From contig JAQVMB010000009.1 of assembly GCA_028703835.1 (NCBI GenBank), positions 1-55,164 on the forward strand: DNA of 55,164 bases. Reading direction: 5' to 3'. Under the pieces are notes generated by a model, which saw nothing but the letters and a program-made list of their open reading frames with translations, was not told the DNA's origin and made no database searches. Every line of letters begins with the position of its first letter. Positions within the stretch are counted from its first letter, which is position 1. The DNA is from Candidatus Peribacteraceae bacterium (GTDB lineage: Bacteria; Patescibacteriota; Gracilibacteria; Peribacterales; Peribacteraceae). A program made the position numbers and the translations under genes. Positions 1 to 55,164 of the stretch are shown piece by piece.

Positions 1-2
1 CG

Positions 3-959
3 CGGATGCGTCGGGATCTGCTGCGTGCAGGAACCTTGGCGAACGGCGTGAAGGTGGTGCGCGTGGGTATCGGCTCTTCCTTCGACAAATGGCTCTTCCC
101 TTTCGTCGCTCCGTTCGCCGTTCGCCGGCTTCGTCCGCAGGTTGTCCATGCGGTGCTGGAATCATTTGCCGGCTTGGCGATGGTGTTCTGCCGCTTCCTC
201 TGCCCTTCCGCCAAGCGCATCCTTACCTGCCAAAGCACGAATACGTCTTTTCTTGTCGGGCTGATGCATCGTGCCGCGGACCATGTGACGGTGATCAGTT
301 CGGTGCTCTTGGAACGGGCGAACGGGTTCGGGAAGGAGGCGGCGCTCATTCCCAACGGCATCGACGGACGGGCGATCGCGGAAGCGTGTGCGTTGTTCCC
401 GAAGGTGCCCGGCCGCGTACTGTTCGTCGGGAGGCTGGAACCGATGAAAGGGGTGGATACGCTGCTCGCTGCGCTCGCTTCCCTCACCCCCGGCCCCTCT
501 CCCGCAGGGAGAGGGGAGCACCTGAGAATCGTTGGTGACGGCTCATTGCGGAAAGAATTGGCGGCGCAGGCGGCTCGGCTCGGCATCGCCGATCGTGTGA
601 CATTTGTCGGTTATGTTCCCGTCCCCGCGGTGTACGGTGAGTTCGCGCAGGCGGAGATCTTCGTCGGCTTGTCACGATCCGAAGCATTGGGGAATGTTTT
701 CCTGGAGGCGCAGGCGGCCGGTTGCGCGGTCATCGGGACGAAGGTCGGCGGCATCCCGGACATCGTCGAAGACGGCGTCACGGGCATGCTCGTCCCGCCC
801 GATGATGCGGAAGCGGCGCGGACGGCCATCGAGCGATTATTGCAGTCTTCCGACGAACGTTCCCGTCTGGCGACGGCGGGGAAAGATCATGCGAAACACT
901 ATGATTGGGATGCGATTACGGAGAGGTATGCGCAGATCTATATCGAAGCGCTTCGCTGA
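3..959 (+). CDS. Glycosyltransferase family 4 (5' truncated by window edge)
   Basis: GT-B glycosyltransferase, expected to transfer a sugar from a nucleotide-sugar donor onto a surface glycan in the cytoplasm. The C-terminal donor domain is clear: an IPNGID motif, LFVGRLEPMKGVDTL, a VGDG strand, and an LSRSEALGNVFLEAQAAG donor-binding helix with its E-x7-E pattern. The N-terminal Rossmann strand is missing, so the gene almost certainly begins upstream of the window and the ATG at 6 is internal. An in-frame palindromic GC-rich insert (positions 482-522, residues SLTPGPSPAGRGE) sits in the donor domain between the first helix and the next strand. The 3' end overlaps the convergent rmlA by 22 bp. 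Confidence 0.88.
   Translation, partial: RMRRDLLRAGTLANGVKVVRVGIGSSFDKWLFPFVAPFAVRRLRPQVVHAVLESFAGLAMVFCRFLCPSAKRILTCQSTNTSFLVGLMHRAADHVTVISSVLLERANGFGKEAALIPNGIDGRAIAEACALFPKVPGRVLFVGRLEPMKGVDTLLAALASLTPGPSPAGRGEHLRIVGDGSLRKELAAQAARLGIADRVTFVGYVPVPAVYGEFAQAEIFVGLSRSEALGNVFLEAQAAGCAVIGTKVGGIPDIVEDGVTGMLVPPDDAEAARTAIERLLQSSDERSRLATAGKDHAKHYDWDAITERYAQIYIEALR
482..522. repeat. In-frame palindromic GC-rich repeat inside a glycosyltransferase gene
   Basis: The core CCCTCTCCCGCAGGGAGAGG is an inverted repeat (CCCTCTCCC / GGGAGAGGG separated by GCA), preceded by TCACCCCCGGCC. It is read in frame as LTPGPSPAGRGE, and the other frame reads PHPRPLSRRERG. Peptides of this kind are a familiar translation product of a dispersed palindromic repeat found in many unrelated bacteria (established knowledge). 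Here it enlarges a surface loop without breaking the frame. A related C-rich, palindrome-containing stretch lies at the right end of the window. Confidence 0.75.
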
Positions 960-1672
960 TTGCGCACCAGTTCCGTCGCGCGGAAGAGGCTCTCGAACGT
1001 CCCCGCGTCGATCCATTCTTTCTGCAGGACGGTGGCGGCCAGAGACTTCGCTTCCATGTATGCCCTGCTCACGTCGGTGATTTCCAATTCTCCGCGTGCG
1101 GACGGTTTCATGGTACGGATGATCTCGAAGCAGTGCTTGTCGTACACGTAGCAGCCCGTGACGGCGAAGTTTGATTTTGGCCGTGGCGGCTTCTCTTCGA
1201 TGGATGTGACGCGGAACGTTCCTTTTGCCACGGATCCATCAATGTTCGCGACGCCGAAGCGTTCCGGGTCCGGGACTTCTTTCAAGAACACATGCCCGCC
1301 GCTTTTGAAATTCTTGATGATGGGGGCGAGATCATCGAAGAAGATGTTGTCGCCCAGGATGGCGCAGACGGGGGAACCGTCCACGAAACTTTCCGCCAGG
1401 CCCAATGCTTGCGCGATGCCGCCCGGCTTCTCCTGCACCTTGAAAGCGAAGGAACAGCCGAAGCGCTCGCCGGACCCGAGGAAATGCGTCATCTGGTCCA
1501 GATGCTCTTTTCCGGTGATCACGGCGATGTCACGGATACCCGCGTCCAGCAGGACCTGCAGGGGATACAGGATGAGGGGCTTGTCGTAGACGGGGAGCAG
1601 GCTCTTGTTCGTCACATCGGTCAACGGCCGGAGCCGCGATCCCGTGCCGCCGCAGATGAGGACGCCTTTCAT
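938..1672 (-). CDS. rmlA: Glucose-1-phosphate thymidylyltransferase (RmlA-type nucleotidyltransferase)
   Basis: Activates a sugar 1-phosphate with dTTP to dTDP-glucose, the first step of dTDP-deoxysugar synthesis in the cytoplasm. The N-terminal signature GGTGSRLRPLT (residues 8-18) binds the nucleotide and is followed by NKSLLPVYDKP. LGDNIFFDD (about 106-114) holds the metal-binding Asp, and an EEKPPRPKSN sugar-binding segment follows. At 244 aa it is a short form compared with about 290 aa for classical RmlA, lacking the C-terminal extension. The divergent neighbour is rmlB, supporting the assignment; no rmlC or rmlD is present in this window. A TACTAT -10 lies 11 nt upstream of the ATG. 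Nucleotide specificity (dTTP versus UTP or CTP) cannot be proved from sequence. Confidence 0.87.
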   Translation of the reverse strand: MKGVLICGGTGSRLRPLTDVTNKSLLPVYDKPLILYPLQVLLDAGIRDIAVITGKEHLDQMTHFLGSGERFGCSFAFKVQEKPGGIAQALGLAESFVDGSPVCAILGDNIFFDDLAPIIKNFKSGGHVFLKEVPDPERFGVANIDGSVAKGTFRVTSIEEKPPRPKSNFAVTGCYVYDKHCFEIIRTMKPSARGELEITDVSRAYMEAKSLAATVLQKEWIDAGTFESLFRATELVRNQRSASI

Positions 1673-1693
1673 GGGACGGGGGGATAGTACACG

Positions 1694-1810
1694 TTTTGAA
1701 GGATTCCAACGATGCCAAGGAGTCCAAAGAATCCAATGAAACCAACGATGATACGCATATGGTTCCTCGGATTCCTTGGTTTCTTTGGTTACATTGGCTT
1801 CCTTTCAAAG
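1694..1810. repeat. Nonamer-based inverted repeat between divergent rmlA and rmlB
   Basis: The left arm (about 1698-1746) is a run of degenerate 9-mers such as GGATTCCAA, GGAGTCCAA, AGAATCCAA. The reverse complement of the right arm (about 1761-1808) reads GGAAGCCAA, AGAAACCAA, GGAATCCGA. Period and arm pairing are visible directly. Both genes start just outside it. Confidence 0.75.
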
Positions 1811-1832
1811 ACTGGACGTACATCATTTCTGG

Positions 1833-1846
1833 TACTATGGGGAGGC
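1833..1846 (+). promoter_or_regulatory. -10 element and purine-rich stretch before rmlB
   Basis: TACTAT (1833-1838) is followed by GGGGAGGC and then the ATG at 1847. The start codon lies 8 nt after the -10, so the mRNA would be leaderless or nearly so. The GGGGAGG could act as a Shine-Dalgarno only if transcription began further upstream. Confidence 0.5.
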
Positions 1847-2794
1847 ATGAATCTCCTCGTCACCGGCGGCGCCGGCTTCATCGGCTCACACTTCGTCCTG
1901 CGACATATCGCGCAGCGGCCGGACGACACCGTCGTGGTGCTCGATAAGCTGACGTACGCGGCGGACAAGGAGTTCCTGGATCCCGTGAACGAGCGGATCC
2001 GGTTCTACAAGGGGGACATCATCGACGTGCAGGTGGTGTCGGAGATCATCCGGCGGTACGACATCGATGCCATCGTCAACTTCGCGGCGGAGACGCACGT
2101 GGACCGCAGCATCGCGGATCCCATCCCCTTTTTGCATACCAATATCCTCGGCATGCAGAGCCTCATCGAAGTTTGCAAGCTCTTTCCCAAGACCCTCCTC
2201 CTCCATATTTCCACGGACGAAGTGTACGGCGATTTGGAGGATGGTGAGCGGGCGCGCAAGCCCGATGACCCTCTCACGCCCAGTTCGCCCTACGCGGCCA
2301 GCAAGGCGGCGGGAGACTTGCTGCTGCTGGCGGCGGTACGCACGTACGGCATCCGCGCACGCATCACGCGCTGCACGAATAATTACGGCCCGCACCAAGC
2401 TTCTGAGAAGTTCATTCCCACCGTCATCCGCAATGCTTTGGCGGGGAAACCTGTTCCCATCTACGCCACGGGGAAGAACAAGCGCGATTGGCTTTTCGTG
2501 TACGACCATTGCGACGCGATCGAGTTCCTCCTCACGCGTGATGACATCGACGGGCGCGTGTTCCATGTCTCGGCTGATGCGGAGCGGGAGAACATGGATG
2601 TCGCCAAGACGCTCCTCCGGCTGCTCGGGAAGCCCGAGACCCTGTTGCAATCCGTGCCCGACCGTCCCGGCCATGATTGGCGCTACGCGTTGGATTCCTC
2701 GGAGTTGCGGGGGCTCGGTTGGAAGCCGGCGGTGACATTTGAAGAGGGGCTGAAGAAGACCGTTGATTGGTACGTGGAGAGGGCAGGAAGGTGA
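1847..2794 (+). CDS. rmlB: dTDP-glucose 4,6-dehydratase
   Basis: Extended short-chain dehydrogenase that converts dTDP-glucose to dTDP-4-keto-6-deoxyglucose. TGGAGFIGSH (residues 6-15) is the NAD-binding glycine motif. STDEVYGD carries the catalytic Thr123-Asp124-Glu125 typical of RmlB, and Tyr149/Lys153 form the YxxxK pair. NNYGPHQASEKFIP and the NKRDWLFVYDHC segment match the family. The start is chosen at 1847 because the Rossmann fold begins there and a -10 lies 8 nt upstream; a longer reading frame upstream is repeat DNA. At 315 aa it is of normal length. The last codons (ERAGR and stop) lie inside the next intergenic repeat arm. Its product could feed the WecE-type aminotransferase encoded at 35.9 kb. 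Confidence 0.95.
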   Translation: MNLLVTGGAGFIGSHFVLRHIAQRPDDTVVVLDKLTYAADKEFLDPVNERIRFYKGDIIDVQVVSEIIRRYDIDAIVNFAAETHVDRSIADPIPFLHTNILGMQSLIEVCKLFPKTLLLHISTDEVYGDLEDGERARKPDDPLTPSSPYAASKAAGDLLLLAAVRTYGIRARITRCTNNYGPHQASEKFIPTVIRNALAGKPVPIYATGKNKRDWLFVYDHCDAIEFLLTRDDIDGRVFHVSADAERENMDVAKTLLRLLGKPETLLQSVPDRPGHDWRYALDSSELRGLGWKPAVTFEEGLKKTVDWYVERAGR

Positions 2795-2888
2795 GAAAAG
2801 GCAGGAAAGGCAGGAAAGCGTTCCGGGAAGAGCCTTTTCGAGTACAAACCTTCCTGCCCTTCCTCACGTTCCTGCCTTTCCTGCCCTC
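2779..2888. repeat. Nonamer-based inverted repeat (GGCAGGAAA units)
   Basis: Left arm 2779-2820 is built from GGCAGGAAA-type 9-mers. Right arm 2850-2888 is the reverse complement of GGGCAGGAA, AGGCAGGAA, CGTGAGGAA, GGGCAGGAA. The left arm overlaps the rmlB stop codon. The structure parallels the repeat upstream of rmlB, but the unit sequence is different. Confidence 0.78.
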
Positions 2889-2895
2889 TTTCCGC

Positions 2896-2901
2896 TACCA
2901 T
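2896..2901 (+). promoter_or_regulatory. Extended -10 for a leaderless glycosyltransferase mRNA
   Basis: GCTACCAT with the hexamer TACCAT at 2896-2901 and the ATG at 2909 seven nt later; no Shine-Dalgarno is present. This favours the start at 2909 over the in-frame ATG at 2900. Confidence 0.5.
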
Positions 2902-2908
2902 GTGCTGG

Positions 2909-3991
2909 ATGAAAATTGTCTTAGCTACGGGCATTTATCCACCTTCCATCGGCGGTCCCGCCACGTACGTGCGGAAGCTGGCGAATGTGCTCGTGGAACG
3001 GGGCGAAGACGTGACGGTCATAACCTTTGCTCCGCGCGGGCCGTTGCCGCAGGACCCATGGCGCGTGGTCCCGGTGGCGCGGTGGGGCGGGTTCCCTTTC
3101 CGCTGGATCCGGTATGCCCGGGCGTTGCGGCGCGAGGCGAAAGACGCGGACGTCGTCTATGCTTTTTCCGCCGTGAGCGTGGGGATGCCGCTTCTGCTTG
3201 CGCGTTTGCGGAAGCCCCGGAAGGTATTGCGGCTCGGCGGTGATTTTCTCTGGGAGCGCTATACGGATTTGCGCGGCAAGAAAACGCTTCGGGAGTGGTA
3301 TGCCGCCCGTCCTTTCGGCATCGTGTTTTTCGGGCGGCTCCTGCGCACGTTCCATCATGTCGTTTTCAACACCCGGTTCCAGGAACAGCTTTACGAGAAG
3401 GTCTACCCACGGCTCCCCCGTCATTCCGTCATCGAGAATGCCCTTCCCCAGGGGGAACTCCTCCTGCATGCGAAGCATGATCCGCTCCGCATCCTCTTTC
3501 TCGGCCGCTTCGTCCGTTTCAAGAACCTGCGTCCGCTCCTCATGGCCGTCGGCAATCTCCCGCATGTCACGCTGACGCTCGTAGGAGAGGGGCCGGCATC
3601 GAAGGAGCTTTCGCAGATGGCGCTGCGCCTGCGCCTGAAAGGGCGCATCACCTTCCTCCCGCCCGTGCAGGGGGAAGAGAAGGACAAGGTGTTGCGGGAG
3701 CACGACGTGCTCGTCATACCCTCGTTCACCGAAATCAGCCCGCACGCGGCGCTGGAGGCGCGTGCCGGCGGCCTCCCCGTCCTCCTCACGGAGGAGACGG
3801 GACTGGGTGAGGAGCTGCGGCAGGGGATGATCCTGATGCCCCTGCGCACCGCCGAGGAGATCACCCGTGCGATCCTGGAAGTGGAGCACGCGTATCCCGA
3901 CGCCGCCGCCTTCGCCTCTTCGCCGTTCCGGCGTCGGTCGTGGGAAGATGTGACGACGGAGCACCAGGAATTGTTCCGTGTCATCGCATGA
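2909..3991 (+). CDS. Glycosyltransferase family 4
   Basis: GT-B transferase of 360 aa. The N-terminus MKIVLATGIYPPSIGGPATY is the classical GT4 acceptor-domain start with a glycine-rich loop. The donor domain shows LRILFLGRFVRFKNLRPLL, LVGEGPASKEL, ITFLPPVQGEEK and VIPSFTEISPHAALEARAGG, where the last carries the family E-x7-E positions. The first glutamate (EGFG in many GT4 enzymes) is replaced by EISPH, as in some mannosyl- and galactosyltransferases. The donor sugar is not predictable. It is followed by another GT4 with a 4-bp ATGA overlap, so the two are probably translationally coupled. Confidence 0.9.
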   Translation: MKIVLATGIYPPSIGGPATYVRKLANVLVERGEDVTVITFAPRGPLPQDPWRVVPVARWGGFPFRWIRYARALRREAKDADVVYAFSAVSVGMPLLLARLRKPRKVLRLGGDFLWERYTDLRGKKTLREWYAARPFGIVFFGRLLRTFHHVVFNTRFQEQLYEKVYPRLPRHSVIENALPQGELLLHAKHDPLRILFLGRFVRFKNLRPLLMAVGNLPHVTLTLVGEGPASKELSQMALRLRLKGRITFLPPVQGEEKDKVLREHDVLVIPSFTEISPHAALEARAGGLPVLLTEETGLGEELRQGMILMPLRTAEEITRAILEVEHAYPDAAAFASSPFRRRSWEDVTTEHQELFRVIA

Positions 3992-5094
3992 AGCTCCTCA
4001 TGATCTCCGGGGACCGTTCCCTTGCCGCCGGAAAGAAGGCGGCATTCTGGTACACGCTCGAACTGTTGCGGACGCACTTCGAGCGCATCGACATCATCAC
4101 GCCGCAGGCCGCCGATTCCGAACCGCCTCCCCCCTTCGATAATGTCTTCCTCCATCCTTCGCCGCGGGGTTTGCTGCGCCAGCCGGGCTGGATCGTGCGG
4201 AAGGGGCGGGAACTCATCGCGCGCCACGGGCATGGCGTGATGACCGTGCATGAGTATCCGCCGTTCTACAACGGCATCGGCGCGCTCCGGCTTTCGCGGA
4301 AGACGGGCGTGCCCGCGGTGTTGGAAATCCACCATATCGTGGGGAAACCGATTGCTTCTTCCGCGTCGGAACTCGCGGGGAGGGTTCTGTCCCGTCTGTT
4401 CCTGCCTCCGGAGGCGCGCCGGTTCGCCGCCGTCCGGACCGTCAACCAATCCGTGCGGGCGACGCTGATGCACTGGGGGGTGCCGGGCAGGAACATCGCG
4501 GTGGTGCCGTCGTTCTACCTCAACCCCGATGTTCTGGAGCCGGAATGGCTGGCGCCCAAGCTCTACGACTTCGTCTTCTGCGGCCGTCTTGCGCCCAACA
4601 AGGGGCTTTGCCAGACGCTGGATGCCTTGCGCAGGATTCCCGATGCCACGCTCCTCGTCATCGGAGACGGGCCGGAACGGGCCGCGTGCGAGCGCCGGGC
4701 GCGACGGTGGGGGATCGCGGACCGCGTGACGTTCGCGGGGTGGCTGCCGACGCAGGAGGATGTGGTGCGCCACGTGCGGTCGGCGCGGACGTTCATCCTC
4801 CAGTCACGCAGCGAGGGGGGGCCGCGGGTGGCCCTCGAAGCCATGGCCTGCGGTCTTCCGGTGATCGCGACGCCCGTGGGGATCATGCCGGAGGTGATCC
4901 GCAGCGGGGAGAACGGCATCCTCGTCCCCTTCGGGACGGGACCGCTCCTGAGCGCCATGAAGCTGCTCCTCTCGGATACCGCTTTGCGCGGTCGCATCGG
5001 GCATGCTGCGGTGGAGATCGTTGCGCGTTTCGAGCGGCGAAAAGCCATCGCCGCCTACGCCGAATTCCTCACGCTCGTGGGGCACGGGGCGTAG
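3988..5094 (+). CDS. Glycosyltransferase family 4
   Basis: 368-aa GT-B enzyme whose ATG overlaps the stop of the preceding GT4. The N-terminus MKLLMISGDRSLAAGKKAAF starts the first Rossmann fold. The donor domain has DFVFCGRLAPNKGLCQTL, VIGDGPERAACERRA, VTFAGWLPTQEDV and SRSEGGPRVALEAMACGLPV, in which SEGGPRVALE is the donor-phosphate motif. That motif is encoded by a G7 homopolymer at 4815-4821, a potential slippage site. Substrate unknown. No membrane segment or signal peptide is evident. Confidence 0.9.
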   Translation: MKLLMISGDRSLAAGKKAAFWYTLELLRTHFERIDIITPQAADSEPPPPFDNVFLHPSPRGLLRQPGWIVRKGRELIARHGHGVMTVHEYPPFYNGIGALRLSRKTGVPAVLEIHHIVGKPIASSASELAGRVLSRLFLPPEARRFAAVRTVNQSVRATLMHWGVPGRNIAVVPSFYLNPDVLEPEWLAPKLYDFVFCGRLAPNKGLCQTLDALRRIPDATLLVIGDGPERAACERRARRWGIADRVTFAGWLPTQEDVVRHVRSARTFILQSRSEGGPRVALEAMACGLPVIATPVGIMPEVIRSGENGILVPFGTGPLLSAMKLLLSDTALRGRIGHAAVEIVARFERRKAIAAYAEFLTLVGHGA

Positions 5095-5116
5095 GGCATT
5101 GCTTTTCTCTCCGGCG

Positions 5117-5122
5117 TATCAT
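5117..5122 (+). promoter_or_regulatory. -10 element for leaderless transcription of the kinase gene
   Basis: TATCAT at 5117-5122 is followed by seven nt and ATG at 5130. The upstream ATG at 5121 lies inside the hexamer, so 5130 is the preferred start. Confidence 0.45.
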
Positions 5123-5129
5123 GAAAGAC

Positions 5130-5732
5130 ATGAACAGTACTGCGCAGGGCGGCACGGACCAGCAAGCATCAGGCGGCATTCCGGATGGCCGGTGCATTGC
5201 GATCGTGGGCATGAACGGCGTGGGCAAATCCAATTTTGGCAGAAGCCTGGCATCCAAACTGCAGATGAAACGCATCGATACCGACGTCGAATTTCGAAAA
5301 AGGCATGGCAAAGAAGAGGGTTATATCCGTCTTCATGGCTGGGCTGCTTTTCGAAAAATGGAAGAAGAAATCGTGTTCCGCTCGTTGCTTCCCGGCCATG
5401 TGGTCATTTTGGGCGGAGGCAGCGTGGAATCCCCGGACGTGCGCAAAGCCCTTCGTGAAAAGGCCACGGTGCTTTGGCTCCAGGCGGGCAGGAAGCGCGT
5501 TCAGAAGCATCTGAAAGCCGCCAAGGTGCAACGTCCGGAATTTGCGAAAGGATTGATGTCCGCGACGGTAAAAGTGCTCCTGCAAGAGAGGACTCCTCTC
5601 TACGGCGAGGTGGCGCATTTCGCCATCCAACCACGCGTCCGGTTTTCGGAGCAGATTCCCGTCGCTCTGGGTTTTCTTCGCACTAAACAGTTTCCGGGAG
5701 CGGCGCGGCGGGCAAGGAATGATGTTCGGTAG
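5130..5732 (+). CDS. Shikimate kinase-like P-loop kinase
   Basis: P-loop kinase of about 200 aa. The Walker A motif GMNGVGKS is at residues 27-34, the Asp pair IDTD at 49-52, then F74-R75 and E78 in AFRKMEEE, and the glycine loop VILGGGSVE at 92-100. These match the shikimate kinase order (Walker A, Asp, FR-x2-E, GGG), which phosphorylates the 3-hydroxyl of shikimate. In this setting it may act in the aromatic pathway or on a related cyclitol or sugar acid; no other aro gene is nearby. About 15-20 residues precede the fold and a basic tail follows. The following GT4 has an AGGAGG whose first bases are this stop codon. Confidence 0.75.
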   Translation: MNSTAQGGTDQQASGGIPDGRCIAIVGMNGVGKSNFGRSLASKLQMKRIDTDVEFRKRHGKEEGYIRLHGWAAFRKMEEEIVFRSLLPGHVVILGGGSVESPDVRKALREKATVLWLQAGRKRVQKHLKAAKVQRPEFAKGLMSATVKVLLQERTPLYGEVAHFAIQPRVRFSEQIPVALGFLRTKQFPGAARRARNDVR

Positions 5733-5743
5733 GAGGATCCAGT

Positions 5744-6781
5744 ATGATACCCTGCGTCTCTTTCATGAAACTCCTCGTCGTCGCGCAACGGGTCGACAGC
5801 CGGGATCCCATCCTGGGGTTCTTCCATGCTTGGCTCGCGGCGTTCGCCGAGCGGTGCGAGACGGTACTGGCGGTGGGGCAGGCGGTCGGCGCGCACGATC
5901 TGCCCGCCAACGTGTCCGTCCGTTCGCTGGGGAAGGAGCGGGGATGGGGACGCTTCACGCAGGTCATCCGGTACTGGCGCCTTCTCCGGAAATTGCGCGG
6001 GGAATATGACGCCGTCTTCGTTCACATGTCCCCGGTGTGGGTCGTCCTGGGATTCCCGCTCCTCTTCCTGCTGCGCAAGCCGGTCTATCTCTGGTACGAG
6101 GTGCGGCGGGGCGGCAGGGTCCTGCGATGGGCCGTTCGCTGCGCGCGGTGCGTCTTCAGCGCCACGCCGTACGGCCTGCCGTTCCGTTCCCCGAAGAACC
6201 TCGTCGTCGGGCACGGCATCGACGTCGACCGTTTCCGGCCCGGAGGGGACCGCGATCCGCGCCTGCTCTGCGCCGTCGGGCGCATCACGAGGATCAAGAA
6301 CCTTGAGCAGTGCCTCCGGGCGCTCGCGGACCTTCCCCCGTCGTACCGGCTCTTCCTGGCGGGCGGCACGGTGACGCGCGATGATGAGCGGTACCGCGAG
6401 GAGCTGCAGGCGTTCCTGCGCAAGCGGAGGCTGGAGGAGCGTGTGGTGATGCGTTGGATCGCCCCGGAAGAACTTCCCGCCGTGCTGCGGCAATGCTCGC
6501 TCTTCCTGCACGGGGGGGGAGGGGGGTTGGACAAGGCGCTCCTGGAAGCGATGGCATGCGCCTGTCCGGTGGTGTCATCCTCGGCGGCCGCACAGGAATT
6601 GCTTCCGGCTTCCTGCCGTGCCACGACGGAGACGTTCTCGGCGCGTGCGGCGGCATTGCTGTCGCTTCCCGATGCGGATCGGGAAGAACTCGGCCGAAGA
6701 CTCCGCGGGATCGTCGTTTCGTCCCACGGCCTTCCCTCTCTTGCGGATCGTCTGGTGGCGGAGATGGAAAAGGCTTCCTAA
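5744..6781 (+). CDS. Glycosyltransferase family 4
   Basis: GT-B enzyme of 345 aa. The start at 5744 has AGGAGG seven nt upstream; an internal ATG at 5765 (MKLLVVAQ) begins the conserved fold and is an alternative. Donor-domain motifs are PRLLCAVGRITRIKNLEQCL, a FLAGG strand, and LHGGGGGLDKALLEAMACA in place of the usual S-x2-EG-x2-K-x3-E. This Gly-rich loop is written as G8-A-G6 at 6512-6526, a strong slippage-prone tract. A -10-like TATGAT overlaps the 5744 start, so independent transcription with a short leader is also possible. The 3' end overlaps the convergent gene by 4 bp. Confidence 0.86.
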   Translation: MIPCVSFMKLLVVAQRVDSRDPILGFFHAWLAAFAERCETVLAVGQAVGAHDLPANVSVRSLGKERGWGRFTQVIRYWRLLRKLRGEYDAVFVHMSPVWVVLGFPLLFLLRKPVYLWYEVRRGGRVLRWAVRCARCVFSATPYGLPFRSPKNLVVGHGIDVDRFRPGGDRDPRLLCAVGRITRIKNLEQCLRALADLPPSYRLFLAGGTVTRDDERYREELQAFLRKRRLEERVVMRWIAPEELPAVLRQCSLFLHGGGGGLDKALLEAMACACPVVSSSAAAQELLPASCRATTETFSARAAALLSLPDADREELGRRLRGIVVSSHGLPSLADRLVAEMEKAS

Positions 6782-7803
6782 AGCGCCTTCTTCAACTTTT
6801 CGCCCGTCTCATCGACCATCGCGAATGATTGCCCATGGCGAAGTTGCGGTTCCCGTTTGCGCCGAATGGCGTTGAGGAGGGGGAGGGTCGGCAGGGAAGG
6901 GAGGGGGTACGGGCTGCCCGTCAGGCGCGTGTAACATTCCTGGATCGTGTGGATGGCGAGGAGGCCTCCCAGCACGCGCGGCAATGCCGTCCCGCCCCAG
7001 CCTTCTTCCGGCGCCGATTCCAGATAATCCAGCGTCTGTTCCGGCGTGCGGAAGTAGGAGAGGAGCATCACGGCCGCACTGAGGCCGAAGTACTCCGCGA
7101 CGTACGTGTCCCGCTCTTCCTTGGGGACGATGGCGCAGCGGTAGCCCTTTTCCAGGAGCGTCTCGTTCGCTTTGTCGAAGCTGTCGTAGCGGCGCAGCTT
7201 CCCCCCCGTGTGGTCGACGTGGTTGTTCCCGTCGGCCGGCGCGAAGGAGAGGCGTTCCCGTACGTACGTTTCCCTGTCGAAGGCGATGCAGTACGTTCCG
7301 CTCGGTTCGTAGTCCTTCTCCCCGATCCGGAAATGCCACCAGCCCCGGGGAATGAAGCTGATCGATGCGGTGTTCGGCTGCGCGAGTTCCCGTCGCACCG
7401 TGTCGAGGGCCGCGGGGCTGATGATGAAGACATCGTCGTCGCAGACCCAGGCGATCCGGCGGTTGCGCGCGACGGTATAGAGGAACGCATCGCACTTCAT
7501 CGCGTGGCGGGGGTTGAGGAACTTTTGGATCCTCGCTCCCGGGAAATCCCGCCGCCTCAGCGTGCCGGAACAGTCGAAGATGGTGACATCCACCTTGTCT
7601 CCCAGGTTCTTGCGCACGAGGTGGTGCCAGATGCGCACCATCGGCGGGAGGATGTTCATCGTGAAGAGGGCGGGCTTGTCGTCGGGCGGCAGGGTGGGGC
7701 GGGTCAGGTAGAACCACGCTGTTGGAAGGCCGGTGCGCAGCGCGCTTCGGATCGAGAAGCGCTTGAATGCGTGCGGGATGAGCTGGTAGTAGTTGCGAGC
7801 CAT
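6778..7803 (-). CDS. Putative GT-A-fold glycosyltransferase (unrecognised family)
   Basis: 341 aa, starting MARNYYQLIPHAFKRF. I do not recognise a named family. A hydrophobic strand followed by three aspartates (RIAWVCDDDVFII, D122-D124) looks like the DxD metal/nucleotide-sugar site of GT-A enzymes, and FDCSGTLRRRDF, NPRHAMKCDAFLY and WGGTALPRVLGG are conserved-looking patches. The C-terminal third could hold an acceptor helix. Divergent from the exostosin-like gene with 61 bp between starts. Cytosolic by appearance. An alternative is a glycan-modifying protein with no transferase activity. Confidence 0.6.
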   Translation of the reverse strand: MARNYYQLIPHAFKRFSIRSALRTGLPTAWFYLTRPTLPPDDKPALFTMNILPPMVRIWHHLVRKNLGDKVDVTIFDCSGTLRRRDFPGARIQKFLNPRHAMKCDAFLYTVARNRRIAWVCDDDVFIISPAALDTVRRELAQPNTASISFIPRGWWHFRIGEKDYEPSGTYCIAFDRETYVRERLSFAPADGNNHVDHTGGKLRRYDSFDKANETLLEKGYRCAIVPKEERDTYVAEYFGLSAAVMLLSYFRTPEQTLDYLESAPEEGWGGTALPRVLGGLLAIHTIQECYTRLTGSPYPLPSLPTLPLLNAIRRKREPQLRHGQSFAMVDETGEKLKKAL

Positions 7804-7864
7804 GGGAGAGAGAATTCGACGGAAGGGATGGTACACTGCCGCTTGCGCGCCTGCGCTCTTCCCC

Positions 7865-8914
7865 ATGATATCAGTCTTTGCCCGCCATTTGCCGGACGTT
7901 CCCCATATCCCCCTGCTCTATCCCAATTTGGGGAGGCAGGAGCGCGAATCCATCCTGTTCCTGAACAATGCCTTCCGGCGCCTGACGGATCCGATCGTGC
8001 GGACGGTTGACCGGCCGGAAGATGCGGATTTCCTCCTCGTCCCGCACAACTACTCCTCCATACGGCGGGAGACGGGGTACTTTTCGGACATGGTTCGGCT
8101 GGCCGAACGTACAGGGAAAAAGATTCTCGTGTTTTGGCACGGAGACGGCGACGGTCCGGTGCCGTATCCCCACACCGTCATTGTCCGAACCTCTCAGTAC
8201 CGGTACCGGATGCGGCCGAACGAAATCATGATGCCGGCGTATGCGGAGGATTTGCTCGGTGATGCGTCGTTGCAGGTGCGGTCGAAGGGGGAGGGTACAC
8301 CCGTCGTGGGGTTCTGCGGATGGGTGACGTACAAGAATGCGAAGAATGCCGTCGGGACGACGGTCAAGAACGCGCTCGTGGACGTGCGGAAAGCCTTCGT
8401 ACGGAATCCCGCTCTGGAAGCCGAAAAGAAAGGCATCACGCTTCGGCGGAAAGCCTTGGCCGTCCTGGAATCAAGCGCGAGGGTGCGGTGCAACGTCATC
8501 CGGCGGCGCAGCTACTCCGGCCATGCTTCCACCATCGGCCTCGACCCCGCCCAGGCGCGGCGGGAGTACGTGGACAACATGCTCCGGTCGGATCTCAGTC
8601 TCGTCGTGAAGGGGGACGGCAACTACTCGTACCGGTTCTACGAAGCCCTCAGCCTCGGCCGCGTTCCGCTTTTCCTCGATACCGCGTGCTGTCTCCCGCT
8701 CGCGGATGTCATCGATTACGGTTCGTTCCTCCTTACCGTCGATGTGGCGGATCTTTCCCGTCTGGCCGACATCGCCGCGGAACGGTTCGCAGCTCTTTCG
8801 GACGAAGAATTCCAGGCGATGCAGAAGAGCGCCCGCGCCGCGTTTGACCGGTATTTGCGCGTGGATCGCTATCTTCCCTATCTGTGTGATCGCGTGTTAC
8901 CCCGTTATACGTAG
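7865..8914 (+). CDS. Exostosin-family (GT47-like) glycosyltransferase
   Basis: 349 aa. The C-terminal part shows the exostosin signature: DLSLVVKGDGNYSYRFYEALSLGRVPLFLD, where the family has a conserved Arg, a YEAL-x2-G-x-VP core and a following acidic strand (described here by its elements around residues 240-275). Exostosin domains add uronic acid, galactose or xylose to glycans. No N-terminal membrane anchor is seen, as in other bacterial members. A TACACT -10-like hexamer at 7834-7839 would give a leader of about 20 nt. The 3' end overlaps the convergent gtrA-like gene by 10 bp. Confidence 0.8.
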   Translation: MISVFARHLPDVPHIPLLYPNLGRQERESILFLNNAFRRLTDPIVRTVDRPEDADFLLVPHNYSSIRRETGYFSDMVRLAERTGKKILVFWHGDGDGPVPYPHTVIVRTSQYRYRMRPNEIMMPAYAEDLLGDASLQVRSKGEGTPVVGFCGWVTYKNAKNAVGTTVKNALVDVRKAFVRNPALEAEKKGITLRRKALAVLESSARVRCNVIRRRSYSGHASTIGLDPAQARREYVDNMLRSDLSLVVKGDGNYSYRFYEALSLGRVPLFLDTACCLPLADVIDYGSFLLTVDVADLSRLADIAAERFAALSDEEFQAMQKSARAAFDRYLRVDRYLPYLCDRVLPRYT

Positions 8915-9312
8915 ACGAAAAACTTGTAGAGGAAGAAGTTCCAGGAGACGGTGGTGCCGATACCCAGCACTTTCGCGAGGGTCGGGTCCATCCCCGTCCA
9001 TTCCACCAATGCGTAGACGATGAATATCTGTGCGAGAATGTTCCACGTCGTGAGGATCGCATAGCGTACCGAGTGCTTCAGGACGGATTCTTTCTTTTTG
9101 AAGACGAAGTATTTGTGGAGGACGAAAGCCGCGACGATGCCGATGCCGCTCGAAACGGGCGTCGCGAGGAGGTACCACATGCCCAAGACGAGCATGAGAC
9201 GGTAGGAGAGGAGTTCCGTGAGGGCTGCGGTCCCCCCGCTCATGAGGTACCGGGAGAATTGGAACGCGTGGTGCAGGTGGCGATGCCAAAGGGGGGGGAG
9301 GCGAGTGAACAT
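8905..9312 (-). CDS. GtrA-like membrane protein
   Basis: 135-aa integral membrane protein with four predicted helices. FQFSRYLMSGGTAALTELLS opens the first, then VSSGIGIVAAFVLHKYFVF, YAILTTWNILAQIFIVYAL, and VLGIGTTVSWNFFLYKFFVY. The motif around HKYFVFK and the WNFFLYKFFVY ending are typical of GtrA/DPMS-type proteins, which help flip or hold polyprenyl-phosphate sugars. It lies 5 bp downstream of a GT4 on the same strand, which suggests an operon. Confidence 0.85.
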   Translation of the reverse strand: MFTRLPPLWHRHLHHAFQFSRYLMSGGTAALTELLSYRLMLVLGMWYLLATPVSSGIGIVAAFVLHKYFVFKKKESVLKHSVRYAILTTWNILAQIFIVYALVEWTGMDPTLAKVLGIGTTVSWNFFLYKFFVYV

Positions 9313-9317
9313 GGCGG

Positions 9318-10352
9318 CTATTGTCGGTGGGAGGACCGGTTCTGTCCATCAGAAGGCCGTTTCATTGCACTTCTATGGGCCCTTTCCAAGATGGCGTTTG
9401 CAAGCGCCGCTGGATCGCCCGGGGGGCAGAGAGACACGAGCGGATGCGAGGCGAAGCGTTCGCGGATAGCGGGTGTATCCGCCGTCACCACGGGGACGCC
9501 GCATGCGACGGCGTCATAGACTTTGTGGGGAATCACGCGCAGGGCTTTATCGGAAGTTCCGAAAATGCCGAGGCACAGGTCCGCATCGCGGATGAGTGAT
9601 GGCAGTTCCTCAATGCCGACGGGGGGGCGAAAAGTGACGTTCTGCAATTGCAACGCCTGCGAGAGTGCACGCATTTCCGCTTGGGTTTGCCCTCCTCCTA
9701 CCAGCATAAAGCGGATATGCCCATTATTTTTCTGCACGATGGCCGCCGCGCGAAGGATGGTTTCGATGCCTTGCAGCGGGATGTAACTGCCGTAGAAGAA
9801 GACGTCGAATGCCGCATGAGCGGACCTCTGTTGTGCCGGAGGTTTGAACAGGTCTTCGCGCGCACGGAGATACACCACTTCCACGCGCTCCGGTGAGAGG
9901 CGGAAGCGCCTGCAGAAAAATTCTTTCTGCGCCTGCGTGTCCACCAGGACGCGGTCGGCCAGATGGCAGCTCACGATATCCATGAGGAAGGCCATCCACG
10001 CTCGCGGATGCCACGGTGAGAAGAGGCGCCGATCAGAGACGTTGCTGTCGTACAGCGAGACGAATGCGTCGAAGAGAAGAGTTTTGCGCGGCCGGCGCGT
10101 CAGGAGCCAGGCGAGCGGTACCAGGTAGTGTCCCGGGAAGGTGACGAGAACCGTGTCGCAATCGCTCTTCATCGTCTTCCACTGCGCCCGCAAGGCACGC
10201 ATTTTTCCGACGAATCCCCGTACATCCGTATGGCATTCACGGAGGGTTCCTCCCTGTCCTTCGATGTACCGGCAGATCGTCCAGTACCGCGGGGAAGTGC
10301 GGTCGTGATAGCCGAAAGTGCAGATCGATGGCCGGACGGGGATGGAGGTCAC
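9318..10352 (-). CDS. Glycosyltransferase family 4 (GTG start)
   Basis: 344-aa GT-B protein. The GTG at 10352 is chosen because TATGAT (10359-10364) ends exactly six nt before it; the longer ATG-initiated frame would translate repeat DNA. It has a long hydrophobic patch near residue 70 (TVLVTFPGHYLVPLAWLL) seen in membrane-associated GT4 enzymes. The donor domain shows DVFFYGSYIPLQGIETIL, FMLVGGGQTQAEM, VTFRPPVGIEELPSLI, and a CLGIFGTSDKALRVIPHKVY segment with VYDAVACGVPVV. It is upstream of the GtrA-like gene in a two-gene operon. Donor unknown. Confidence 0.85.
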   Translation of the reverse strand: MTSIPVRPSICTFGYHDRTSPRYWTICRYIEGQGGTLRECHTDVRGFVGKMRALRAQWKTMKSDCDTVLVTFPGHYLVPLAWLLTRRPRKTLLFDAFVSLYDSNVSDRRLFSPWHPRAWMAFLMDIVSCHLADRVLVDTQAQKEFFCRRFRLSPERVEVVYLRAREDLFKPPAQQRSAHAAFDVFFYGSYIPLQGIETILRAAAIVQKNNGHIRFMLVGGGQTQAEMRALSQALQLQNVTFRPPVGIEELPSLIRDADLCLGIFGTSDKALRVIPHKVYDAVACGVPVVTADTPAIRERFASHPLVSLCPPGDPAALANAILERAHRSAMKRPSDGQNRSSHRQ

Positions 10353-10358
10353 AGGGGC

Positions 10359-10364
10359 ATCATA
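10359..10364 (-). promoter_or_regulatory. -10 element, leaderless GTG start
   Basis: On the minus strand TATGAT is followed by GCCCCT and GTG, a six-nt gap. It flanks the intergenic nonamer repeat on the left. Confidence 0.55.
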
Positions 10365-10520
10365 GAGGATTCCGAAGAAGCCGAGGAAGCCGACGATCCT
10401 TCGTCTTCGCTCAGGACAAGTGCCGAGGAGTGGCAGCTGTTCCATTCGTTCGCCTTTTGCCATAGTTCCTCGGAATCCTCGGAATCCTCGGTTTCGTCGG
10501 TTTCTTCCCCTTTGGTCCTC
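10365..10520. repeat. Nonamer-based inverted repeat (GAGGATTCC units) between divergent glycosyltransferases
   Basis: Left arm 10365-10399 reads GAGGATTCC, GAAGAAGCC, GAGGAAGCC. The reverse complement of the right arm 10465-10520 reads GAAGAAACC, GACGAAACC, GAGGATTCC, GAGGATTCC, GAGGAA. About 65 bp of unrelated DNA forms the loop. Divergent -10 elements lie immediately outside on both sides. Confidence 0.78.
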
Positions 10521-10534
10521 CGTTCTGCTTCCTC

Positions 10535-10540
10535 TATCCT
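10535..10540 (+). promoter_or_regulatory. -10 element, leaderless GTG start
   Basis: TATCCT at 10535-10540, then AGTTCC, then GTG at 10547: exactly six nt. Confidence 0.55.
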
Positions 10541-10546
10541 AGTTCC

Positions 10547-11698
10547 GTGCGCATCACATACGTCTTCCACGGGCGCTTTCCGACCGAGAAGGCCCACGGC
10601 CATCAAGTGGCGCAGGTTTGTACGGCCTTATCCCGCCTCGGCCATGCCGTTACCATCGTCGCACCGACGGTGGCCAACAACATTGCCGCCGATCCTCGTG
10701 CGTACTACGGCCTTCCCTCCGACGTGTGCGTGGAACGTCTGCGGCATTCCGACGGTTTCTCGTTGCCGCTTGTGCCGGGATTCCTGAAGTACGCCGTCAC
10801 GCTTCTGGGGTATCGCCGCGCTCTGCGTTCGTATTTGGGTCATCATCCGTCCGATCTTCTCTACCTTCGATCGCCCTATCTCCTTCGCACCGTATTGCGG
10901 GCGACCACCCCGGTTCTTCTGGAACTTCACGATCTTCCGCGCCGGAAGCGGGCGGCTTTCGCCCGCCTGTGCAATCGCTGCACGCGCATCGTTTGCCTCA
11001 CGACTCCGCTCCGGAAGGAACTGATTGAACGGGGTGTCCATCCGTCACGGATCATCGTCGAAGGCGATGCCGTGGATCTCCGTCGTTTCGAACAGACCCC
11101 CCCTTCCCCTGCCCCCCTTCCCCCCGATGAGCTGCCCAAGGTGCCTGTCATCGGCTACGTCGGGTCACTCGTGACGCGGGATACCTTGGAGAAAGGTGTG
11201 CGGGAGCTGTTGCAGGCGTGTGCTCTCTTAACGAAGAGAGGAATGTCGTTCCGCGTGAAGATCACGGGGGGGCCTCAGCGGTGGGTGGAGGCGTACCGTG
11301 CCCTCGCGAAGGATTTTGGCATCGCATCACTCGTGCATTTCGACGGCCCCGTTCCTTCCGCCGATGTTCCCGCGGCGATTGCGGCGTGCAATGTGTGTGT
11401 GTATCCCGCTCCGGGGACGAACCATCCCTACTTCCGTCGCGATACGTCCCCCCTCAAAGTCTTCGAGTATCTCGCGGCGGGCCGGCCCATCGTCTGCGCG
11501 GATCTTCCTCCTTTGCGCGATGTTCTGAGTGAGGAGACGGCGGTGTTTTGTCCTCCGGGGGATCCGGCTGCGCTCGCGGATGCGCTGGAGAAAGTCCTGC
11601 GCGATCCGTCGTTGGCCACGTCGCTTGCGGCACGGGGAAAAGAACTCGTTCGCCATCATACGTGGGAAGAGCGGATGAAGAGGGTGTTATCTTTTTGA
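10547..11698 (+). CDS. Glycosyltransferase family 4 (GTG start)
   Basis: 383-aa GT-B transferase starting at GTG 10547 (RITYVFHGRFPTEKAHGHQV). Donor domain: VIGYVGSLVTRDTLEKGVRE, KITGGPQRWVEAYRALA, VHFDGPVPSADVPAAI, and TSPLKVFEYLAAGRPIVCAD, in which SPLKVFEY is the family motif (K and E positions present). The linker between the two domains is C-rich (FEQTPPSPAPLPPDELP; DNA C7-TT-C4-TG-C6-TT-C6 from 11097) and could be slippage-prone. Transcribed away from the preceding operon. Substrate not predictable. Confidence 0.9.
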   Translation: MRITYVFHGRFPTEKAHGHQVAQVCTALSRLGHAVTIVAPTVANNIAADPRAYYGLPSDVCVERLRHSDGFSLPLVPGFLKYAVTLLGYRRALRSYLGHHPSDLLYLRSPYLLRTVLRATTPVLLELHDLPRRKRAAFARLCNRCTRIVCLTTPLRKELIERGVHPSRIIVEGDAVDLRRFEQTPPSPAPLPPDELPKVPVIGYVGSLVTRDTLEKGVRELLQACALLTKRGMSFRVKITGGPQRWVEAYRALAKDFGIASLVHFDGPVPSADVPAAIAACNVCVYPAPGTNHPYFRRDTSPLKVFEYLAAGRPIVCADLPPLRDVLSEETAVFCPPGDPAALADALEKVLRDPSLATSLAARGKELVRHHTWEERMKRVLSF

Positions 11699-11701
11699 AG
11701 G

Positions 11702-11781
11702 GAGAGCGGGTCTTCGACCCGCGGGCCCTCACATTCCGATGGTGCGGGCATCTGTAGCCCCGCACGTCGAAGACGTGCTCT
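11702..11781. repeat. Paired hairpin repeat between convergent genes
   Basis: The left unit 11702-11729 has the perfect hairpin GCGGGTC-TTC-GACCCGC; the right unit 11752-11781 has GCACGTC-GAA-GACGTGC. The two units are inverted copies of each other (AGAGC...GTCTTCGAC...GCGGG). With a gene ending at 11698 and another at 11812, it may act as a two-sided transcription barrier, although no T-run follows. Confidence 0.72.
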
Positions 11782-11811
11782 GGGGGGGAGGGGTAAATGG
11801 CGAGGAAGGCC

Positions 11812-12555
11812 TTAGATGACGGTCCGGGCGAGTTCGGTATTCGTTTTGTGCGTCAGCCCCGGCGTGTCGGAAACGAAGGTCAGGAACTGTTCCAGCTCTT
11901 CCCACTGTCCATACCGCTCCATTTCTCGCGCATGGCCGTAGAGATGGAAGAACGGCTGCGACGTTTCCAGCGCATGCGTGAAGAGCGCCTTGGCCAAGTT
12001 GAGCCAGTTTCCGCAGGAGCGAAGACCGATGCCGAGCTTGCGCAGACGGGGGTAGTGGGCCCGGAGCGGCCCGAGAGGGTCCAAGTATTTCCAGGGCGGG
12101 CGGAAGCTTCTGCGAAAAGGGAACGGCATCACCTGGATGCTCACGGGGAGGGCGAAGCGGTCATTGGCCGTGAACCGGAACATGTCGGTTGTTCGTGCGC
12201 AAACGAAGCCGGCTTCCTGCGTGAGTTTGCAGATCCGTTCATCGTGGGCGCCTTTGGGGTAGCAGAAGCTTGTGCAGGGCTTGCCCGTGATTCGTTCCAG
12301 CCATCCTTTGCTTTCGTGCAACTCTTTCATCGCCTGCTTGGTCGGGAGCGTGGTGAGACGGGGGTGCGTGAGAGTGTGCGCCCCCACTTCGAAGCGTCCC
12401 GACAGCGACCGGATTTCCTCCTTCGAGAGCATACGTTCCCCATGCTGCGTGGCGGGGCAGACATAGAACGTCCCGGTCGTCCCATGCCGTTCGAGGAGTT
12501 CGGCGATGCGAAGGTCCGATGCGTAGCCGTCGTCCCAGGAAGTCGTGAAGATCAC
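11812..12555 (-). CDS. Polysaccharide deacetylase (NodB/CE4 family), GTG start
   Basis: 247 aa. CE4 motifs are visible: MIFTTSWDDGYASDL (Asp8-Asp9, base and metal ligand), HTLTHPRL (His60 and His64, metal ligands), and FCYPKGAHDE as the substrate-groove motif. The expected activity is metal-dependent N- or O-deacetylation of a glycan. No signal peptide is seen, so it may act on a cytoplasmic lipid-linked intermediate. The GTG at 12555 is chosen because TACACT ends six nt upstream (12562-12567); a longer frame reads through the heptamer repeat. Confidence 0.85.
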   Translation of the reverse strand: MIFTTSWDDGYASDLRIAELLERHGTTGTFYVCPATQHGERMLSKEEIRSLSGRFEVGAHTLTHPRLTTLPTKQAMKELHESKGWLERITGKPCTSFCYPKGAHDERICKLTQEAGFVCARTTDMFRFTANDRFALPVSIQVMPFPFRRSFRPPWKYLDPLGPLRAHYPRLRKLGIGLRSCGNWLNLAKALFTHALETSQPFFHLYGHAREMERYGQWEELEQFLTFVSDTPGLTHKTNTELARTVI

Positions 12556-12561
12556 GGAGGG

Positions 12562-12567
12562 AGTGTA
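12562..12567 (-). promoter_or_regulatory. -10 element, leaderless GTG start
   Basis: Minus-strand GCTACACT, then CCCTCC and GTG at 12555 (six nt). Confidence 0.55.
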
Positions 12568-12575
12568 GCGATTGG

Positions 12576-12645
12576 AGCGGTCAGCGGACAGCGACAAGCG
12601 GCCAGTATCAATCATCTGAGAGCTGACAGCTCATAGCTGACAGCT
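12576..12645. repeat. Heptamer-based inverted repeat (AGCTGTC/AGCGGTC units)
   Basis: Left arm 12576-12605: AGCGGTC, AGCGGAC, AGCGACA, AGCGGCC. Right arm 12616-12645 in reverse complement: AGCTGTC, AGCTATG, AGCTGTC, AGCTCTC. The period is 7 in both. It sits between two divergent leaderless promoters. Confidence 0.8.
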
Positions 12646-12646
12646 G

Positions 12647-12652
12647 TATGCT
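12647..12652 (+). promoter_or_regulatory. Extended -10 element, leaderless GTG start
   Basis: TGTATGCT with hexamer TATGCT at 12647-12652, then TTTTCC and GTG at 12659. Confidence 0.55.
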
Positions 12653-12658
12653 TTTTCC

Positions 12659-13798
12659 GTGCGCGTTTGCTTCATCATGCCCGTGCTGGATGCCTTCAAG
12701 GGGGGGAACCACCTTCCGCTCCTGCGTGCGGCGTCGCAGACGCAGTTCACCATCCTCACGAACCGGGCGAAGCTGGCGGAGGAGCTCCCGCCCAATGTCA
12801 CAGTCGTCACGCTCGGGCGGCGCATCGGACCGTACTACTACGGCATCGCCGACCGTCTTTTCGCGCGTGCGGTTCTCCGCGCTTATCCTTCTTCCCATGC
12901 GTTCTGGCAGGATTTTGACGTCATCCATCTCAACCAGACGCTCGGCCCTTCGTTGCTCGTACTGAAGGAGACGGGACGCCCTCTGCTGTACGCGCTTCAT
13001 CATCCCGTCACCGCGGACCGCGATGTGGCCGTGCGGGAGACGAGCGGCTTTGAGCGCCTGCGTTGGCGCCTACGATATGCGCCTCTGATTTCTGCACAGC
13101 GGAAACTTTGTCGAGGCGCAGATCACCTGATGGTCGTGTCCGAAACGATCGCCGCCCGCGCACATGCCGAGTACGGTGTGCCGCCGGAGCGGATCAGCGT
13201 CGTGCCAAACGGCGTCGATGGCGCAGTGTTCCCGCTTGCGGCGGGGGGAGAGGATTTTGATGTCATCGCGATGGGGTCGTTGCTGCATCCGCGAAAAGGA
13301 TTCAAATATCTCCTCGAAACATACCGTTTTCTCGCGGCGAAGGGATGCCGCATCGCGGATGTGGGTCGTCGTTCCGATGAACAGCGTGCGCTTCTCGCCC
13401 AAATCTCCGGCGTCCGTGCATTCGGGACCGTGAAGCAGGAGGAGCTGCTCTCTCTTCTGGGCCGTTCCAAGACGCTCGTCTCCGCCTCGCTCTACGAAGG
13501 ATTCGGCCTCTCTCTCATCGAAGCGCTTGCCTGCGGCAAGCCTGCATTCGCTTTTGCGGGCGGGGCGGTGGAAGAGGTGCTCACTCCCGTCGACTCGTCG
13601 CTCGTCGTGCCCGTGCGCGATACCCAAGCGCTGGCGGCGCGCATCTTGGCGTTCGTGGCCCTGCCCGCAGCGGAGCGCCATGCCCGCGCCGCCGCGTACC
13701 GTGCGAAGGTTCTGGAGCTCTATTCTCTCTCGCGCAGTGCGGAGGTGTTGCAGGCGGTGTATTTCAAACAATCACATCCTCCTTCCGTCGCCAGATAG
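12659..13798 (+). CDS. Glycosyltransferase family 4 (GTG start)
   Basis: 379-aa GT-B enzyme beginning GTG at 12659 (RVCFIMPVLDAFKGGNHLPL). Acceptor-domain HLNQTLGPS, then VVSETIAARAHAEYGVP and VPNGVDGAVFPL lead into the donor domain. DVIAMGSLLHPRKGFKYLLE, VRAFGTVKQEELLSLLGRSK and ASLYEGFGLSLIEALACGKP include the canonical EGFGLSLIEA motif with both glutamates. Its last 79 bp overlap the 3' end of the convergent capsule-type gene. Confidence 0.9.
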   Translation: MRVCFIMPVLDAFKGGNHLPLLRAASQTQFTILTNRAKLAEELPPNVTVVTLGRRIGPYYYGIADRLFARAVLRAYPSSHAFWQDFDVIHLNQTLGPSLLVLKETGRPLLYALHHPVTADRDVAVRETSGFERLRWRLRYAPLISAQRKLCRGADHLMVVSETIAARAHAEYGVPPERISVVPNGVDGAVFPLAAGGEDFDVIAMGSLLHPRKGFKYLLETYRFLAAKGCRIADVGRRSDEQRALLAQISGVRAFGTVKQEELLSLLGRSKTLVSASLYEGFGLSLIEALACGKPAFAFAGGAVEEVLTPVDSSLVVPVRDTQALAARILAFVALPAAERHARAAAYRAKVLELYSLSRSAEVLQAVYFKQSHPPSVAR

Positions 13799-15438
13799 TC
13801 TTCGTCTTTTGACTCCAATATCCAGTTCGCGAAGGAGCGCAGGTCGGGGGCGTTCAGGAGTTCGTCCACGGACCGCACATTGATGCAGACGTTCTGATAG
13901 AGGCTCTGGCGGGGGCGGGCGTCCGGTTTCTGCGTGAGTGTGAACGACCGCATGTGCCACGGCCGTTGCAGGAAGAGGGCGTGGGCGTGGAGGCGTCCCA
14001 AACGCGTTTCGTCCGCGGAGAGGCGGGAGAAGTCGTCGATGCGGCGGATCTTGTCCAGGTACTCCTCCGGCGTGGAGGAATCTTCCGTAAAGCCCATGCC
14101 CGTGTAGCGGCCCGTTCCCGCCGTGAAGACCCGCACGCCGAAGGACGGCGCTTCGATGCCCACGGTGCCGCGGACGGTCACGCAGGCATCGGCGACGGGG
14201 AAGAATGAATACGTGCTGATGTCGGTGTCCGGCGCCACGACGCGGATGTTGGCCGGCAGGTTTCCCACGTTCGCCGTGATCGCCAGGACATCGTGAGGTT
14301 TGGCGCTCGGGCCCAGGTCTTTCATCTTCCAGACGTAGTCGGGATGCAGCTTCACGATCCAGTTCACGCGGGGGTTTTGGCAGGCCGCCTGCACCGTCGC
14401 CACCAGCCATTGTTCGTAGTCCGGGAACAGGTTCGTCCCGTAGAAGAACGTGGCGTCCCAGAGTACGTGCGAGAAGATGATGACGGTCTTTTTCGTCGGA
14501 TCCAGGCCGAGCTGCGCGCGGACTTGCTCGGGAGTTTTCAGGACTTTTCCCTTCTGGAGGAAGTTGCGGTTGTACCACTTCCCGTGTTCGTAGCTTTCGC
14601 GCAGGATGCCCATGAAGGCATTTTCGTGGTCGGGGAGCCAGGGTTGAGACCGTATGGTTTCCCAGCTCTTCCGCGAGACGGAGAACGGGTGCACGTACTT
14701 GTTCTCCTTATGGAATCGCTTGAAGACGAGCGTGTCCAAGCGCTGGCCATTGACGTACTGGATCACGTCCAGGCCGCGTTCCACGGCGCAGTCGAAGATC
14801 TCGCCGGCGGGGGTGTAGCCTTTCTCGAAGAAGAGGACGTGATCCGGCTTGCTGGCGTCCAGCAGCGCGCGCGCCGCGCGGATGCTGAGAAGTGATTCCT
14901 CGTACGCTTCCCGCAGGAATGCGCGCGTCCCTGCGCTGCCCAGATCGAGGCTTCCCACGCGGACTTTGCGCAGGACGGCCGAGAGGGCGTGCTTGCCCGC
15001 GTCCACGTCACCCATGGCATACGTGTGCAGCGCATGGAAGGAAGGGGAGCCGTCGAGGAGGTCGCTGACGGCGCGGACGTCATCGGGGTTCCTGCCGCCC
15101 GTCGCGTCCCGATAGTCGTCGAAAAAGATGATGTTCGTGATGCCGAATGCGCGGAAATATCGCTCGGCGCGCTTGCAGGAGCGGAAGAGCAGGACCACCG
15201 GCGTGCAGCCGCGCGCCTGGAGCGTTTTCAGCAGCATCGCTTCCATCTTCACGTACGCGGGACGGTCGGTGAGGCTCACCATCAGCACCGTTTTTCCGGT
15301 CGCCCCTTCTCCTTTTGAGGAGGCCAGGAAAGGGAAGCGGCGGCGCAGCAAGAACTCATCCCACCGCACGGCGGCTTCGTCCGCGAGGAGGGAGGGGTTG
15401 GCAAGCAGCCTGCGGACGGAGCGCCAGAGTTTGGGCAC
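13720..15438 (-). CDS. Capsule/surface-polysaccharide biosynthesis protein (KpsS/GT-B-like)
   Basis: 572 aa, GTG start at 15438, 14 nt after the epimerase gene, so last in a four-gene operon. I recognise a capsule-type architecture rather than an exact family: a Rossmann-like first half (KTVLMVSLTDRPAYVKMEAM; GCTPVVLLFRSCKRAERYF), then TVIIFSHVLWDATFFYGTNL, a WIVKLHPDYVWK strand-histidine motif, and DISTYSFFPVADACVTVRGT-VGIEAPSFGVRVF. The HPD plus T-x-RGT-x-GIE-x3-FG pattern recalls KpsS/KpsC- and CDP-glycerol-transferase-like proteins. The final 26 residues are encoded by DNA that also encodes the C-terminus of the opposite GT4. Confidence 0.68.
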   Translation of the reverse strand: MPKLWRSVRRLLANPSLLADEAAVRWDEFLLRRRFPFLASSKGEGATGKTVLMVSLTDRPAYVKMEAMLLKTLQARGCTPVVLLFRSCKRAERYFRAFGITNIIFFDDYRDATGGRNPDDVRAVSDLLDGSPSFHALHTYAMGDVDAGKHALSAVLRKVRVGSLDLGSAGTRAFLREAYEESLLSIRAARALLDASKPDHVLFFEKGYTPAGEIFDCAVERGLDVIQYVNGQRLDTLVFKRFHKENKYVHPFSVSRKSWETIRSQPWLPDHENAFMGILRESYEHGKWYNRNFLQKGKVLKTPEQVRAQLGLDPTKKTVIIFSHVLWDATFFYGTNLFPDYEQWLVATVQAACQNPRVNWIVKLHPDYVWKMKDLGPSAKPHDVLAITANVGNLPANIRVVAPDTDISTYSFFPVADACVTVRGTVGIEAPSFGVRVFTAGTGRYTGMGFTEDSSTPEEYLDKIRRIDDFSRLSADETRLGRLHAHALFLQRPWHMRSFTLTQKPDARPRQSLYQNVCINVRSVDELLNAPDLRSFANWILESKDEDYLATEGGCDCLKYTACNTSALRERE

Positions 15439-15452
15439 GTTGTCGGAGTGGG

Positions 15453-16607
15453 TCAGTAGGCGAGTCTTTTTTGTACGCGCAGCGGAGCAGTGGCGAGGAT
15501 ATCCGCGATGCGCTTGCCGGCCTTGCCGTCGCCGTAGGCGGCATTGCGCTGATAGGGGCCGTGGGCCATCTGTTTCCGGACGGCGTCCACGATGGCACGG
15601 CGGTCGTAGTCCGTGTCGATGACATTGGCGCCGCGGTCCCGGCCCGCCTGACGGGTGCCGATGTTCACCACGGGCACGCCCAGGAAGGCGCCCTCACGGA
15701 TACCTGCGCTGGAATTGCCTACCATGCAGGCGCAGCGCAGGAGGAGAGGGATGAACGATTCCAGCGGAAGGTTCTTGTAGAAGTGGATGTAGGAATCATC
15801 GTTGCGTTCGCGGAACTTGCGGATTTCCCGCGCGATGTCTTCCGAACCCGCGTCGGCGTTGGGCCAGAAGAATGCCGTGGGCATGTGCAGCTCTTCGATC
15901 GCTTCGAGGGTCTGCCGCATATGTTCGGCGCTCCGCTCATATTCCGTCGTCACGGGGTGCTGCATCACGACCAGGTACGGTTTGCTGAAGTCGAGCTTGC
16001 CGCCCACTCCTTCCAAGGCGAGCATTTCCTGGCCTTCCGGGTTCGCGTGCTTTGCGGCGATGGCGGAGACGATATCCATGCGCGGGCAGCCGACTGTGAA
16101 GACGGCGGAGGGATCTTCCCCCATGCGGATGATGCGCTGCGCGGCGGCGTCGTTGGCCGGGAAATGGATGTGTGCGAGTTTGGTGACCGCATGGCGGATG
16201 CTCTCATCGATGGTGCCGGTCACTTCCCCTCCCATGGTGTGGGCGAGGGGGATATTCATGTAGGCGGACGCGATGGCCGTGGCCAGCGTCTCGAAACGGT
16301 CCCCGACGGTCACCACCACGTCCGGCGCCAGGCCGTGGAACACCTGCGAAATCTCCAGGAGCCCCAGGCCGGTCGACTTCGCCATCGTGAGCGGCGTTTC
16401 GCCTTCGATGAGCGTATGGACGGTCGCCGCGGGCGTGAATCCGTCCTTCTCCATCAGCTGCACCGGCGATCCGTACCGTTCCAGGAGGGCGGAGGCGGTC
16501 ACGACCAGCTGGAGCTGCAGGTCCTTGCGTTCCCGCACCGCGAGCATGACGCTCTTGATACTGCTGTAGTTCGCTCGGGAGCCGACGACGATGCAGATTT
16601 TGCGCAT
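15453..16607 (-). CDS. UDP-N-acetylhexosamine 2-epimerase, hydrolysing (NeuC-type), copy 1
   Basis: 384 aa. NeuC-type enzymes convert UDP-GlcNAc (or a diacetamido analogue) to free ManNAc-type sugar plus UDP. Signatures: VVGSRANYSSIKSVM at the N-terminus, PDVVVTVGDRFETLATAIAS, AHTMGGEVTGTIDESIRHAV, FTVGCPRMD, VMQHPVTTEYERS, and GNSSAGIREGAFLGVPVVNI-GTRQAGRDRG, which includes the UDP-binding Ser and Glu positions. The GGEVTGTIDE variant is the hydrolysing, not the simple epimerising, type. It is downstream of the NeuB-like gene with 37 nt between; a TATACT in that gap could be an internal promoter. Confidence 0.88.
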   Translation of the reverse strand: MRKICIVVGSRANYSSIKSVMLAVRERKDLQLQLVVTASALLERYGSPVQLMEKDGFTPAATVHTLIEGETPLTMAKSTGLGLLEISQVFHGLAPDVVVTVGDRFETLATAIASAYMNIPLAHTMGGEVTGTIDESIRHAVTKLAHIHFPANDAAAQRIIRMGEDPSAVFTVGCPRMDIVSAIAAKHANPEGQEMLALEGVGGKLDFSKPYLVVMQHPVTTEYERSAEHMRQTLEAIEELHMPTAFFWPNADAGSEDIAREIRKFRERNDDSYIHFYKNLPLESFIPLLLRCACMVGNSSAGIREGAFLGVPVVNIGTRQAGRDRGANVIDTDYDRRAIVDAVRKQMAHGPYQRNAAYGDGKAGKRIADILATAPLRVQKRLAY

Positions 16608-16644
16608 GGGTCCGGGGGAGTATACGAGCCGCCGCGTCCGCTGC

Positions 16645-17661
16645 CTACGGTTTCGGAGGGGCGAATCCTTTCAAATCTTTCGCTTGCAGAAGCGTATGTG
16701 CGGGTATATCTCTCATTGCCGTGCAACCGATGACAAGCGGGAGAAGACGGGAGGGGAGGCCGGTGCCCGGTTTCTTGAGGGCGAGCATGTGTTCCGTGAT
16801 CGTCGTTCCTTTCGCGATCGCCGCGACGGAGACGATGCTTTTCTCGAAGGTGTCTTTCATGTCACGGAAGCGGTTCGCATCGGACTTGTCGACGGGATGC
16901 GCGAGCATCGTTTCCGTGGCGCGGATTCCCTCTGTCATATGCGTGAACTCCACGGGTTCCAGGGAGTGCGCGGCGTCGCTGCCGTACATGGACCGACTGA
17001 ACGTGAGGTGTTTTTCGATGACTGCGGCGCCGTGCGCGACGGCCACGAGGGGGGCGAAGGTGGTGAGGGTGTGGTCCGAGAGGCCGACGGGGAGCTGGTA
17101 CCGTTCCCGCATTTCCGCGAGCACATTGATGCCTACCTGTTCGTAGGGGCAGGGGTATTCGGAGGTGCACTGGAGCACGGTGATGTCGTTGTGATGCTTG
17201 CGGATCGTCTCCACGGCGCGATCGAGTTCTTCCCAGGAGTTCATGCCGGAAGAAAGGAGCACGGGTTTGCCCGTTCGCGCCACGGCTTCGAGCAGCGGGA
17301 GGTTGGTCGTTTCCCCGGACGGGATTTTGTACCGTTTCATGCCGACGCGCTCCAGCAGTTCCACCGCTTCGATGCTGAAGGGAGAGGAGAGGAATTCGAT
17401 GCCGGTTTTGTCCGCATGTTTCTTCAGTTCTTTCCACTGCGTCTCCGAGAACGCCGTCCGCCGGAAGTAGTCGTGCCGCGGTTCGGCCGTGAAGTAGGAG
17501 GGGGAGGGGGCGTCCTTCAGTGTCTCCGCATCCGCGATGTGGGTCTGGAACTTCACGGCGTCCGCGCCGCATTCCTTCGCGAGCTCGATCAGCTTCAATG
17601 CGTTGCCGAAGCTCCCGTCATGGACGGAGCCGATCTCGGCGATGATGAGAACGGGAGTCAT
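16645..17661 (-). CDS. N-acetylneuraminate synthase family protein (NeuB-type), copy 1
   Basis: 338 aa. Condenses phosphoenolpyruvate with an N-acetylmannosamine-type sugar to a nonulosonic acid. The TIM barrel starts LIIAEIGSVHDGSFGNALKL; CGADAVKFQTHIADAETL, FLSSPFSIEAVELLERVGMK, YKIPSGETTNLPLLEAV, LLSSGMNSWEE and LQCTSEYPCPYEQVGIN are family landmarks. A C-terminal SAF (antifreeze-like) domain starts near residue 270 (IVSVAAIAKGTTITEHMLAL) and ends KKPGTGLPSRLL. The start overlaps the preceding gene's stop as ATGA. The paralogue at 23.6 kb is clearly different in sequence. Confidence 0.92.
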   Translation of the reverse strand: MTPVLIIAEIGSVHDGSFGNALKLIELAKECGADAVKFQTHIADAETLKDAPSPSYFTAEPRHDYFRRTAFSETQWKELKKHADKTGIEFLSSPFSIEAVELLERVGMKRYKIPSGETTNLPLLEAVARTGKPVLLSSGMNSWEELDRAVETIRKHHNDITVLQCTSEYPCPYEQVGINVLAEMRERYQLPVGLSDHTLTTFAPLVAVAHGAAVIEKHLTFSRSMYGSDAAHSLEPVEFTHMTEGIRATETMLAHPVDKSDANRFRDMKDTFEKSIVSVAAIAKGTTITEHMLALKKPGTGLPSRLLPLVIGCTAMRDIPAHTLLQAKDLKGFAPPKP

Positions 17662-19049
17662 GCGGGATGAGAAATGAGATCGTATAAGGCTTGTACTACT
17701 CTCTCTGTGCAGTGTCCATCGAGGAGAGCCCAGCGGGATCGTTCGGACGGGGGGGCAGGGGGGGTTTCCACGGCTTTCCGGAGCGTTTCCGGAAGCAGGG
17801 ATTTGTCGCTGACGACGTCCATGCCCGGGACTTCTCCGTGCATGTTGTAGATGAGCCGATAGAAACCGAGAACGGCGCAGGGTTTCCCCAGTGCCATGGC
17901 CATGCTGAGCGTACTGGAGAACGTGGCGCAGAATGCACTGCACCACGGGAGAAGCTCCGCCAAGCGGCGGGTGGCAAGGATGAGACCATGCCGTTCCGCG
18001 AGTGCCCGGTATCGTGCGGGATCGCTCTTGGGGTGCAGGCTGAGGACGATGGCGACATCCGGCACTCCTGCGAGCGTCGCGAAGAGCCATTCCATTTCCT
18101 GCCAGTGTTCGTCCCAGGGCAGAAGTCCGTGCTCTCCCAGCTGCGGGACGGCGCAGAGCAGGAATTTTTTCCCGGCGGGAATATGCATCTCTTCCCTCAT
18201 CATTTCTTCCATTGACGGTTGCATCGCCGTATTGAGCATGTCGGCCGACGGCCTGCCCGTTATGGCGATTTTCTCCGGCGGGCATCCTTGTTCCCGGAAG
18301 GCTGCCGCTTCCCGTTCGCTTTCCGCGGCGACGCGGTCGGCCATGCTGCCGCCGAGCACCCATGGATTGGGCGGGACCATGCCGAGCAACTTTGCGGCAA
18401 GGAGCCTGCCGCCCGTAAGGTACAGCACCCGTCGGTTGCCATAGGCGTATGCCCACTGCGGGAAGAGGCCGGCGAGGAAACGATGAAAGGGTCGCCTGAT
18501 GCCGTAGAGTTTTTTCCAGGCGGGATGTGCGAGACGTTGCTGGACCAGGGATTGGGGATTGCTGTGTCCGGAGGGGAGGACGAGGCAGGGAATGCCGCGC
18601 TCATGGCCGGCCCTGATGAATCCCGTTTCCCAGCCGATGTGCCGGTCGCCGCTCGTGACGATGGCCGCGGCGGGGCATTGGCGCAGGAGGGCACGACAGC
18701 GCCGCAGACGCGAACGGAGCAAAATGTATTCATGCACGGTCTCCGGCAAAAGTCGCCAGAGGCGCTGCTTCAACGTTTGCCGCTTCGGTTTTCCTTCCGT
18801 GGCATCTTCGGAAGCAGTCGTTCGTGTGACAGGAGGCATGCGGCGGATGCCCGAGGGGCCGAGCAGCATGAACCCTTTTTCCGCGAGCGCCGGCGTGTCC
18901 CATTTTTCCAGAAATACGGAAACGCCGTACCGGCCGTCCCGCCGTACCTGTTCCGCCACCGGCAACATTTCAAGGAAGGCAGACCCGTGCAGCGGCACGA
19001 AGAGGATCGAGAGCTTTTCGCTCGCCGAAGGGAGAGGCGTCTTGGCCAT
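17658..19049 (-). CDS. GT-B-like surface polysaccharide biosynthesis protein
   Basis: 463 aa, ATG at 19049 (MAKTPLPSASEKLSILF); TATACT at 19058-19063 ends 8 nt upstream, so it is probably the first gene of the operon. Exact family not recognised. Features: LSILFVPLHGSAFLEMLPVA, IVTSGDRHIGWETGFIRAGH, CLVLPSGHSNPQSLVQQRLA, IAITGRPSADML, VLSLHPKSDPARYRAL, and AFCATFSSTLSMAMALGKPC. The LHPK and S-S-T-x-MAMALGKP pattern resembles UDP-sugar epimerase or polysialyl/CDP-glycerol-transferase folds. Since it is coupled to neuB/neuC, it may attach the nonulosonic acid to the glycan. Confidence 0.62.
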   Translation of the reverse strand: MAKTPLPSASEKLSILFVPLHGSAFLEMLPVAEQVRRDGRYGVSVFLEKWDTPALAEKGFMLLGPSGIRRMPPVTRTTASEDATEGKPKRQTLKQRLWRLLPETVHEYILLRSRLRRCRALLRQCPAAAIVTSGDRHIGWETGFIRAGHERGIPCLVLPSGHSNPQSLVQQRLAHPAWKKLYGIRRPFHRFLAGLFPQWAYAYGNRRVLYLTGGRLLAAKLLGMVPPNPWVLGGSMADRVAAESEREAAAFREQGCPPEKIAITGRPSADMLNTAMQPSMEEMMREEMHIPAGKKFLLCAVPQLGEHGLLPWDEHWQEMEWLFATLAGVPDVAIVLSLHPKSDPARYRALAERHGLILATRRLAELLPWCSAFCATFSSTLSMAMALGKPCAVLGFYRLIYNMHGEVPGMDVVSDKSLLPETLRKAVETPPAPPSERSRWALLDGHCTERVVQALYDLISHPA

Positions 19050-19057
19050 GGGAAGCA

Positions 19058-19063
19058 AGTATA
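19058..19063 (-). promoter_or_regulatory. -10 element for the minus-strand nonulosonic operon
   Basis: Minus-strand TATACT ends eight nt before the ATG at 19049. Together with TATACC at 19123-19128 it forms a divergent promoter pair within 85 bp. Confidence 0.5.
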
Positions 19064-19122
19064 GAGCATCGGAGAGGCTGTCGGCAGACGTTTTGGCCAT
19101 GGCATCCGTTCTGCCTCTCCTG

Positions 19123-19128
19123 TATACC
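19123..19128 (+). promoter_or_regulatory. Extended -10 element, leaderless GTG start of the hisF-like gene
   Basis: TGTATACC with hexamer TATACC at 19123-19128, then GTTCCG and GTG at 19135 (six nt). Confidence 0.55.
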
Positions 19129-19134
19129 GTTCCG

Positions 19135-19893
19135 GTGAAAATCCGTGTCATTCCGCGGCTGGATATCAAGGGCCCCAATATCGTGAAAGGGGTCCGGATG
19201 GAAGGGTTGCGGGTGGTGGGTTCTCCCGCCATGCTCGCACGGACGTACTATGAGCAGGGAGCGGACGAGCTCCTCGCCCTCGACATCGTCGCGAGCCTGT
19301 ACGGGCGCAGCCTGGACTTGGACATCATCCGGTCCATCGCGCAGGAGGTCTTCATTCCTCTCACGGTGGGCGGAGGCATCCAGTCCCTCCATGACATTTC
19401 CCACGTGTTGCGGGCGGGAGCGGACAAGGTGGCGCTCAATACGTTCGCGTTGCGCAATCCCGCGTTCCTGCAGGAGGCGGTGCGGGAGTTCGGGAGCCAG
19501 TGCATCGTCCTGTCCGTGGAAGCGAAGCGGCGCGGGGAAGGGTGGGAGGCGTACACGGAGGGGGGGCGTGAACATTCGGGACGGGACGTAGTCGAATGGG
19601 TCAAGGAAGCGCTGGGCCTGGGCGTCGGAGAAATCCTCCTCACGTCGGTGGACCGGGACGGCACGAAGACGGGATACGATGTGGATCTTCTTCGTACGAT
19701 TGCCTCTTTTGCGACCGTGCCGGTGATCGCGCACGGCGGAGCGCGCGACGCGGCGTCATTGGCGGATGCCGTGGTGGCGGGGGCGGATGCCGTGTCGCTC
19801 TCGTGGATCCTGCACTTCAAGGAATGCACGATTCCGCAACTCAAGGAAGGGCTGGCGGAGCGGTCTCTTTCCGTGCGACGCTCTTCGCCATGA
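19135..19893 (+). CDS. HisF-like (cyclase-subunit) protein of a sugar amidotransferase system
   Basis: 252 aa beta/alpha barrel, GTG start. In histidine synthesis HisF joins ammonia to PRFAR; HisF paralogues in O-antigen loci instead pass ammonia to an N-acetyl-sugar amidotransferase. Conserved: VIPRLDIKGPNIVKGV (Asp10), LTVGGGIQSLHDI, and TSVDRDGTKTGYDVD. At the position of the second catalytic Asp of HisF (usually IDAKR) this protein has VEAKR, with Glu129, which suggests that cyclase chemistry is relaxed and ammonia channelling retained. ATGA overlap with the hisH-like gene. No other his genes are seen nearby. Confidence 0.85.
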   Translation: MKIRVIPRLDIKGPNIVKGVRMEGLRVVGSPAMLARTYYEQGADELLALDIVASLYGRSLDLDIIRSIAQEVFIPLTVGGGIQSLHDISHVLRAGADKVALNTFALRNPAFLQEAVREFGSQCIVLSVEAKRRGEGWEAYTEGGREHSGRDVVEWVKEALGLGVGEILLTSVDRDGTKTGYDVDLLRTIASFATVPVIAHGGARDAASLADAVVAGADAVSLSWILHFKECTIPQLKEGLAERSLSVRRSSP

Positions 19894-20537
19894 AGATTCG
19901 CATCGTCGATTTCGGCGTGGGGAACTTGCACAGCGCGCTCAAAGCGTTGCGCCTCTTTTGCGACGACGCGTCGACGTCCGAAGATCCGGCCGAGCTGCGA
20001 TCCGCGGACGCACTCGTCCTTCCGGGCGTCGGGTCGTTCCGGGCGGGGATGCACGGGTTGCAGGTACGCGGGTTGGGGGACGTGGTGCGCGAAGCGGCGG
20101 AAGCGGGGAAACCCATTCTGGGGATCTGTCTCGGTGCGCAATTGCTGCTCAGTGAAGGGCAAGAGTTCGGCCGCTGCGAAGGACTCGGAATCATTCCCGG
20201 AGAGGTGGTGCCATTCCCGCCGCTGGCGGACGGCTGCAAAGTGCCGCATATGGGGTGGAGTCCCGTCGACGTGCCCGATGCCGTTTCCCGGGAGGGCACG
20301 ATCCTGGAAGCGACACCGCCGGGGGCGGACATGTACTTCGTCCACTCCTTCCTCCTCCGGCCGCAAGATCATGTGCACACGCTCGCCGTGACTTCCTACG
20401 GGGGTCACACTTTCGCGTCCGTCATCCGCAAAGGAAACGTCTACGGTTGCCAATTCCATCCCGAAAAGAGCGGGGCGGAGGGGCTCCGGCTCCTTGAACG
20501 TTTCGCTTCCATTTGCGCCGAGGCCGTTTTACGATAG
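19890..20537 (+). CDS. HisH-like glutamine amidotransferase
   Basis: 215 aa class I glutaminase that releases ammonia from glutamine for its barrel partner. The triad is complete: Cys80 in GICLGAQLL, His190 and Glu192 in CQFHPEKSG. The PHMGWSPV segment (about 119-126) matches the HisH oxyanion/interface region PHMGW. Coupled to the hisF-like gene by a 4-bp overlap and followed 4 bp later by the amidotransferase, forming the ammonia-generating half of the amidination system. Confidence 0.92.
   Translation: MKIRIVDFGVGNLHSALKALRLFCDDASTSEDPAELRSADALVLPGVGSFRAGMHGLQVRGLGDVVREAAEAGKPILGICLGAQLLLSEGQEFGRCEGLGIIPGEVVPFPPLADGCKVPHMGWSPVDVPDAVSREGTILEATPPGADMYFVHSFLLRPQDHVHTLAVTSYGGHTFASVIRKGNVYGCQFHPEKSGAEGLRLLERFASICAEAVLR
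20530..20535 (+). promoter_or_regulatory. -10 element inside the hisH 3' end, before the amidotransferase
   Basis: TACGAT at 20530-20535 (overlapping the hisH stop), then AGTCTT and GTG at 20542, six nt. It could allow separate leaderless expression of the amidotransferase. Confidence 0.4.
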
Positions 20538-20541
20538 TCTT

Positions 20542-21795
20542 GTGAATTCCCCGACTGCGCAACCCGTCAGCCGTTCCCCCTCCGTGCTGCCCGCGGAGAT
20601 AAAGTTCTGCAAGAAGTGCGTGATTTCGAACACGCGTCCCTCCGGCACGAACGAGTACAAGCATCGGACGGACAAGAAGCACGAGTATATCGCCTTCGAC
20701 GAGGAGGGGGTGTGCTGGGGCTGCCGCTTCGCGGAGGCGAAGGAGACGACCATCGATTGGGTGCAGCGGGAGAAAGAACTCATCGAGCTTCTCGACCGCC
20801 ATCGCAGCAAAGACGGCAGCTACGACGTGGTCGTGCCGGGGAGCGGCGGGAAAGACAGCTGCATGGCCGCGCATCTCCTGAAGTACAAGTACGGAATGCA
20901 TCCCATCACCGTCACGTGGGCGCCTCACATGTACACCGACATCGGATGGAAGAATTTCCAGAACTGGATCAACGTCGGAGGGTTTGATAACGAACTTTTC
21001 ACGCCCAACGGCAAGGTGCATCGCCTGCTCACACGCAATGCGTTCCTGAATTTGCTCCATCCTTTCCAGCCGTTCATTGTCGGGCAGAAGACGTTTCCCG
21101 TGAAAGTGGCGGCGAAGTACGGGATCCCCCTCATTTTCTGGGGCGAGAATCCCGGGGAGTACGGCACGAACATCTCCGTGGACCAGAAAGGGTTTACGTC
21201 GGATCCGAAGGAGAACGAAGGGCACCGCCTCGCGTTCATTGATCGCAGCAACATTGACCAGATCTATCTCGGCGGAAAGTCCGTCGCCGCGTACGTGAAG
21301 GAGGACGGCATCCCGCTGGGCGAATTCGACCCGTACCTTCCGCTGGATCCGGAAGCGGTGAAGCGCAGCGGCATCGACTTCCAGTACCTGGGGTACTACA
21401 TCAAGTGGCATCCGCAGGGAGCGTATTACTACGCGGCCGAGCATTGCGGCTTCCAGGCTTCGCCGGAGCGCACGGCCGGCACGTACAGCAAGTACAACAG
21501 CCTCGACGACAAGATCGACGATTTCCATTACTTCACGACGTTCATCAAATTCGGCATCGGCCGCGCCACGTACGAAGCTGCGCAGGAGATCCGCAACGGG
21601 GAAATCACGCGGGAGGAGGGCATCGCGCTCGTCCGCAAGTTCGACGGGGAGTTCCCGCAGCGGTTCTTCGGGGATTTCCTGGAGTACATCGGCATCACGG
21701 AAGAACAATTTTGGACGGCCATCGATTCCTACCGCGATCCGATTCTGTGGGAGAAGGCGGCGGACGGGTGGAAGCTTCGCCACAAGGTCTCCTGA
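20542..21795 (+). CDS. N-acetyl sugar amidotransferase (PseA/WbpG-like)
   Basis: 417 aa, GTG start. This family uses ATP to activate an N-acetyl group and ammonia from HisH/HisF to form an acetamidino sugar (as in WbpG of Pseudomonas O-antigens and PseA/PtmG-type enzymes). A Cys4 zinc site is visible: FCKKCVISNTRPSG (Cys23, Cys26) and GVCWGCRF (Cys58, Cys61). The PP-loop ATP pyrophosphatase motif SGGKDS is at residues 101-106, followed by HLLKYKYGMHPITVTWAPH. Other landmarks are FWGENPGEYG and YKYN-like YSKYNSLDD. The target is probably the nonulosonic acid made next door. Confidence 0.92.
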   Translation: MNSPTAQPVSRSPSVLPAEIKFCKKCVISNTRPSGTNEYKHRTDKKHEYIAFDEEGVCWGCRFAEAKETTIDWVQREKELIELLDRHRSKDGSYDVVVPGSGGKDSCMAAHLLKYKYGMHPITVTWAPHMYTDIGWKNFQNWINVGGFDNELFTPNGKVHRLLTRNAFLNLLHPFQPFIVGQKTFPVKVAAKYGIPLIFWGENPGEYGTNISVDQKGFTSDPKENEGHRLAFIDRSNIDQIYLGGKSVAAYVKEDGIPLGEFDPYLPLDPEAVKRSGIDFQYLGYYIKWHPQGAYYYAAEHCGFQASPERTAGTYSKYNSLDDKIDDFHYFTTFIKFGIGRATYEAAQEIRNGEITREEGIALVRKFDGEFPQRFFGDFLEYIGITEEQFWTAIDSYRDPILWEKAADGWKLRHKVS

Positions 21796-21803
21796 TATTT
21801 TTC

Positions 21804-22481
21804 ATGACTTCTCCGATGACCATCCTCGGCCTCATCCTCGCGCGCGGTGGCTCGAAGCGCTTTCCGGGCAAGAACATCGCGCTCCTCGAAGGCAAGCCCC
21901 TGATCGCGCACAGCATCGAGGCGGCGCTCGCATCCGGCGTCCTGGATCGCGTCGTCGTTTCCACGGATGCGGAGGACATCGCGCAGGCCGCCGTTGCCGC
22001 CGGGGCGGAGGCTCCTTTCCGCCGGCCCACCGCGCTGTCCGCGGACAAGACCACGTCGGAAGATGCCATGATCCATGCGTTGGAGTGGCTGGACCGGGAA
22101 GAGGGTTACCGGCCTGAATTCGTGTTGCTCTTGCAGCCCACTTCACCGCTTCGAACCGCAGAGGATATCCGCGCATGCGTGGCCCTCGGCAAAGAGAAAG
22201 ACGCGGACGCGGTCGTGAGCGTCTTTACGCCTCACAAGCACCCCTGCACGGCGACGCCGCGTCCCGACGGGACGGTGGCCGTCATGCGGGAGACGGTTCC
22301 GGACGATGTTCTGAAACTCAACGGCGCGCTTTACCTTGTCCGTTCCCGCGTGTTGCGCGAGCAGCGGACGTTGTACCCTGCGCGAACTTTTGCATATCGG
22401 ATGCCCGCGTCGCGGTCCGCGGATGTGGATACCGTCGAAGACCTGGAGCTTGCGGAGGCGATCCTGCGGGCAGGTCGATGA
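21804..22481 (+). CDS. neuA: Acylneuraminate (CMP-nonulosonate) cytidylyltransferase
   Basis: 225 aa. Couples CTP to a sialic-acid-type sugar, giving the CMP-activated donor. LGLILARGGSKRFPGKNIAL (residues 8-27) is the nucleotide-binding loop; VVVSTDAEDIAQAA, FVLLLQPTSPLRTAEDI and a final SADVDTVEDLELAE (metal-binding Asp pair) complete the family pattern. Two ATG candidates at 21804 and 21816; the first is taken. It is the only CMP-sugar synthetase in the window although two NeuB enzymes exist. The last 164 bp overlap, in antisense, the C-terminal extension of the second NeuC-like gene. Confidence 0.92.
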   Translation: MTSPMTILGLILARGGSKRFPGKNIALLEGKPLIAHSIEAALASGVLDRVVVSTDAEDIAQAAVAAGAEAPFRRPTALSADKTTSEDAMIHALEWLDREEGYRPEFVLLLQPTSPLRTAEDIRACVALGKEKDADAVVSVFTPHKHPCTATPRPDGTVAVMRETVPDDVLKLNGALYLVRSRVLREQRTLYPARTFAYRMPASRSADVDTVEDLELAEAILRAGR

Positions 22482-23592
22482 ATTGCTTCTGAAGGGGGAT
22501 GCGCCAGAAGCGCGCGGAGAGGATCGTGTCCATGAATCGTTTGGCGCTCTTGCCATCCCCGAAGGTTTGGGACGGTTCGCGGTGCGTCAGTGCTTTCGCC
22601 TGTGCGATGCCTGCCAAGATGGCCGCAGCATCACTGCGGACGTCGAAGATCGTAGCGTGGCGGGAACGGTTGTTCTGTCTGGTGCCGATGTTCACGCTCG
22701 GGACGCCGTACTGAGGGCATTCGCGGACGCCGCTGCTGGAGTTGCCGATGACGTACCGTGCGTTTCGCATGAGCGTGAGGTAGTACTCGAAGCGCATGGA
22801 GGGCAAGAGCCGGAAGCGCGGGTCGTTCCGGAGTTTCCCGTACGCCGTCAGGATTTTCTCGGTGCCGCGGTCGTTGTTGGGGTGGATGACGACGAAGCGG
22901 TCTCCGCTGGCATCAAGCGCATCCACGAATGCCGTCGCGTACGTTCGCTGGCGGCGCGCTTCCGTCGTGACGGGGTGGTAGAGCGCGATGGCGTACTCAT
23001 CGAAGGGGATTTCGTAACGCTCGCGGACGGCGTCCAACGACGGCAGGTTATCCGAGAGCATCACGTCCACTTCCGGAGATCCGATCATGAATATCGTGGC
23101 GGGGTCCTCGCCCAGCTGTCGCAGACGGGCTGCCGCCGTCCCATTCGACACGAAGTGCGCGTGGGACATTTTCGAGGTGGCATGGCGGAGCAATTCATCC
23201 ACGGATCCCGACAGTTCACCTCCTTCGATATGCGCAACGCGGATGTTGCGCAGAGCCCCCGCCGTCGCTCCGCCCAGCGCTTCCACGCGGTCGCCATGCA
23301 CCACCAGAAGGTCGGGCCGGATGCGGTCGAGAAGTTTCGTCAGGCCGCGGATGGTGTTCGCGAGCTGCATTTCCATCCGTTCGAACGGCGCCTGGTTGGA
23401 GAACTTGTGCAAGTGCCCGAATCCCTGATCCCGGATTTCCCCGTAGGTGTACCCGTGCTCCCGCAGCAGGTGCATGCCCGTCGCCACGATGTGGCACTCG
23501 AAGGAGGGGGAGGCCTCCACCGTGCGCATGAGGGATTTCTGTTTGCCGAAATCGGCGCGTGTGCCGGTCAGGAAGCAGATTTTTTTGCTCAT
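22318..23592 (-). CDS. UDP-N-acetylhexosamine 2-epimerase, hydrolysing (NeuC/LegG-type), copy 2, with antisense C-terminal extension
   Basis: 424 aa. Family landmarks: KICFLTGTRADFGKQKSLM, PDLLVVHGDRVEALGGATAG, AHIEGGELSGSVDELLRHA, MIGSPEVDVM, ALYHPVTTEARRQ, FVVIHPNNDRG and GNSSSGVRECPQYGVPSVNI. The normal end is near SARFWRIPLQKQFIDL (about residue 375). The remaining 50 or so residues (PPQAPGLRRYPHP...) read the complement of neuA and look like read-through past a lost stop. The ATG at 23592 overlaps the stop of the NeuB-like gene. Annotated to the first real stop; the functional protein may effectively end near 22455. Confidence 0.85.
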   Translation of the reverse strand: MSKKICFLTGTRADFGKQKSLMRTVEASPSFECHIVATGMHLLREHGYTYGEIRDQGFGHLHKFSNQAPFERMEMQLANTIRGLTKLLDRIRPDLLVVHGDRVEALGGATAGALRNIRVAHIEGGELSGSVDELLRHATSKMSHAHFVSNGTAAARLRQLGEDPATIFMIGSPEVDVMLSDNLPSLDAVRERYEIPFDEYAIALYHPVTTEARRQRTYATAFVDALDASGDRFVVIHPNNDRGTEKILTAYGKLRNDPRFRLLPSMRFEYYLTLMRNARYVIGNSSSGVRECPQYGVPSVNIGTRQNNRSRHATIFDVRSDAAAILAGIAQAKALTHREPSQTFGDGKSAKRFMDTILSARFWRIPLQKQFIDLPAGSPPQAPGLRRYPHPRTATRASDMQKFAQGTTSAARATRGNGQGKARR

Positions 23593-24620
23593 ACAAGCCA
23601 ATCCCACCGTAATTGCGCATTCATGGGAATATCAATTTTAGCGGTCTTTCCCAGCAGTTCCTCGAAGCGTGCCGCGGGGATTTCCCCGGTGCCGGGACGC
23701 TTGACCCACAGGTTTGCTGCCGTACATTTCTCTCCCGCACGGATATCCGCAATGCTCACGACGGAGGCGTAGGCGAAATCGATGGTCGGTTGCTCTTCGG
23801 GAAGGATGGTTTTGCCGCCGCCCAAGCATTGGTGGATGGCTTTCGATCCTTCGATGAGCTGCGCCATCTCGTCCGGCGTCATGGAGATGGGCGTGTCCGG
23901 ACCGGGCCAGGAACGGTCGCAGGTGAAGTGCCGCTCCAGGATCGATGCGCCGAGCGCGGCGGCCCCCAGGCAGGGAAAGAGGGAAAGCGAATGGTCGGAG
24001 TAACCGATCACGGCGTCGGGGAATGCCCGCTGCAGGTCGGCGATGGCGCCCAGCCGCACATGGGAGTAGGGCGTGGGGTACATGCTCGTGCAGTGCAGGA
24101 GCGCGAAAGGCAGCTTCGCGTCGCGCAGGATCTGCACGGCGGGAGCCACGCTCTTCAGGTCATTCATGCCCGTGCTGAGGATTACGGGTTTGCCGAAGGA
24201 CGCGATGTGGCGGATCAGCGGGTAATTGTTGCACTCGCCCGAACCGATCTTGTACGCGGCTACGCCCATCGCTTCCAGCCGGTCCGCGGCGGCGCGGGAG
24301 AAGGGCGTCGAGAGGTACAGCATTCCTTTTTCCTCCGTTCGCTTCTTCACCAGCCGGTCTTCTTCCTCGGTCAGGCGGCACCGCGCCATGATGTCCCAGA
24401 TCGATTCCGTGGCGTTTCCGGGGATGACGTCATTCGGGATCATCTCATCTTCGATGACGTGGCATTGGAACTTCACGCACTCCGCCCCGGCCGCCGCCGC
24501 CGCGTCCACCATCTGAAGCGCCTTGCGAACGTCTCCTTCATGGTTGATGCCCACCTCGGCGATGACGAGGGGGGGGTGGGCAGGGCCGATGCGCCGTCCA
24601 AGGATGACCAATTCCGGCAT
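23589..24620 (-). CDS. N-acetylneuraminate/legionaminate synthase family protein (NeuB-type), copy 2
   Basis: 343 aa. PEP-dependent nonulosonic acid synthase. LVIAEVGINHEGDVRKALQM (about 18-37) opens the barrel; AECVKFQCHVIEDEMIP, YLSTPFSRAAADRLEAMGV, YKIGSGECNNYPLIRHIA, ILSTGMNDLKS, LHCTSMYPTPYSHVRL and ERHFTCDRSWPGPDTPISMTPDEM match the family. A C-terminal SAF domain starts near ASVVSIADIRAGEKCTAANL and includes VKRPGTGEIPAARFEELLG. The AEVGINHEGD and GECNN forms are closer to legionaminate/neuraminate synthases than copy 1. Coupled by ATGA to the second NeuC. Confidence 0.92.
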   Translation of the reverse strand: MPELVILGRRIGPAHPPLVIAEVGINHEGDVRKALQMVDAAAAAGAECVKFQCHVIEDEMIPNDVIPGNATESIWDIMARCRLTEEEDRLVKKRTEEKGMLYLSTPFSRAAADRLEAMGVAAYKIGSGECNNYPLIRHIASFGKPVILSTGMNDLKSVAPAVQILRDAKLPFALLHCTSMYPTPYSHVRLGAIADLQRAFPDAVIGYSDHSLSLFPCLGAAALGASILERHFTCDRSWPGPDTPISMTPDEMAQLIEGSKAIHQCLGGGKTILPEEQPTIDFAYASVVSIADIRAGEKCTAANLWVKRPGTGEIPAARFEELLGKTAKIDIPMNAQLRWDWLV

Positions 24621-24683
24621 ATGCGGGCGTTACTGTACCTTTGCGGGGCGGAAATCACACGTAAAAACACCCTCCTTCGCACT

Positions 24684-25826
24684 TCAGTGGGAATGGTTAT
24701 TCTTCGTTCTTTTTTGAATTGCCTCCAGTATTTTCGGAGCGGTATTCCAATCGATGGAACAGGTTTCCGATCCGGCATATGCCTGCTGGCGGATGCGGAG
24801 CGCTTCCCGCACGGCAGGATCATGCAGGAGTCCCCGTACGGCGTCGCGGACTTGTCCGAGATTGCGCGCCACCGCTCCCAGTCCCCGTACGCCGGGCGAA
24901 TCCTCGTAGGCAGACAAACTCTCGCCTCGCATCACCAGGTCCATGGAGACGACGGTGTTGTGCCCGAGGAGGCCGAGCCAATTGATGGCCGTCGCGCCCG
25001 GTCCTGTGACGGACACATCCGCAACGCCGTGACTCCGCGCATCGGCCGTGTCGCGCAGGGCCTGTTCCGCGGGGCTGCGCAGCTCGTCATTCGCGATCGT
25101 CCAAGCATCGCCCAATTCGCCGCGGATCGACGCCAGCAGCGCATCATATTCTTCCCTCTTGCCGCGCCATTTCTCGCTTCCGGCTTCTCCCGGATGCGGG
25201 CGGTAGTGGAAGACCGTCCGGTCCAGGCGGTCATGGAATTGCTCAAGGAGCTGCCGGAGCAGGGCCGCTTCCGTTTCGATGGTTTTGGCTCCCGGCACGT
25301 AGATGACAGCGTCTTCCGCCGTGATGGTCCGTTCGTCGCCATCGCGTACTTTTCTGACGCCTCCGTTCCGGCGCAATCCGCGCGCTTGCTCGTAGGCATT
25401 TTTATCCGTTTCCCAGTGGGGCGGGGGGCCGACGTAGACGCTCTCGGGGAAACCGAACGCGCGGTAGGCATCCTCCTTGCCGGGCATGGCGGGGAAAACG
25501 GCGACGTGGAAGGGGGCGGTCCCTTTTGCGGCGGGATCCATCAGGGCATTCCCCGGATAGTCTTCCACGACGAAGAGCGGCATCTCTTCGTGCAGGCGTC
25601 GCGCCACGGCGGTCTCCGCGTCCACGGCATTGGAGACGCCGAGGATCACCGCGTCGCAGGAACGGAGCCTCTCCGCCGACCGATTCAAGGCGTCTTCCAG
25701 CTGCTCTTCCCCATCAGGGCGCAGCGACGTCAGGGTCGTGTCATGGCCGTACCATGCCGCTTCGTTGGCTATCTGCCGCAGCATCTTGAAGGGGCCGACG
25801 TTATAGGCGCTGAATCCAAGCTTCAT
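24684..25826 (-). CDS. Putative surface-glycan biosynthesis protein (GT-B-like, unrecognised)
   Basis: 380 aa. No family recognised. MKLGFSAYNVGPFKMLRQIA begins a Rossmann-like fold; CDAVILGVSNAVDAETAVAR is a second strand-helix unit. A middle strand AVIYVPGAKTIETEAALLRQ and HYRPHPGEAGSEKWRG resemble the GT-B or epimerase HPGE signature, and VADVSVTGPGATAINWLGLLG-HNTVVSMDL looks like the donor-site G-S-G/T loop. First gene of the minus-strand neuB2-neuC2 operon (63 bp gap), so a CMP-nonulosonate-linked role is plausible. The promoter just upstream is one of the best in the window. Confidence 0.55.
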   Translation of the reverse strand: MKLGFSAYNVGPFKMLRQIANEAAWYGHDTTLTSLRPDGEEQLEDALNRSAERLRSCDAVILGVSNAVDAETAVARRLHEEMPLFVVEDYPGNALMDPAAKGTAPFHVAVFPAMPGKEDAYRAFGFPESVYVGPPPHWETDKNAYEQARGLRRNGGVRKVRDGDERTITAEDAVIYVPGAKTIETEAALLRQLLEQFHDRLDRTVFHYRPHPGEAGSEKWRGKREEYDALLASIRGELGDAWTIANDELRSPAEQALRDTADARSHGVADVSVTGPGATAINWLGLLGHNTVVSMDLVMRGESLSAYEDSPGVRGLGAVARNLGQVRDAVRGLLHDPAVREALRIRQQAYAGSETCSIDWNTAPKILEAIQKRTKNNHSH

Positions 25827-25832
25827 AAGAAC

Positions 25833-25863
25833 AATATAATAAATTAATTATGTAATTTGTCAA
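25833..25863 (-). promoter_or_regulatory. Sigma70-type promoter, near-leaderless, for the neuB2 operon
   Basis: Minus-strand TTGACA (25858-25863) and overlapping -10 candidates TATTAT (25836-25841, 16-nt spacer) and TATATT (25833-25838, six nt before the ATG at 25826). The region is the most AT-rich intergenic stretch in the sugar locus. Confidence 0.6.
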
Positions 25864-25930
25864 TTACTTGCATGCGGGTTTCGGCTGCGGAAGTGATGCG
25901 ATATCCCGCTGTCTGATACGATACGGAAGA

Positions 25931-26971
25931 ATGACGAATCCATTTCCTCGCATGGTCGGCGTGGAACGTGTGTACGGTAAAGAGACGGATATGCGTGCGA
26001 TGCGCCGTACGGGTGCATGGAAACGGGACATTGCGGGGCGGCAGCAAGAGCTGGCCCGGCGCCTGCGCCCGTCCATCGAGCCGCTCGCGGCGTGTCCCAT
26101 CTGCGGCTCGGAGAAGCATGACCTCCTCGTCGTCATTTTCGAGTATCCCTTTCGCACCTGCGTCGCGTGCGGCCATGTATTTAATGCGGAGCCGCCCGCT
26201 CCTTCCGCACTCGCGTCCCTGTATGCCGCGGACAAGAGCGGGGCGGATGCGACGGCGGTGCAGGACCGGATCTACATCCAGCCGGATCTCTTCAAGGCGC
26301 GCATGGAAACGATCGCCGCGCCCAAGGCTGCGTTCATCAGTGAGCGTGCGGGGGGGAAGGGTTTGTGGGTGGATGTGGGAGCCGGTGTGGGAGACCTCGT
26401 CCTGAGCGCGGCCGCATTGGGATGGGATGCCGTCGGTTTGGAGAGCGATGCGCGGGAAGTGGCGTTCGCGCGGGGCATGGGGGCGCGCATGGAGGAGATG
26501 CAATTGGACAGGGACAATGCGGCAATACATGTGGGGAATGCGCGCGTCGTGACGCTCCTCAATGTTCTGGAGCATGTGCGCGATCCGCGTGCCTTCCTGG
26601 GCTGGATCGTTTCCCCGCTTGCGAAAGGTTCGGTTGTCGCCGTGGAAGTACCGCGGCACCCGTCCTGGAGTGCGCTTGGCAATGTCGCGTTTCCGCATCT
26701 CGCCGCGCGCCACATCTACCCGCCTGACCACCTGCACGTGTTCTCGGAGGCGTCGCTGGAACGTTTGTTGCGCGGTTGCGGCCTTGCGCCCTTCAGCATG
26801 TGGCTCTTCGGGCAGGACATCCATGAGATTCTCAGCAGCATTGCCGCGGAGCGCGGTATGGACGGACATCCGCTCCTCGACGCCGCGTATGCCGCCGTTC
26901 CCGAACTGCAGCGTGTCATCGACAGCCAGGATCTATCGGATACCATGCTGGTCCTGGCGCGCAAAGACTGA
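25931..26971 (+). CDS. Class I SAM-dependent methyltransferase with N-terminal zinc ribbon
   Basis: 346 aa. A Cys4 pair CPICGSEKHD and CVACGHVFN (about residues 53-85) is followed by a class I methyltransferase fold: LWVDVGAGVGDLVLSAAALG (SAM motif I), VGLESDAREVAFARG (motif II acidic residue), VVTLLNVLEHVRDPRAFLGW (motif IV NVLEH), and a late PPDHLHVFSEASLERLL segment. This layout is common for sugar C- or O-methyltransferases in nucleotide-sugar pathways. TACGAT (25917-25922) ends eight nt before the ATG. The zinc ribbon may bind the sugar nucleotide or RNA. Confidence 0.85.
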   Translation: MTNPFPRMVGVERVYGKETDMRAMRRTGAWKRDIAGRQQELARRLRPSIEPLAACPICGSEKHDLLVVIFEYPFRTCVACGHVFNAEPPAPSALASLYAADKSGADATAVQDRIYIQPDLFKARMETIAAPKAAFISERAGGKGLWVDVGAGVGDLVLSAAALGWDAVGLESDAREVAFARGMGARMEEMQLDRDNAAIHVGNARVVTLLNVLEHVRDPRAFLGWIVSPLAKGSVVAVEVPRHPSWSALGNVAFPHLAARHIYPPDHLHVFSEASLERLLRGCGLAPFSMWLFGQDIHEILSSIAAERGMDGHPLLDAAYAAVPELQRVIDSQDLSDTMLVLARKD

Positions 26972-26990
26972 CGCATCTTCTTTTTCTTCC

Positions 26991-27728
26991 ATGTCTTCCT
27001 CCTCACCCCTCCCTTTCTTGAAAGGCCGGCGCACGCATGACAGGTTCTACCTGCACGAGCGCCGCACCAAGCCCAAGGAGTACTTCCTTTTCGTGGCGGA
27101 CAAGGCCGGACCGTTCCTCCGCCGTTTGCCCGCTCCCGCCATCCTGGACGTAGGCTGCGCAGCGGGGGATTTTCTTTCTTTCCTTGCGGGACGCTTCCCG
27201 TCCGCGCGCCTGCATGGCATGGACATACTGCCCGCGTTGATCAGACGGGCGCGGAAAGATGTTCCAGCTGCCACGTTCTTCGTGGGTGATATCGACAAGG
27301 GAAAGCATCTGCCGCAGGCAAAATTCGATGCAATATTCATGAACGGCGTGCACCTCATTTTTGACGATATCGACGGTTGGATGCAGCATGTTCTCTCGCT
27401 TCTCAAGCCGCGAGGCTGCGCGTATGTCTTCGGCATCTTCAACCCCGAACCCGTGGATGTCCTCACCCGCACGCGCGCGGTTGGCGGGGAGTGGCAGCCC
27501 GGATGGAATGTCTTCTCACGCCGCACGGTCCTGGAAACGCTGGAGAAGCATGGAGTGGCGGGTCGCTTCTTCCCTTTCGAAATCGGCATCGATGTTCCCC
27601 GCCATCGCGACGATCCGTTGCGGGCATGGTCGTTCAAGGATGACCGCGGACATCGCCTGCTCGTCAACGGCACGCAGATCCTGCATCATTTGTCGCTCCT
27701 CGTGATGCAGCGGAAAAAAGAGAATTGA
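26991..27728 (+). CDS. Class I SAM-dependent methyltransferase
   Basis: 245 aa. AILDVGCAAGDFLSFLAGRF is motif I; LHGMDILPALIRRARKD motif II; AIFMNGVHLIFDDIDGW matches the post-motif II/IV strand; LKPRGCAYVFGIFNPEP is the motif VI turn. No target domain is seen. It follows the zinc-ribbon methyltransferase with 19 bp between, likely co-transcribed, and converges on a formyltransferase gene. An O-methylation of a glycan sugar is the most likely role (inference). Confidence 0.83.
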   Translation: MSSSSPLPFLKGRRTHDRFYLHERRTKPKEYFLFVADKAGPFLRRLPAPAILDVGCAAGDFLSFLAGRFPSARLHGMDILPALIRRARKDVPAATFFVGDIDKGKHLPQAKFDAIFMNGVHLIFDDIDGWMQHVLSLLKPRGCAYVFGIFNPEPVDVLTRTRAVGGEWQPGWNVFSRRTVLETLEKHGVAGRFFPFEIGIDVPRHRDDPLRAWSFKDDRGHRLLVNGTQILHHLSLLVMQRKKEN

Positions 27729-27735
27729 AGCGATA

Positions 27736-28542
27736 TCAATGTGACGCATCCACGTACGGCCGCACGAATGATGCGAGGTCACGTTTCTCCAGTTGTCTCC
27801 TCACGTCCGCGGGAGAGGGCAGCTTGCCGAGATAGTCCGTCGCCACGGCATCCGTGAAATCCGCGCGGCGGCTGTAACGCAGTTCCCTGTTTTTGTCCTG
27901 TGCGACAGCTTCAAGTTGCAGCAGCGTTCCGTTTCGGATGTGTTTCGCCAATCCCCGGTGTGCCGCACGCACGGCCAACATGCCGAGGAGGAACGGGTCC
28001 GTGTCCGCCGTTGCGGGAAAGGCGTGGAAGAGCATGCCGCCCGAATCCAAGCCCGCGGAGAGCAGGTGGATGGTCGCGCCGACCAGGTCCGCGCGGCCGT
28101 CGTACGCCGCCCAGAAGTTGCACGCGCTGCCGCGGTAGTAGGGGGAGACGCCCATGTGGAGGTTCACGGCTTTCTTTGTGAGGAGACGTCCAAGGAGAGG
28201 TTCTTTGATGTAGCTGGATCCGAACACGACGATCAGGTTGCTTCGGAGTGTTTCCTCCAGGAGGGGGAGGGGGGTGTGGGAGAGTGTTCCCTGCTCCAGC
28301 CTGATGGTCCTGGCATTGGGAGGCGTCCGGTATTCGTGTCCGAAGACGGCGTTCTCTGCTTCCTTCACGCGCTTGAAGTACGACCGCAGGATTTCCGGTT
28401 CCTGCCCGCTTTCGTTCAGAGGCGCAACAGGGGGTATTTTCGTTTCTTCAATGACAAAGAGTGTCTTGCAGAGCGGTGCGAGCGTTTCCGCCAGCGCCCG
28501 GTGGCGCGGCTGGTCGGCGGTGAAGACCGTGATGGCGTTCAT
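27736..28542 (-). CDS. Formyltransferase-like protein (sugar N-formylation candidate)
   Basis: 268 aa. The 10-formyl-tetrahydrofolate hydrolase/transferase core is visible: LIVVFGSSYIKEPLLGRLL, VNLHMGVSPYYRGSACNFWA (N-x-H motif at VNLH with the following S-x-YRG loop), and GATIHLLSAGLDSGGML (I-x-D-SG metal/formyl site). It lacks the C-terminal tRNA-binding domain of Fmt. In this cluster it may formylate a dTDP- or UDP-amino sugar, using amino groups made by the 35.9 kb aminotransferase. Start overlaps the upstream deacetylase stop as ATGA. Confidence 0.82.
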   Translation of the reverse strand: MNAITVFTADQPRHRALAETLAPLCKTLFVIEETKIPPVAPLNESGQEPEILRSYFKRVKEAENAVFGHEYRTPPNARTIRLEQGTLSHTPLPLLEETLRSNLIVVFGSSYIKEPLLGRLLTKKAVNLHMGVSPYYRGSACNFWAAYDGRADLVGATIHLLSAGLDSGGMLFHAFPATADTDPFLLGMLAVRAAHRGLAKHIRNGTLLQLEAVAQDKNRELRYSRRADFTDAVATDYLGKLPSPADVRRQLEKRDLASFVRPYVDASH

Positions 28543-29480
28543 GAGGCGTTCATCATAGCAAACACATGCGCGTGGTCCTGCCGTGGAAGTTCCAGCGGAT
28601 CGGTGGACCCTCCTTCGAGCATCGACCGGAATCCCATTCGAATTCCCAATGACCGGAGGATCGTGAGCGTCGCGGGGGAGTAGGCGTTGCAGGGATGCGA
28701 CATGCTGACGATGTGCTCGTCGAGGAGCGACGAGAGGCAGTCGCGGTTGCGGCGGTATTCCTCTTCCTGTTGCGGCAGCGCGAGGGCGGCGATATCCGTG
28801 GGATGCGAGTGGGAATGCAGGCCGATGACGTGGCCCTGCCGCCGCAGATTTCGTACGTCATCGGGGGACATCCATAGCAGGGCGGGCAGCGCCGCAAGAT
28901 CGACGCGCCCCGTCGGCCCGCAGTCCGCCACGATCCGGTCCATGATCTCTTCGTACCGTTCCTGTCCCAGGACGCGGTCGCGGAGGAAGCGGAAGCGCCG
29001 GTCGGCGTCGGTGTAGTAGTGCAATGCCGGGAGATAGGACGTCGGCGAAAAATCGTGCAGGGCTTCCCGTGCCGCGGAGGCGTGGGGTGAGCGCATCAGG
29101 GACTCCTCGAAGGCGGCGTAGAACGTCTCCATGGAGGGGAAGCAGGCGTGACGGACGTGGCGGTAGATCTCCAGCTTCAGGGTTCCTCCTTCCAGGACGG
29201 CGGAAGGCACAAAGAAGAAGGCTGTCAGGCCGCGCTCGGCCAGGACGGGGGCGGCGATGTCGTACTGGCACTTCAGGCCGTCGTCGAACGTCAGGCAGAG
29301 CATCCCGGGCTGCAGGCTTCCGCCCATCGCATGCCGCAGCCATTCCTCTGCGGAGAGGAGACGGGACGGGTCGAGGAAGTCGAGCAGGCGGTGCAGGCCG
29401 TCCGCGGAGAGGCTGCCCTGCCCGGGGGCATGGCGGCCGCCGTGGAAATGATGGAACATCACGCCGTGCGGGAGGAGCAT
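28539..29480 (-). CDS. Polysaccharide deacetylase (NodB/CE4-like)
   Basis: 313 aa. CE4 motifs: MLCLTFDDGLKCQYD (Asp66-Asp67), GLHSHSHPTD (two metal-binding His about 235-240), and a later SHPCNAYSP groove motif. A longer middle (LKLEIYRHVRHACFPSMETF onward) distinguishes it from the shorter CE4 gene at 11.8 kb; similar long forms occur beside ABC exporters. No signal peptide is seen. ATG at 29480 lies 55 nt after the ABC-transporter stop, on the same operon, so it may act on the exported or assembling glycan at the membrane. Confidence 0.83.
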   Translation of the reverse strand: MLLPHGVMFHHFHGGRHAPGQGSLSADGLHRLLDFLDPSRLLSAEEWLRHAMGGSLQPGMLCLTFDDGLKCQYDIAAPVLAERGLTAFFFVPSAVLEGGTLKLEIYRHVRHACFPSMETFYAAFEESLMRSPHASAAREALHDFSPTSYLPALHYYTDADRRFRFLRDRVLGQERYEEIMDRIVADCGPTGRVDLAALPALLWMSPDDVRNLRRQGHVIGLHSHSHPTDIAALALPQQEEEYRRNRDCLSSLLDEHIVSMSHPCNAYSPATLTILRSLGIRMGFRSMLEGGSTDPLELPRQDHAHVFAMMNAS

Positions 29481-29535
29481 GCCGGGATGGTCGCGGTAGA
29501 GGGCTATGCGGCGGGGCGGAAAGACGGGGGGAGGT

Positions 29536-31356
29536 TCATGTGAACTTCTGCTCTTCCCACAGCATCCGGAAGGTTCCGTCCTTCGCGAGAAGGTCGGCGA
29601 GCGCCCCTTCCTCCGTGCAGCGGCCGTCTTCGATGACGGCGATCTTGTCCGCGTGGCGGATGGTGGAGAGGCGGTGGGCGATGACGATGGCGGTCTTGTC
29701 GCGGATGACGTCGTCGATGGCTTCCTGGATCAGCTTCTCCGTGCGGCTGTCGAGGGAGCTCGTGGCTTCGTCGAGGATGAGGATGTCCGCCCCTTTCAGC
29801 AGGGCGCGCGCGATGGAGACGCGCTGGCGTTCCCCACCCGAGAGCTTCATGCCGCGGTCGCCCACGAGCGTTTCCAGTCCCTTCGGCAGGCGGGACACCA
29901 CGTCCTCCAGGCGCGCCTGCCGCACGGCTTCCCGCAGGCGTTCCTCACTCACGTCATCCATGGCGTAGGCGATGTTGTTCCGGAGCGTGTCGTGGAAGAG
30001 GTACGTCTCCTGGCTGACGAGGGCGAGATGGCGCAGGAGGGAATCGGTCCGGAACGCGCGTATGTCGGTGCCGTCCAGGAAGAGCGTCCCGGGGGGGCAG
30101 TCGTAGAAGCGCATGAGCAGATGGATGATCGTGCTCTTGCCGGCGCCGGTGGGACCCACGATGGCCGTCATCTTCCCGCGTTCAATGGTGAGGTCCAGCC
30201 CGCGCAGGACGTCGCGGTCTCCCGTGTAGGAGAAGCGCAGGTCCCGGAAGCGGATGGCTTCGTGAAGCCCCGTGCATTCTTTGTCGCCAGAGGGGATCAC
30301 GTGCTTGTCGCCGTCTTCGAATACGGCGATGACGGAATCCAGCGGGCCGCTGGCGTTGGCGAGGGAAGTGCGGATGCTCGAGAGCGTGCCGAAGCGGTTG
30401 GACACGTTGATGACCATGTAAAAGTACACGATGAAGGCGGGGGGGGTGCCCGCCCCGCCCCGCACGAGCAGGTAGAGCATCGTGCTGAAGAGGAGGAGCG
30501 CGGCGAAGAGGGTGATCATTTCCTGGAAGGGGCCTACCGCGTTTTGTACCACGCTCATGGACATGTCGATGCGCGCTTTCTCTTCGCCGATGAGCGCGAA
30601 GCGTTTCTTTTCCAGGTCTTCCGCCGCGAAGGCGCGCACGAGGGGGATGGTGGAGAAGATCTCCATGATCTTCTGGTTCAGCTCACCCCGCTTTGCGGCG
30701 AGATCTTGGGAGAGTTTGCCCAGCTTGTCCACGAGCTTGCGAACCGAGAAGTAGAGGAGGGCGAAGATGGGGAGGGCGAAGAGCGTGAGTTTCCACGAGA
30801 TGGCCGCCATGATCGCCAGGTACGAGACGAGGGAGAACAGGGCGTTCATGTACCGGTCCATTTCCATCAGCGGCTGGATTCCCAGGAACGACGATTCGTA
30901 GAGAACGTTTGCGTGGTGCCCGGCGCTTGTCCGGTCAAAGAAGAGCCGTCCGAACGAGAGGTAGCGCGCGAACATCTGGCGTCGTAGATGGAACAGGAAA
31001 CGGACGGAGAAGTACGAGACGGCGATGGAGGTCAGGTAGCGCAGCACGTTCTTCAGAAGGATGACGACCACGAAGAGCCCGAGGAGCGTGGCGAAGAGGG
31101 CGCGGTCGGAGCCGACGAGTAGGGGCGGGAGCCGCGTGAGAGCGGTGCCCAGTACGGGAATGTCCTTCAGGAAGCTGAAGTCCTTCGACAGGAAGCCGTT
31201 GAGGAGGGGGATCAGCAGCCCCATCCCCGCCCCTTCGAAGAAGGCGGCGCCCATGGACAACCCCAGCGGCACGATCAGGTGGATCGGGCGGACACGGATG
31301 CGTCGCAGGAGGAAGACGAGATGCCGGAAGGCGGACCATTCGCCGCGGAGGGCCAT
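29536..31356 (-). CDS. ABC exporter, fused membrane and ATPase domains (MsbA-like)
   Basis: 606 aa half-transporter; dimers export lipid-linked substrates. About six membrane helices occupy residues 15-330 (LIVPLGLSMGAAFFEGAGMG and ALFATLLGLFVVVILL among them). The ATPase domain has Walker A GPTGAGKST near 400, Q-loop LVSQETYLF, signature LSGGERQRV near 500, Walker B ILILDEATSSLDS near 520 and the switch IVIAHRLST. The start at 31356 is chosen because TACTCT ends eight nt upstream. A G8 tract (30439-30446) lies between membrane segments. Likely substrate: an undecaprenyl-linked oligosaccharide from this locus. Confidence 0.93.
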   Translation of the reverse strand: MALRGEWSAFRHLVFLLRRIRVRPIHLIVPLGLSMGAAFFEGAGMGLLIPLLNGFLSKDFSFLKDIPVLGTALTRLPPLLVGSDRALFATLLGLFVVVILLKNVLRYLTSIAVSYFSVRFLFHLRRQMFARYLSFGRLFFDRTSAGHHANVLYESSFLGIQPLMEMDRYMNALFSLVSYLAIMAAISWKLTLFALPIFALLYFSVRKLVDKLGKLSQDLAAKRGELNQKIMEIFSTIPLVRAFAAEDLEKKRFALIGEEKARIDMSMSVVQNAVGPFQEMITLFAALLLFSTMLYLLVRGGAGTPPAFIVYFYMVINVSNRFGTLSSIRTSLANASGPLDSVIAVFEDGDKHVIPSGDKECTGLHEAIRFRDLRFSYTGDRDVLRGLDLTIERGKMTAIVGPTGAGKSTIIHLLMRFYDCPPGTLFLDGTDIRAFRTDSLLRHLALVSQETYLFHDTLRNNIAYAMDDVSEERLREAVRQARLEDVVSRLPKGLETLVGDRGMKLSGGERQRVSIARALLKGADILILDEATSSLDSRTEKLIQEAIDDVIRDKTAIVIAHRLSTIRHADKIAVIEDGRCTEEGALADLLAKDGTFRMLWEEQKFT

Positions 31357-31447
31357 ATATGGATAGAGTAACAGACGGAGCCTCCGAAATCTTCCGACTT
31401 TGCATCCCGCATCTCTGCTACGATGCATTGGAATTCCCCTCGCACCG

Positions 31448-32437
31448 ATGGCTTCCTCTTCATCAGATCCCGTATTGTCTGCAGAAATCGAGCGATTGCG
31501 CCCCTGGCGCTATAATCATCGCAAGGGGGATGCTTTCATCAGCAGCGATCATCCGTTTACAGGGGCACTTCATGATGTGCACTGGAAGCCGATTCTTCAG
31601 CATGTACTGGGTGTCCTGAACGGCATAACTCCGCTTTCCTCTCTCCGTGCAATCGATCTCGGTTGTCTGGAAGGTCACTACACCGATGTGTTTTGCGAGG
31701 CGGGGTTTCGCGAAGTGGTGGGAACGGATCTGAGTGACCGGCATCTGGAACGCGCGGAGTTCCTTCTGAAGCGTTTCAAGGGGCATAAGAATGTCTCTCT
31801 TCATAAGCTCAATGCTGCTGATGAGACGGGCATGGGAGCACTCGGCACTTTCAACGTCGTCTTCTGTCACGGGCTTCTCTACCACCTCAAAGATCCTCTG
31901 AAATTTTTTGATGTCGTCGAGAAGATGATTCCCAAGGATGGGCCTTTCTACCTCCTTCTCGCGACGCAGTACAAAGGCAGTTACGTACTCAATGTCGCCC
32001 CCTATCCGTTCGCAGAGTTGCAGATCAAGAAATTGCGGCAGCACAGCGCGCATCTGCCGGACGGCATGCTTTATTCGCCGGTGGACGAGTCTGTGTTCGA
32101 GCGCTGCTCGTTCCGTCTCAATCCCGCCGCGCTCCACCGCGTCCTCAGCCGCGCGTACGACTATAAGGGTCTCATCGCGTACGACACGCCCCATGGTCAC
32201 CGCCATTCGCTCAATTCATACCTCATCGCGACCAAGCAACCGCAGCCCTCGCTTCTCGCGGCGTTGCAGAAAGCCCCTCCCGTGGGCTGCCGCTTCGCGA
32301 CGTGGGATCCGCACACGGTCAATTCCTACTCGTTCACGCGCCGTCCCGAGGCCATCCTCGTACGCACTCTCGTTCGGCTGGCACATTTCTTCGGTCGCTG
32401 GGCGCAAAAAATTGCCGTGCGGGAAGTGGAGCTGTGA
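31448..32437 (+). CDS. SAM-dependent methyltransferase (CmoB-like fold)
   Basis: 329 aa. LRAIDLGCLEGHYTDVFCEA is SAM motif I; VVGTDLSDRHLERAEFLLKR motif II; FNVVFCHGLLYHLKDPLKFF matches the motif IV region of CmoB/DUF1698-type enzymes (LYHL). The C-terminal part contains HGHRHSLNSYL and TWDPHTVNSYSFTRRPEA, probably the substrate cap. ATG at 31448; the extended -10 GCTACGAT at 31417-31424 gives a leader of about 17 nt. Divergent from the ABC exporter. Substrate unknown. Confidence 0.82.
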   Translation: MASSSSDPVLSAEIERLRPWRYNHRKGDAFISSDHPFTGALHDVHWKPILQHVLGVLNGITPLSSLRAIDLGCLEGHYTDVFCEAGFREVVGTDLSDRHLERAEFLLKRFKGHKNVSLHKLNAADETGMGALGTFNVVFCHGLLYHLKDPLKFFDVVEKMIPKDGPFYLLLATQYKGSYVLNVAPYPFAELQIKKLRQHSAHLPDGMLYSPVDESVFERCSFRLNPAALHRVLSRAYDYKGLIAYDTPHGHRHSLNSYLIATKQPQPSLLAALQKAPPVGCRFATWDPHTVNSYSFTRRPEAILVRTLVRLAHFFGRWAQKIAVREVEL

Positions 32438-32443
32438 TGTGCG

Positions 32444-33307
32444 TTACGCCGGTTTCCGTACCACGGCGTAGAACGAAGCCGCTCCGTGGAAGGCGGTCGG
32501 GAATTTGCCGAAGATGAGATCCAGCCACTTAAGCGGTGAGAAGAGCGTTGTGAAGACAATGGTGAGTATTCCGTAGAGATGCTCGTTTCCGAACGAGAAG
32601 ATGATTGCTGCCCACGTGCCCAGCTGGGCAACCAGCGCGGATGTGGGGCCGCTGCGTGGGGCGATCTCTTCCACTGTTCCGCCCTTGCACATTTTTTTCA
32701 TTCCTTCGCGGGACCACCGCTGAAAATCATTGGGGGAGGCATGGAAGGGATACACGAACGGGGCGGCGAGATAGGCGCATCCGCCCGGCTTGAGGATGCG
32801 GAGGATTTCTCCCACGACTCTCTGGGGGTCGGGAACGTGTTCCAGGAGGAACTCGCAGACGACGCCGTCAATGCTGTCCGTCGGCAGCGGCAGGGCGTGC
32901 GCGTCGGCAATGATGTCGACACCTGGATACCAGTAGATATCCACGTTCAACACGTTCGGAGCCAGACGATGGATGCCCGATCCGATGTTCAGGATCGTCG
33001 CTTCGGGGATGAACCGGCGGACGAATTTTTTTGCGGATAACCCGGTGAGGCAGACCGGACTGACGGCGTAGATGAGAAAAACGTAGAAGCGGGGGAATGA
33101 TCGGAGAAAAACCTTGAGACGATTGATCATGCCCGTTCGCTCGCTTTCCATTTTGGATCGGAGTGTCTCGCTCACGAATGCCGGTACGCCGCGGATGGAG
33201 GGGAAGAAATCGCCGGTGGCGGGACATCGCCAGCCCCCCTCTTGTTGCACGAGAGATTGATGGGAGAGGGGGTGAACGAAGGAAGGTGTCATGAGATGGG
33301 ATTGCAT
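32444..33307 (-). CDS. SAM-dependent methyltransferase with Trm112-like N-terminus
   Basis: 287 aa. The N-terminal segment HPLSHQSLVQQEGGWRCPAT-GDFFPSIRGVPAFV resembles a Trm112-type (LCPxxxxxL-like) domain without the cysteine pair. The methyltransferase core has TILNIGSGIHRLAPNVLNVD (motif I), IIADAHALPLPTDSIDGVVC, FLLEHVPDPQRVVGEILRIL (motif IV), and KPGGCAYLAAPFVYPFHASP. TACACT ends five nt before the ATG. Hydrophobic C-terminal stretch LGTWAAIIFSFGNEHLYGIL may peripherally bind membrane. Convergent with the preceding methyltransferase, 6 bp apart. Confidence 0.82.
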   Translation of the reverse strand: MQSHLMTPSFVHPLSHQSLVQQEGGWRCPATGDFFPSIRGVPAFVSETLRSKMESERTGMINRLKVFLRSFPRFYVFLIYAVSPVCLTGLSAKKFVRRFIPEATILNIGSGIHRLAPNVLNVDIYWYPGVDIIADAHALPLPTDSIDGVVCEFLLEHVPDPQRVVGEILRILKPGGCAYLAAPFVYPFHASPNDFQRWSREGMKKMCKGGTVEEIAPRSGPTSALVAQLGTWAAIIFSFGNEHLYGILTIVFTTLFSPLKWLDLIFGKFPTAFHGAASFYAVVRKPA

Positions 33308-33327
33308 ATCTCAGTGTATCGGCCGGG

Positions 33328-35304
33328 TTATGGCCGGGGAAGCAGCGTGTACGTGCGGGGCAGGGCGGTCGAAAGGCCGAAACTCAGTTTCCATCGTGAC
33401 GGATCGCATTCACGACGGAACCATGCGTCGTGCGACGTGCCGAGGAGGACGAGGTAGCGGATGCCGAGAGCCTGTGCGGCGTCGGCGTCGCAGGAGCGGG
33501 AGAGCGAGATCAAATCCGGCTCCCGGTCAGTGGCGGTAGTGGTGAGGCGTTCGTCCCGTCCGACGGCGAAGCGTCCGGTACGGATGATGAAGAGCAGGCG
33601 GTCATGCACATACTCTCCCGAAGGCTCTCCTTCCTGGATGTAGAACACGTCGTGCAGCGTGCTCCCGGAACGTGCCCACGCATAAAGCTTGGCTTCTGCT
33701 TCCGTCGGGACGGGGAGAGTGGGGAAAAATGTGGAGCGTTCCAGTCGCAATGTGGGGAGGGCGAGGCGGACGGCTGCGTTCAGCGTTCCCGCGACGAGCA
33801 TGCAGGTGACGAACAGTGCTCCGGCCAGCCGCAGGGATTTGGAGGGGGAGGCGAAGACGCTGCGAGCGAGCGCCACGGCGCCTGTGATGGAGGCGAAGGT
33901 GAAGGTGACGTAGAAGAGACGGTTGAGTGTGAGCGGATACGGAGCGTAGACGAAGATTAGAGGGAAGACGAAGTGCGCGGCGGCCAGGAGGAGCAAGACG
34001 ATGGCGGCGCCGTTGCGGCGCCGGAGGAAGAAGACTGTGCTCAAAACTGTCAGGAGCACGTGGGGGCCGTAGTTCCTCCAGAACGTCCACCCCATGATCG
34101 GCAATGCTATATCCATCGTCTTGTCCACGTACAACAGGCCGTCCAGGTGCAGGCGGAATGCGGAGGGTTCGATGCTCGTTCCGATCATGCTCATGGGTCC
34201 TCCCTGCACGCTTGCGATGAAAAGGGTCGGGACGGAGAACAGGAATGCTATGAGCAGCAGGCGGCCGGATGGAATGTCTCCCATCGGTTTGCCCATTCGC
34301 TCCATGATGAAGAAGAGCAGGAAGGCGACAGTGAGTGTGGCGAGGAGAAGGACAAGCGTCGTTTCCAGCGTCAGCGCCAGTGCGGTTCCCAGGAGGATGG
34401 CGAGGAGAAGTTTCGGCGCGGCGCGGCGCGTGAACGGCTCCGTGGCGAGCGAGAACAGGATCCACAGCAGGGCGAACGTGAAGGCGAAGCCGAGGGAGAC
34501 CGGACGGTGCCCGAGTGCCATGAGCGGCGCGTTGGCGGGGAGGTGATGGATCATGTGCGTCACGCCCCGCCAGACCGTTACATGGGGGGGGTCCAGGGGG
34601 AGATGCAGGAAGAAGACGGTCCGGATGTCCTGCAGGAGACGCGAGAGCCCGCTCATCCAGAAGAAGCCGGACGCCGCGAGTGACATGATCCCGGCGAAGG
34701 CCCCGATGCCCCAGGAGCCCGAGAGCCGCCTGCCGAAAGCCGCGGCGAAGAGCACGATGGATGCGACAGAGAGGAGGGGGATGGCTGCCTGGCTTGCGGG
34801 GAGCGGCAGGCCCGTCACGGCCGTGAACGCGGCGACGAGGAGGGACGGCGCGTAGTGGTAACCGGATTTCTCCCACGGAGCGGCCACGTCGACGGGCGGG
34901 AAGTTCCCTTCCAGCATCGTCGCCGGCAGGGCGAAGTGCGGCTGCGTCCATTCATCGCTGCCGCGGTCTCGCATGTACGCGAGTCCCGTGAGGAGAATGA
35001 CGGACAAGAGGAAAATCAACAGGCGCCGGGGAGGGCGCTCGAGCGCCGGGAGTGATGTACGGTGCAGCGAGAGTGCCAGAGTGCTTGCGCCGAGGATGCC
35101 AAGGGCGGCCCACGCTGCGCTGCGGAACGGCAGGATGTACGCAAGGGCGTTCGTGAAGACGATGTACAGCGCGATTCCACCGCTGCAGACGAAGCCGGCA
35201 AGCGCGAGTACATCCCGCACTTTCAAGACGCGGCGACCCAGTACGTATCCTGTCCATCCGAGGATGCCGAAGCAGAGGATGGCGAGGAAGATGATCGAGA
35301 ACAT
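33328..35304 (-). CDS. Large polytopic membrane protein (GT-C-like or DUF2298-type)
   Basis: 658 aa with about 14 hydrophobic helices (starting MFSIIFLAILCFGILGWTGY) and a soluble C-terminal domain of about 150 residues. A periplasmic loop after the third or fourth helix contains RGSDEWTQPHFALPATMLEG, in which the SDEW aspartate-glutamate pair recalls the acidic motif of GT-C transferases, and GYHYAPSLLVAAFTAVTGLP. The G8 tract at 34584-34591 lies in a loop codon run. Likely a polyprenyl-phosphate-sugar-dependent transferase; start at 35304, with a GCTACGAT -10 about 30 nt upstream of the ATG. Alternative ATG at 35364 would add a non-hydrophobic extension. Confidence 0.68.
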   Translation of the reverse strand: MFSIIFLAILCFGILGWTGYVLGRRVLKVRDVLALAGFVCSGGIALYIVFTNALAYILPFRSAAWAALGILGASTLALSLHRTSLPALERPPRRLLIFLLSVILLTGLAYMRDRGSDEWTQPHFALPATMLEGNFPPVDVAAPWEKSGYHYAPSLLVAAFTAVTGLPLPASQAAIPLLSVASIVLFAAAFGRRLSGSWGIGAFAGIMSLAASGFFWMSGLSRLLQDIRTVFFLHLPLDPPHVTVWRGVTHMIHHLPANAPLMALGHRPVSLGFAFTFALLWILFSLATEPFTRRAAPKLLLAILLGTALALTLETTLVLLLATLTVAFLLFFIMERMGKPMGDIPSGRLLLIAFLFSVPTLFIASVQGGPMSMIGTSIEPSAFRLHLDGLLYVDKTMDIALPIMGWTFWRNYGPHVLLTVLSTVFFLRRRNGAAIVLLLLAAAHFVFPLIFVYAPYPLTLNRLFYVTFTFASITGAVALARSVFASPSKSLRLAGALFVTCMLVAGTLNAAVRLALPTLRLERSTFFPTLPVPTEAEAKLYAWARSGSTLHDVFYIQEGEPSGEYVHDRLLFIIRTGRFAVGRDERLTTTATDREPDLISLSRSCDADAAQALGIRYLVLLGTSHDAWFRRECDPSRWKLSFGLSTALPRTYTLLPRP

Positions 35305-35317
35305 GGAGAACCGGAAA

Positions 35318-35875
35318 TTACGCGGCTGTCTGTCCCACGGATCGTAGCACGCGGGCAGGCACACCCGCGACGACCATTCCGTCCGGCACGTCTTCCCGTA
35401 CGAGGGAGGAGGCTCCGATGAACGAGCCGCGGCCGATGGTGACGCCGGGAAGGATGGTCACGTTCGCGCCGATGAACGAACCGTCCCCGATGGAAACGTG
35501 CTTCAGCACCGGCGGAAAATGCGGCTGCAGGGGATGGTCATGGAAGCCGACGTTCATGTGTGTCAGGACCGTGACGCGTTCGGCAAGTGTGACGTGGTCG
35601 CCCAGCGTGATCTGTCCCGCAAGATCGAACAGGCACTCGTCCCCGATGAAGCAGTGGTGCCCCGTCTGCAGCATCCGGAACCCCCCCCGGTAGATATTGA
35701 AAAAGGAGCAGGCGTGCAACACGCTCTCCCGCCCGATGCGGGCGCCGAAGACTTTCAGCAGCGCCGTGCGCACCGGCGGCAAGACCAGCCCGCAGCGGAG
35801 CAGGGCCGCCTGGACTTGGCCGTATGCGAAGCGCAAGGCTTTGCCGAAACCGATTTCTTCCAGGGAATCTTTCAT
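35318..35875 (-). CDS. Hexapeptide-repeat acyltransferase (LbetaH)
   Basis: 185 aa. Left-handed beta-helix hexapeptides are visible from about residue 85 (ITLGDHVTLAERVTVL) through VSIGDGSFIGANVTILPGVT, IGRGSFIGASSLV, ending with a VPARVLR tail. FHDHP and HFPP around 115-125 hold the catalytic-type His region. A short N-terminal helix, MKDSLEEIGFGKALRFAYGQ, precedes. Likely O- or N-acetylation of a sugar in the glycan. TAGAAT (minus strand, 35883-35888) ends seven nt before the ATG, giving a leaderless mRNA; it is 13 nt upstream of the large membrane protein gene, so probably co-transcribed with it. Confidence 0.87.
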   Translation of the reverse strand: MKDSLEEIGFGKALRFAYGQVQAALLRCGLVLPPVRTALLKVFGARIGRESVLHACSFFNIYRGGFRMLQTGHHCFIGDECLFDLAGQITLGDHVTLAERVTVLTHMNVGFHDHPLQPHFPPVLKHVSIGDGSFIGANVTILPGVTIGRGSFIGASSLVREDVPDGMVVAGVPARVLRSVGQTAA

Positions 35876-35882
35876 CGGGGGC

Positions 35883-35888
35883 ATTCTA
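35883..35888 (-). promoter_or_regulatory. -10 element, leaderless start of the acyltransferase gene
   Basis: Minus-strand TAGAAT, then seven nt, then ATG at 35875. Confidence 0.5.
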
Positions 35889-35925
35889 CAGGAGGAACCC
35901 CTCGTCTGGGCAGGTCTTCCGAGGT

Positions 35926-35946
35926 AGGCTGCCTCCGGCAGGCCTA
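35926..35946. repeat. Short inverted repeat touching the fusion-gene start
   Basis: AGGCTGCC-TCC-GGCAGGCCT is an imperfect palindrome ending at the ATG at 35946. It would be in the way of a ribosome site if transcribed, or act as an operator if not. Confidence 0.5.
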
Positions 35947-37949
35947 TGGAACGTGCTTTCATTCCCAACAGCGCGCCTTGGATCACCGAGCGTGAGATCG
36001 CCGCGGTGACCGATTTGCTGCGTTCGGGGCGCATCGGAAGCACTACGGACGCGCTGCGCGCCGCGCGGGAATCTTTGAAGCAGTTTACGGGCGGACGGGA
36101 GGTTCTCCTCACTCCTTCCTGTACGCTCGCATTGGAGTTGGCGCTTCGTTGCCTGGAACCCGGTCCGGAAGACGAAGTCATCCTTCCGTCGTACACATTC
36201 GTTTCCACGGCCAATGCCGTGCTCCAGTGCGGCGCCAAGCCGGTGCTGACGGACATCGAGGACCGGACGTTTTCCCTGGATCTGGAACAAGTCGAAGCCG
36301 CAACGGGTCACCGCACTCGCGCCGTCATTCCCGTCCACTACGCGGGTATTTCGTGCGACATGGACCGACTCCTGGCGCAAGCGTCCCGTGCCGGCGTCGC
36401 CGTCATCGAAGACGCAGCCCATGCGTTCGGGGCGCGGTACAAGGGGCGTTTCCTGGGTGCGTTGGGTGATTTCGGTTGCTTCAGCTTCCACGATACGAAG
36501 AATTACGTTTGCGGCGAAGGGGGTGCGCTGGTCATCGGGAACGACGCATACCGGCACAAGGCCGAGTGCGTGTACGAGAAAGGGACGAACCGCATGGCGT
36601 TCCTGCGCGGGGAAATCGACAAGTACACGTGGGTCTGCCAAGGCGGAAGTTATGTCTTGTCCGCCGTGCTTGCCGCGTTGCTCCGCGTGCAGGTCGAGCG
36701 TTTCGAAGACATCCTCGAAGGACGTCGGGCCGTCGTGCGACGGTACCGCGAGGGGCTCGCTTCTCTCGTCGGAGAAGGGGAGATCCGTTTCGGCGACGTC
36801 CCTGCGTACGCCACCCCCAATGAGCACATCGCGTTTTTCCTCGTCCGCGATCACGTCCGCCGGGATCCGCTCTTGGCTCATTTGAAGGAGCAGGGCATCG
36901 GCGCCGTCTTCCACTACGTGCCGTTGCACCTCTCGCCGTTCGCGCGGGAGCGGCTCGGGACGAAGCCGGGACAATTCCCGGTCACGGAGCGGGTGGCGGA
37001 TACCATCGTGCGGTTGCCGCTCTTCCCCCAGATGACCGAGGAGCAGTGTGACCGCGTCATCGATGCCGTGAAGTCTTTCTTCCATCCCGCGCATATTCCT
37101 GTTTCGCGGCCGGCAGCGGCCGTACAGGGCGGGGCGCAGGGGGAGCAAGTCGACCTCACGCTCGTCGTTCCTTGTTATAACGAAGAGGGCCATTTGCACC
37201 AGAGCCTGGATGAAGTCATGCGCATTCTCCGGCGCCTTTCCCTGCGCTACGAAGTGCTCCTCATTGATGACTGCAGCCGCGACGGGACGGCGGACCGCAT
37301 CCGCGAGTACGTCGCGCTGCATCCGTCCCTGCCCCTTCGTGCCGTTTTCCATGGGAAGAATGCCGGAAGGGGCGCGACCGTCACGGAAGGGGTGCGGTTG
37401 GCACGCGGGCGCTTCGTCGGATTCCTCGACATAGATCTCGAAGTGCATGCGAAGTACCTCCCTTCGACGATCCTGCGGTTATTGCAGGGCGAGGCCGACA
37501 TGGTCCTTGCCGAGCGCAGCTATAAGATGCACCTTTTCGTCCTCCCCCGCCTGATCACCACCGGAGGGTACAAACTCCTCGTACGCATGATGCTCGGCAC
37601 GCCTCCGCTCGACACGGAGGCGGGGTACAAGTTCTTCCGCCGTGATGCGATCCTGCCCGTCCTGGAATGCACGCGGGATCCCCACTGGTTCTGGGATACG
37701 GAAGTGACCGTCCGCGCCCACGATGCGGGGTTACGGATCCGTCACGAGCAGGTTCTCTTCACCCGCAAGAAAGAGAAGAAGTCCACCGTGCGGTTCCCGC
37801 GCGACATCTGGCGTTCGTTCATTGCGCTGCTCCGGTTCCGCCGCCAGCGGCGGCGGGAGCGGCGGGTTGTGATTGCACCGGTAAGCGGCGCCGTTTCGGT
37901 TCCATCCGTCAGCCACGCGAAAGAGAAGGAGCGGGCCTTCCGGCCGTAA
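35946..37949 (+). CDS. Fused DegT/WecE-type aminotransferase and GT2 glycosyltransferase
   Basis: 667 aa. Residues 1 to about 380 are a PLP aminotransferase of the DegT/DnrJ/EryC1 group: PWITEREIAAVTDLLRSGRI, TPSCTLALELALRCLEPGPE, EDAAHAFGA, and the PLP-lysine in FSFHDTKNYVCGEGGAL (Lys185), the WecE-like form acting on dTDP-4-keto-6-deoxyglucose. From about 400 a GT2 (dolichyl-phosphate-mannose synthase-like) domain follows: DLTLVVPCYNEEGHLHQSLD, VLLIDDCSRDGTADRI, GFLDIDLEVHAKYLP (DxD-like), and EAGYKFFRRDAILPVLECT. The tail is Arg-rich. The two domains usually occur as separate proteins, so the fusion couples amino-sugar formation with transfer. Start 35946 from an extended inverted-repeat region; no clear -10. 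Confidence 0.9.
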   Translation: MERAFIPNSAPWITEREIAAVTDLLRSGRIGSTTDALRAARESLKQFTGGREVLLTPSCTLALELALRCLEPGPEDEVILPSYTFVSTANAVLQCGAKPVLTDIEDRTFSLDLEQVEAATGHRTRAVIPVHYAGISCDMDRLLAQASRAGVAVIEDAAHAFGARYKGRFLGALGDFGCFSFHDTKNYVCGEGGALVIGNDAYRHKAECVYEKGTNRMAFLRGEIDKYTWVCQGGSYVLSAVLAALLRVQVERFEDILEGRRAVVRRYREGLASLVGEGEIRFGDVPAYATPNEHIAFFLVRDHVRRDPLLAHLKEQGIGAVFHYVPLHLSPFARERLGTKPGQFPVTERVADTIVRLPLFPQMTEEQCDRVIDAVKSFFHPAHIPVSRPAAAVQGGAQGEQVDLTLVVPCYNEEGHLHQSLDEVMRILRRLSLRYEVLLIDDCSRDGTADRIREYVALHPSLPLRAVFHGKNAGRGATVTEGVRLARGRFVGFLDIDLEVHAKYLPSTILRLLQGEADMVLAERSYKMHLFVLPRLITTGGYKLLVRMMLGTPPLDTEAGYKFFRRDAILPVLECTRDPHWFWDTEVTVRAHDAGLRIRHEQVLFTRKKEKKSTVRFPRDIWRSFIALLRFRRQRRRERRVVIAPVSGAVSVPSVSHAKEKERAFRP

Positions 37950-37955
37950 TATCCC

Positions 37956-39065
37956 CTATTCCGTCACGAGAGTGCCGTAGATGCGAAGGGTTGCTTGCGC
38001 TGTTTTTGCGATGCCATGCTCCTCCGCCCATGCGCGGCAGTTTTCCGATTTGACGGTTCCTTCATCCAGGATTCTGTGGATAAGGTCCGCCATTGCATCG
38101 GGATTGTCCGGATCCACGCGAAAACCGCTCCTTCCCTCATCGATCGCTTCCGCCGCGCCGCTGTCAGTCGGCCCGATGCAGGGAACTCCCCGTGCGTTCG
38201 CTTCCAGGTAGACAAGGCCGAAACCCTCGAACGTATTGTCCGTGGTCTTTGCGGGTTGCAGGTACAGATCCGCTTCCGCGTACAGCTGTTCCAGCCGTTC
38301 GTTCGATACCATGCCCGGGAAGGTGACTTGCGCCGTCAATGCTAGAGCGGTGATGCGGTCTTCCAGCGCTTTCTGATACGACGATCCCTCGTACATTCTT
38401 CCCACAATCGAATAGGAGAAGGCCGTACCGTACTTTTCCCGGTACAGAGCGAGGCTTTCCAGTGCTTCCAAGATCCCCTTCCGCGGTTTTACTTCCCCCA
38501 CCGTCAGAACTCGTTTGACGGGATGGGGGGTGCGGGGAGGGGGGGAGGGGGGTAACTCGATGCCGTTCGGAATGACGGTGCAGTGTTTGTCGAAAGATGT
38601 TGCGAGGGGCGGAGGCAGGATGTCCCGGACGCGTCCCTTCGTATAGTTGCTGACGGTGATGAAGCGTCCGATGCCTTTGAATGCCCGTCGCATGAGCCAT
38701 CGGGTGCGCCATGCCAGGAACGGCCGGACACCGTAGCTGCCATGGATCGTCAGGACGGTGCGGCCGCGGACGGCGGCGGGGAGGAACAGGATGAAGAGCG
38801 CGTACGGTTCGACAGTGATGTGGATGATGTCCGGTCGGGACGCGCGGATGGCCGCCCGTAGCTTCCGGATGTCCCTCAGGAGCCGCAGGGGATTGCTCAG
38901 GTACCGGAGCGGCCTGTCCAAGACGGGGAAGTCGCCGGGGGTTCCCCGTGCGCAGCACAGAGAGACGGCATGGCCCGTTTCTCGGAAGGCTTGTCGCAGG
39001 CTGCGCGTGTACGTGCTCCAGCCGCCATGGCCGTCCGCCTGTTCACCTATGAGGAGAATCTTCAC
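37956..39065 (-). CDS. Glycosyltransferase family 4 (GTG start)
   Basis: 369 aa. GTG at 39065 (KILLIGEQADGHGGWSTYTR) has TAGTCT ending six nt upstream. Acceptor domain: RPDIIHITVEPYALFILFLP. Donor domain: RVLTVGEVKPRKGILEALES, SIVGRMYEGSSYQKALEDRI, VTFPGMVSNERLEQLYAEAD, FEGFGLVYLEANARGVPCIG (EGFGLVYLE motif intact). The inter-domain linker is a G/C tract (ELPPSPPPRTPHPVKRV; G7-A-G6 on the plus strand at 38539-38552) and may be slippage-prone. Convergent with the fusion gene, 6 bp apart. Confidence 0.9.
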   Translation of the reverse strand: MKILLIGEQADGHGGWSTYTRSLRQAFRETGHAVSLCCARGTPGDFPVLDRPLRYLSNPLRLLRDIRKLRAAIRASRPDIIHITVEPYALFILFLPAAVRGRTVLTIHGSYGVRPFLAWRTRWLMRRAFKGIGRFITVSNYTKGRVRDILPPPLATSFDKHCTVIPNGIELPPSPPPRTPHPVKRVLTVGEVKPRKGILEALESLALYREKYGTAFSYSIVGRMYEGSSYQKALEDRITALALTAQVTFPGMVSNERLEQLYAEADLYLQPAKTTDNTFEGFGLVYLEANARGVPCIGPTDSGAAEAIDEGRSGFRVDPDNPDAMADLIHRILDEGTVKSENCRAWAEEHGIAKTAQATLRIYGTLVTE

Positions 39066-39071
39066 CCGTAC

Positions 39072-39077
39072 AGACTA
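39072..39077 (-). promoter_or_regulatory. -10 element, leaderless GTG start
   Basis: Minus-strand GCTAGTCT with TAGTCT, then GTACGG and GTG at 39065 (six nt). Confidence 0.5.
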
Positions 39078-39141
39078 GCGCGGGCGGAGAAAGGGCGGAA
39101 GCGCCGGGACGGTTCGCAGTCCATCCGCTTCGGTCTTCTGC

Positions 39142-39147
39142 TACGCT
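39142..39147 (+). promoter_or_regulatory. Extended -10, leaderless GTG start
   Basis: TGCTACGCT with TACGCT at 39142-39147, then TGGACG and GTG at 39154 (six nt). Divergent from the -10 at 39072-39077, 64 bp apart. Confidence 0.55.
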
Positions 39148-39153
39148 TGGACG

Positions 39154-39822
39154 GTGGGCATTCTCGATACGTTCGGCATCACGCGGAAGATCACCCGGAC
39201 CCGCTTGGAGGCATTCCTGCGGCGATATGCCTCGGATGCGAAGACTCTCGATATCGGGTGCGGCAATGCGCAATACGGTTTCCTTTTCCCGAATCGCACG
39301 ACGCTTGACGTGGCGCCGCGGCCCAACGTCCAGGTCGATATCGTGGCTGACGCGCATGATCTTTCCATGATCGCCGATGCGTCGTTCGATGTGGTGCTGT
39401 GCACGGAAGTCCTCGAACATCTCCATACGCCCGAGCGGGCGATTGCCGAGATGCGTCGCGTGTTGCGGCCGGGCGGGCTCCTGCTCCTCTCGACGCGCTT
39501 CATCTTCCCTCTTCACGACGTCCCCCACGACTACTACCGCTTCACGAAGTACGGGCTTCGGCACCTGCTCGGCTCCTTCGAGATCATCGAACTTGCCGAG
39601 GAAGCCGGCACCGTCGAGACGCTCGCGGTGCTGTACCAGCGCATCGGTTTCCAGTGCGAAACGCTGCATTTCCGCCCCTTCAAGATCTTCTGGTTCCTCT
39701 TGGCACAGATCACGCGTCTGGGGATTTTCCTGCTGAGCCGCGAATACGGTGACATCCGGCATGCCCAAGCGGAGCGGCATATCCTTGCATCCGGCTACTA
39801 CGTCGCGGCGCGGAAGTCATAG
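39154..39822 (+). CDS. SAM-dependent methyltransferase (class I), GTG start
   Basis: 222 aa. TLDIGCGNAQYGFLFPNRTT (motif I), DIVADAHDLSMIADASFDVV, LCTEVLEHLHTPERAIAEMR (motif IV with EVLEH), and LRPGGLLLLSTRFIFPLHDV (motif VI). DYYRFTKYGLRHLLGSFEII is the typical DYWRFT-like substrate motif of glycan-locus methyltransferases. GTG start supported by the six-nt leaderless spacing. The 3' end overlaps the UDP-sugar dehydrogenase by 6 bp. Confidence 0.85.
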   Translation: MGILDTFGITRKITRTRLEAFLRRYASDAKTLDIGCGNAQYGFLFPNRTTLDVAPRPNVQVDIVADAHDLSMIADASFDVVLCTEVLEHLHTPERAIAEMRRVLRPGGLLLLSTRFIFPLHDVPHDYYRFTKYGLRHLLGSFEIIELAEEAGTVETLAVLYQRIGFQCETLHFRPFKIFWFLLAQITRLGIFLLSREYGDIRHAQAERHILASGYYVAARKS

Positions 39823-41079
39823 GGAGAGGTACGTCTTTCCCGCGGCCGTGAACGGTGCGGAAGGCAGGAGCGTTTTCAGGTCGAAGAACACGCCGTCGGC
39901 GTTCAGCGCCCGTACGAATGTTTCCGGCTTTCGTTCGCGGTACTCGCGGTGCGGGACGAGGAGGAGGATGGCGTCGAAGGGGCCCTTGTCCGGCGATCCG
40001 GGCGTCATGCCGAGTGCGGCGATACGGTCGGCGGGGAGGAACGGATCATGCGCTTCCACCGCGAAACCCAGGTTGCGCAGTTCACGCACCACGTCCTGCG
40101 CCTTGCTGTTGCGGGTGTCGGGGATGTCTTCTTTGAACGTCAGTCCCAGCACCAGGACGCGGCCTCCTTTCTTCGCCTTCCCGGCCACCATGCCCGCCAC
40201 GAAGGCGCTCATGCCGTCGTTGATCGCGCGGCCCGCCGTGATGACGTGCGTGGCCATGCCGAGTTGCTTCGCTTTCTCCACCAGGTAGTACGGATCCACG
40301 CCGATGCAGTGCCCGCCTACCAGACCCGGCGTGAATTTGAGGAAGTTCCATTTCGTTCCTGCCGCCTCCAGGACGTCTTTCGTGGGGATATTCAGGCGGT
40401 TGCAGAGCATCGCCACTTCGTTCACGAACGCGATATTGATGTCCCGCTGCGCGTTCTCGATGGCCTTGGCCATCTCCGCGACGCGGATGGACGGCGCGCG
40501 GTGCACTCCCGCCTCGATGACGGACCCGTAGAGGTCCGCGAGCCGGTCGAGTGTTTGCGCATCCTGTCCCGCGACGATTTTCAGGATCTTCGTGACCGTG
40601 TGCTGCTTGTCGCCGGGATTGATGCGTTCCGGGGAGTAGCCCAGCGTGAAGTCCTTCCCGCAGACGAGGCCGGAGTGTTTTTCCAGGATGGGACCGCACA
40701 GCTCTTCCGTGACGCCCGGATACACCGTCGATTCGTACACGACGATGGCACCCTTCTTCAGGTGCTTTCCCACCGTTGCGGACGCTGCGAAGAGGATGGT
40801 CATGTCCGGGTTATTCGCATCGTCGATGGGCGTCGGCAGAGCCATGATGATGACATCCGCTCCCCCGATGACCGCCGGATCCGTACTGAAGGTGATCGGC
40901 ACTTCCCAGAGCTGCTCCGCGCTCAGTTCCAGCGTGGAATCCTTCCCTTCCGACAGTTCCTGCACGCGGTGCTTCGAGATGTCGTAGCCGGAGACGGCAT
41001 GCCCTTTCTTCGCGAAGGCGTGCGCGAGGGGAAGGCCGACGTAGCCGAGGCCGACGACGCAAATGGCAGGTTTTTGCAT
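39817..41079 (-). CDS. UDP-N-acetyl-sugar 6-dehydrogenase (WbpA/WecC-like)
   Basis: 420 aa. Oxidises UDP-HexNAc (GlcNAc or ManNAc) to the uronic acid with two NAD. N-terminal ICVVGLGYVGLPLAHAFA, ALPTPIDDANNPDMTILFAA, VVYESTVYPGVTEELCGPIL, SPERINPGDKQHTV, and the catalytic Cys258 in GGHCIGVDPYYL; C-terminal LGLTFKEDIPDTRNSKAQDV. The SPERINPGD and GGHCIGVDPYY forms distinguish it from UDP-glucose dehydrogenase at 47.4 kb. ATG at 41079 follows a perfect promoter: CTGACA, 17-nt spacer, TACACT, then six nt to the ATG. Confidence 0.92.
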   Translation of the reverse strand: MQKPAICVVGLGYVGLPLAHAFAKKGHAVSGYDISKHRVQELSEGKDSTLELSAEQLWEVPITFSTDPAVIGGADVIIMALPTPIDDANNPDMTILFAASATVGKHLKKGAIVVYESTVYPGVTEELCGPILEKHSGLVCGKDFTLGYSPERINPGDKQHTVTKILKIVAGQDAQTLDRLADLYGSVIEAGVHRAPSIRVAEMAKAIENAQRDINIAFVNEVAMLCNRLNIPTKDVLEAAGTKWNFLKFTPGLVGGHCIGVDPYYLVEKAKQLGMATHVITAGRAINDGMSAFVAGMVAGKAKKGGRVLVLGLTFKEDIPDTRNSKAQDVVRELRNLGFAVEAHDPFLPADRIAALGMTPGSPDKGPFDAILLLVPHREYRERKPETFVRALNADGVFFDLKTLLPSAPFTAAGKTYLSL

Positions 41080-41085
41080 GGATGG

Positions 41086-41249
41086 AGTGTAGCGGGAGCA
41101 GAGGGGATTGTCAGTTTGATGAAAAATTGATAATTGATAATTGATAATTGAAAATGATGGAAGCGACAAAAATACGCTCATTATTGCCATAATTATCCAT
41201 TTTCCATTTTCAATTTTCCATTCCTCGCGACGCGAGGAACAGGCACACT
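41086..41249. repeat. 164-bp bidirectional promoter cassette, copy A
   Basis: From the minus-strand -10 (TACACT, 41086-41091) to the plus-strand -10 (CACACT, 41244-41249) it is 164 bp, the same as the two other copies. Inside: the -35 CTGACA on the minus strand (41109-41114, 17-nt spacer), a left arm of ATTGATA/ATTGAAA heptamers, a central conserved block GCGACAAAAATACGCTCATT, a right arm of TCCATTT heptamers, and an 8-bp hairpin TTCCTCGC-GAC-GCGAGGAA (41221-41239). It lies between the UDP-sugar dehydrogenase and the FAD oxidoreductase. Confidence 0.85.
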
Positions 41250-41258
41250 GCATATCGC

Positions 41259-42899
41259 ATGAAGATTGCCGTCATCGCAGGCGCCGGCCCGGCCGGCCTC
41301 ACCGCTGCGTACGAACTTCTGAAACGGACGGATATCCGTCCGATCGTGTTCGAAAAGACCGAGACGATCGGGGGGATAGCACAGACATTTAATTATAAAG
41401 GAAATCACATCGATATCGGCGGCCACAGGTTTTTCTCCAAGAGCGATCGGGTCATGAAGTGGTGGTTCAATATCCTTCCCATCCAGGGCAAGCCCGCCGC
41501 CGATTCCCTCGAGAAGGGGCACGACATCGATTATGCGACGGAAGCCATCATTGACGCGCTTTGCGAAGCCTGTGCGGTCGGAGAGGGAGAAGGCAAGATT
41601 CGTCAGCGTCCTGCTCCGGATCCCGAGAAAGAAGAGGATGTCATGCTTCAGCGTCCGCGCCTGTCCCGTATTTTCCATCATCGTCATTTGTTTCCGTATC
41701 CCATCGCCATCACAATGCGTGTGGCGTGGAAGCTCGGGTTGCTTAACACGTTTCTGATCGGGTTGAGTTACATCAAAGTGCGTCTGTCCCCTCTCCGGGA
41801 CGAAACATACCTGGATGCGTTCTACATCAATCGTTTCGGGAAGCGTCTCTACAAAACATTCTTTGAGAGTTATACGGAAAAGGTCTGGGGTGTGCCGTGT
41901 TCGCAGATTCGCGCAGATTGGGGCGCGCAGCGCGTGAAAGGATTGTCCCTGCGTCGTGCCGTGACGCATGCCATCAAGGATTTGTTCAGCAGTGATTTCA
42001 AAAAGTCACAGCAGGAACGGGAGACAAGCCTCATCACCCGTTTTTACTATCCCAAGTTCGGTCCCGGCCAGATGTGGGAGACGGTTGCGAGGCATGTCGC
42101 GGCATGCGGTGGTGAGGTGCGGCGTTCACAGGCGGTGGTGCGTGTGCATTGCGAAGATGGACGTGTGTCCGGCGTCACGGTTCGGGATGGGAAGACGGGC
42201 AATGAAGAGCGTGTGGCATGCGATTATTTCTTTTCCACGATGCCGGTGAAGGAGTTAGTTGCGGCGATGGACCCCGTTCCTCCGCAGGGTGTGCGATCAG
42301 TAGCGCAGGAGCTTCAATACAGGGATTTCCTCACGGTGGGGTTGCTTCTGAAGAAACTTCATATTGTTGAGCGGGGGGAAAACATTCGTACATCCGTCCC
42401 GGACAACTGGATCTATATCCAGGAAGGGGACGTAAAAGTCGGGCGTGTGCAGGTGTTCAATAATTGGAGCCCGTACATGGTGGCAGACAGGAAGAACACC
42501 CTGTGGATAGGATTGGAATACTTCGTGAATGAGAATCACGGGTTATGGGTGCTGCCGGACAAGGATCTCATCCGCTTCGGTATCGGCGAAATGGAAAAGA
42601 TCAAGTTCCTGCGGGGCAAGGACGTGCTGGATGCTTGCGTTCTGCGCATGCCCAAGGCGTACCCTGCCTACATCGGGTCCTATGACCGGCTTTCCGAGAT
42701 ATATGCCTATGCGGATGGAATTCCCAACTTGTATCTCATCGGACGCAATGGAATGCACCGGTACAACAACCAGGATCACAGCATGCTTACGGCCATGACG
42801 GCCGTGGACAACATTGTGGCGGGGATCACGACCAAGGCAAACCTCTGGGCGGTGAACGCGGAGGCGGAGTACCACGAGGGGGAGGAAGTGAAACGATAG
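41259..42899 (+). CDS. FAD/NAD-dependent oxidoreductase (protoporphyrinogen-oxidase/UGM-like)
   Basis: 546 aa. N-terminal dinucleotide fold: [20 protein letters not shown] (G-x-G-x2-G), then [15 protein letters not shown] and [20 protein letters not shown] (amine-oxidase/UGM-type FAD site). The C-terminal half ends with [20 protein letters not shown], the usual FAD-binding closing motif. Such proteins occur in many polysaccharide clusters and are annotated as amine-oxidase-like or UDP-galactopyranose-mutase-like, with uncertain chemistry. No membrane helix. The start lies nine nt after CACACT of cassette A. Confidence 0.85.
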
Positions 42900-42941
42900 G
42901 AAACCGAAGAAGCCGAGGAATCCGAAGAAACCGAGGATATC
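42899..42941. repeat. Single arm of nonamer repeats between convergent genes
   Basis: GAAACCGAA, GAAGCCGAG, GAATCCGAA, GAAACCGAG: the same unit type as the 10.4 kb repeat but without an opposite arm. It begins at the last base of the preceding stop. Confidence 0.7.
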
Positions 42942-42958
42942 TTGTTCCGACACAGTTG

Positions 42959-43873
42959 TTACATGCATTCCTCGTACCATGCCACCGCTTTCCTGATTCC
43001 TTCCTCGAAGGATGTGTTCGGTTCGTAGCCGAGGATGCGACGAGCTTTCGTGATATCCGCGACGTAGCGGATGACTTCTCCCGTGCGGGAGTCCCCGACG
43101 TCGACGGGGGAGGCGCTTTTCAACAATTCCTTCACGCGTTCGGCGAGATGGATGAGGGTTGTGCCCTTCCCGCAGGCGATGTTGTACGTGCCGTTCTTCG
43201 CGTCTTCGAAGCGGTCCAGGGCGGCAAGAATGCCTGCGACCGCATCGTCGATGTACGTGAAATCGAGGCATTTTTCCTTTCCGAAGACCGTGAGCGGTTC
43301 GTTCTTCTTCGCGCGGCGGATGAAGAGCGGCACGACGCGCTCGGAGTCGTCGTACGCGCCGTAGACGTTCGAGAAGCGGAAGATGATGTGGTCCAGCCCG
43401 TAGCAGCGCGTGTAGCTTTCCACGAACGCCTCACCCGCGATTTTACTGGCGGTGTACGGGCTTTCGCAGTTCTCGATGCGCGCCATGTTTTCCCGGAGTT
43501 CCTTGGCCGGAATGTTGCCGTAGCTCTCCCGGGAAGAGGCGAACATGAAGCGGGGGATACCATGTTGTCGCGTCAGCTCCAGGGCGTTGAAGAGTGTCAG
43601 GACGTTGTCCCGTGCGCGGTTCGGATGCTCCACGAGTTCGTACACCCGCGCGTTTGCGGCCAAATGGATCACGACATCGATATCTTTTGGGATGTCCAAT
43701 GCCCGGACTGCTTCGGCGTCGCGCAAGTCCGTATGCAGCGTCACGGCTTCCACCGCGGGCTGCCATTTGCTCTCCGCCCAGTCGACGCCGATCACATGGT
43801 CTCCCCGTTCCAACAGCGTTTCGCAGAGGCGGGTACCGATCGTGCCGGATGAACCTGTGACGAGGATCTTCAT
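42959..43873 (-). CDS. NAD-dependent epimerase/dehydratase (nucleotide-sugar)
   Basis: 304 aa extended SDR. MKILVTGSSGTIGTRLCETL (G-x2-G-x2-G), VIGVDWAES (acidic NAD ligand), IDVVIHLAANARVYELVEHP, FMFASSRESYGNIPAKELRE, and SPYTASKIAGEAFVESYTRC (Y-x3-K). The later RFSNVYGAYDDSERVVPLFI and CLDFTYIDDAVAGILAALDR are typical of UDP-sugar epimerases. ATG lies nine nt after the CACACT end of cassette B. Probably a UDP-GlcNAc/UDP-glucose 4-epimerase or similar; specificity open. Confidence 0.9.
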   Translation of the reverse strand: MKILVTGSSGTIGTRLCETLLERGDHVIGVDWAESKWQPAVEAVTLHTDLRDAEAVRALDIPKDIDVVIHLAANARVYELVEHPNRARDNVLTLFNALELTRQHGIPRFMFASSRESYGNIPAKELRENMARIENCESPYTASKIAGEAFVESYTRCYGLDHIIFRFSNVYGAYDDSERVVPLFIRRAKKNEPLTVFGKEKCLDFTYIDDAVAGILAALDRFEDAKNGTYNIACGKGTTLIHLAERVKELLKSASPVDVGDSRTGEVIRYVADITKARRILGYEPNTSFEEGIRKAVAWYEECM

Positions 43874-43882
43874 GACCGTAGC

Positions 43883-44046
43883 AGTGTGCCTGTTTCTCGC
43901 TCCGCGAGAAATGGAAAATTGAAAATGGAAAATGGAAAATTTTGGCAGTAATGAGCGTATTTGTGTTGCTTCCAGCATTTTCAATTATCAATTATCAATT
44001 TTCAATTGTCCCTTCGACTGACAATTTCCACCCGCTTCGATACACT
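43883..44046. repeat. 164-bp bidirectional promoter cassette, copy B (inverted)
   Basis: Same module in reverse orientation: CACACT on the minus strand (43883-43888) serves the epimerase; CTGACA (44018-44023), a 17-nt spacer and TACACT (44041-44046) serve the GT2. The hairpin is TTTCTCGC-TCC-GCGAGAAA (43893-43911). Length from -10 to -10 is exactly 164 bp. Confidence 0.85.
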
Positions 44047-44052
44047 TTCCCC

Positions 44053-44766
44053 GTGCTTTCCCTCATCCTCCCCACCTACAATGAAGCGGAGAACATCCGT
44101 GCGGTCATCGCGGAGGCGCGACGCGTGCTGGAAGACGTGCCGCACGAGATCATCGTCGTGGACGACGACTCCCCGGACGGGACCTGGCGCATCGTGCATG
44201 AATTGTCCGAAGAAGATCCGCACGTGCGCGCCATACGTCGCGTGGGACGGCGCGGCCTTTCCTCCGCCGTCGTCGAGGGATTCCGGGCGGCGAAGGGGGA
44301 TGTGCTGGCGGTGGCCGATGCCGACGGCCAGCATGATTATGCGCTCCTTCCGCGTCTGTATGCCGCCGTGCGGGAGAAGGGAGGCATCGCCATCGGTTCG
44401 CGGTACGTCGAAGGGGGCAGCGTCGGTGCGTGGGACGAGCGGCGGCGCCTGCTCAGCCGTCTTGCGACGCAATTGGCCATACGTCTTTGCCGTGTCCCCG
44501 TCTCGGATCCCATGAGCGGTTTCTTCGCGGTGTCCCGTCCCGTCTTTGAGCGGGTTCTCCCGCACCTCCGCCCGAAGGGATTCAAAATATTGTTTGAAAT
44601 CCTGCTGCATGCGGAGCGGGACATGCCTGTTACGGAAATGCCGTTCACGTTCGGCATCCGCAAATACGGCCGGAGCAAGCTGTCATTGGGAGTGGAATGG
44701 GCGTTCCTTGCCATGCTGCTCACGGCGGTCCTGCGCCGCGCCGCCGGCATTTTCCGCCGCTCCTGA
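44053..44766 (+). CDS. GT2 glycosyltransferase (dolichyl-phosphate-mannose synthase-like), GTG start
   Basis: 237 aa. LSLILPTYNEAENIRAVIAE, EIIVVDDDSPDGTWRIVHEL, VLAVADADGQHDYALLPRLY (DxD-type metal site), GIAIGSRYVEGGSVGAWDER and GFFAVSRPVFERVLPHLRP match GT2 enzymes that charge polyprenyl phosphate with a sugar. The GTG is six nt after TACACT of cassette B. A C-terminal hydrophobic segment (GVEWAFLAMLLTAVLRRA) may anchor it. It precedes two membrane-protein genes with 1- and 13-nt junctions, so one operon. Confidence 0.9.
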   Translation: MLSLILPTYNEAENIRAVIAEARRVLEDVPHEIIVVDDDSPDGTWRIVHELSEEDPHVRAIRRVGRRGLSSAVVEGFRAAKGDVLAVADADGQHDYALLPRLYAAVREKGGIAIGSRYVEGGSVGAWDERRRLLSRLATQLAIRLCRVPVSDPMSGFFAVSRPVFERVLPHLRPKGFKILFEILLHAERDMPVTEMPFTFGIRKYGRSKLSLGVEWAFLAMLLTAVLRRAAGIFRRS

Positions 44767-44767
44767 C

Positions 44768-45076
44768 ATGCCGCGATCTTCCCGTCTCCCGGCGCTGTTC
44801 TTCACACTGGTACTTCTCGCCGTCGCCTTTCCGCTCGCCTTGCGCGCATGGCGGCTGCAGCTTCTCTTCCTGGATGCCGGCGTCCGTTCGGCCGCCCGTT
44901 CGACGTTGGAGGCGGTGACGGCGGAGCGGGGATGGCTGCTGTCCGATGTGCGCCTGGAAAAGGCGGATGCATCATCCTTGTTGTTCCTGTATCGGGATCA
45001 CCGCCGCACTGCGGTCCAAGACCGTTGCTTCGTCGTCCGTTTGCGTTCCACCCGTCTCATTCCATGCGAAAGCTGA
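44768..45076 (+). CDS. Small N-terminally anchored protein (unknown)
   Basis: 102 aa: MPRSSRLPALFFTLVLLAVA begins a single hydrophobic segment (about residues 8-25), followed by a 75-residue soluble domain. ATG is one nt after the GT2 stop; the end overlaps the next gene by 13 nt. No family recognised. Compact operon position suggests a small partner of the following GT-C-like protein. Confidence 0.6.
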   Translation: MPRSSRLPALFFTLVLLAVAFPLALRAWRLQLLFLDAGVRSAARSTLEAVTAERGWLLSDVRLEKADASSLLFLYRDHRRTAVQDRCFVVRLRSTRLIPCES

Positions 45077-46272
45077 TCGTTGCCGTCGTCCTGGAAGGAT
45101 ACGCGTTCCTCCTTGCGTGGATGCAATCGCTCGGGGGCGTGCGGACGGACGAGGCAAAGTACCTCCTGAATATTCCCTACCCCCATCCGCCGCTTGCGCG
45201 ATGGTTCTTTTCGCGGACGGCGGACATGCCCGGACAGGAGTGGCTGTGGCGCTTCGTGCTTGCGTCGCTCCTTGTGCAGGCGGTGTGGCTCGTGTGGCGC
45301 ATGGCCAATCGGCAGTCGCTTGAGCAGCGTTTCACGGCTGCGATCCTGTGGCTCACGGCGGCGGCGTTCATCCTCCAGGCGGGCAGCATCATGATGGCAC
45401 CTCTCACCGCGTTGCAGGGACTCGTGCTTCTGTGGCTCCTCTTCGAGCGTGAGCGGCGCGGGGGGGCGTGGAGCGCATGGTCAGCGTGCGGGATCGGCGT
45501 GTTCTGGTTCGTTTCCCTCTTCACGGCGTACCAAGCGGTGCTCTATACCCCCGTCGCGTTCGCCATTTTCCGACGGAGCCGTTTTTCCCTCGCCGGACAA
45601 GTGTTCTTCCTTCTGGCTCCCATCGCTGTCGCCGGGTTGTATGCCCTTTCGGAGCCGTTGGTGCTGGCGAGTTTCTTGCTTGCAGGCACGAAGGATGCGG
45701 GTACCGGCTTTGTGCAGAAACTGATGCAACTCTTTCAAGGATGGAGCCTTGGGGGAAGCATTCTCCTGGGTCTCACGGGCGTGGCAGGCATGCTCCTGGA
45801 CCGCCGATGGACGTTATTTCTAGCCACGGGGCTCATCGCGGCGTTCCTGCTCGTCTCTTTCCAGCCGTATTACGCCATCCTCTTCCTGCCGCTCTTCCTG
45901 GCAGGCACGATCCTGCTCTTCAAAAAAATCTGGCACCATCCTGCGCCGTTGATTTTCCCCCATCTCGTCCTCACCGCCATTTGCATCATGCTTTTTCCGC
46001 CGGTGCTGCTTCGTTCGCCGGCGCGCGACACCATGCGTGCCATCGTTGCGACCGGCAAAGAGGGGACGGTGCTCATTGCCGGTTCCTACGGGCATGAGTG
46101 GCAGTACGAAAGTCCGTTTCCGGTGCGGCGGTTCGTTCCGTCATTGCTGTCCGATGCGGAGGCGGTGGTTTGTTTGGAGAAGTGCGAGGGGATGGATGAA
46201 AAGACGTGGACGAAGCTTCCGGGGATGCCGGTGGAGACGTGGGTCAGGAAGGCGGTAGGTGGTAGGGGGTAG
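45064..46272 (+). CDS. GT-C-fold polytopic glycosyltransferase (GT39/ArnT-like)
   Basis: 402 aa with about 9-10 membrane helices. The first external loop has GVRTDEAKYLLNIPYPHPPL-ARW: Asp29-Glu30 and HPPLA are the motif of PMT/ArnT-type enzymes, which transfer a sugar from polyprenyl phosphate on the outside of the membrane. A soluble tail follows near residue 330 (RAIVATGKEGTVLIAGSYGH). The preceding GT2 would supply the polyprenyl-linked donor. The final codons (AVGGRG, stop) are the start of a heptamer repeat. Confidence 0.82.
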   Translation: MRKLIVAVVLEGYAFLLAWMQSLGGVRTDEAKYLLNIPYPHPPLARWFFSRTADMPGQEWLWRFVLASLLVQAVWLVWRMANRQSLEQRFTAAILWLTAAAFILQAGSIMMAPLTALQGLVLLWLLFERERRGGAWSAWSACGIGVFWFVSLFTAYQAVLYTPVAFAIFRRSRFSLAGQVFFLLAPIAVAGLYALSEPLVLASFLLAGTKDAGTGFVQKLMQLFQGWSLGGSILLGLTGVAGMLLDRRWTLFLATGLIAAFLLVSFQPYYAILFLPLFLAGTILLFKKIWHHPAPLIFPHLVLTAICIMLFPPVLLRSPARDTMRAIVATGKEGTVLIAGSYGHEWQYESPFPVRRFVPSLLSDAEAVVCLEKCEGMDEKTWTKLPGMPVETWVRKAVGGRG

Positions 46273-46319
46273 GTTGTAGGGAAGCTGAACATCGTCAACT
46301 ACCTACAAGCTACAACCTA
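46251..46319. repeat. Heptamer inverted repeat (GGTAGGT units) between convergent genes
   Basis: Left arm 46251-46281: GGTAGGT, GGTAGGG, GGTAGGT, TGTAGGG. The reverse complement of the right arm 46296-46319 reads AGGTTGT, AGCTTGT, AGGTAGT. The stop codon of the GT-C gene is inside the left arm. Confidence 0.78.
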
Positions 46320-46337
46320 AGAAGCTCCACGCTTGAG

Positions 46338-47285
46338 TCAGATGTTGTAATACTCCCGATACCACTCCACGAATTTCGGAACGCCCTCCCGAATCGTCGT
46401 CTTCGGCTCGTACCCGAGCATCTTCTTCGCCTTCGCAATGTCCGCGAGGCTGGCACGCACGTCGCCTGCCTGCATGGGGAGGTATTCCTTTTTCGCTTCC
46501 TTCCCGCAGCTCTTTTCCACCATCTTCACGTAGTCCATCAATTCCTCCTTTCGTCCGCAGCCCAGGTTGAACACTTCCTCGTCATGGTTCTTGTCGATGG
46601 ATGCGACCAATCCGGAGACGATGTCATCGACGTAAGTGAAATCTCGTTGCATCTTTCCCTCGCCGAAGATGTTGAGAGGACGGTCGTGCAGGAGGGCGTC
46701 CGTGAAGAGGAAGAGCGCCATGTCCGGGCGTCCCCAGGGGCCGTAGACCGTGAAGAAACGCAGGCCCGTGACGGGGATGCCGTAGAGACTGTGGTACGTA
46801 TGCGCCATCAATTCGTTGTCTTTCTTGTTCTGCCCGTAGAGCGAGAGTTGATTATCCGTGCGGTCCGTTTCTTCCGCGGGCAGTTTGCCGTTGCCGCCGT
46901 AGACGGAGCTGGAGGAGGCGTAGATGAGGCCGGGGATTTCCTGCTGCCGCACCTCTTCCAGGACGTTGAAGAAGCCGCGGATATTGGTATCCACGTATTC
47001 ATCGGGATGGTCGAAGGCGTAGCGAACGCCCGCGAGCGCCGCGAGATGGCAGACGCGATCGACGCCTTTCATGGTCTTCTTCACCGTCGCGCGGTCGAGG
47101 ATATCCCCGCGAACCATGGTGAATCCTTTCCTGTTTGCCAGTTGCGCGGCACGCGCTTCCTTCAGCTTCGGATCGTAGTACGTGTTGAAGTTGTCGAGAC
47201 CGACCACTTCATCGCCGTGGTCCAGGAGGGTCTTGGCCGTGTGGTATCCGATGAAGCCGGCGGCACCAGTGAGGAGTATTTTCAT
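46338..47285 (-). CDS. UDP-glucuronate 4-epimerase-like SDR
   Basis: 315 aa. LLTGAAGFIGYHTAKTLLDH, VVGLDNFNTYYDPKLKEARA (DNFN-x-YYDPxLK is the UDP-glucuronate epimerase signature), VCHLAALAGVRYAFDHPDEY, ASSSSVYGGNGKLP, SLYGQNKKDNELMAHTYHSL (Y-x3-K), LRFFTVYGPWGRPDMALFLF and FTYVDDIVSGLVASIDK. Converts UDP-GlcA to UDP-GalA. It lies next to UDP-glucose dehydrogenase on the same strand, which supplies its substrate. TACACT ends seven nt before the ATG, so it has its own leaderless promoter. Confidence 0.9.
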   Translation of the reverse strand: MKILLTGAAGFIGYHTAKTLLDHGDEVVGLDNFNTYYDPKLKEARAAQLANRKGFTMVRGDILDRATVKKTMKGVDRVCHLAALAGVRYAFDHPDEYVDTNIRGFFNVLEEVRQQEIPGLIYASSSSVYGGNGKLPAEETDRTDNQLSLYGQNKKDNELMAHTYHSLYGIPVTGLRFFTVYGPWGRPDMALFLFTDALLHDRPLNIFGEGKMQRDFTYVDDIVSGLVASIDKNHDEEVFNLGCGRKEELMDYVKMVEKSCGKEAKKEYLPMQAGDVRASLADIAKAKKMLGYEPKTTIREGVPKFVEWYREYYNI

Positions 47286-47292
47286 TGTGGAT

Positions 47293-47298
47293 AGTGTA
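47293..47298 (-). promoter_or_regulatory. Extended -10, leaderless start of the UDP-GlcA epimerase gene
   Basis: Minus-strand GCTACACT with TACACT, seven nt, then ATG at 47285. Confidence 0.55.
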
Positions 47299-47324
47299 GC
47301 AGAGGTTGTGAGAGCCTCAGAGAG

Positions 47325-47437
47325 AGGGATTAGGGATTGGTGTATTAGGGATTAGGCGATTGAAAGGACTGTACGTTCCATTTCGACAGGACCTGATTGA
47401 AATCGCCCCAATATACTAATTCCTAATCTCCAATCCC
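47325..47437. repeat. Heptamer inverted repeat (GGGATTA units)
   Basis: Left arm 47325-47363 and right arm 47397-47437; the right arm in reverse complement reads GGGATTG, GAGATTA, GGAATTA, GTATATT. The right arm overlaps the 3' end of the UDP-glucose dehydrogenase gene and encodes its last residues (GIGIGD). Confidence 0.78.
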
Positions 47438-48742
47438 AATACCGATCCCATGGTACTTCAACCCCGCCGCCTCCACTTCCGCAGGGTCGTACATGTTGCG
47501 GCCGTCGAAAAGGTCGTTCCCTTTCATGATTTTCTTCGTTTCCCGCAGGTCGATGCCCCGGAAGACGTCCCACTCCGTCAGCAGGATGACGGCGTCCACG
47601 CCCTCCGCGGCTTCGAGGGGGGATGAGACGTAGTCGATGCCCGCGGGATACGTGCGACGTGCGTTGTCCATCGCCACGGGGTCGAAAGCGCGGACGCGAT
47701 GGCCGGACTTCAGGAGCAATCGGACGAGGTCGACGCTGGGCGCCTCGCGGAGGTCGTCGGTGTTCGGTTTGAAGCTGAGCCCCCAGACGCCCACGGTCGC
47801 TTTCTTTGGAAGAACGTCCAACAGCTGCGCGAAAAATCGTTGCCGCTGCCGGTCGTTGATCGCGTGCGTGGCCTCGATGAGCGGGACGGGCACGTGATAT
47901 TTCCTGCCGATGGCCAACAATGCCTTCACGTCTTTCGGGAAGCAACTGCCGCCGTAACCGATGCCGGCATGCAGGAATTGCGTGCCGATGCGGTCATCCA
48001 GACCCATGCCCTTTGCGACGTCGCGGATGTTTCCGCCCGTCTTCTCGCATAGTTCGCTCAGCATGTTGATGAACGATATTTTCGCTGCAAGGAAGGCGTT
48101 GGACGCGTACTTCACGATCTCGGCACTCTCGCGGCTGAGGAACACGATGGGATGCTGGATGCGCGTGAGGGGCAGGTAGAGTTCTTCCATCGCGTCGCGC
48201 GCGCGGGTGTCCCCGTTGATGCCCACGATGATGCGGTCCGGGTGGAGGGTGTCCTGCACCGCCGTGCCTTCGCGGAGGAATTCCGGGTTGGAAATGACGG
48301 GGAGATGGATCTTCACGCCGCGTTCTTTGAGGACCTTTCCCATGCGCTCCTCGCACTCCTTCCCCGTGCCGACCGGGACGGTGGATTTGTTCACGAAAAC
48401 GATGTCTGTTTCCGTATGGCGGGCGACGCTCTCGCAGACGGCGAACACTGCGCGCAGGTCAGCCGTATAATCCTCGTTTGGCGGCGTGGCGACGGCGCAG
48501 AAGAGCACCTGGCAACCCGGGAGGGCGTCTTCGATGTCCGTCGTGAAGGAGAGACGGCCGCTCTTCAGGTTCCGGACGAGCAGTTCTTCCAGCCCCGGTT
48601 CGAAGATGGGGCTTTTTCCTTGCTTCAGCATCGCTATTTTCTTTTCGTCTATGTCGACTCCGGCCACGTCATGCCCGAGTTCCGCCAGGCAGCATGCGCT
48701 TGCGAGGCCGACGTAGCCCGTTCCGATGACGGAGATCTTCAT
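47423..48742 (-). CDS. ugd: UDP-glucose 6-dehydrogenase
   Basis: 439 aa. Makes UDP-glucuronic acid from UDP-glucose with two NAD. ISVIGTGYVGLASACCLAEL, SPIFEPGLEELL, FCAVATPPNEDYTADL, VNKSTVPVGTG, NPEFLREGTAVQDTLHPDRI, FLHAGIGYGGSCFPKD (catalytic Cys267) and GLSFKPNTDDLREAPSVDLV are all canonical. Normal Ugd would end near KYHGIG; the additional GIGD comes from the repeat arm. Start at 48742 is seven nt after TACACT of cassette C, with CTGACA 17 nt upstream. Confidence 0.96.
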   Translation of the reverse strand: MKISVIGTGYVGLASACCLAELGHDVAGVDIDEKKIAMLKQGKSPIFEPGLEELLVRNLKSGRLSFTTDIEDALPGCQVLFCAVATPPNEDYTADLRAVFAVCESVARHTETDIVFVNKSTVPVGTGKECEERMGKVLKERGVKIHLPVISNPEFLREGTAVQDTLHPDRIIVGINGDTRARDAMEELYLPLTRIQHPIVFLSRESAEIVKYASNAFLAAKISFINMLSELCEKTGGNIRDVAKGMGLDDRIGTQFLHAGIGYGGSCFPKDVKALLAIGRKYHVPVPLIEATHAINDRQRQRFFAQLLDVLPKKATVGVWGLSFKPNTDDLREAPSVDLVRLLLKSGHRVRAFDPVAMDNARRTYPAGIDYVSSPLEAAEGVDAVILLTEWDVFRGIDLRETKKIMKGNDLFDGRNMYDPAEVEAAGLKYHGIGIGIGD

Positions 48743-48749
48743 GATGCAG

Positions 48750-48913
48750 AGTGTAGCGGGAGGAGAAGGGGTTGTCAGTTTGACGAATAATTGAAAATTG
48801 AAAATTGATAATTGAAAATGATGGGAGCAACAAAAATAGGCTCATTTCTGCCATAATTTTCCATTTTCAATTGTCCATTTTCCATTTCTCGCGGAGCGAG
48901 AAACAGGCACACT
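48750..48913. repeat. 164-bp bidirectional promoter cassette, copy C
   Basis: Minus-strand -10 TACACT (48750-48755) with -35 CTGACA (48773-48778, 17-nt spacer); plus-strand CACACT at 48908-48913, nine nt before the PfkB ATG. Hairpin TTTCTCGC-GGA-GCGAGAAA (48885-48903). Heptamer arms of ATTGAAA/TCCATTT. Exactly 164 bp between outer -10 edges. Confidence 0.85.
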
Positions 48914-48922
48914 GGTACGGCC

Positions 48923-49870
48923 ATGAAAATCCTCACCTGCGGCTCCATCGCCTACGACCTCCTCCTCCAGTACGACGGCTCCTTTCCGGATGCCATCGAC
49001 CCCATGCACATCGACGAATTGTCGGTTGCGTACGTCACGCCCCGCTTTGCCCGTCACCATGGCGGCACGGGGGCGAATATCGCTTGGAACCTCCGGCTCC
49101 TCAATCAGGAACCGTTGCTTGTCGGGACGGTCGGGAATGACGGGGGAACGTACACGGCTCTCCTGGAGGAACGTGGCATCTCCACCAAGCGCGTGGAGGT
49201 CCAGCGCGAACACGCCACGTCCACGGCGATCGTGGCGACGGATTCCCGCGAGCACCAGATCACGTTCTTCCATCCCGGAGCCGATGCGTACGGAACGTTT
49301 CCGGATATCTCCGAGGAGCGCGACGACCTCGCATATGCCATCATCAGTCCGCGCGATGCCAAAGTGATGCTGCAGGCGGCGGAGTGGTGCCGAAAGTTCG
49401 CCGTGCCCTATCTCTTCGATCCCGGTCAGCAGACATCCGCGTTCTCGGAAGACGAACTTCTGCGTGCCATCCAGGGGAGCGCCGGATTGGTCGCCAACGC
49501 CTACGAGTGGGGACTCATCAGCAAACGGACGTCCTTCTCCGTCGACCAGCTCCTGGAGCACGTGAAAGTTTTCATCCTCACGCAGGGCGAGGACGGATGC
49601 ACGGTGTATACCCCCAAGGGCGCCACGGTGCTGTCCGCGTGCAAGCCGGAGTCCGTGGTGAATCCCACGGGGGCGGGCGATGCATTCCGCGCGGGCCTCC
49701 TCACCGGCCTTGCCGCGAAGTGGCCCCTTCCGCAAGCCGCGCGCCTCGGCTGTTCAGTTGCTTCTTTCGTCGTCGAGCAGGAAGGTACGCTCCTTGATTC
49801 GTTGGACATCAATGACGTCCTGGGCAGGGCGGAGACGACGTATGGAGAAGCGCTGCCGGCGTTGCCCTAA
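48923..49870 (+). CDS. PfkB-family kinase (adenosine kinase-like)
   Basis: 315 aa ribokinase fold. MKILTCGSIAYDLLLQYDGS, HHGGTGANIAWNLRLLNQEP (substrate lid), VGTVGNDGGTYTALLEERGI, FILTQGEDGCTVYTPKGATV, and the anion hole VNPTGAGDAFRAGLLTG with catalytic Asp253. Sitting 171 bp upstream of S-adenosylhomocysteinase on the same strand, it is a good candidate for adenosine kinase, removing the adenosine product of SAH hydrolysis; this is inferred from context. Sugar kinase activity cannot be excluded. Confidence 0.82.
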   Translation: MKILTCGSIAYDLLLQYDGSFPDAIDPMHIDELSVAYVTPRFARHHGGTGANIAWNLRLLNQEPLLVGTVGNDGGTYTALLEERGISTKRVEVQREHATSTAIVATDSREHQITFFHPGADAYGTFPDISEERDDLAYAIISPRDAKVMLQAAEWCRKFAVPYLFDPGQQTSAFSEDELLRAIQGSAGLVANAYEWGLISKRTSFSVDQLLEHVKVFILTQGEDGCTVYTPKGATVLSACKPESVVNPTGAGDAFRAGLLTGLAAKWPLPQAARLGCSVASFVVEQEGTLLDSLDINDVLGRAETTYGEALPALP

Positions 49871-49871
49871 T

Positions 49872-50015
49872 CGAAGCCCCAAATTTCAAGCGCCAATGAC
49901 CAAGGAAGATTTAATTTCCAAGATTCAAAGATCCCGGAGAAATCTTGTTGATTTGAGGAATTGAGTTTTCTGATTTTCTTGGGATTTGCAGTCTTGGGAT
50001 TTGGGATTTCGATAC
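49872..50015. repeat. Heptamer inverted repeat (AAATCCC units) upstream of the SahH gene
   Basis: Left arm (about 49872-49925) GCCCCAAATTTCAAGCGCCA, right arm (about 49976-50015) reverse complement of AAATCCCAAATCCCAAGACT. Arms are imperfect. The loop of about 50 bp has no obvious gene. Confidence 0.65.
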
Positions 50016-50029
50016 GGGTGTTTCTTCGC

Positions 50030-50035
50030 TATGCT
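50030..50035 (+). promoter_or_regulatory. Extended -10, leaderless ATG of the SahH gene
   Basis: CGCTATGCT with TATGCT at 50030-50035, then TTTCGC and ATG at 50042 (six nt). Confidence 0.6.
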
Positions 50036-50041
50036 TTTCGC

Positions 50042-51295
50042 ATGTCTTCGATCAAAAATCCCTCCCTTGCCGGCCAAGGAAAGCTGAATATCGAGATCGC
50101 CGAGAGGCGCATGGGGGCGTTACTCAAAGTGCGCGAGCGTTTCGCCAAAGAACAGCCGTTCAAAGGCCTGACGATCGGCATGGCGCTGCACGTCACCAAA
50201 GAGACGGCGGTGCTGGTGAAGACACTTGTTGCGGGAGGCGCACAGGTGGCCATCACGGGGTGCAACCCGCTCTCCACGCAGGATGACGTCGCCGCGGCGC
50301 TCGCGGAGGAGAAGGGCGTGAGCGTGTGGGCGTACAAGGGCGAGTCGAAGGAGGATTACTACAAGTATTTGAACGAAGTGATCGCGACGAAGCCACACAT
50401 CACCATCGATGACGGCTGCGATCTGGTCACCGAAATTCATACGAAGCATCCGGACCTCCTTGCGCGGATGATCGGCGGTTGCGAGGAGACCACCACGGGC
50501 ATCATCCGTCTGAAGGCGATGGAACGGGACGGGGCGCTGAAGACGCCGATGATCGCGGTGAATGACAACAAGACGAAGCACCTCATGGACAACTACTACG
50601 GCACGGGCCAGTCCACGTTCGACGGCATCCTGCGTTCCACGAACCTGCTCATCGCCGGAAAGACCGTCGTCATCCTTGGCTACGGCAGCTGCGGCAAGGG
50701 AGTGGCGATGCGCGCGCAGGGGCTCGGCGCGCAGGTGATCGTCACGGAAGTGGATGCCTTCGCGGCGCTGCAGGCCGCCATGGACGGGCACCGCGTGTTG
50801 AAGATGGAAGAAGCCGCTCCGCTCGGCGATATCTTCGTGACCGTCACGGGCGACATTCACGTCATCCGCTTTGAGCACATGGAAGCGATGAAGGACGGCG
50901 CCGTGCTGGCGAACTCCGGCCACTTCGACTGTGAGATCGACCTGGATGCGTTGGAGAAGAAGGCGAAGACCAAGCGGCGCGTGCGCCACTATCTCGATGA
51001 ATACGTCCTCCCATCCGGCAAAGCGCTGTTCGTCGCGGGTGAAGGGCGCCTCGTGAACCTGGCGTCCGCGGAAGGCCATCCGAGCGAAGTGATGAGTCTC
51101 TCGTTCTGCGGCCAGGCGTTGGCGTGCGAATACCTCGTGAAGAACAAGGGCACGATGCCCAAGGGCGTCATCACGCTTCCGGCGGAAGTGGATGATGTCA
51201 TCGCGCGGATGCAATTGGTGGCCATGGGACTTTCCATCGATGAGCTGACGGAGGAGCAGAAGAAGTATCTCGCCAGCTGGCAGGAGGGGACATGA
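50042..51295 (+). CDS. ahcY: S-adenosylhomocysteine hydrolase
   Basis: 417 aa. Splits SAH into adenosine and homocysteine, with bound NAD. AVLVKTLVAGGAQVAITGCN-PLSTQDDVAAAL, TIDDGCDLVTEIH, GCEETTTGIIRLKAME, PMIAVNDNKTKHLMDNYYGT-GQSTFDGI (substrate and active site), VVILGYGSCGKGVAMRAQGL (NAD fold), and SGHFDCEIDLDAL are conserved. The C-terminus is short, ending KKYLASWQEGT without the long KPDHYRY tail, as in archaeal and some bacterial forms. Its position among many methyltransferases fits removal of their SAH product. Confidence 0.96.
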   Translation: MSSIKNPSLAGQGKLNIEIAERRMGALLKVRERFAKEQPFKGLTIGMALHVTKETAVLVKTLVAGGAQVAITGCNPLSTQDDVAAALAEEKGVSVWAYKGESKEDYYKYLNEVIATKPHITIDDGCDLVTEIHTKHPDLLARMIGGCEETTTGIIRLKAMERDGALKTPMIAVNDNKTKHLMDNYYGTGQSTFDGILRSTNLLIAGKTVVILGYGSCGKGVAMRAQGLGAQVIVTEVDAFAALQAAMDGHRVLKMEEAAPLGDIFVTVTGDIHVIRFEHMEAMKDGAVLANSGHFDCEIDLDALEKKAKTKRRVRHYLDEYVLPSGKALFVAGEGRLVNLASAEGHPSEVMSLSFCGQALACEYLVKNKGTMPKGVITLPAEVDDVIARMQLVAMGLSIDELTEEQKKYLASWQEGT

Positions 51296-51301
51296 TGTGA
51301 T

Positions 51302-51382
51302 GTGTCATGGTGAGCCCGTCGAACCATGACACGGAGCGTACCGTTGTCCTTTGATCCTTCGACAGGCTCAGCTCAGGATGAC
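51302..51382. repeat. Two REP-like palindromes downstream of ahcY
   Basis: GTGTCATGG (51302-51310) pairs with CCATGACAC (51324-51332) around a TGAGCCCGTCGAA-type loop. At about 51354-51382 lies TCCTTCGACAGGCTCAGC...AGGATGACA. Both recall a widely dispersed family of bacterial palindromes containing CTTCGAC-AGGCTCAGG. They could terminate ahcY transcription. Confidence 0.65.
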
Positions 51383-52293
51383 ACTCTTTGGTGGCTTGGG
51401 GCAGCCACCATTTCTGGTCGCGGTTTTTTCGAGGTAAGAATCCGTTTCTTTTCGCGTCTTAGTGGCACATGCACAGGAATCCTTCCCAGCAGTGTTCCCT
51501 CTCCATCGTCGTCGTCATTCGTGATCGACGGGAGGGATGCTGATACACGGACGTTCCGCTTCATCCCTCCCTCCCCCGGGAAGGGAATTTTGCGCGATCT
51601 TTCACATCATATCGGCAGAGAAACCTGCTTTCTTTTATCTCTCCGATCTCAGGACAGCGGTTCCGCGGTCCGTCGGAGTGCGGGAGCAGGACACTTTTTG
51701 GGAGGAATGGAATGCAATCCCATTCGTACGCGGCGGCGGGACAGCAGTTGCCTCGCAAGGGCAACCAGACCGCCTTCCATCAGCAGTGGAGTTCGGTGGA
51801 CAAGGCCAGAATCCGGCGCGATGCGCAGCAGTATTCATCCCGGCATTTGTGTCTGGACTGGCGCAGGACGGGCAGATGCTATTGAGTGGAGGAGGAGTTC
51901 TTCCCATTGTCCGGCCTCCGTGCGCAGGCACGGGGGTCGGACATTCCTTTTGAGGTCAGGTTTTTCTTCCGAAGTTCCGTCATTTTTTTGGCGTGTTTCT
52001 GCATCGGCTTTCCCGCAAGACCATACGGCAGGTGCATCACATTCCGGCTTGGGGAAGCCATGTATCGTTGCGACGGTACATTGCGTTTGACCTTTGGCAA
52101 GGAACCTTTACAATTCTCGAAACTGTGATGTATTGACATATTGCAGTTGTTCATTGAAATCACCTTTCGTGCATTTTTGTGCACGAACATGATGATGAGA
52201 AACCCGCTTCTTTGCCTTTGCAAAAGATTGAAGAGCGATTGGGATTGCTCGTGCGGTGGTGATAAGCGGTTAACCTCCTGGAGGTGGTAGATC
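51383..52293. other. Intergenic region of about 900 bp without a supportable gene
   Basis: Several open frames exist but none has a recognisable family, a good start signal or a codon pattern like its neighbours. The 254-, 138- and 80-residue plus-strand frames and two minus-strand frames overlap. No tRNA, RNase P, tmRNA or SRP RNA core was recognised. From about 52130 the DNA becomes AT-richer. A hairpin TTCGTGCA-TTTTTG-TGCACGAA (52166-52187) and an isolated TTGACA near 52133 are visible. The region may be gene remnant or an unrecognised RNA. Confidence 0.5.
52275..52293 (+). promoter_or_regulatory. Strong Shine-Dalgarno with a self-complementary sequence
   Basis: CCTGGAGGTGGTAGATC precedes the ATG at 52294. 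CCTCC just upstream can pair with GGAGG, so the site could be partly hidden. This differs from the leaderless starts elsewhere. Confidence 0.5.
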
Positions 52294-52542
52294 ATGATTG
52301 TGATTGCGATCAAGGGAAAGCCATTCCCCCGGGGCAAAAGATCTTCCTGTTTGGGCTGTCCTCTCTACGATGAAGACGGCCCGCAGGGATTGTGCTCCGG
52401 CGATGTTGAAGACTTGCTTGATCGGGGATGCCCGCAAGTGGGTCAGGCCCACCAGACGCGGGAATACCGTTCGAGCCCCGATCTGGATGAGTATGACCCT
52501 TTGGCGGAGGAGGCGCCCCAGGAGTCCCTCGTCGCGGTCTAG
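52294..52542 (+). CDS. Small Cys-containing protein (unknown)
   Basis: 82 aa: MIVIAIKGKPFPRGKRSSCL-GCPLYDEDGPQGLC gives Cys at about 19, 22, 34 and 46 (RGCPQVG), which could form a zinc or disulfide site, then an acidic tail rich in Asp and Glu. No family recognised. Strong Shine-Dalgarno upstream and a perfect hairpin downstream (52583-52612) support a real gene. Function unknown. Confidence 0.6.
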   Translation: MIVIAIKGKPFPRGKRSSCLGCPLYDEDGPQGLCSGDVEDLLDRGCPQVGQAHQTREYRSSPDLDEYDPLAEEAPQESLVAV

Positions 52543-52582
52543 CCCAAACTGGACCGCAGCTCGCACGTTTGTGCGGCACTTT

Positions 52583-52612
52583 CCGGAGGTGAGGATCCAT
52601 CCTCACCTCCGG
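52583..52612 (+). terminator. Perfect 14-bp hairpin terminator
   Basis: CCGGAGGTGAGGAT (52583-52596), a two-base centre, ATCCTCACCTCCGG (52599-52612), then TTATAATT. Only a weak T-run follows, so efficiency is uncertain. Confidence 0.7.
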
Positions 52613-52779
52613 TTATAATTCAATCGAAGCCGGTTTCTCGTCATGATCTTTTACATCATTATTTGGTGCTCTTATTGCTCTGTGTCTCCTTTGGAATGGA
52701 ATTGGAGGCAACGTCGCAAATGCGACGGCCATCCCGGCAGGGCATTGGAAGTACTTCTGTGTTCTTGGAGGGAAGCATT

Positions 52780-52896
52780 ATGTGCACACGAGGACGAAGG
52801 GCTCGAGGCGAGGAGAACGGCAAAATCAAAAGCCGGGAGAAGAAGTGGAATTTGTCCAAGCGGAAGCGTCTGGGCAACCGGACGCGTCGGCACTGA
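52780..52896 (+). CDS. Tiny basic protein with strong Shine-Dalgarno (unknown)
   Basis: 38 aa starting ATG 52780 (MCTRGRRARGEENGKIKSRE, then a lysine/arginine-rich end). GGAGGG lies 6 nt upstream of the ATG and a large hairpin terminator follows at 52947. The high Arg/Lys content suggests RNA or DNA binding, but no family is recognised. The same frame is open from a TTG at 52663 with a hydrophobic start (VLLLLCVSFG), so a 77-residue secreted form is an alternative. Confidence 0.5.
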   Translation: MCTRGRRARGEENGKIKSREKKWNLSKRKRLGNRTRRH

Positions 52897-52946
52897 TTGA
52901 CGCCGAATCGTCTTGAGCCGCAGTCCGAGTGCTCTCCTCAGTTTCG

Positions 52947-52986
52947 CCCCAGTCCTGCTCTCTTCGGAGAGCGGGGCTGGGGTCTT
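52947..52986 (+). terminator. Long UUCG-loop terminator
   Basis: CCCCAGTCCTGCTCTC (52947-52962), tetraloop TTCG, GAGAGCGGGGCTGGGG (52967-52982), then TCTTCT. The stem is 16 bp with two G-T pairs. Confidence 0.8.
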
Positions 52987-53055
52987 CTACACATGGAGCA
53001 ATAAGAGTATCGCCTGTTAAACGCTTTCTTTCGTATTTATCAAAGGGTTTATTGG

Positions 53056-53061
53056 TATGAT
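53056..53061 (+). promoter_or_regulatory. -10 element, leaderless start of the PolX gene
   Basis: TATGAT at 53056-53061, then seven nt and ATG at 53069. An ATG at 53057 overlaps the hexamer, so 53069 is preferred. Confidence 0.55.
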
Positions 53062-53068
53062 GTTTCTC

Positions 53069-54058
53069 ATGGCAACGCAGCCACAGAGGGAGAAGCGGAT
53101 GGCAATTGGCAACAACAAGAACATCGCCATGCTCCTGCGTCAGATCGGAGCGTTGTTGGACGAGCAGAGCGTGCAGTTCAAGCCCGCCGCGTACCGCAAA
53201 GCGGCGCAGACGGTGGAGGAGCTGCTGCACGATGTGTCCACGTTCAAAACGGAAAAGGAACTGATGGAATTGCCCGGCATCGGTCCTGCCATCGCGGGGA
53301 AGATTTTCGAGTATTTGCAGACGGGGAGGATCAAGACGCTCGATGAGCTGCTCGCGGCGCAGGGCGGCATTTCGCCGGATCTGTTGATGGTGGAGGATTT
53401 GGGTTTTAAGCGCGCGCGGCAGCTGCAGGTCGCGCTCGGCATTCAGACCGTCGCCGATCTCATCAGGGCGGCAGAGGAGGGGAAGTTGCGGCATCTTCCG
53501 CGCTTCTCCGAGTTGATGGAGAAGAAGATTTTGGAAAATGCGAAGCACGTCACGGAGCGGTCGCGGCGGTTTTCCCGGAAGGATGTGGAAGAGGACGTAG
53601 AGACGCTCCTCTCGACGGTGCGGAAGGTTCCCGGCGTCGAGAAGGCTGAAGTGGCAGGGTCGTTCCGGCGTCAGAAGGACACGGTGGGCGACATCGACAT
53701 CCTCGCCGTCGTGAAAGACCGTGAGAAAGTCTCCGATGCCATCGCGCACCTGCCCATCGTCCGGCACGTCGTCGCGCACGGTGAGAAAAAATTGTCATTC
53801 GATCTCACATCGGGACTTCGCGTGGACATTCGGTTCGTCGACGAGGACCAGTGGGGCGCGGCGCTCCTCTACTTCACGGGCGACAAGGAGCACAACATCG
53901 CGCTGCGCAAACGGGCCATCGCGAAGGGGTGGAAGCTGAATGAGTACGGACTCTTCGAAGGGGAGAAGGCGATCGCGAGCAGGAAGGAAGAAAACATCTA
54001 TGCGGTGCTGGGGTTGTCGTTCATGGAGCCCACAAGACGAACGGGGGAGTTGCGTTGA
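53069..54058 (+). CDS. DNA polymerase X family protein without PHP domain
   Basis: 329 aa. Pol-beta-like gap-filling polymerase for repair. N-terminal 8-kDa-like domain with NIAMLLRQIGALLDEQSVQF, helix-hairpin-helix ELPGIGPAIAGKIFEYLQTG (about 67-86) and a second HhH-like LMVEDLGFKRARQLQVALG. The nucleotidyltransferase has AGSFRRQKDTVGDIDIL with Gly197-Ser198 and the metal Asp208 and Asp210, and the third Asp253 in RVDIRFVDED, then the thumb with FTGDKEHNIALRKRAIAKGW. It stops where most bacterial PolX proteins continue into a PHP phosphoesterase, so it lacks that 3'-5' exonuclease. Start chosen by the leaderless rule. Confidence 0.93.
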   Translation: MATQPQREKRMAIGNNKNIAMLLRQIGALLDEQSVQFKPAAYRKAAQTVEELLHDVSTFKTEKELMELPGIGPAIAGKIFEYLQTGRIKTLDELLAAQGGISPDLLMVEDLGFKRARQLQVALGIQTVADLIRAAEEGKLRHLPRFSELMEKKILENAKHVTERSRRFSRKDVEEDVETLLSTVRKVPGVEKAEVAGSFRRQKDTVGDIDILAVVKDREKVSDAIAHLPIVRHVVAHGEKKLSFDLTSGLRVDIRFVDEDQWGAALLYFTGDKEHNIALRKRAIAKGWKLNEYGLFEGEKAIASRKEENIYAVLGLSFMEPTRRTGELR

Positions 54059-54066
54059 AGGAAGGA

Positions 54067-54119
54067 GTGCTACAATCCTCGTCTTCTTTGCCCCCTTCAC
54101 GCAAGAAAGGAGGTGATAC
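54067..54119 (+). promoter_or_regulatory. Extended -10 and complete Shine-Dalgarno before a 54-aa protein
   Basis: GTGCTACAAT with TACAAT at 54071-54076 starts a leader of about 36 nt that contains AAAGGAGGTGAT (54106-54117), a full 12-base complement of the 16S rRNA 3' end. The GTG follows two nt later, closer than usual for the GGAGG core plus TGAT. Confidence 0.6.
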
Positions 54120-54284
54120 GTGGCCAAGAAGAAGCCTTTCAGGCCGTCGCAGAGGCTCAGGCGCTGGTTAGAAAATGTGCGCCAGGCTCGCAGTGCGGCG
54201 GCCAAAAAGGGGTGGGAGACGCGCCGTGCGCGTCTGCAATCCCATTCGCGCAAGCGTTGCCCGCAATGCGGGCACACCCTCTAA
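54120..54284 (+). CDS. 54-aa basic protein with C-terminal CPQCGH zinc-type motif (GTG start)
   Basis: GTG start; MAKKKPFRPSQRLRRWLENV begins a strongly basic sequence (many Arg/Lys) and it ends SRKRCPQCGHTL, with Cys47 and Cys50 in a CxxC-GH arrangement. It is preceded by a complete Shine-Dalgarno and followed by a perfect terminator, so it is very likely a real gene that was missed by length cut-offs. Size and charge suggest a ribosome- or nucleic-acid-associated protein; no family is recognised. Confidence 0.75.
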   Translation: MAKKKPFRPSQRLRRWLENVRQARSAAAKKGWETRRARLQSHSRKRCPQCGHTL

Positions 54285-54315
54285 GGGATCGCCGACCCCG
54301 AACCTGTCGGCTCTA

Positions 54316-54347
54316 CCGGACGGCCTCGCGCCGTCCGGTTTTCCTTT
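54316..54347 (+). terminator. Rho-independent terminator
   Basis: CCGGACGGC (54316-54324), loop CTCGC, GCCGTCCGG (54330-54338), then TTTTCCTTT. The -10 of the tRNA gene begins two bases after the T-rich tail. Confidence 0.85.
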
Positions 54348-54348
54348 G

Positions 54349-54354
54349 TACAAT
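54349..54354 (+). promoter_or_regulatory. -10 element of tRNA-Ser
   Basis: TACAAT, then GCCTTC and the first base of the tRNA at 54361: six nt, the same spacing seen before leaderless start codons. Confidence 0.65.
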
Positions 54355-54360
54355 GCCTTC

Positions 54361-54451
54361 GGTGGGATGGCCGAGTGGTCGAAGGCGCGCGACTCGAAAT
54401 CGCGTAAGCCCCAAAAGGGCTTCGAGGGTTCGAATCCCTCTCCCACCGCCA
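54361..54451 (+). tRNA. tRNA-Ser (anticodon CGA)
   Basis: Acceptor GGTGGGA / TCCCACC with G discriminator and encoded CCA. D-arm GCCGAGTGGTCGAAGGC, anticodon stem CGCGA-CTCGAAA-TCGCG (anticodon CGA), a long variable arm AAGCCCCAAAAGGGCTT as expected for class II serine tRNA, and the T-arm GAGGG-TTCGAAT-CCCTC. Length is 91 nt including CCA. Confidence 0.96.
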
Positions 54452-54512
54452 CTGGAAATATGCGCAACAGCCTTGGGAGAAATAATATCTGCGGAAGAGG
54501 GATGAGAAGTTT

Positions 54513-54553
54513 ACCCTGAGCGAACTCGAGCAAAGCGAGAGCGAGTCGAATGG
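54513..54553. repeat. REP-like palindrome beside the tRNA
   Basis: CCCTGAGCGAACTCGAGCAA ... AGCGAGTCGAATGGG resembles dispersed CCCTGAGCGxAGTCGAAGGG palindromes. It ends where the tRNA-end duplicate begins. Confidence 0.55.
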
Positions 54554-54575
54554 GAATCCCTCTCCCACCGCCACT
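54554..54575 (+). repeat. 22-bp direct repeat of the tRNA-Ser 3' end
   Basis: Identical to 54432-54453, covering the T-loop end, acceptor 3' strand, G-CCA and CT. Copies are 122 bp apart. A tRNA 3'-end direct repeat is the classic footprint of site-specific integration (attL/attR), but only 100 bp remain between. Confidence 0.75.
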
Positions 54576-54826
54576 CGGTATGGATGGCAAACGGCATTTC
54601 CCGTATTTTCCTTTGCACCCGTGTATCCGGCTCGTTTCCTTTCAGATGCCGCAAAACGAGGGAATCTCGGTTTTCTACCCATTGACGAATTTTCAAAAAA
54701 GAGGGGTATTCGACGCTTTTCTGTGATTTTGGATGCAAAATTTTGGCTTTGGTATCAGTAAAAACAAGATACTGCTGTCATCACCCAAATTTTCAGTCCA
54801 TTCGCCATTTGTTGAGCAAATTACAC
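54576..54826. other. AT-richer intergenic stretch, no gene seen
   Basis: Lower GC than most of the window, with open frames that overlap each other and have no start signal. Nothing recognised. Confidence 0.5.
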
Positions 54827-54854
54827 TTGCAGAAGCCACTTTCGACCCTACAAT
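54827..54854 (+). promoter_or_regulatory. Promoter of the histone-fold gene
   Basis: TTGCAG (54827-54832), 16-nt spacer, TACAAT (54849-54854). Transcription would begin about 54861, leaving a 25-nt C/T-rich leader without Shine-Dalgarno. Confidence 0.6.
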
Positions 54855-54885
54855 CCCTTTGTTCTTACTTCTTAACCCCCTTTCT

Positions 54886-55056
54886 ATGAGCTACGTCGTT
54901 GCGTCCGCCATCAAGGACCTCCTCAAGAAGCAGGGCATGATGACCGCCGGTGATTTCCCGGAGGCCGCATCCGCCTTCCTCGAGAGCGCACTGAAGGCTG
55001 CCGGAAAGCGCGCCAAGGATAACGGCCGCGTCACGGTCCGCCCGTACGATCTTTGA
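54886..55056 (+). CDS. Bacterial single-histone-fold protein
   Basis: 56 aa. Predicted order is helix 1 (VVASAIKDLLKKQG, about 4-17), loop with MTAGDFPE, long helix 2 (AASAFLESALKAAGKRAKDN, about 27-46) and a loop plus short helix 3 GRVTVRPYDL (47-56). This matches the histone fold: Arg48-x-Thr50 is the paired-loop R-x-T, and Arg48 and Asp55 are seven apart as in the histone R-D clamp (established for archaeal histones). Small, single-fold proteins of this type are known as bacterial histones (for example in Bdellovibrio). Likely dimeric DNA-binding nucleoid protein. Own promoter and terminator, so a monocistronic, probably well expressed gene. Confidence 0.8.
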   Translation: MSYVVASAIKDLLKKQGMMTAGDFPEAASAFLESALKAAGKRAKDNGRVTVRPYDL

Positions 55057-55081
55057 GATCGTTTCGTTCGAATTCAAAATC

Positions 55082-55107
55082 GGTGTCCCGTAAGGGGCAC
55101 CTTTTTT
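55082..55107 (+). terminator. Rho-independent terminator of the histone-fold gene
   Basis: GGTGTCCC (55082-55089), GTAA loop, GGGGCACC (55094-55101), then TTTTTT. Confidence 0.88.
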
Positions 55108-55110
55108 GAA

Positions 55111-55164
55111 ATTCCCCCACCCCGGCCGCTGCGCAGCCACCCCTCCCCCACCAGGGGAGGGGTC
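55111..55164. repeat. C-rich palindromic repeat at the window edge
   Basis: CCCCACCCCGGCC, then CCCCTCCCC and GGGGAGGGG as a hairpin. It resembles the C-rich repeat inserted in the first glycosyltransferase gene. It runs off the window. Confidence 0.55.

Follow-up and report, generated by a model that had tools for sequence, protein, structure and literature searches.

A putative FtF-type histone with a truncated third helix, conserved family-wide beside HU in Candidatus Peribacteraceae

The window analysed here, a stretch of 55,164 nucleotides forming one end of contig C3 in a Candidatus Peribacteria (CPR/Patescibacteria) source genome of 1.34 Mb in 40 contigs, contains at 54886-55056 a reading frame for a 56-residue protein (MSYVVASAIKDLLKKQGMMTAGDFPEAASAFLESALKAAGKRAKDNGRVTVRPYDL; net charge only about +3). 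Sequence searches and a predicted structure confirm this protein as a bacterial histone with a truncated third helix (alpha3), and sequence evidence puts it in the recently described face-to-face (FtF) type (tetrameric, DNA-wrapping) and not in the dimeric type of Bdellovibrio HBb. We consider it likely that this tail-less histone acts as a nucleoid-associated protein, forming tetramers that would wrap DNA and working beside HU. The gene and the features discussed with it are as follows.

54361..54451, forward strand: tRNA-Ser(CGA), conserved upstream neighbour, 435 bp upstream of the histone gene
54829..54834, forward strand: -35-like element CTTGCA, from aligned upstream regions
54852..54857, forward strand: -10-like element TACAAT (mostly TAGAAT in relatives), from aligned upstream regions
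54858..54885, forward strand: pyrimidine-rich 5' leader without Shine-Dalgarno sequence, from 51 orthologous loci
54886..55056, forward strand: alpha3 histone gene, assigned to the FtF type, ATG at 54886 to TGA at 55056, 56 amino acids and stop
55082..55107, forward strand: intrinsic terminator GGTGTCCC-GTAA-GGGGCACC-TTTTTT, a hairpin (55082-55101) with a T-run

That the reading frame is a true gene rather than a product of chance follows from its presence in 55 of the 57 genomes of the window's family and from a dN/dS of ~0.08-0.31 against close relatives. The initial annotation had read it as a bacterial histone and had proposed a profile search against archaeal and bacterial histones. Searched against the PDB, the single sequence matched the Leptospira histone HLp (E 3.1e-6), and a profile of 42 relatives found HLp (1.8e-14), HBb (1.3e-12) and the archaeal FtF histone HTkC (1.8e-10), with weaker matches to archaeal nucleosomal histones. 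An AlphaFold2 model (mean pLDDT 88.9) has the histone arrangement, with two helices predicted (residues 3-15 and 24-45) followed by a single turn of helix at 53-55, and a Foldseek search with this model returned HLp first (TM 0.84), followed by HBb (TM 0.78) and HTkC; predicted fold, structural matches and family-profile matches thus all support the histone reading. In alpha3 histones helix 3 is 3-4 residues long (Schwab et al. 2024, PMC11390915), and membership was judged here by a histone fold with such a helix and a shortened helix 2; in the model helix 3 has three residues, and the top Foldseek matches are themselves alpha3 histones. Among the 42 family members, 29 matched the Pfam archaeal-histone model (E up to 0.1) and 15 the DUF1931 model in the same scan.

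A chance frame, or some other small helical protein such as a ribbon-helix-helix repressor, might be suspected from the scans of the single sequence, which gave no match above cut-off in Pfam, NCBIfam or PHROG and only weak, sub-threshold Pfam and PHROG matches. Such an origin is extremely improbable, and is refuted by the family-wide presence of the gene, purifying selection, and the profile and Foldseek matches to solved histones; no better-fitting small helical family turned up in the family, PHROG or Pfam-of-relatives scans. A match to the silk domain RP1-2 (E 0.008, under the cut-off) is probably compositional. The remark that 56 residues is about as short as the fold allows needs correcting in that this length is normal for the alpha3 class, the protein starting where the ordered part of HLp starts and ending with the one-turn helix 3.

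Fold alone does not tell dimer and FtF types apart, and HBb is a close second by profile (1.3e-12) and by structure (TM 0.78), both of which speak for a dimer-type histone like HBb that would bend DNA as a dimer and never become tetrameric. The HLp tetramer is held by R49, N53 and R55 (Hu et al. 2025, PMC12701072), which, numbering the 56-residue protein as HLp minus 7, become R42, N46 and R48, whilst in the published sequence logo the dimer-dimer contact residues R48 and N52 divide FtF histones from bacterial dimers, which have neither (Schwab et al. 2024, PMC11390915). Residues R42, N46, R48, T50, D55 and K10 are equivalent to HLp R49, N53, R55, T57, D62 and K17 (PMC12701072) and agree with the FtF logo (PMC11390915); the first five are invariant across the 42 aligned relatives, and the helix-1 lysine K10 (K16 in the logo) is at least 90% conserved in alignment A3 and invariant in alignment A1. 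The protein therefore carries the FtF signature, i.e. the dimer-dimer contact pair R and N together with RxTxxxxD, the latter recognised correctly in the initial annotation as an R-x-T with an R-to-D spacing of seven (R48-V-T50 and D55). It is because these residues are invariant, while HBb has S and D at the R42 and N46 positions in the single-sequence search alignment, that the sequences favour the FtF type; HLp also outscores HBb in the single-sequence, profile and structure searches alike, and we consider the dimer-type alternative unlikely. Phage histones, a further alpha3 category, have a C-terminal tetramerisation helix and no RxTxxxD (PMC11390915), whereas the present protein stops at residue 56 and carries the RxT...D motif; its single fold also separates it from DUF1931 pseudodimers, which have two folds per chain.

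Among the DNA contacts listed for HLp (PMC12701072), K17, K21, T27, G29 and T57 are retained as K10, K14, T20, G22 and T50, whereas A8 and V49 stand in the places of K15 and T56. Lysine occupies both positions in most other Peribacteria, so the A8/V49 change is, on the aligned sequences, a trait of the window's subclade, in which DNA binding may be weaker or different because two DNA-contact side chains are lost. Wrapping of DNA (~50-60 bp in the definition of the FtF type) has been shown for HLp only (PMC12701072), and it is from HLp that we infer a tetramer, wrapping and a chromatin role here. Two 56-residue chains would form a histone handshake dimer, and two dimers would be joined at both ends via R42, N46, R48 and the chain end to give a closed tetramer, round the rim of which ~60 bp of DNA would be bound nonspecifically, held by loop-1/loop-2 bridges (T20, G22, T50) and the helix-1 lysines K10 and K14. 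The histone would be transcribed alone, from its own promoter, and would work beside HU. The lost side chains, and the presence of HU as a conventional packing protein, could also suit a histone fold with no general chromatin role, serving local regulation or linking other proteins, a function that DUF1931 pseudodimers may have; this is quite unlikely given that K10, K14, T20, G22, T50 and the RD clamp are conserved, that the gene has its own conserved promoter in a style common to HU, and that in Leptospira related FtF histones are abundant components of chromatin (PMC10627809, PMC12701072). A tetrameric, DNA-wrapping nucleoid protein is the reading we prefer.

The promoter and terminator proposed for the gene in the initial annotation are both borne out. 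A generic sigma-70 scan missed the histone promoter, which was revealed by comparative alignment: CTTGCA, 17 nt and TACAAT, at ~54829-54857, follow a pattern (CTTGC/CTTGA, 17-19 nt, TANAAT-type, 28-35 nt before the ATG) found in 50 of the 51 orthologous loci, where chance alone would give 0.14%. Terminator-like hairpins lie 3' of nearly all copies in relatives. The leader is on average 83% pyrimidine in relatives, no Shine-Dalgarno sequence precedes the histone in any of the 51 loci, and HU genes of the same family (L116-L120) resemble the histone gene in promoter and in their pyrimidine-rich leader, which again is free of Shine-Dalgarno sequences. No near-exact copy of the histone leader occurs elsewhere in the genome; pyrimidine-rich leaders before ATG nonetheless seem common in it, and the leader was accordingly rejected as a histone-specific signal. 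Shine-Dalgarno use among the window's genes, at 15 of 38 against a background of 37%, comes from a crude test with uncertain starts, and a search for an RNA element in the histone transcript was not significant (z -1.24).

Within its family the histone counts as a core gene. Among 288 genomes sampled across the class, 57 of them from this family, it was found outside the family in two genomes of one other family (f5) and in essentially none of the rest, one further match (E 5.5e-4, inside a 335-residue frame) being probably due to chance. G030 and G264, the two family genomes from which it is absent, also have the neighbouring prfB missing or cut, so the locus is missing and the histone is not specifically deleted. 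When 380 genomes from across the phylum were sampled, FtF-type histones sharing these five residues also appeared in families f41, f71 and f34, where a Shine-Dalgarno sequence precedes most of the genes. Close relatives come almost all from records titled Candidatus Peribacteria, Peribacteraceae or Peregrinibacteria; the single matches assigned to Euryarchaeota and to Rokubacteria probably reflect contamination or wrong labels. The genome of the window encodes HU, as do 55 of 59 relatives, and on these grounds a replacement of HU by the histone was rejected. A search for a second histone in the genome (PF00808) gave just a sub-threshold match in a 528-residue frame, and searches of plasmid and phage records found nothing. 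Two viral contigs from IMG/VR, L034 (64 kb; 3968-4162) and L035 (82 kb; 3971-4162), encode FtF-type histones of 64 and 63 residues with the R, N, RxT and D residues, unlike the described phage-histone category; the L034 protein has no relative in 50,697 phage records.

The tRNA-Ser neighbour pointed out in the initial annotation belongs to a conserved synteny of the family, in which the order, with gene names assigned from translated sequences, is tRNA-Ser, histone, convergent prfB, two membrane-like proteins and infC-rpmI-rplT. A tRNA-Ser lies upstream in 44 of 53 histone loci (24 in the same orientation, 20 opposite), its orientation flipping within the family, e.g. in L044, L048 and L078 against L039-L043. 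The tRNA-Ser 3' end recurs 122 bp downstream as an exact direct repeat of 22 nt (54432-54453 and 54554-54575), which resembles the attachment-site scar of an integrated element, and in one relative (L082) a serine-recombinase-like frame adjoins the histone gene. Elsewhere in the window, 53057-54058 encodes a PolX-like DNA polymerase that aligns to the 571-position NCBIfam PolX model over the first ~315 positions only and appears to be without the C-terminal PHP part. At 54120-54284 lies a gene with a good Shine-Dalgarno sequence for a basic protein of 54 residues, whose C-terminus is of the CPQCGH type and for which Pfam and NCBIfam gave no family match above cut-off.

Among characterised histones, HLp of Leptospira perolatii (PDB 9QT0-9QT2) shares the alpha3-truncated fold, the RD clamp, the R, N and R of the tetramer contact, most DNA-contact residues and ~40% identity with the window protein. 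The latter differs in having no N-terminal tail and, in its subclade, alanine and valine where HLp has K15 and T56; HU is present here whereas Leptospira is reported to be without it (PMC12701072), and the neighbours are tRNA-Ser, prfB and infC-rpmI-rplT as opposed to smc and map. HTkC of Thermococcus kodakarensis (PDB 9F2C) is, like the window protein, a tail-less FtF histone of about this length, although archaeal and only 26-27% identical. HBb (Bd0055; Bdellovibrio, PDB 8CMP, 8FVX) has in common the fold, the truncated helix 3 and co-occurrence with HU, but is without the tetramer-contact R and N and bends DNA as a dimer.

Two histone folds per chain, such as occur in DUF1931 pseudodimers (Aq_328, 1R4V; Thermus 1WWI) and archaeal doublets, are found, here of the FtF type, in three genomes of the window's family (L030; L087, with the same protein as L031; L089, with the same protein as L095) and in the f5 genome L025. 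The predicted model of the L087 protein contains two complete folds and matches histone dimers and pseudodimers in Foldseek; the Peribacteria doublets keep RxT...D and most DNA-contact residues, features reportedly absent from DUF1931 proteins. In the tree, L078, a histone with one fold, clusters with both halves of the family doublets (support 99/92), and the f5 doublet falls elsewhere; at least two separate fusions are therefore indicated, although resolution from 56 columns is limited. At the position of R42, the cross-dimer arginine, the three family doublets carry alanine in their first half and R in their second, whilst the f5 doublet keeps R in both; since the first half has no free carboxylate, the pattern would fit an arrangement in which like halves face each other.

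FtF histones have been described as patchy in bacteria, HLp being the first one characterised. The main texts of PMC11390915, PMC10627809 and PMC12701072, whose supplementary tables may list these sequences, make no mention of Patescibacteria or CPR, and full-text literature searches for histones with Patescibacteria or Peregrinibacteria returned nothing relevant; near-universal presence in a CPR family and FtF doublets were thus not found in the main texts examined. What emerges is an FtF-type histone present throughout a lineage, apparently inherited vertically and accompanied by HU in reduced CPR genomes, a natural setting in which to test how a nucleoid is shared between histones and HU. 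The fuller picture, in which this histone and HU together form the core chromatin of the family at least two fusions took place in the class, and the Peribacteraceae doublets would form an asymmetric four-fold ring of two chains with like halves facing, is put forward tentatively, as we judge it to fall somewhat short of an even chance. The natural doublets offer a clean test of tetramer closure, and the doublet ring, if real, would be a new architecture of a DNA-wrapping histone.
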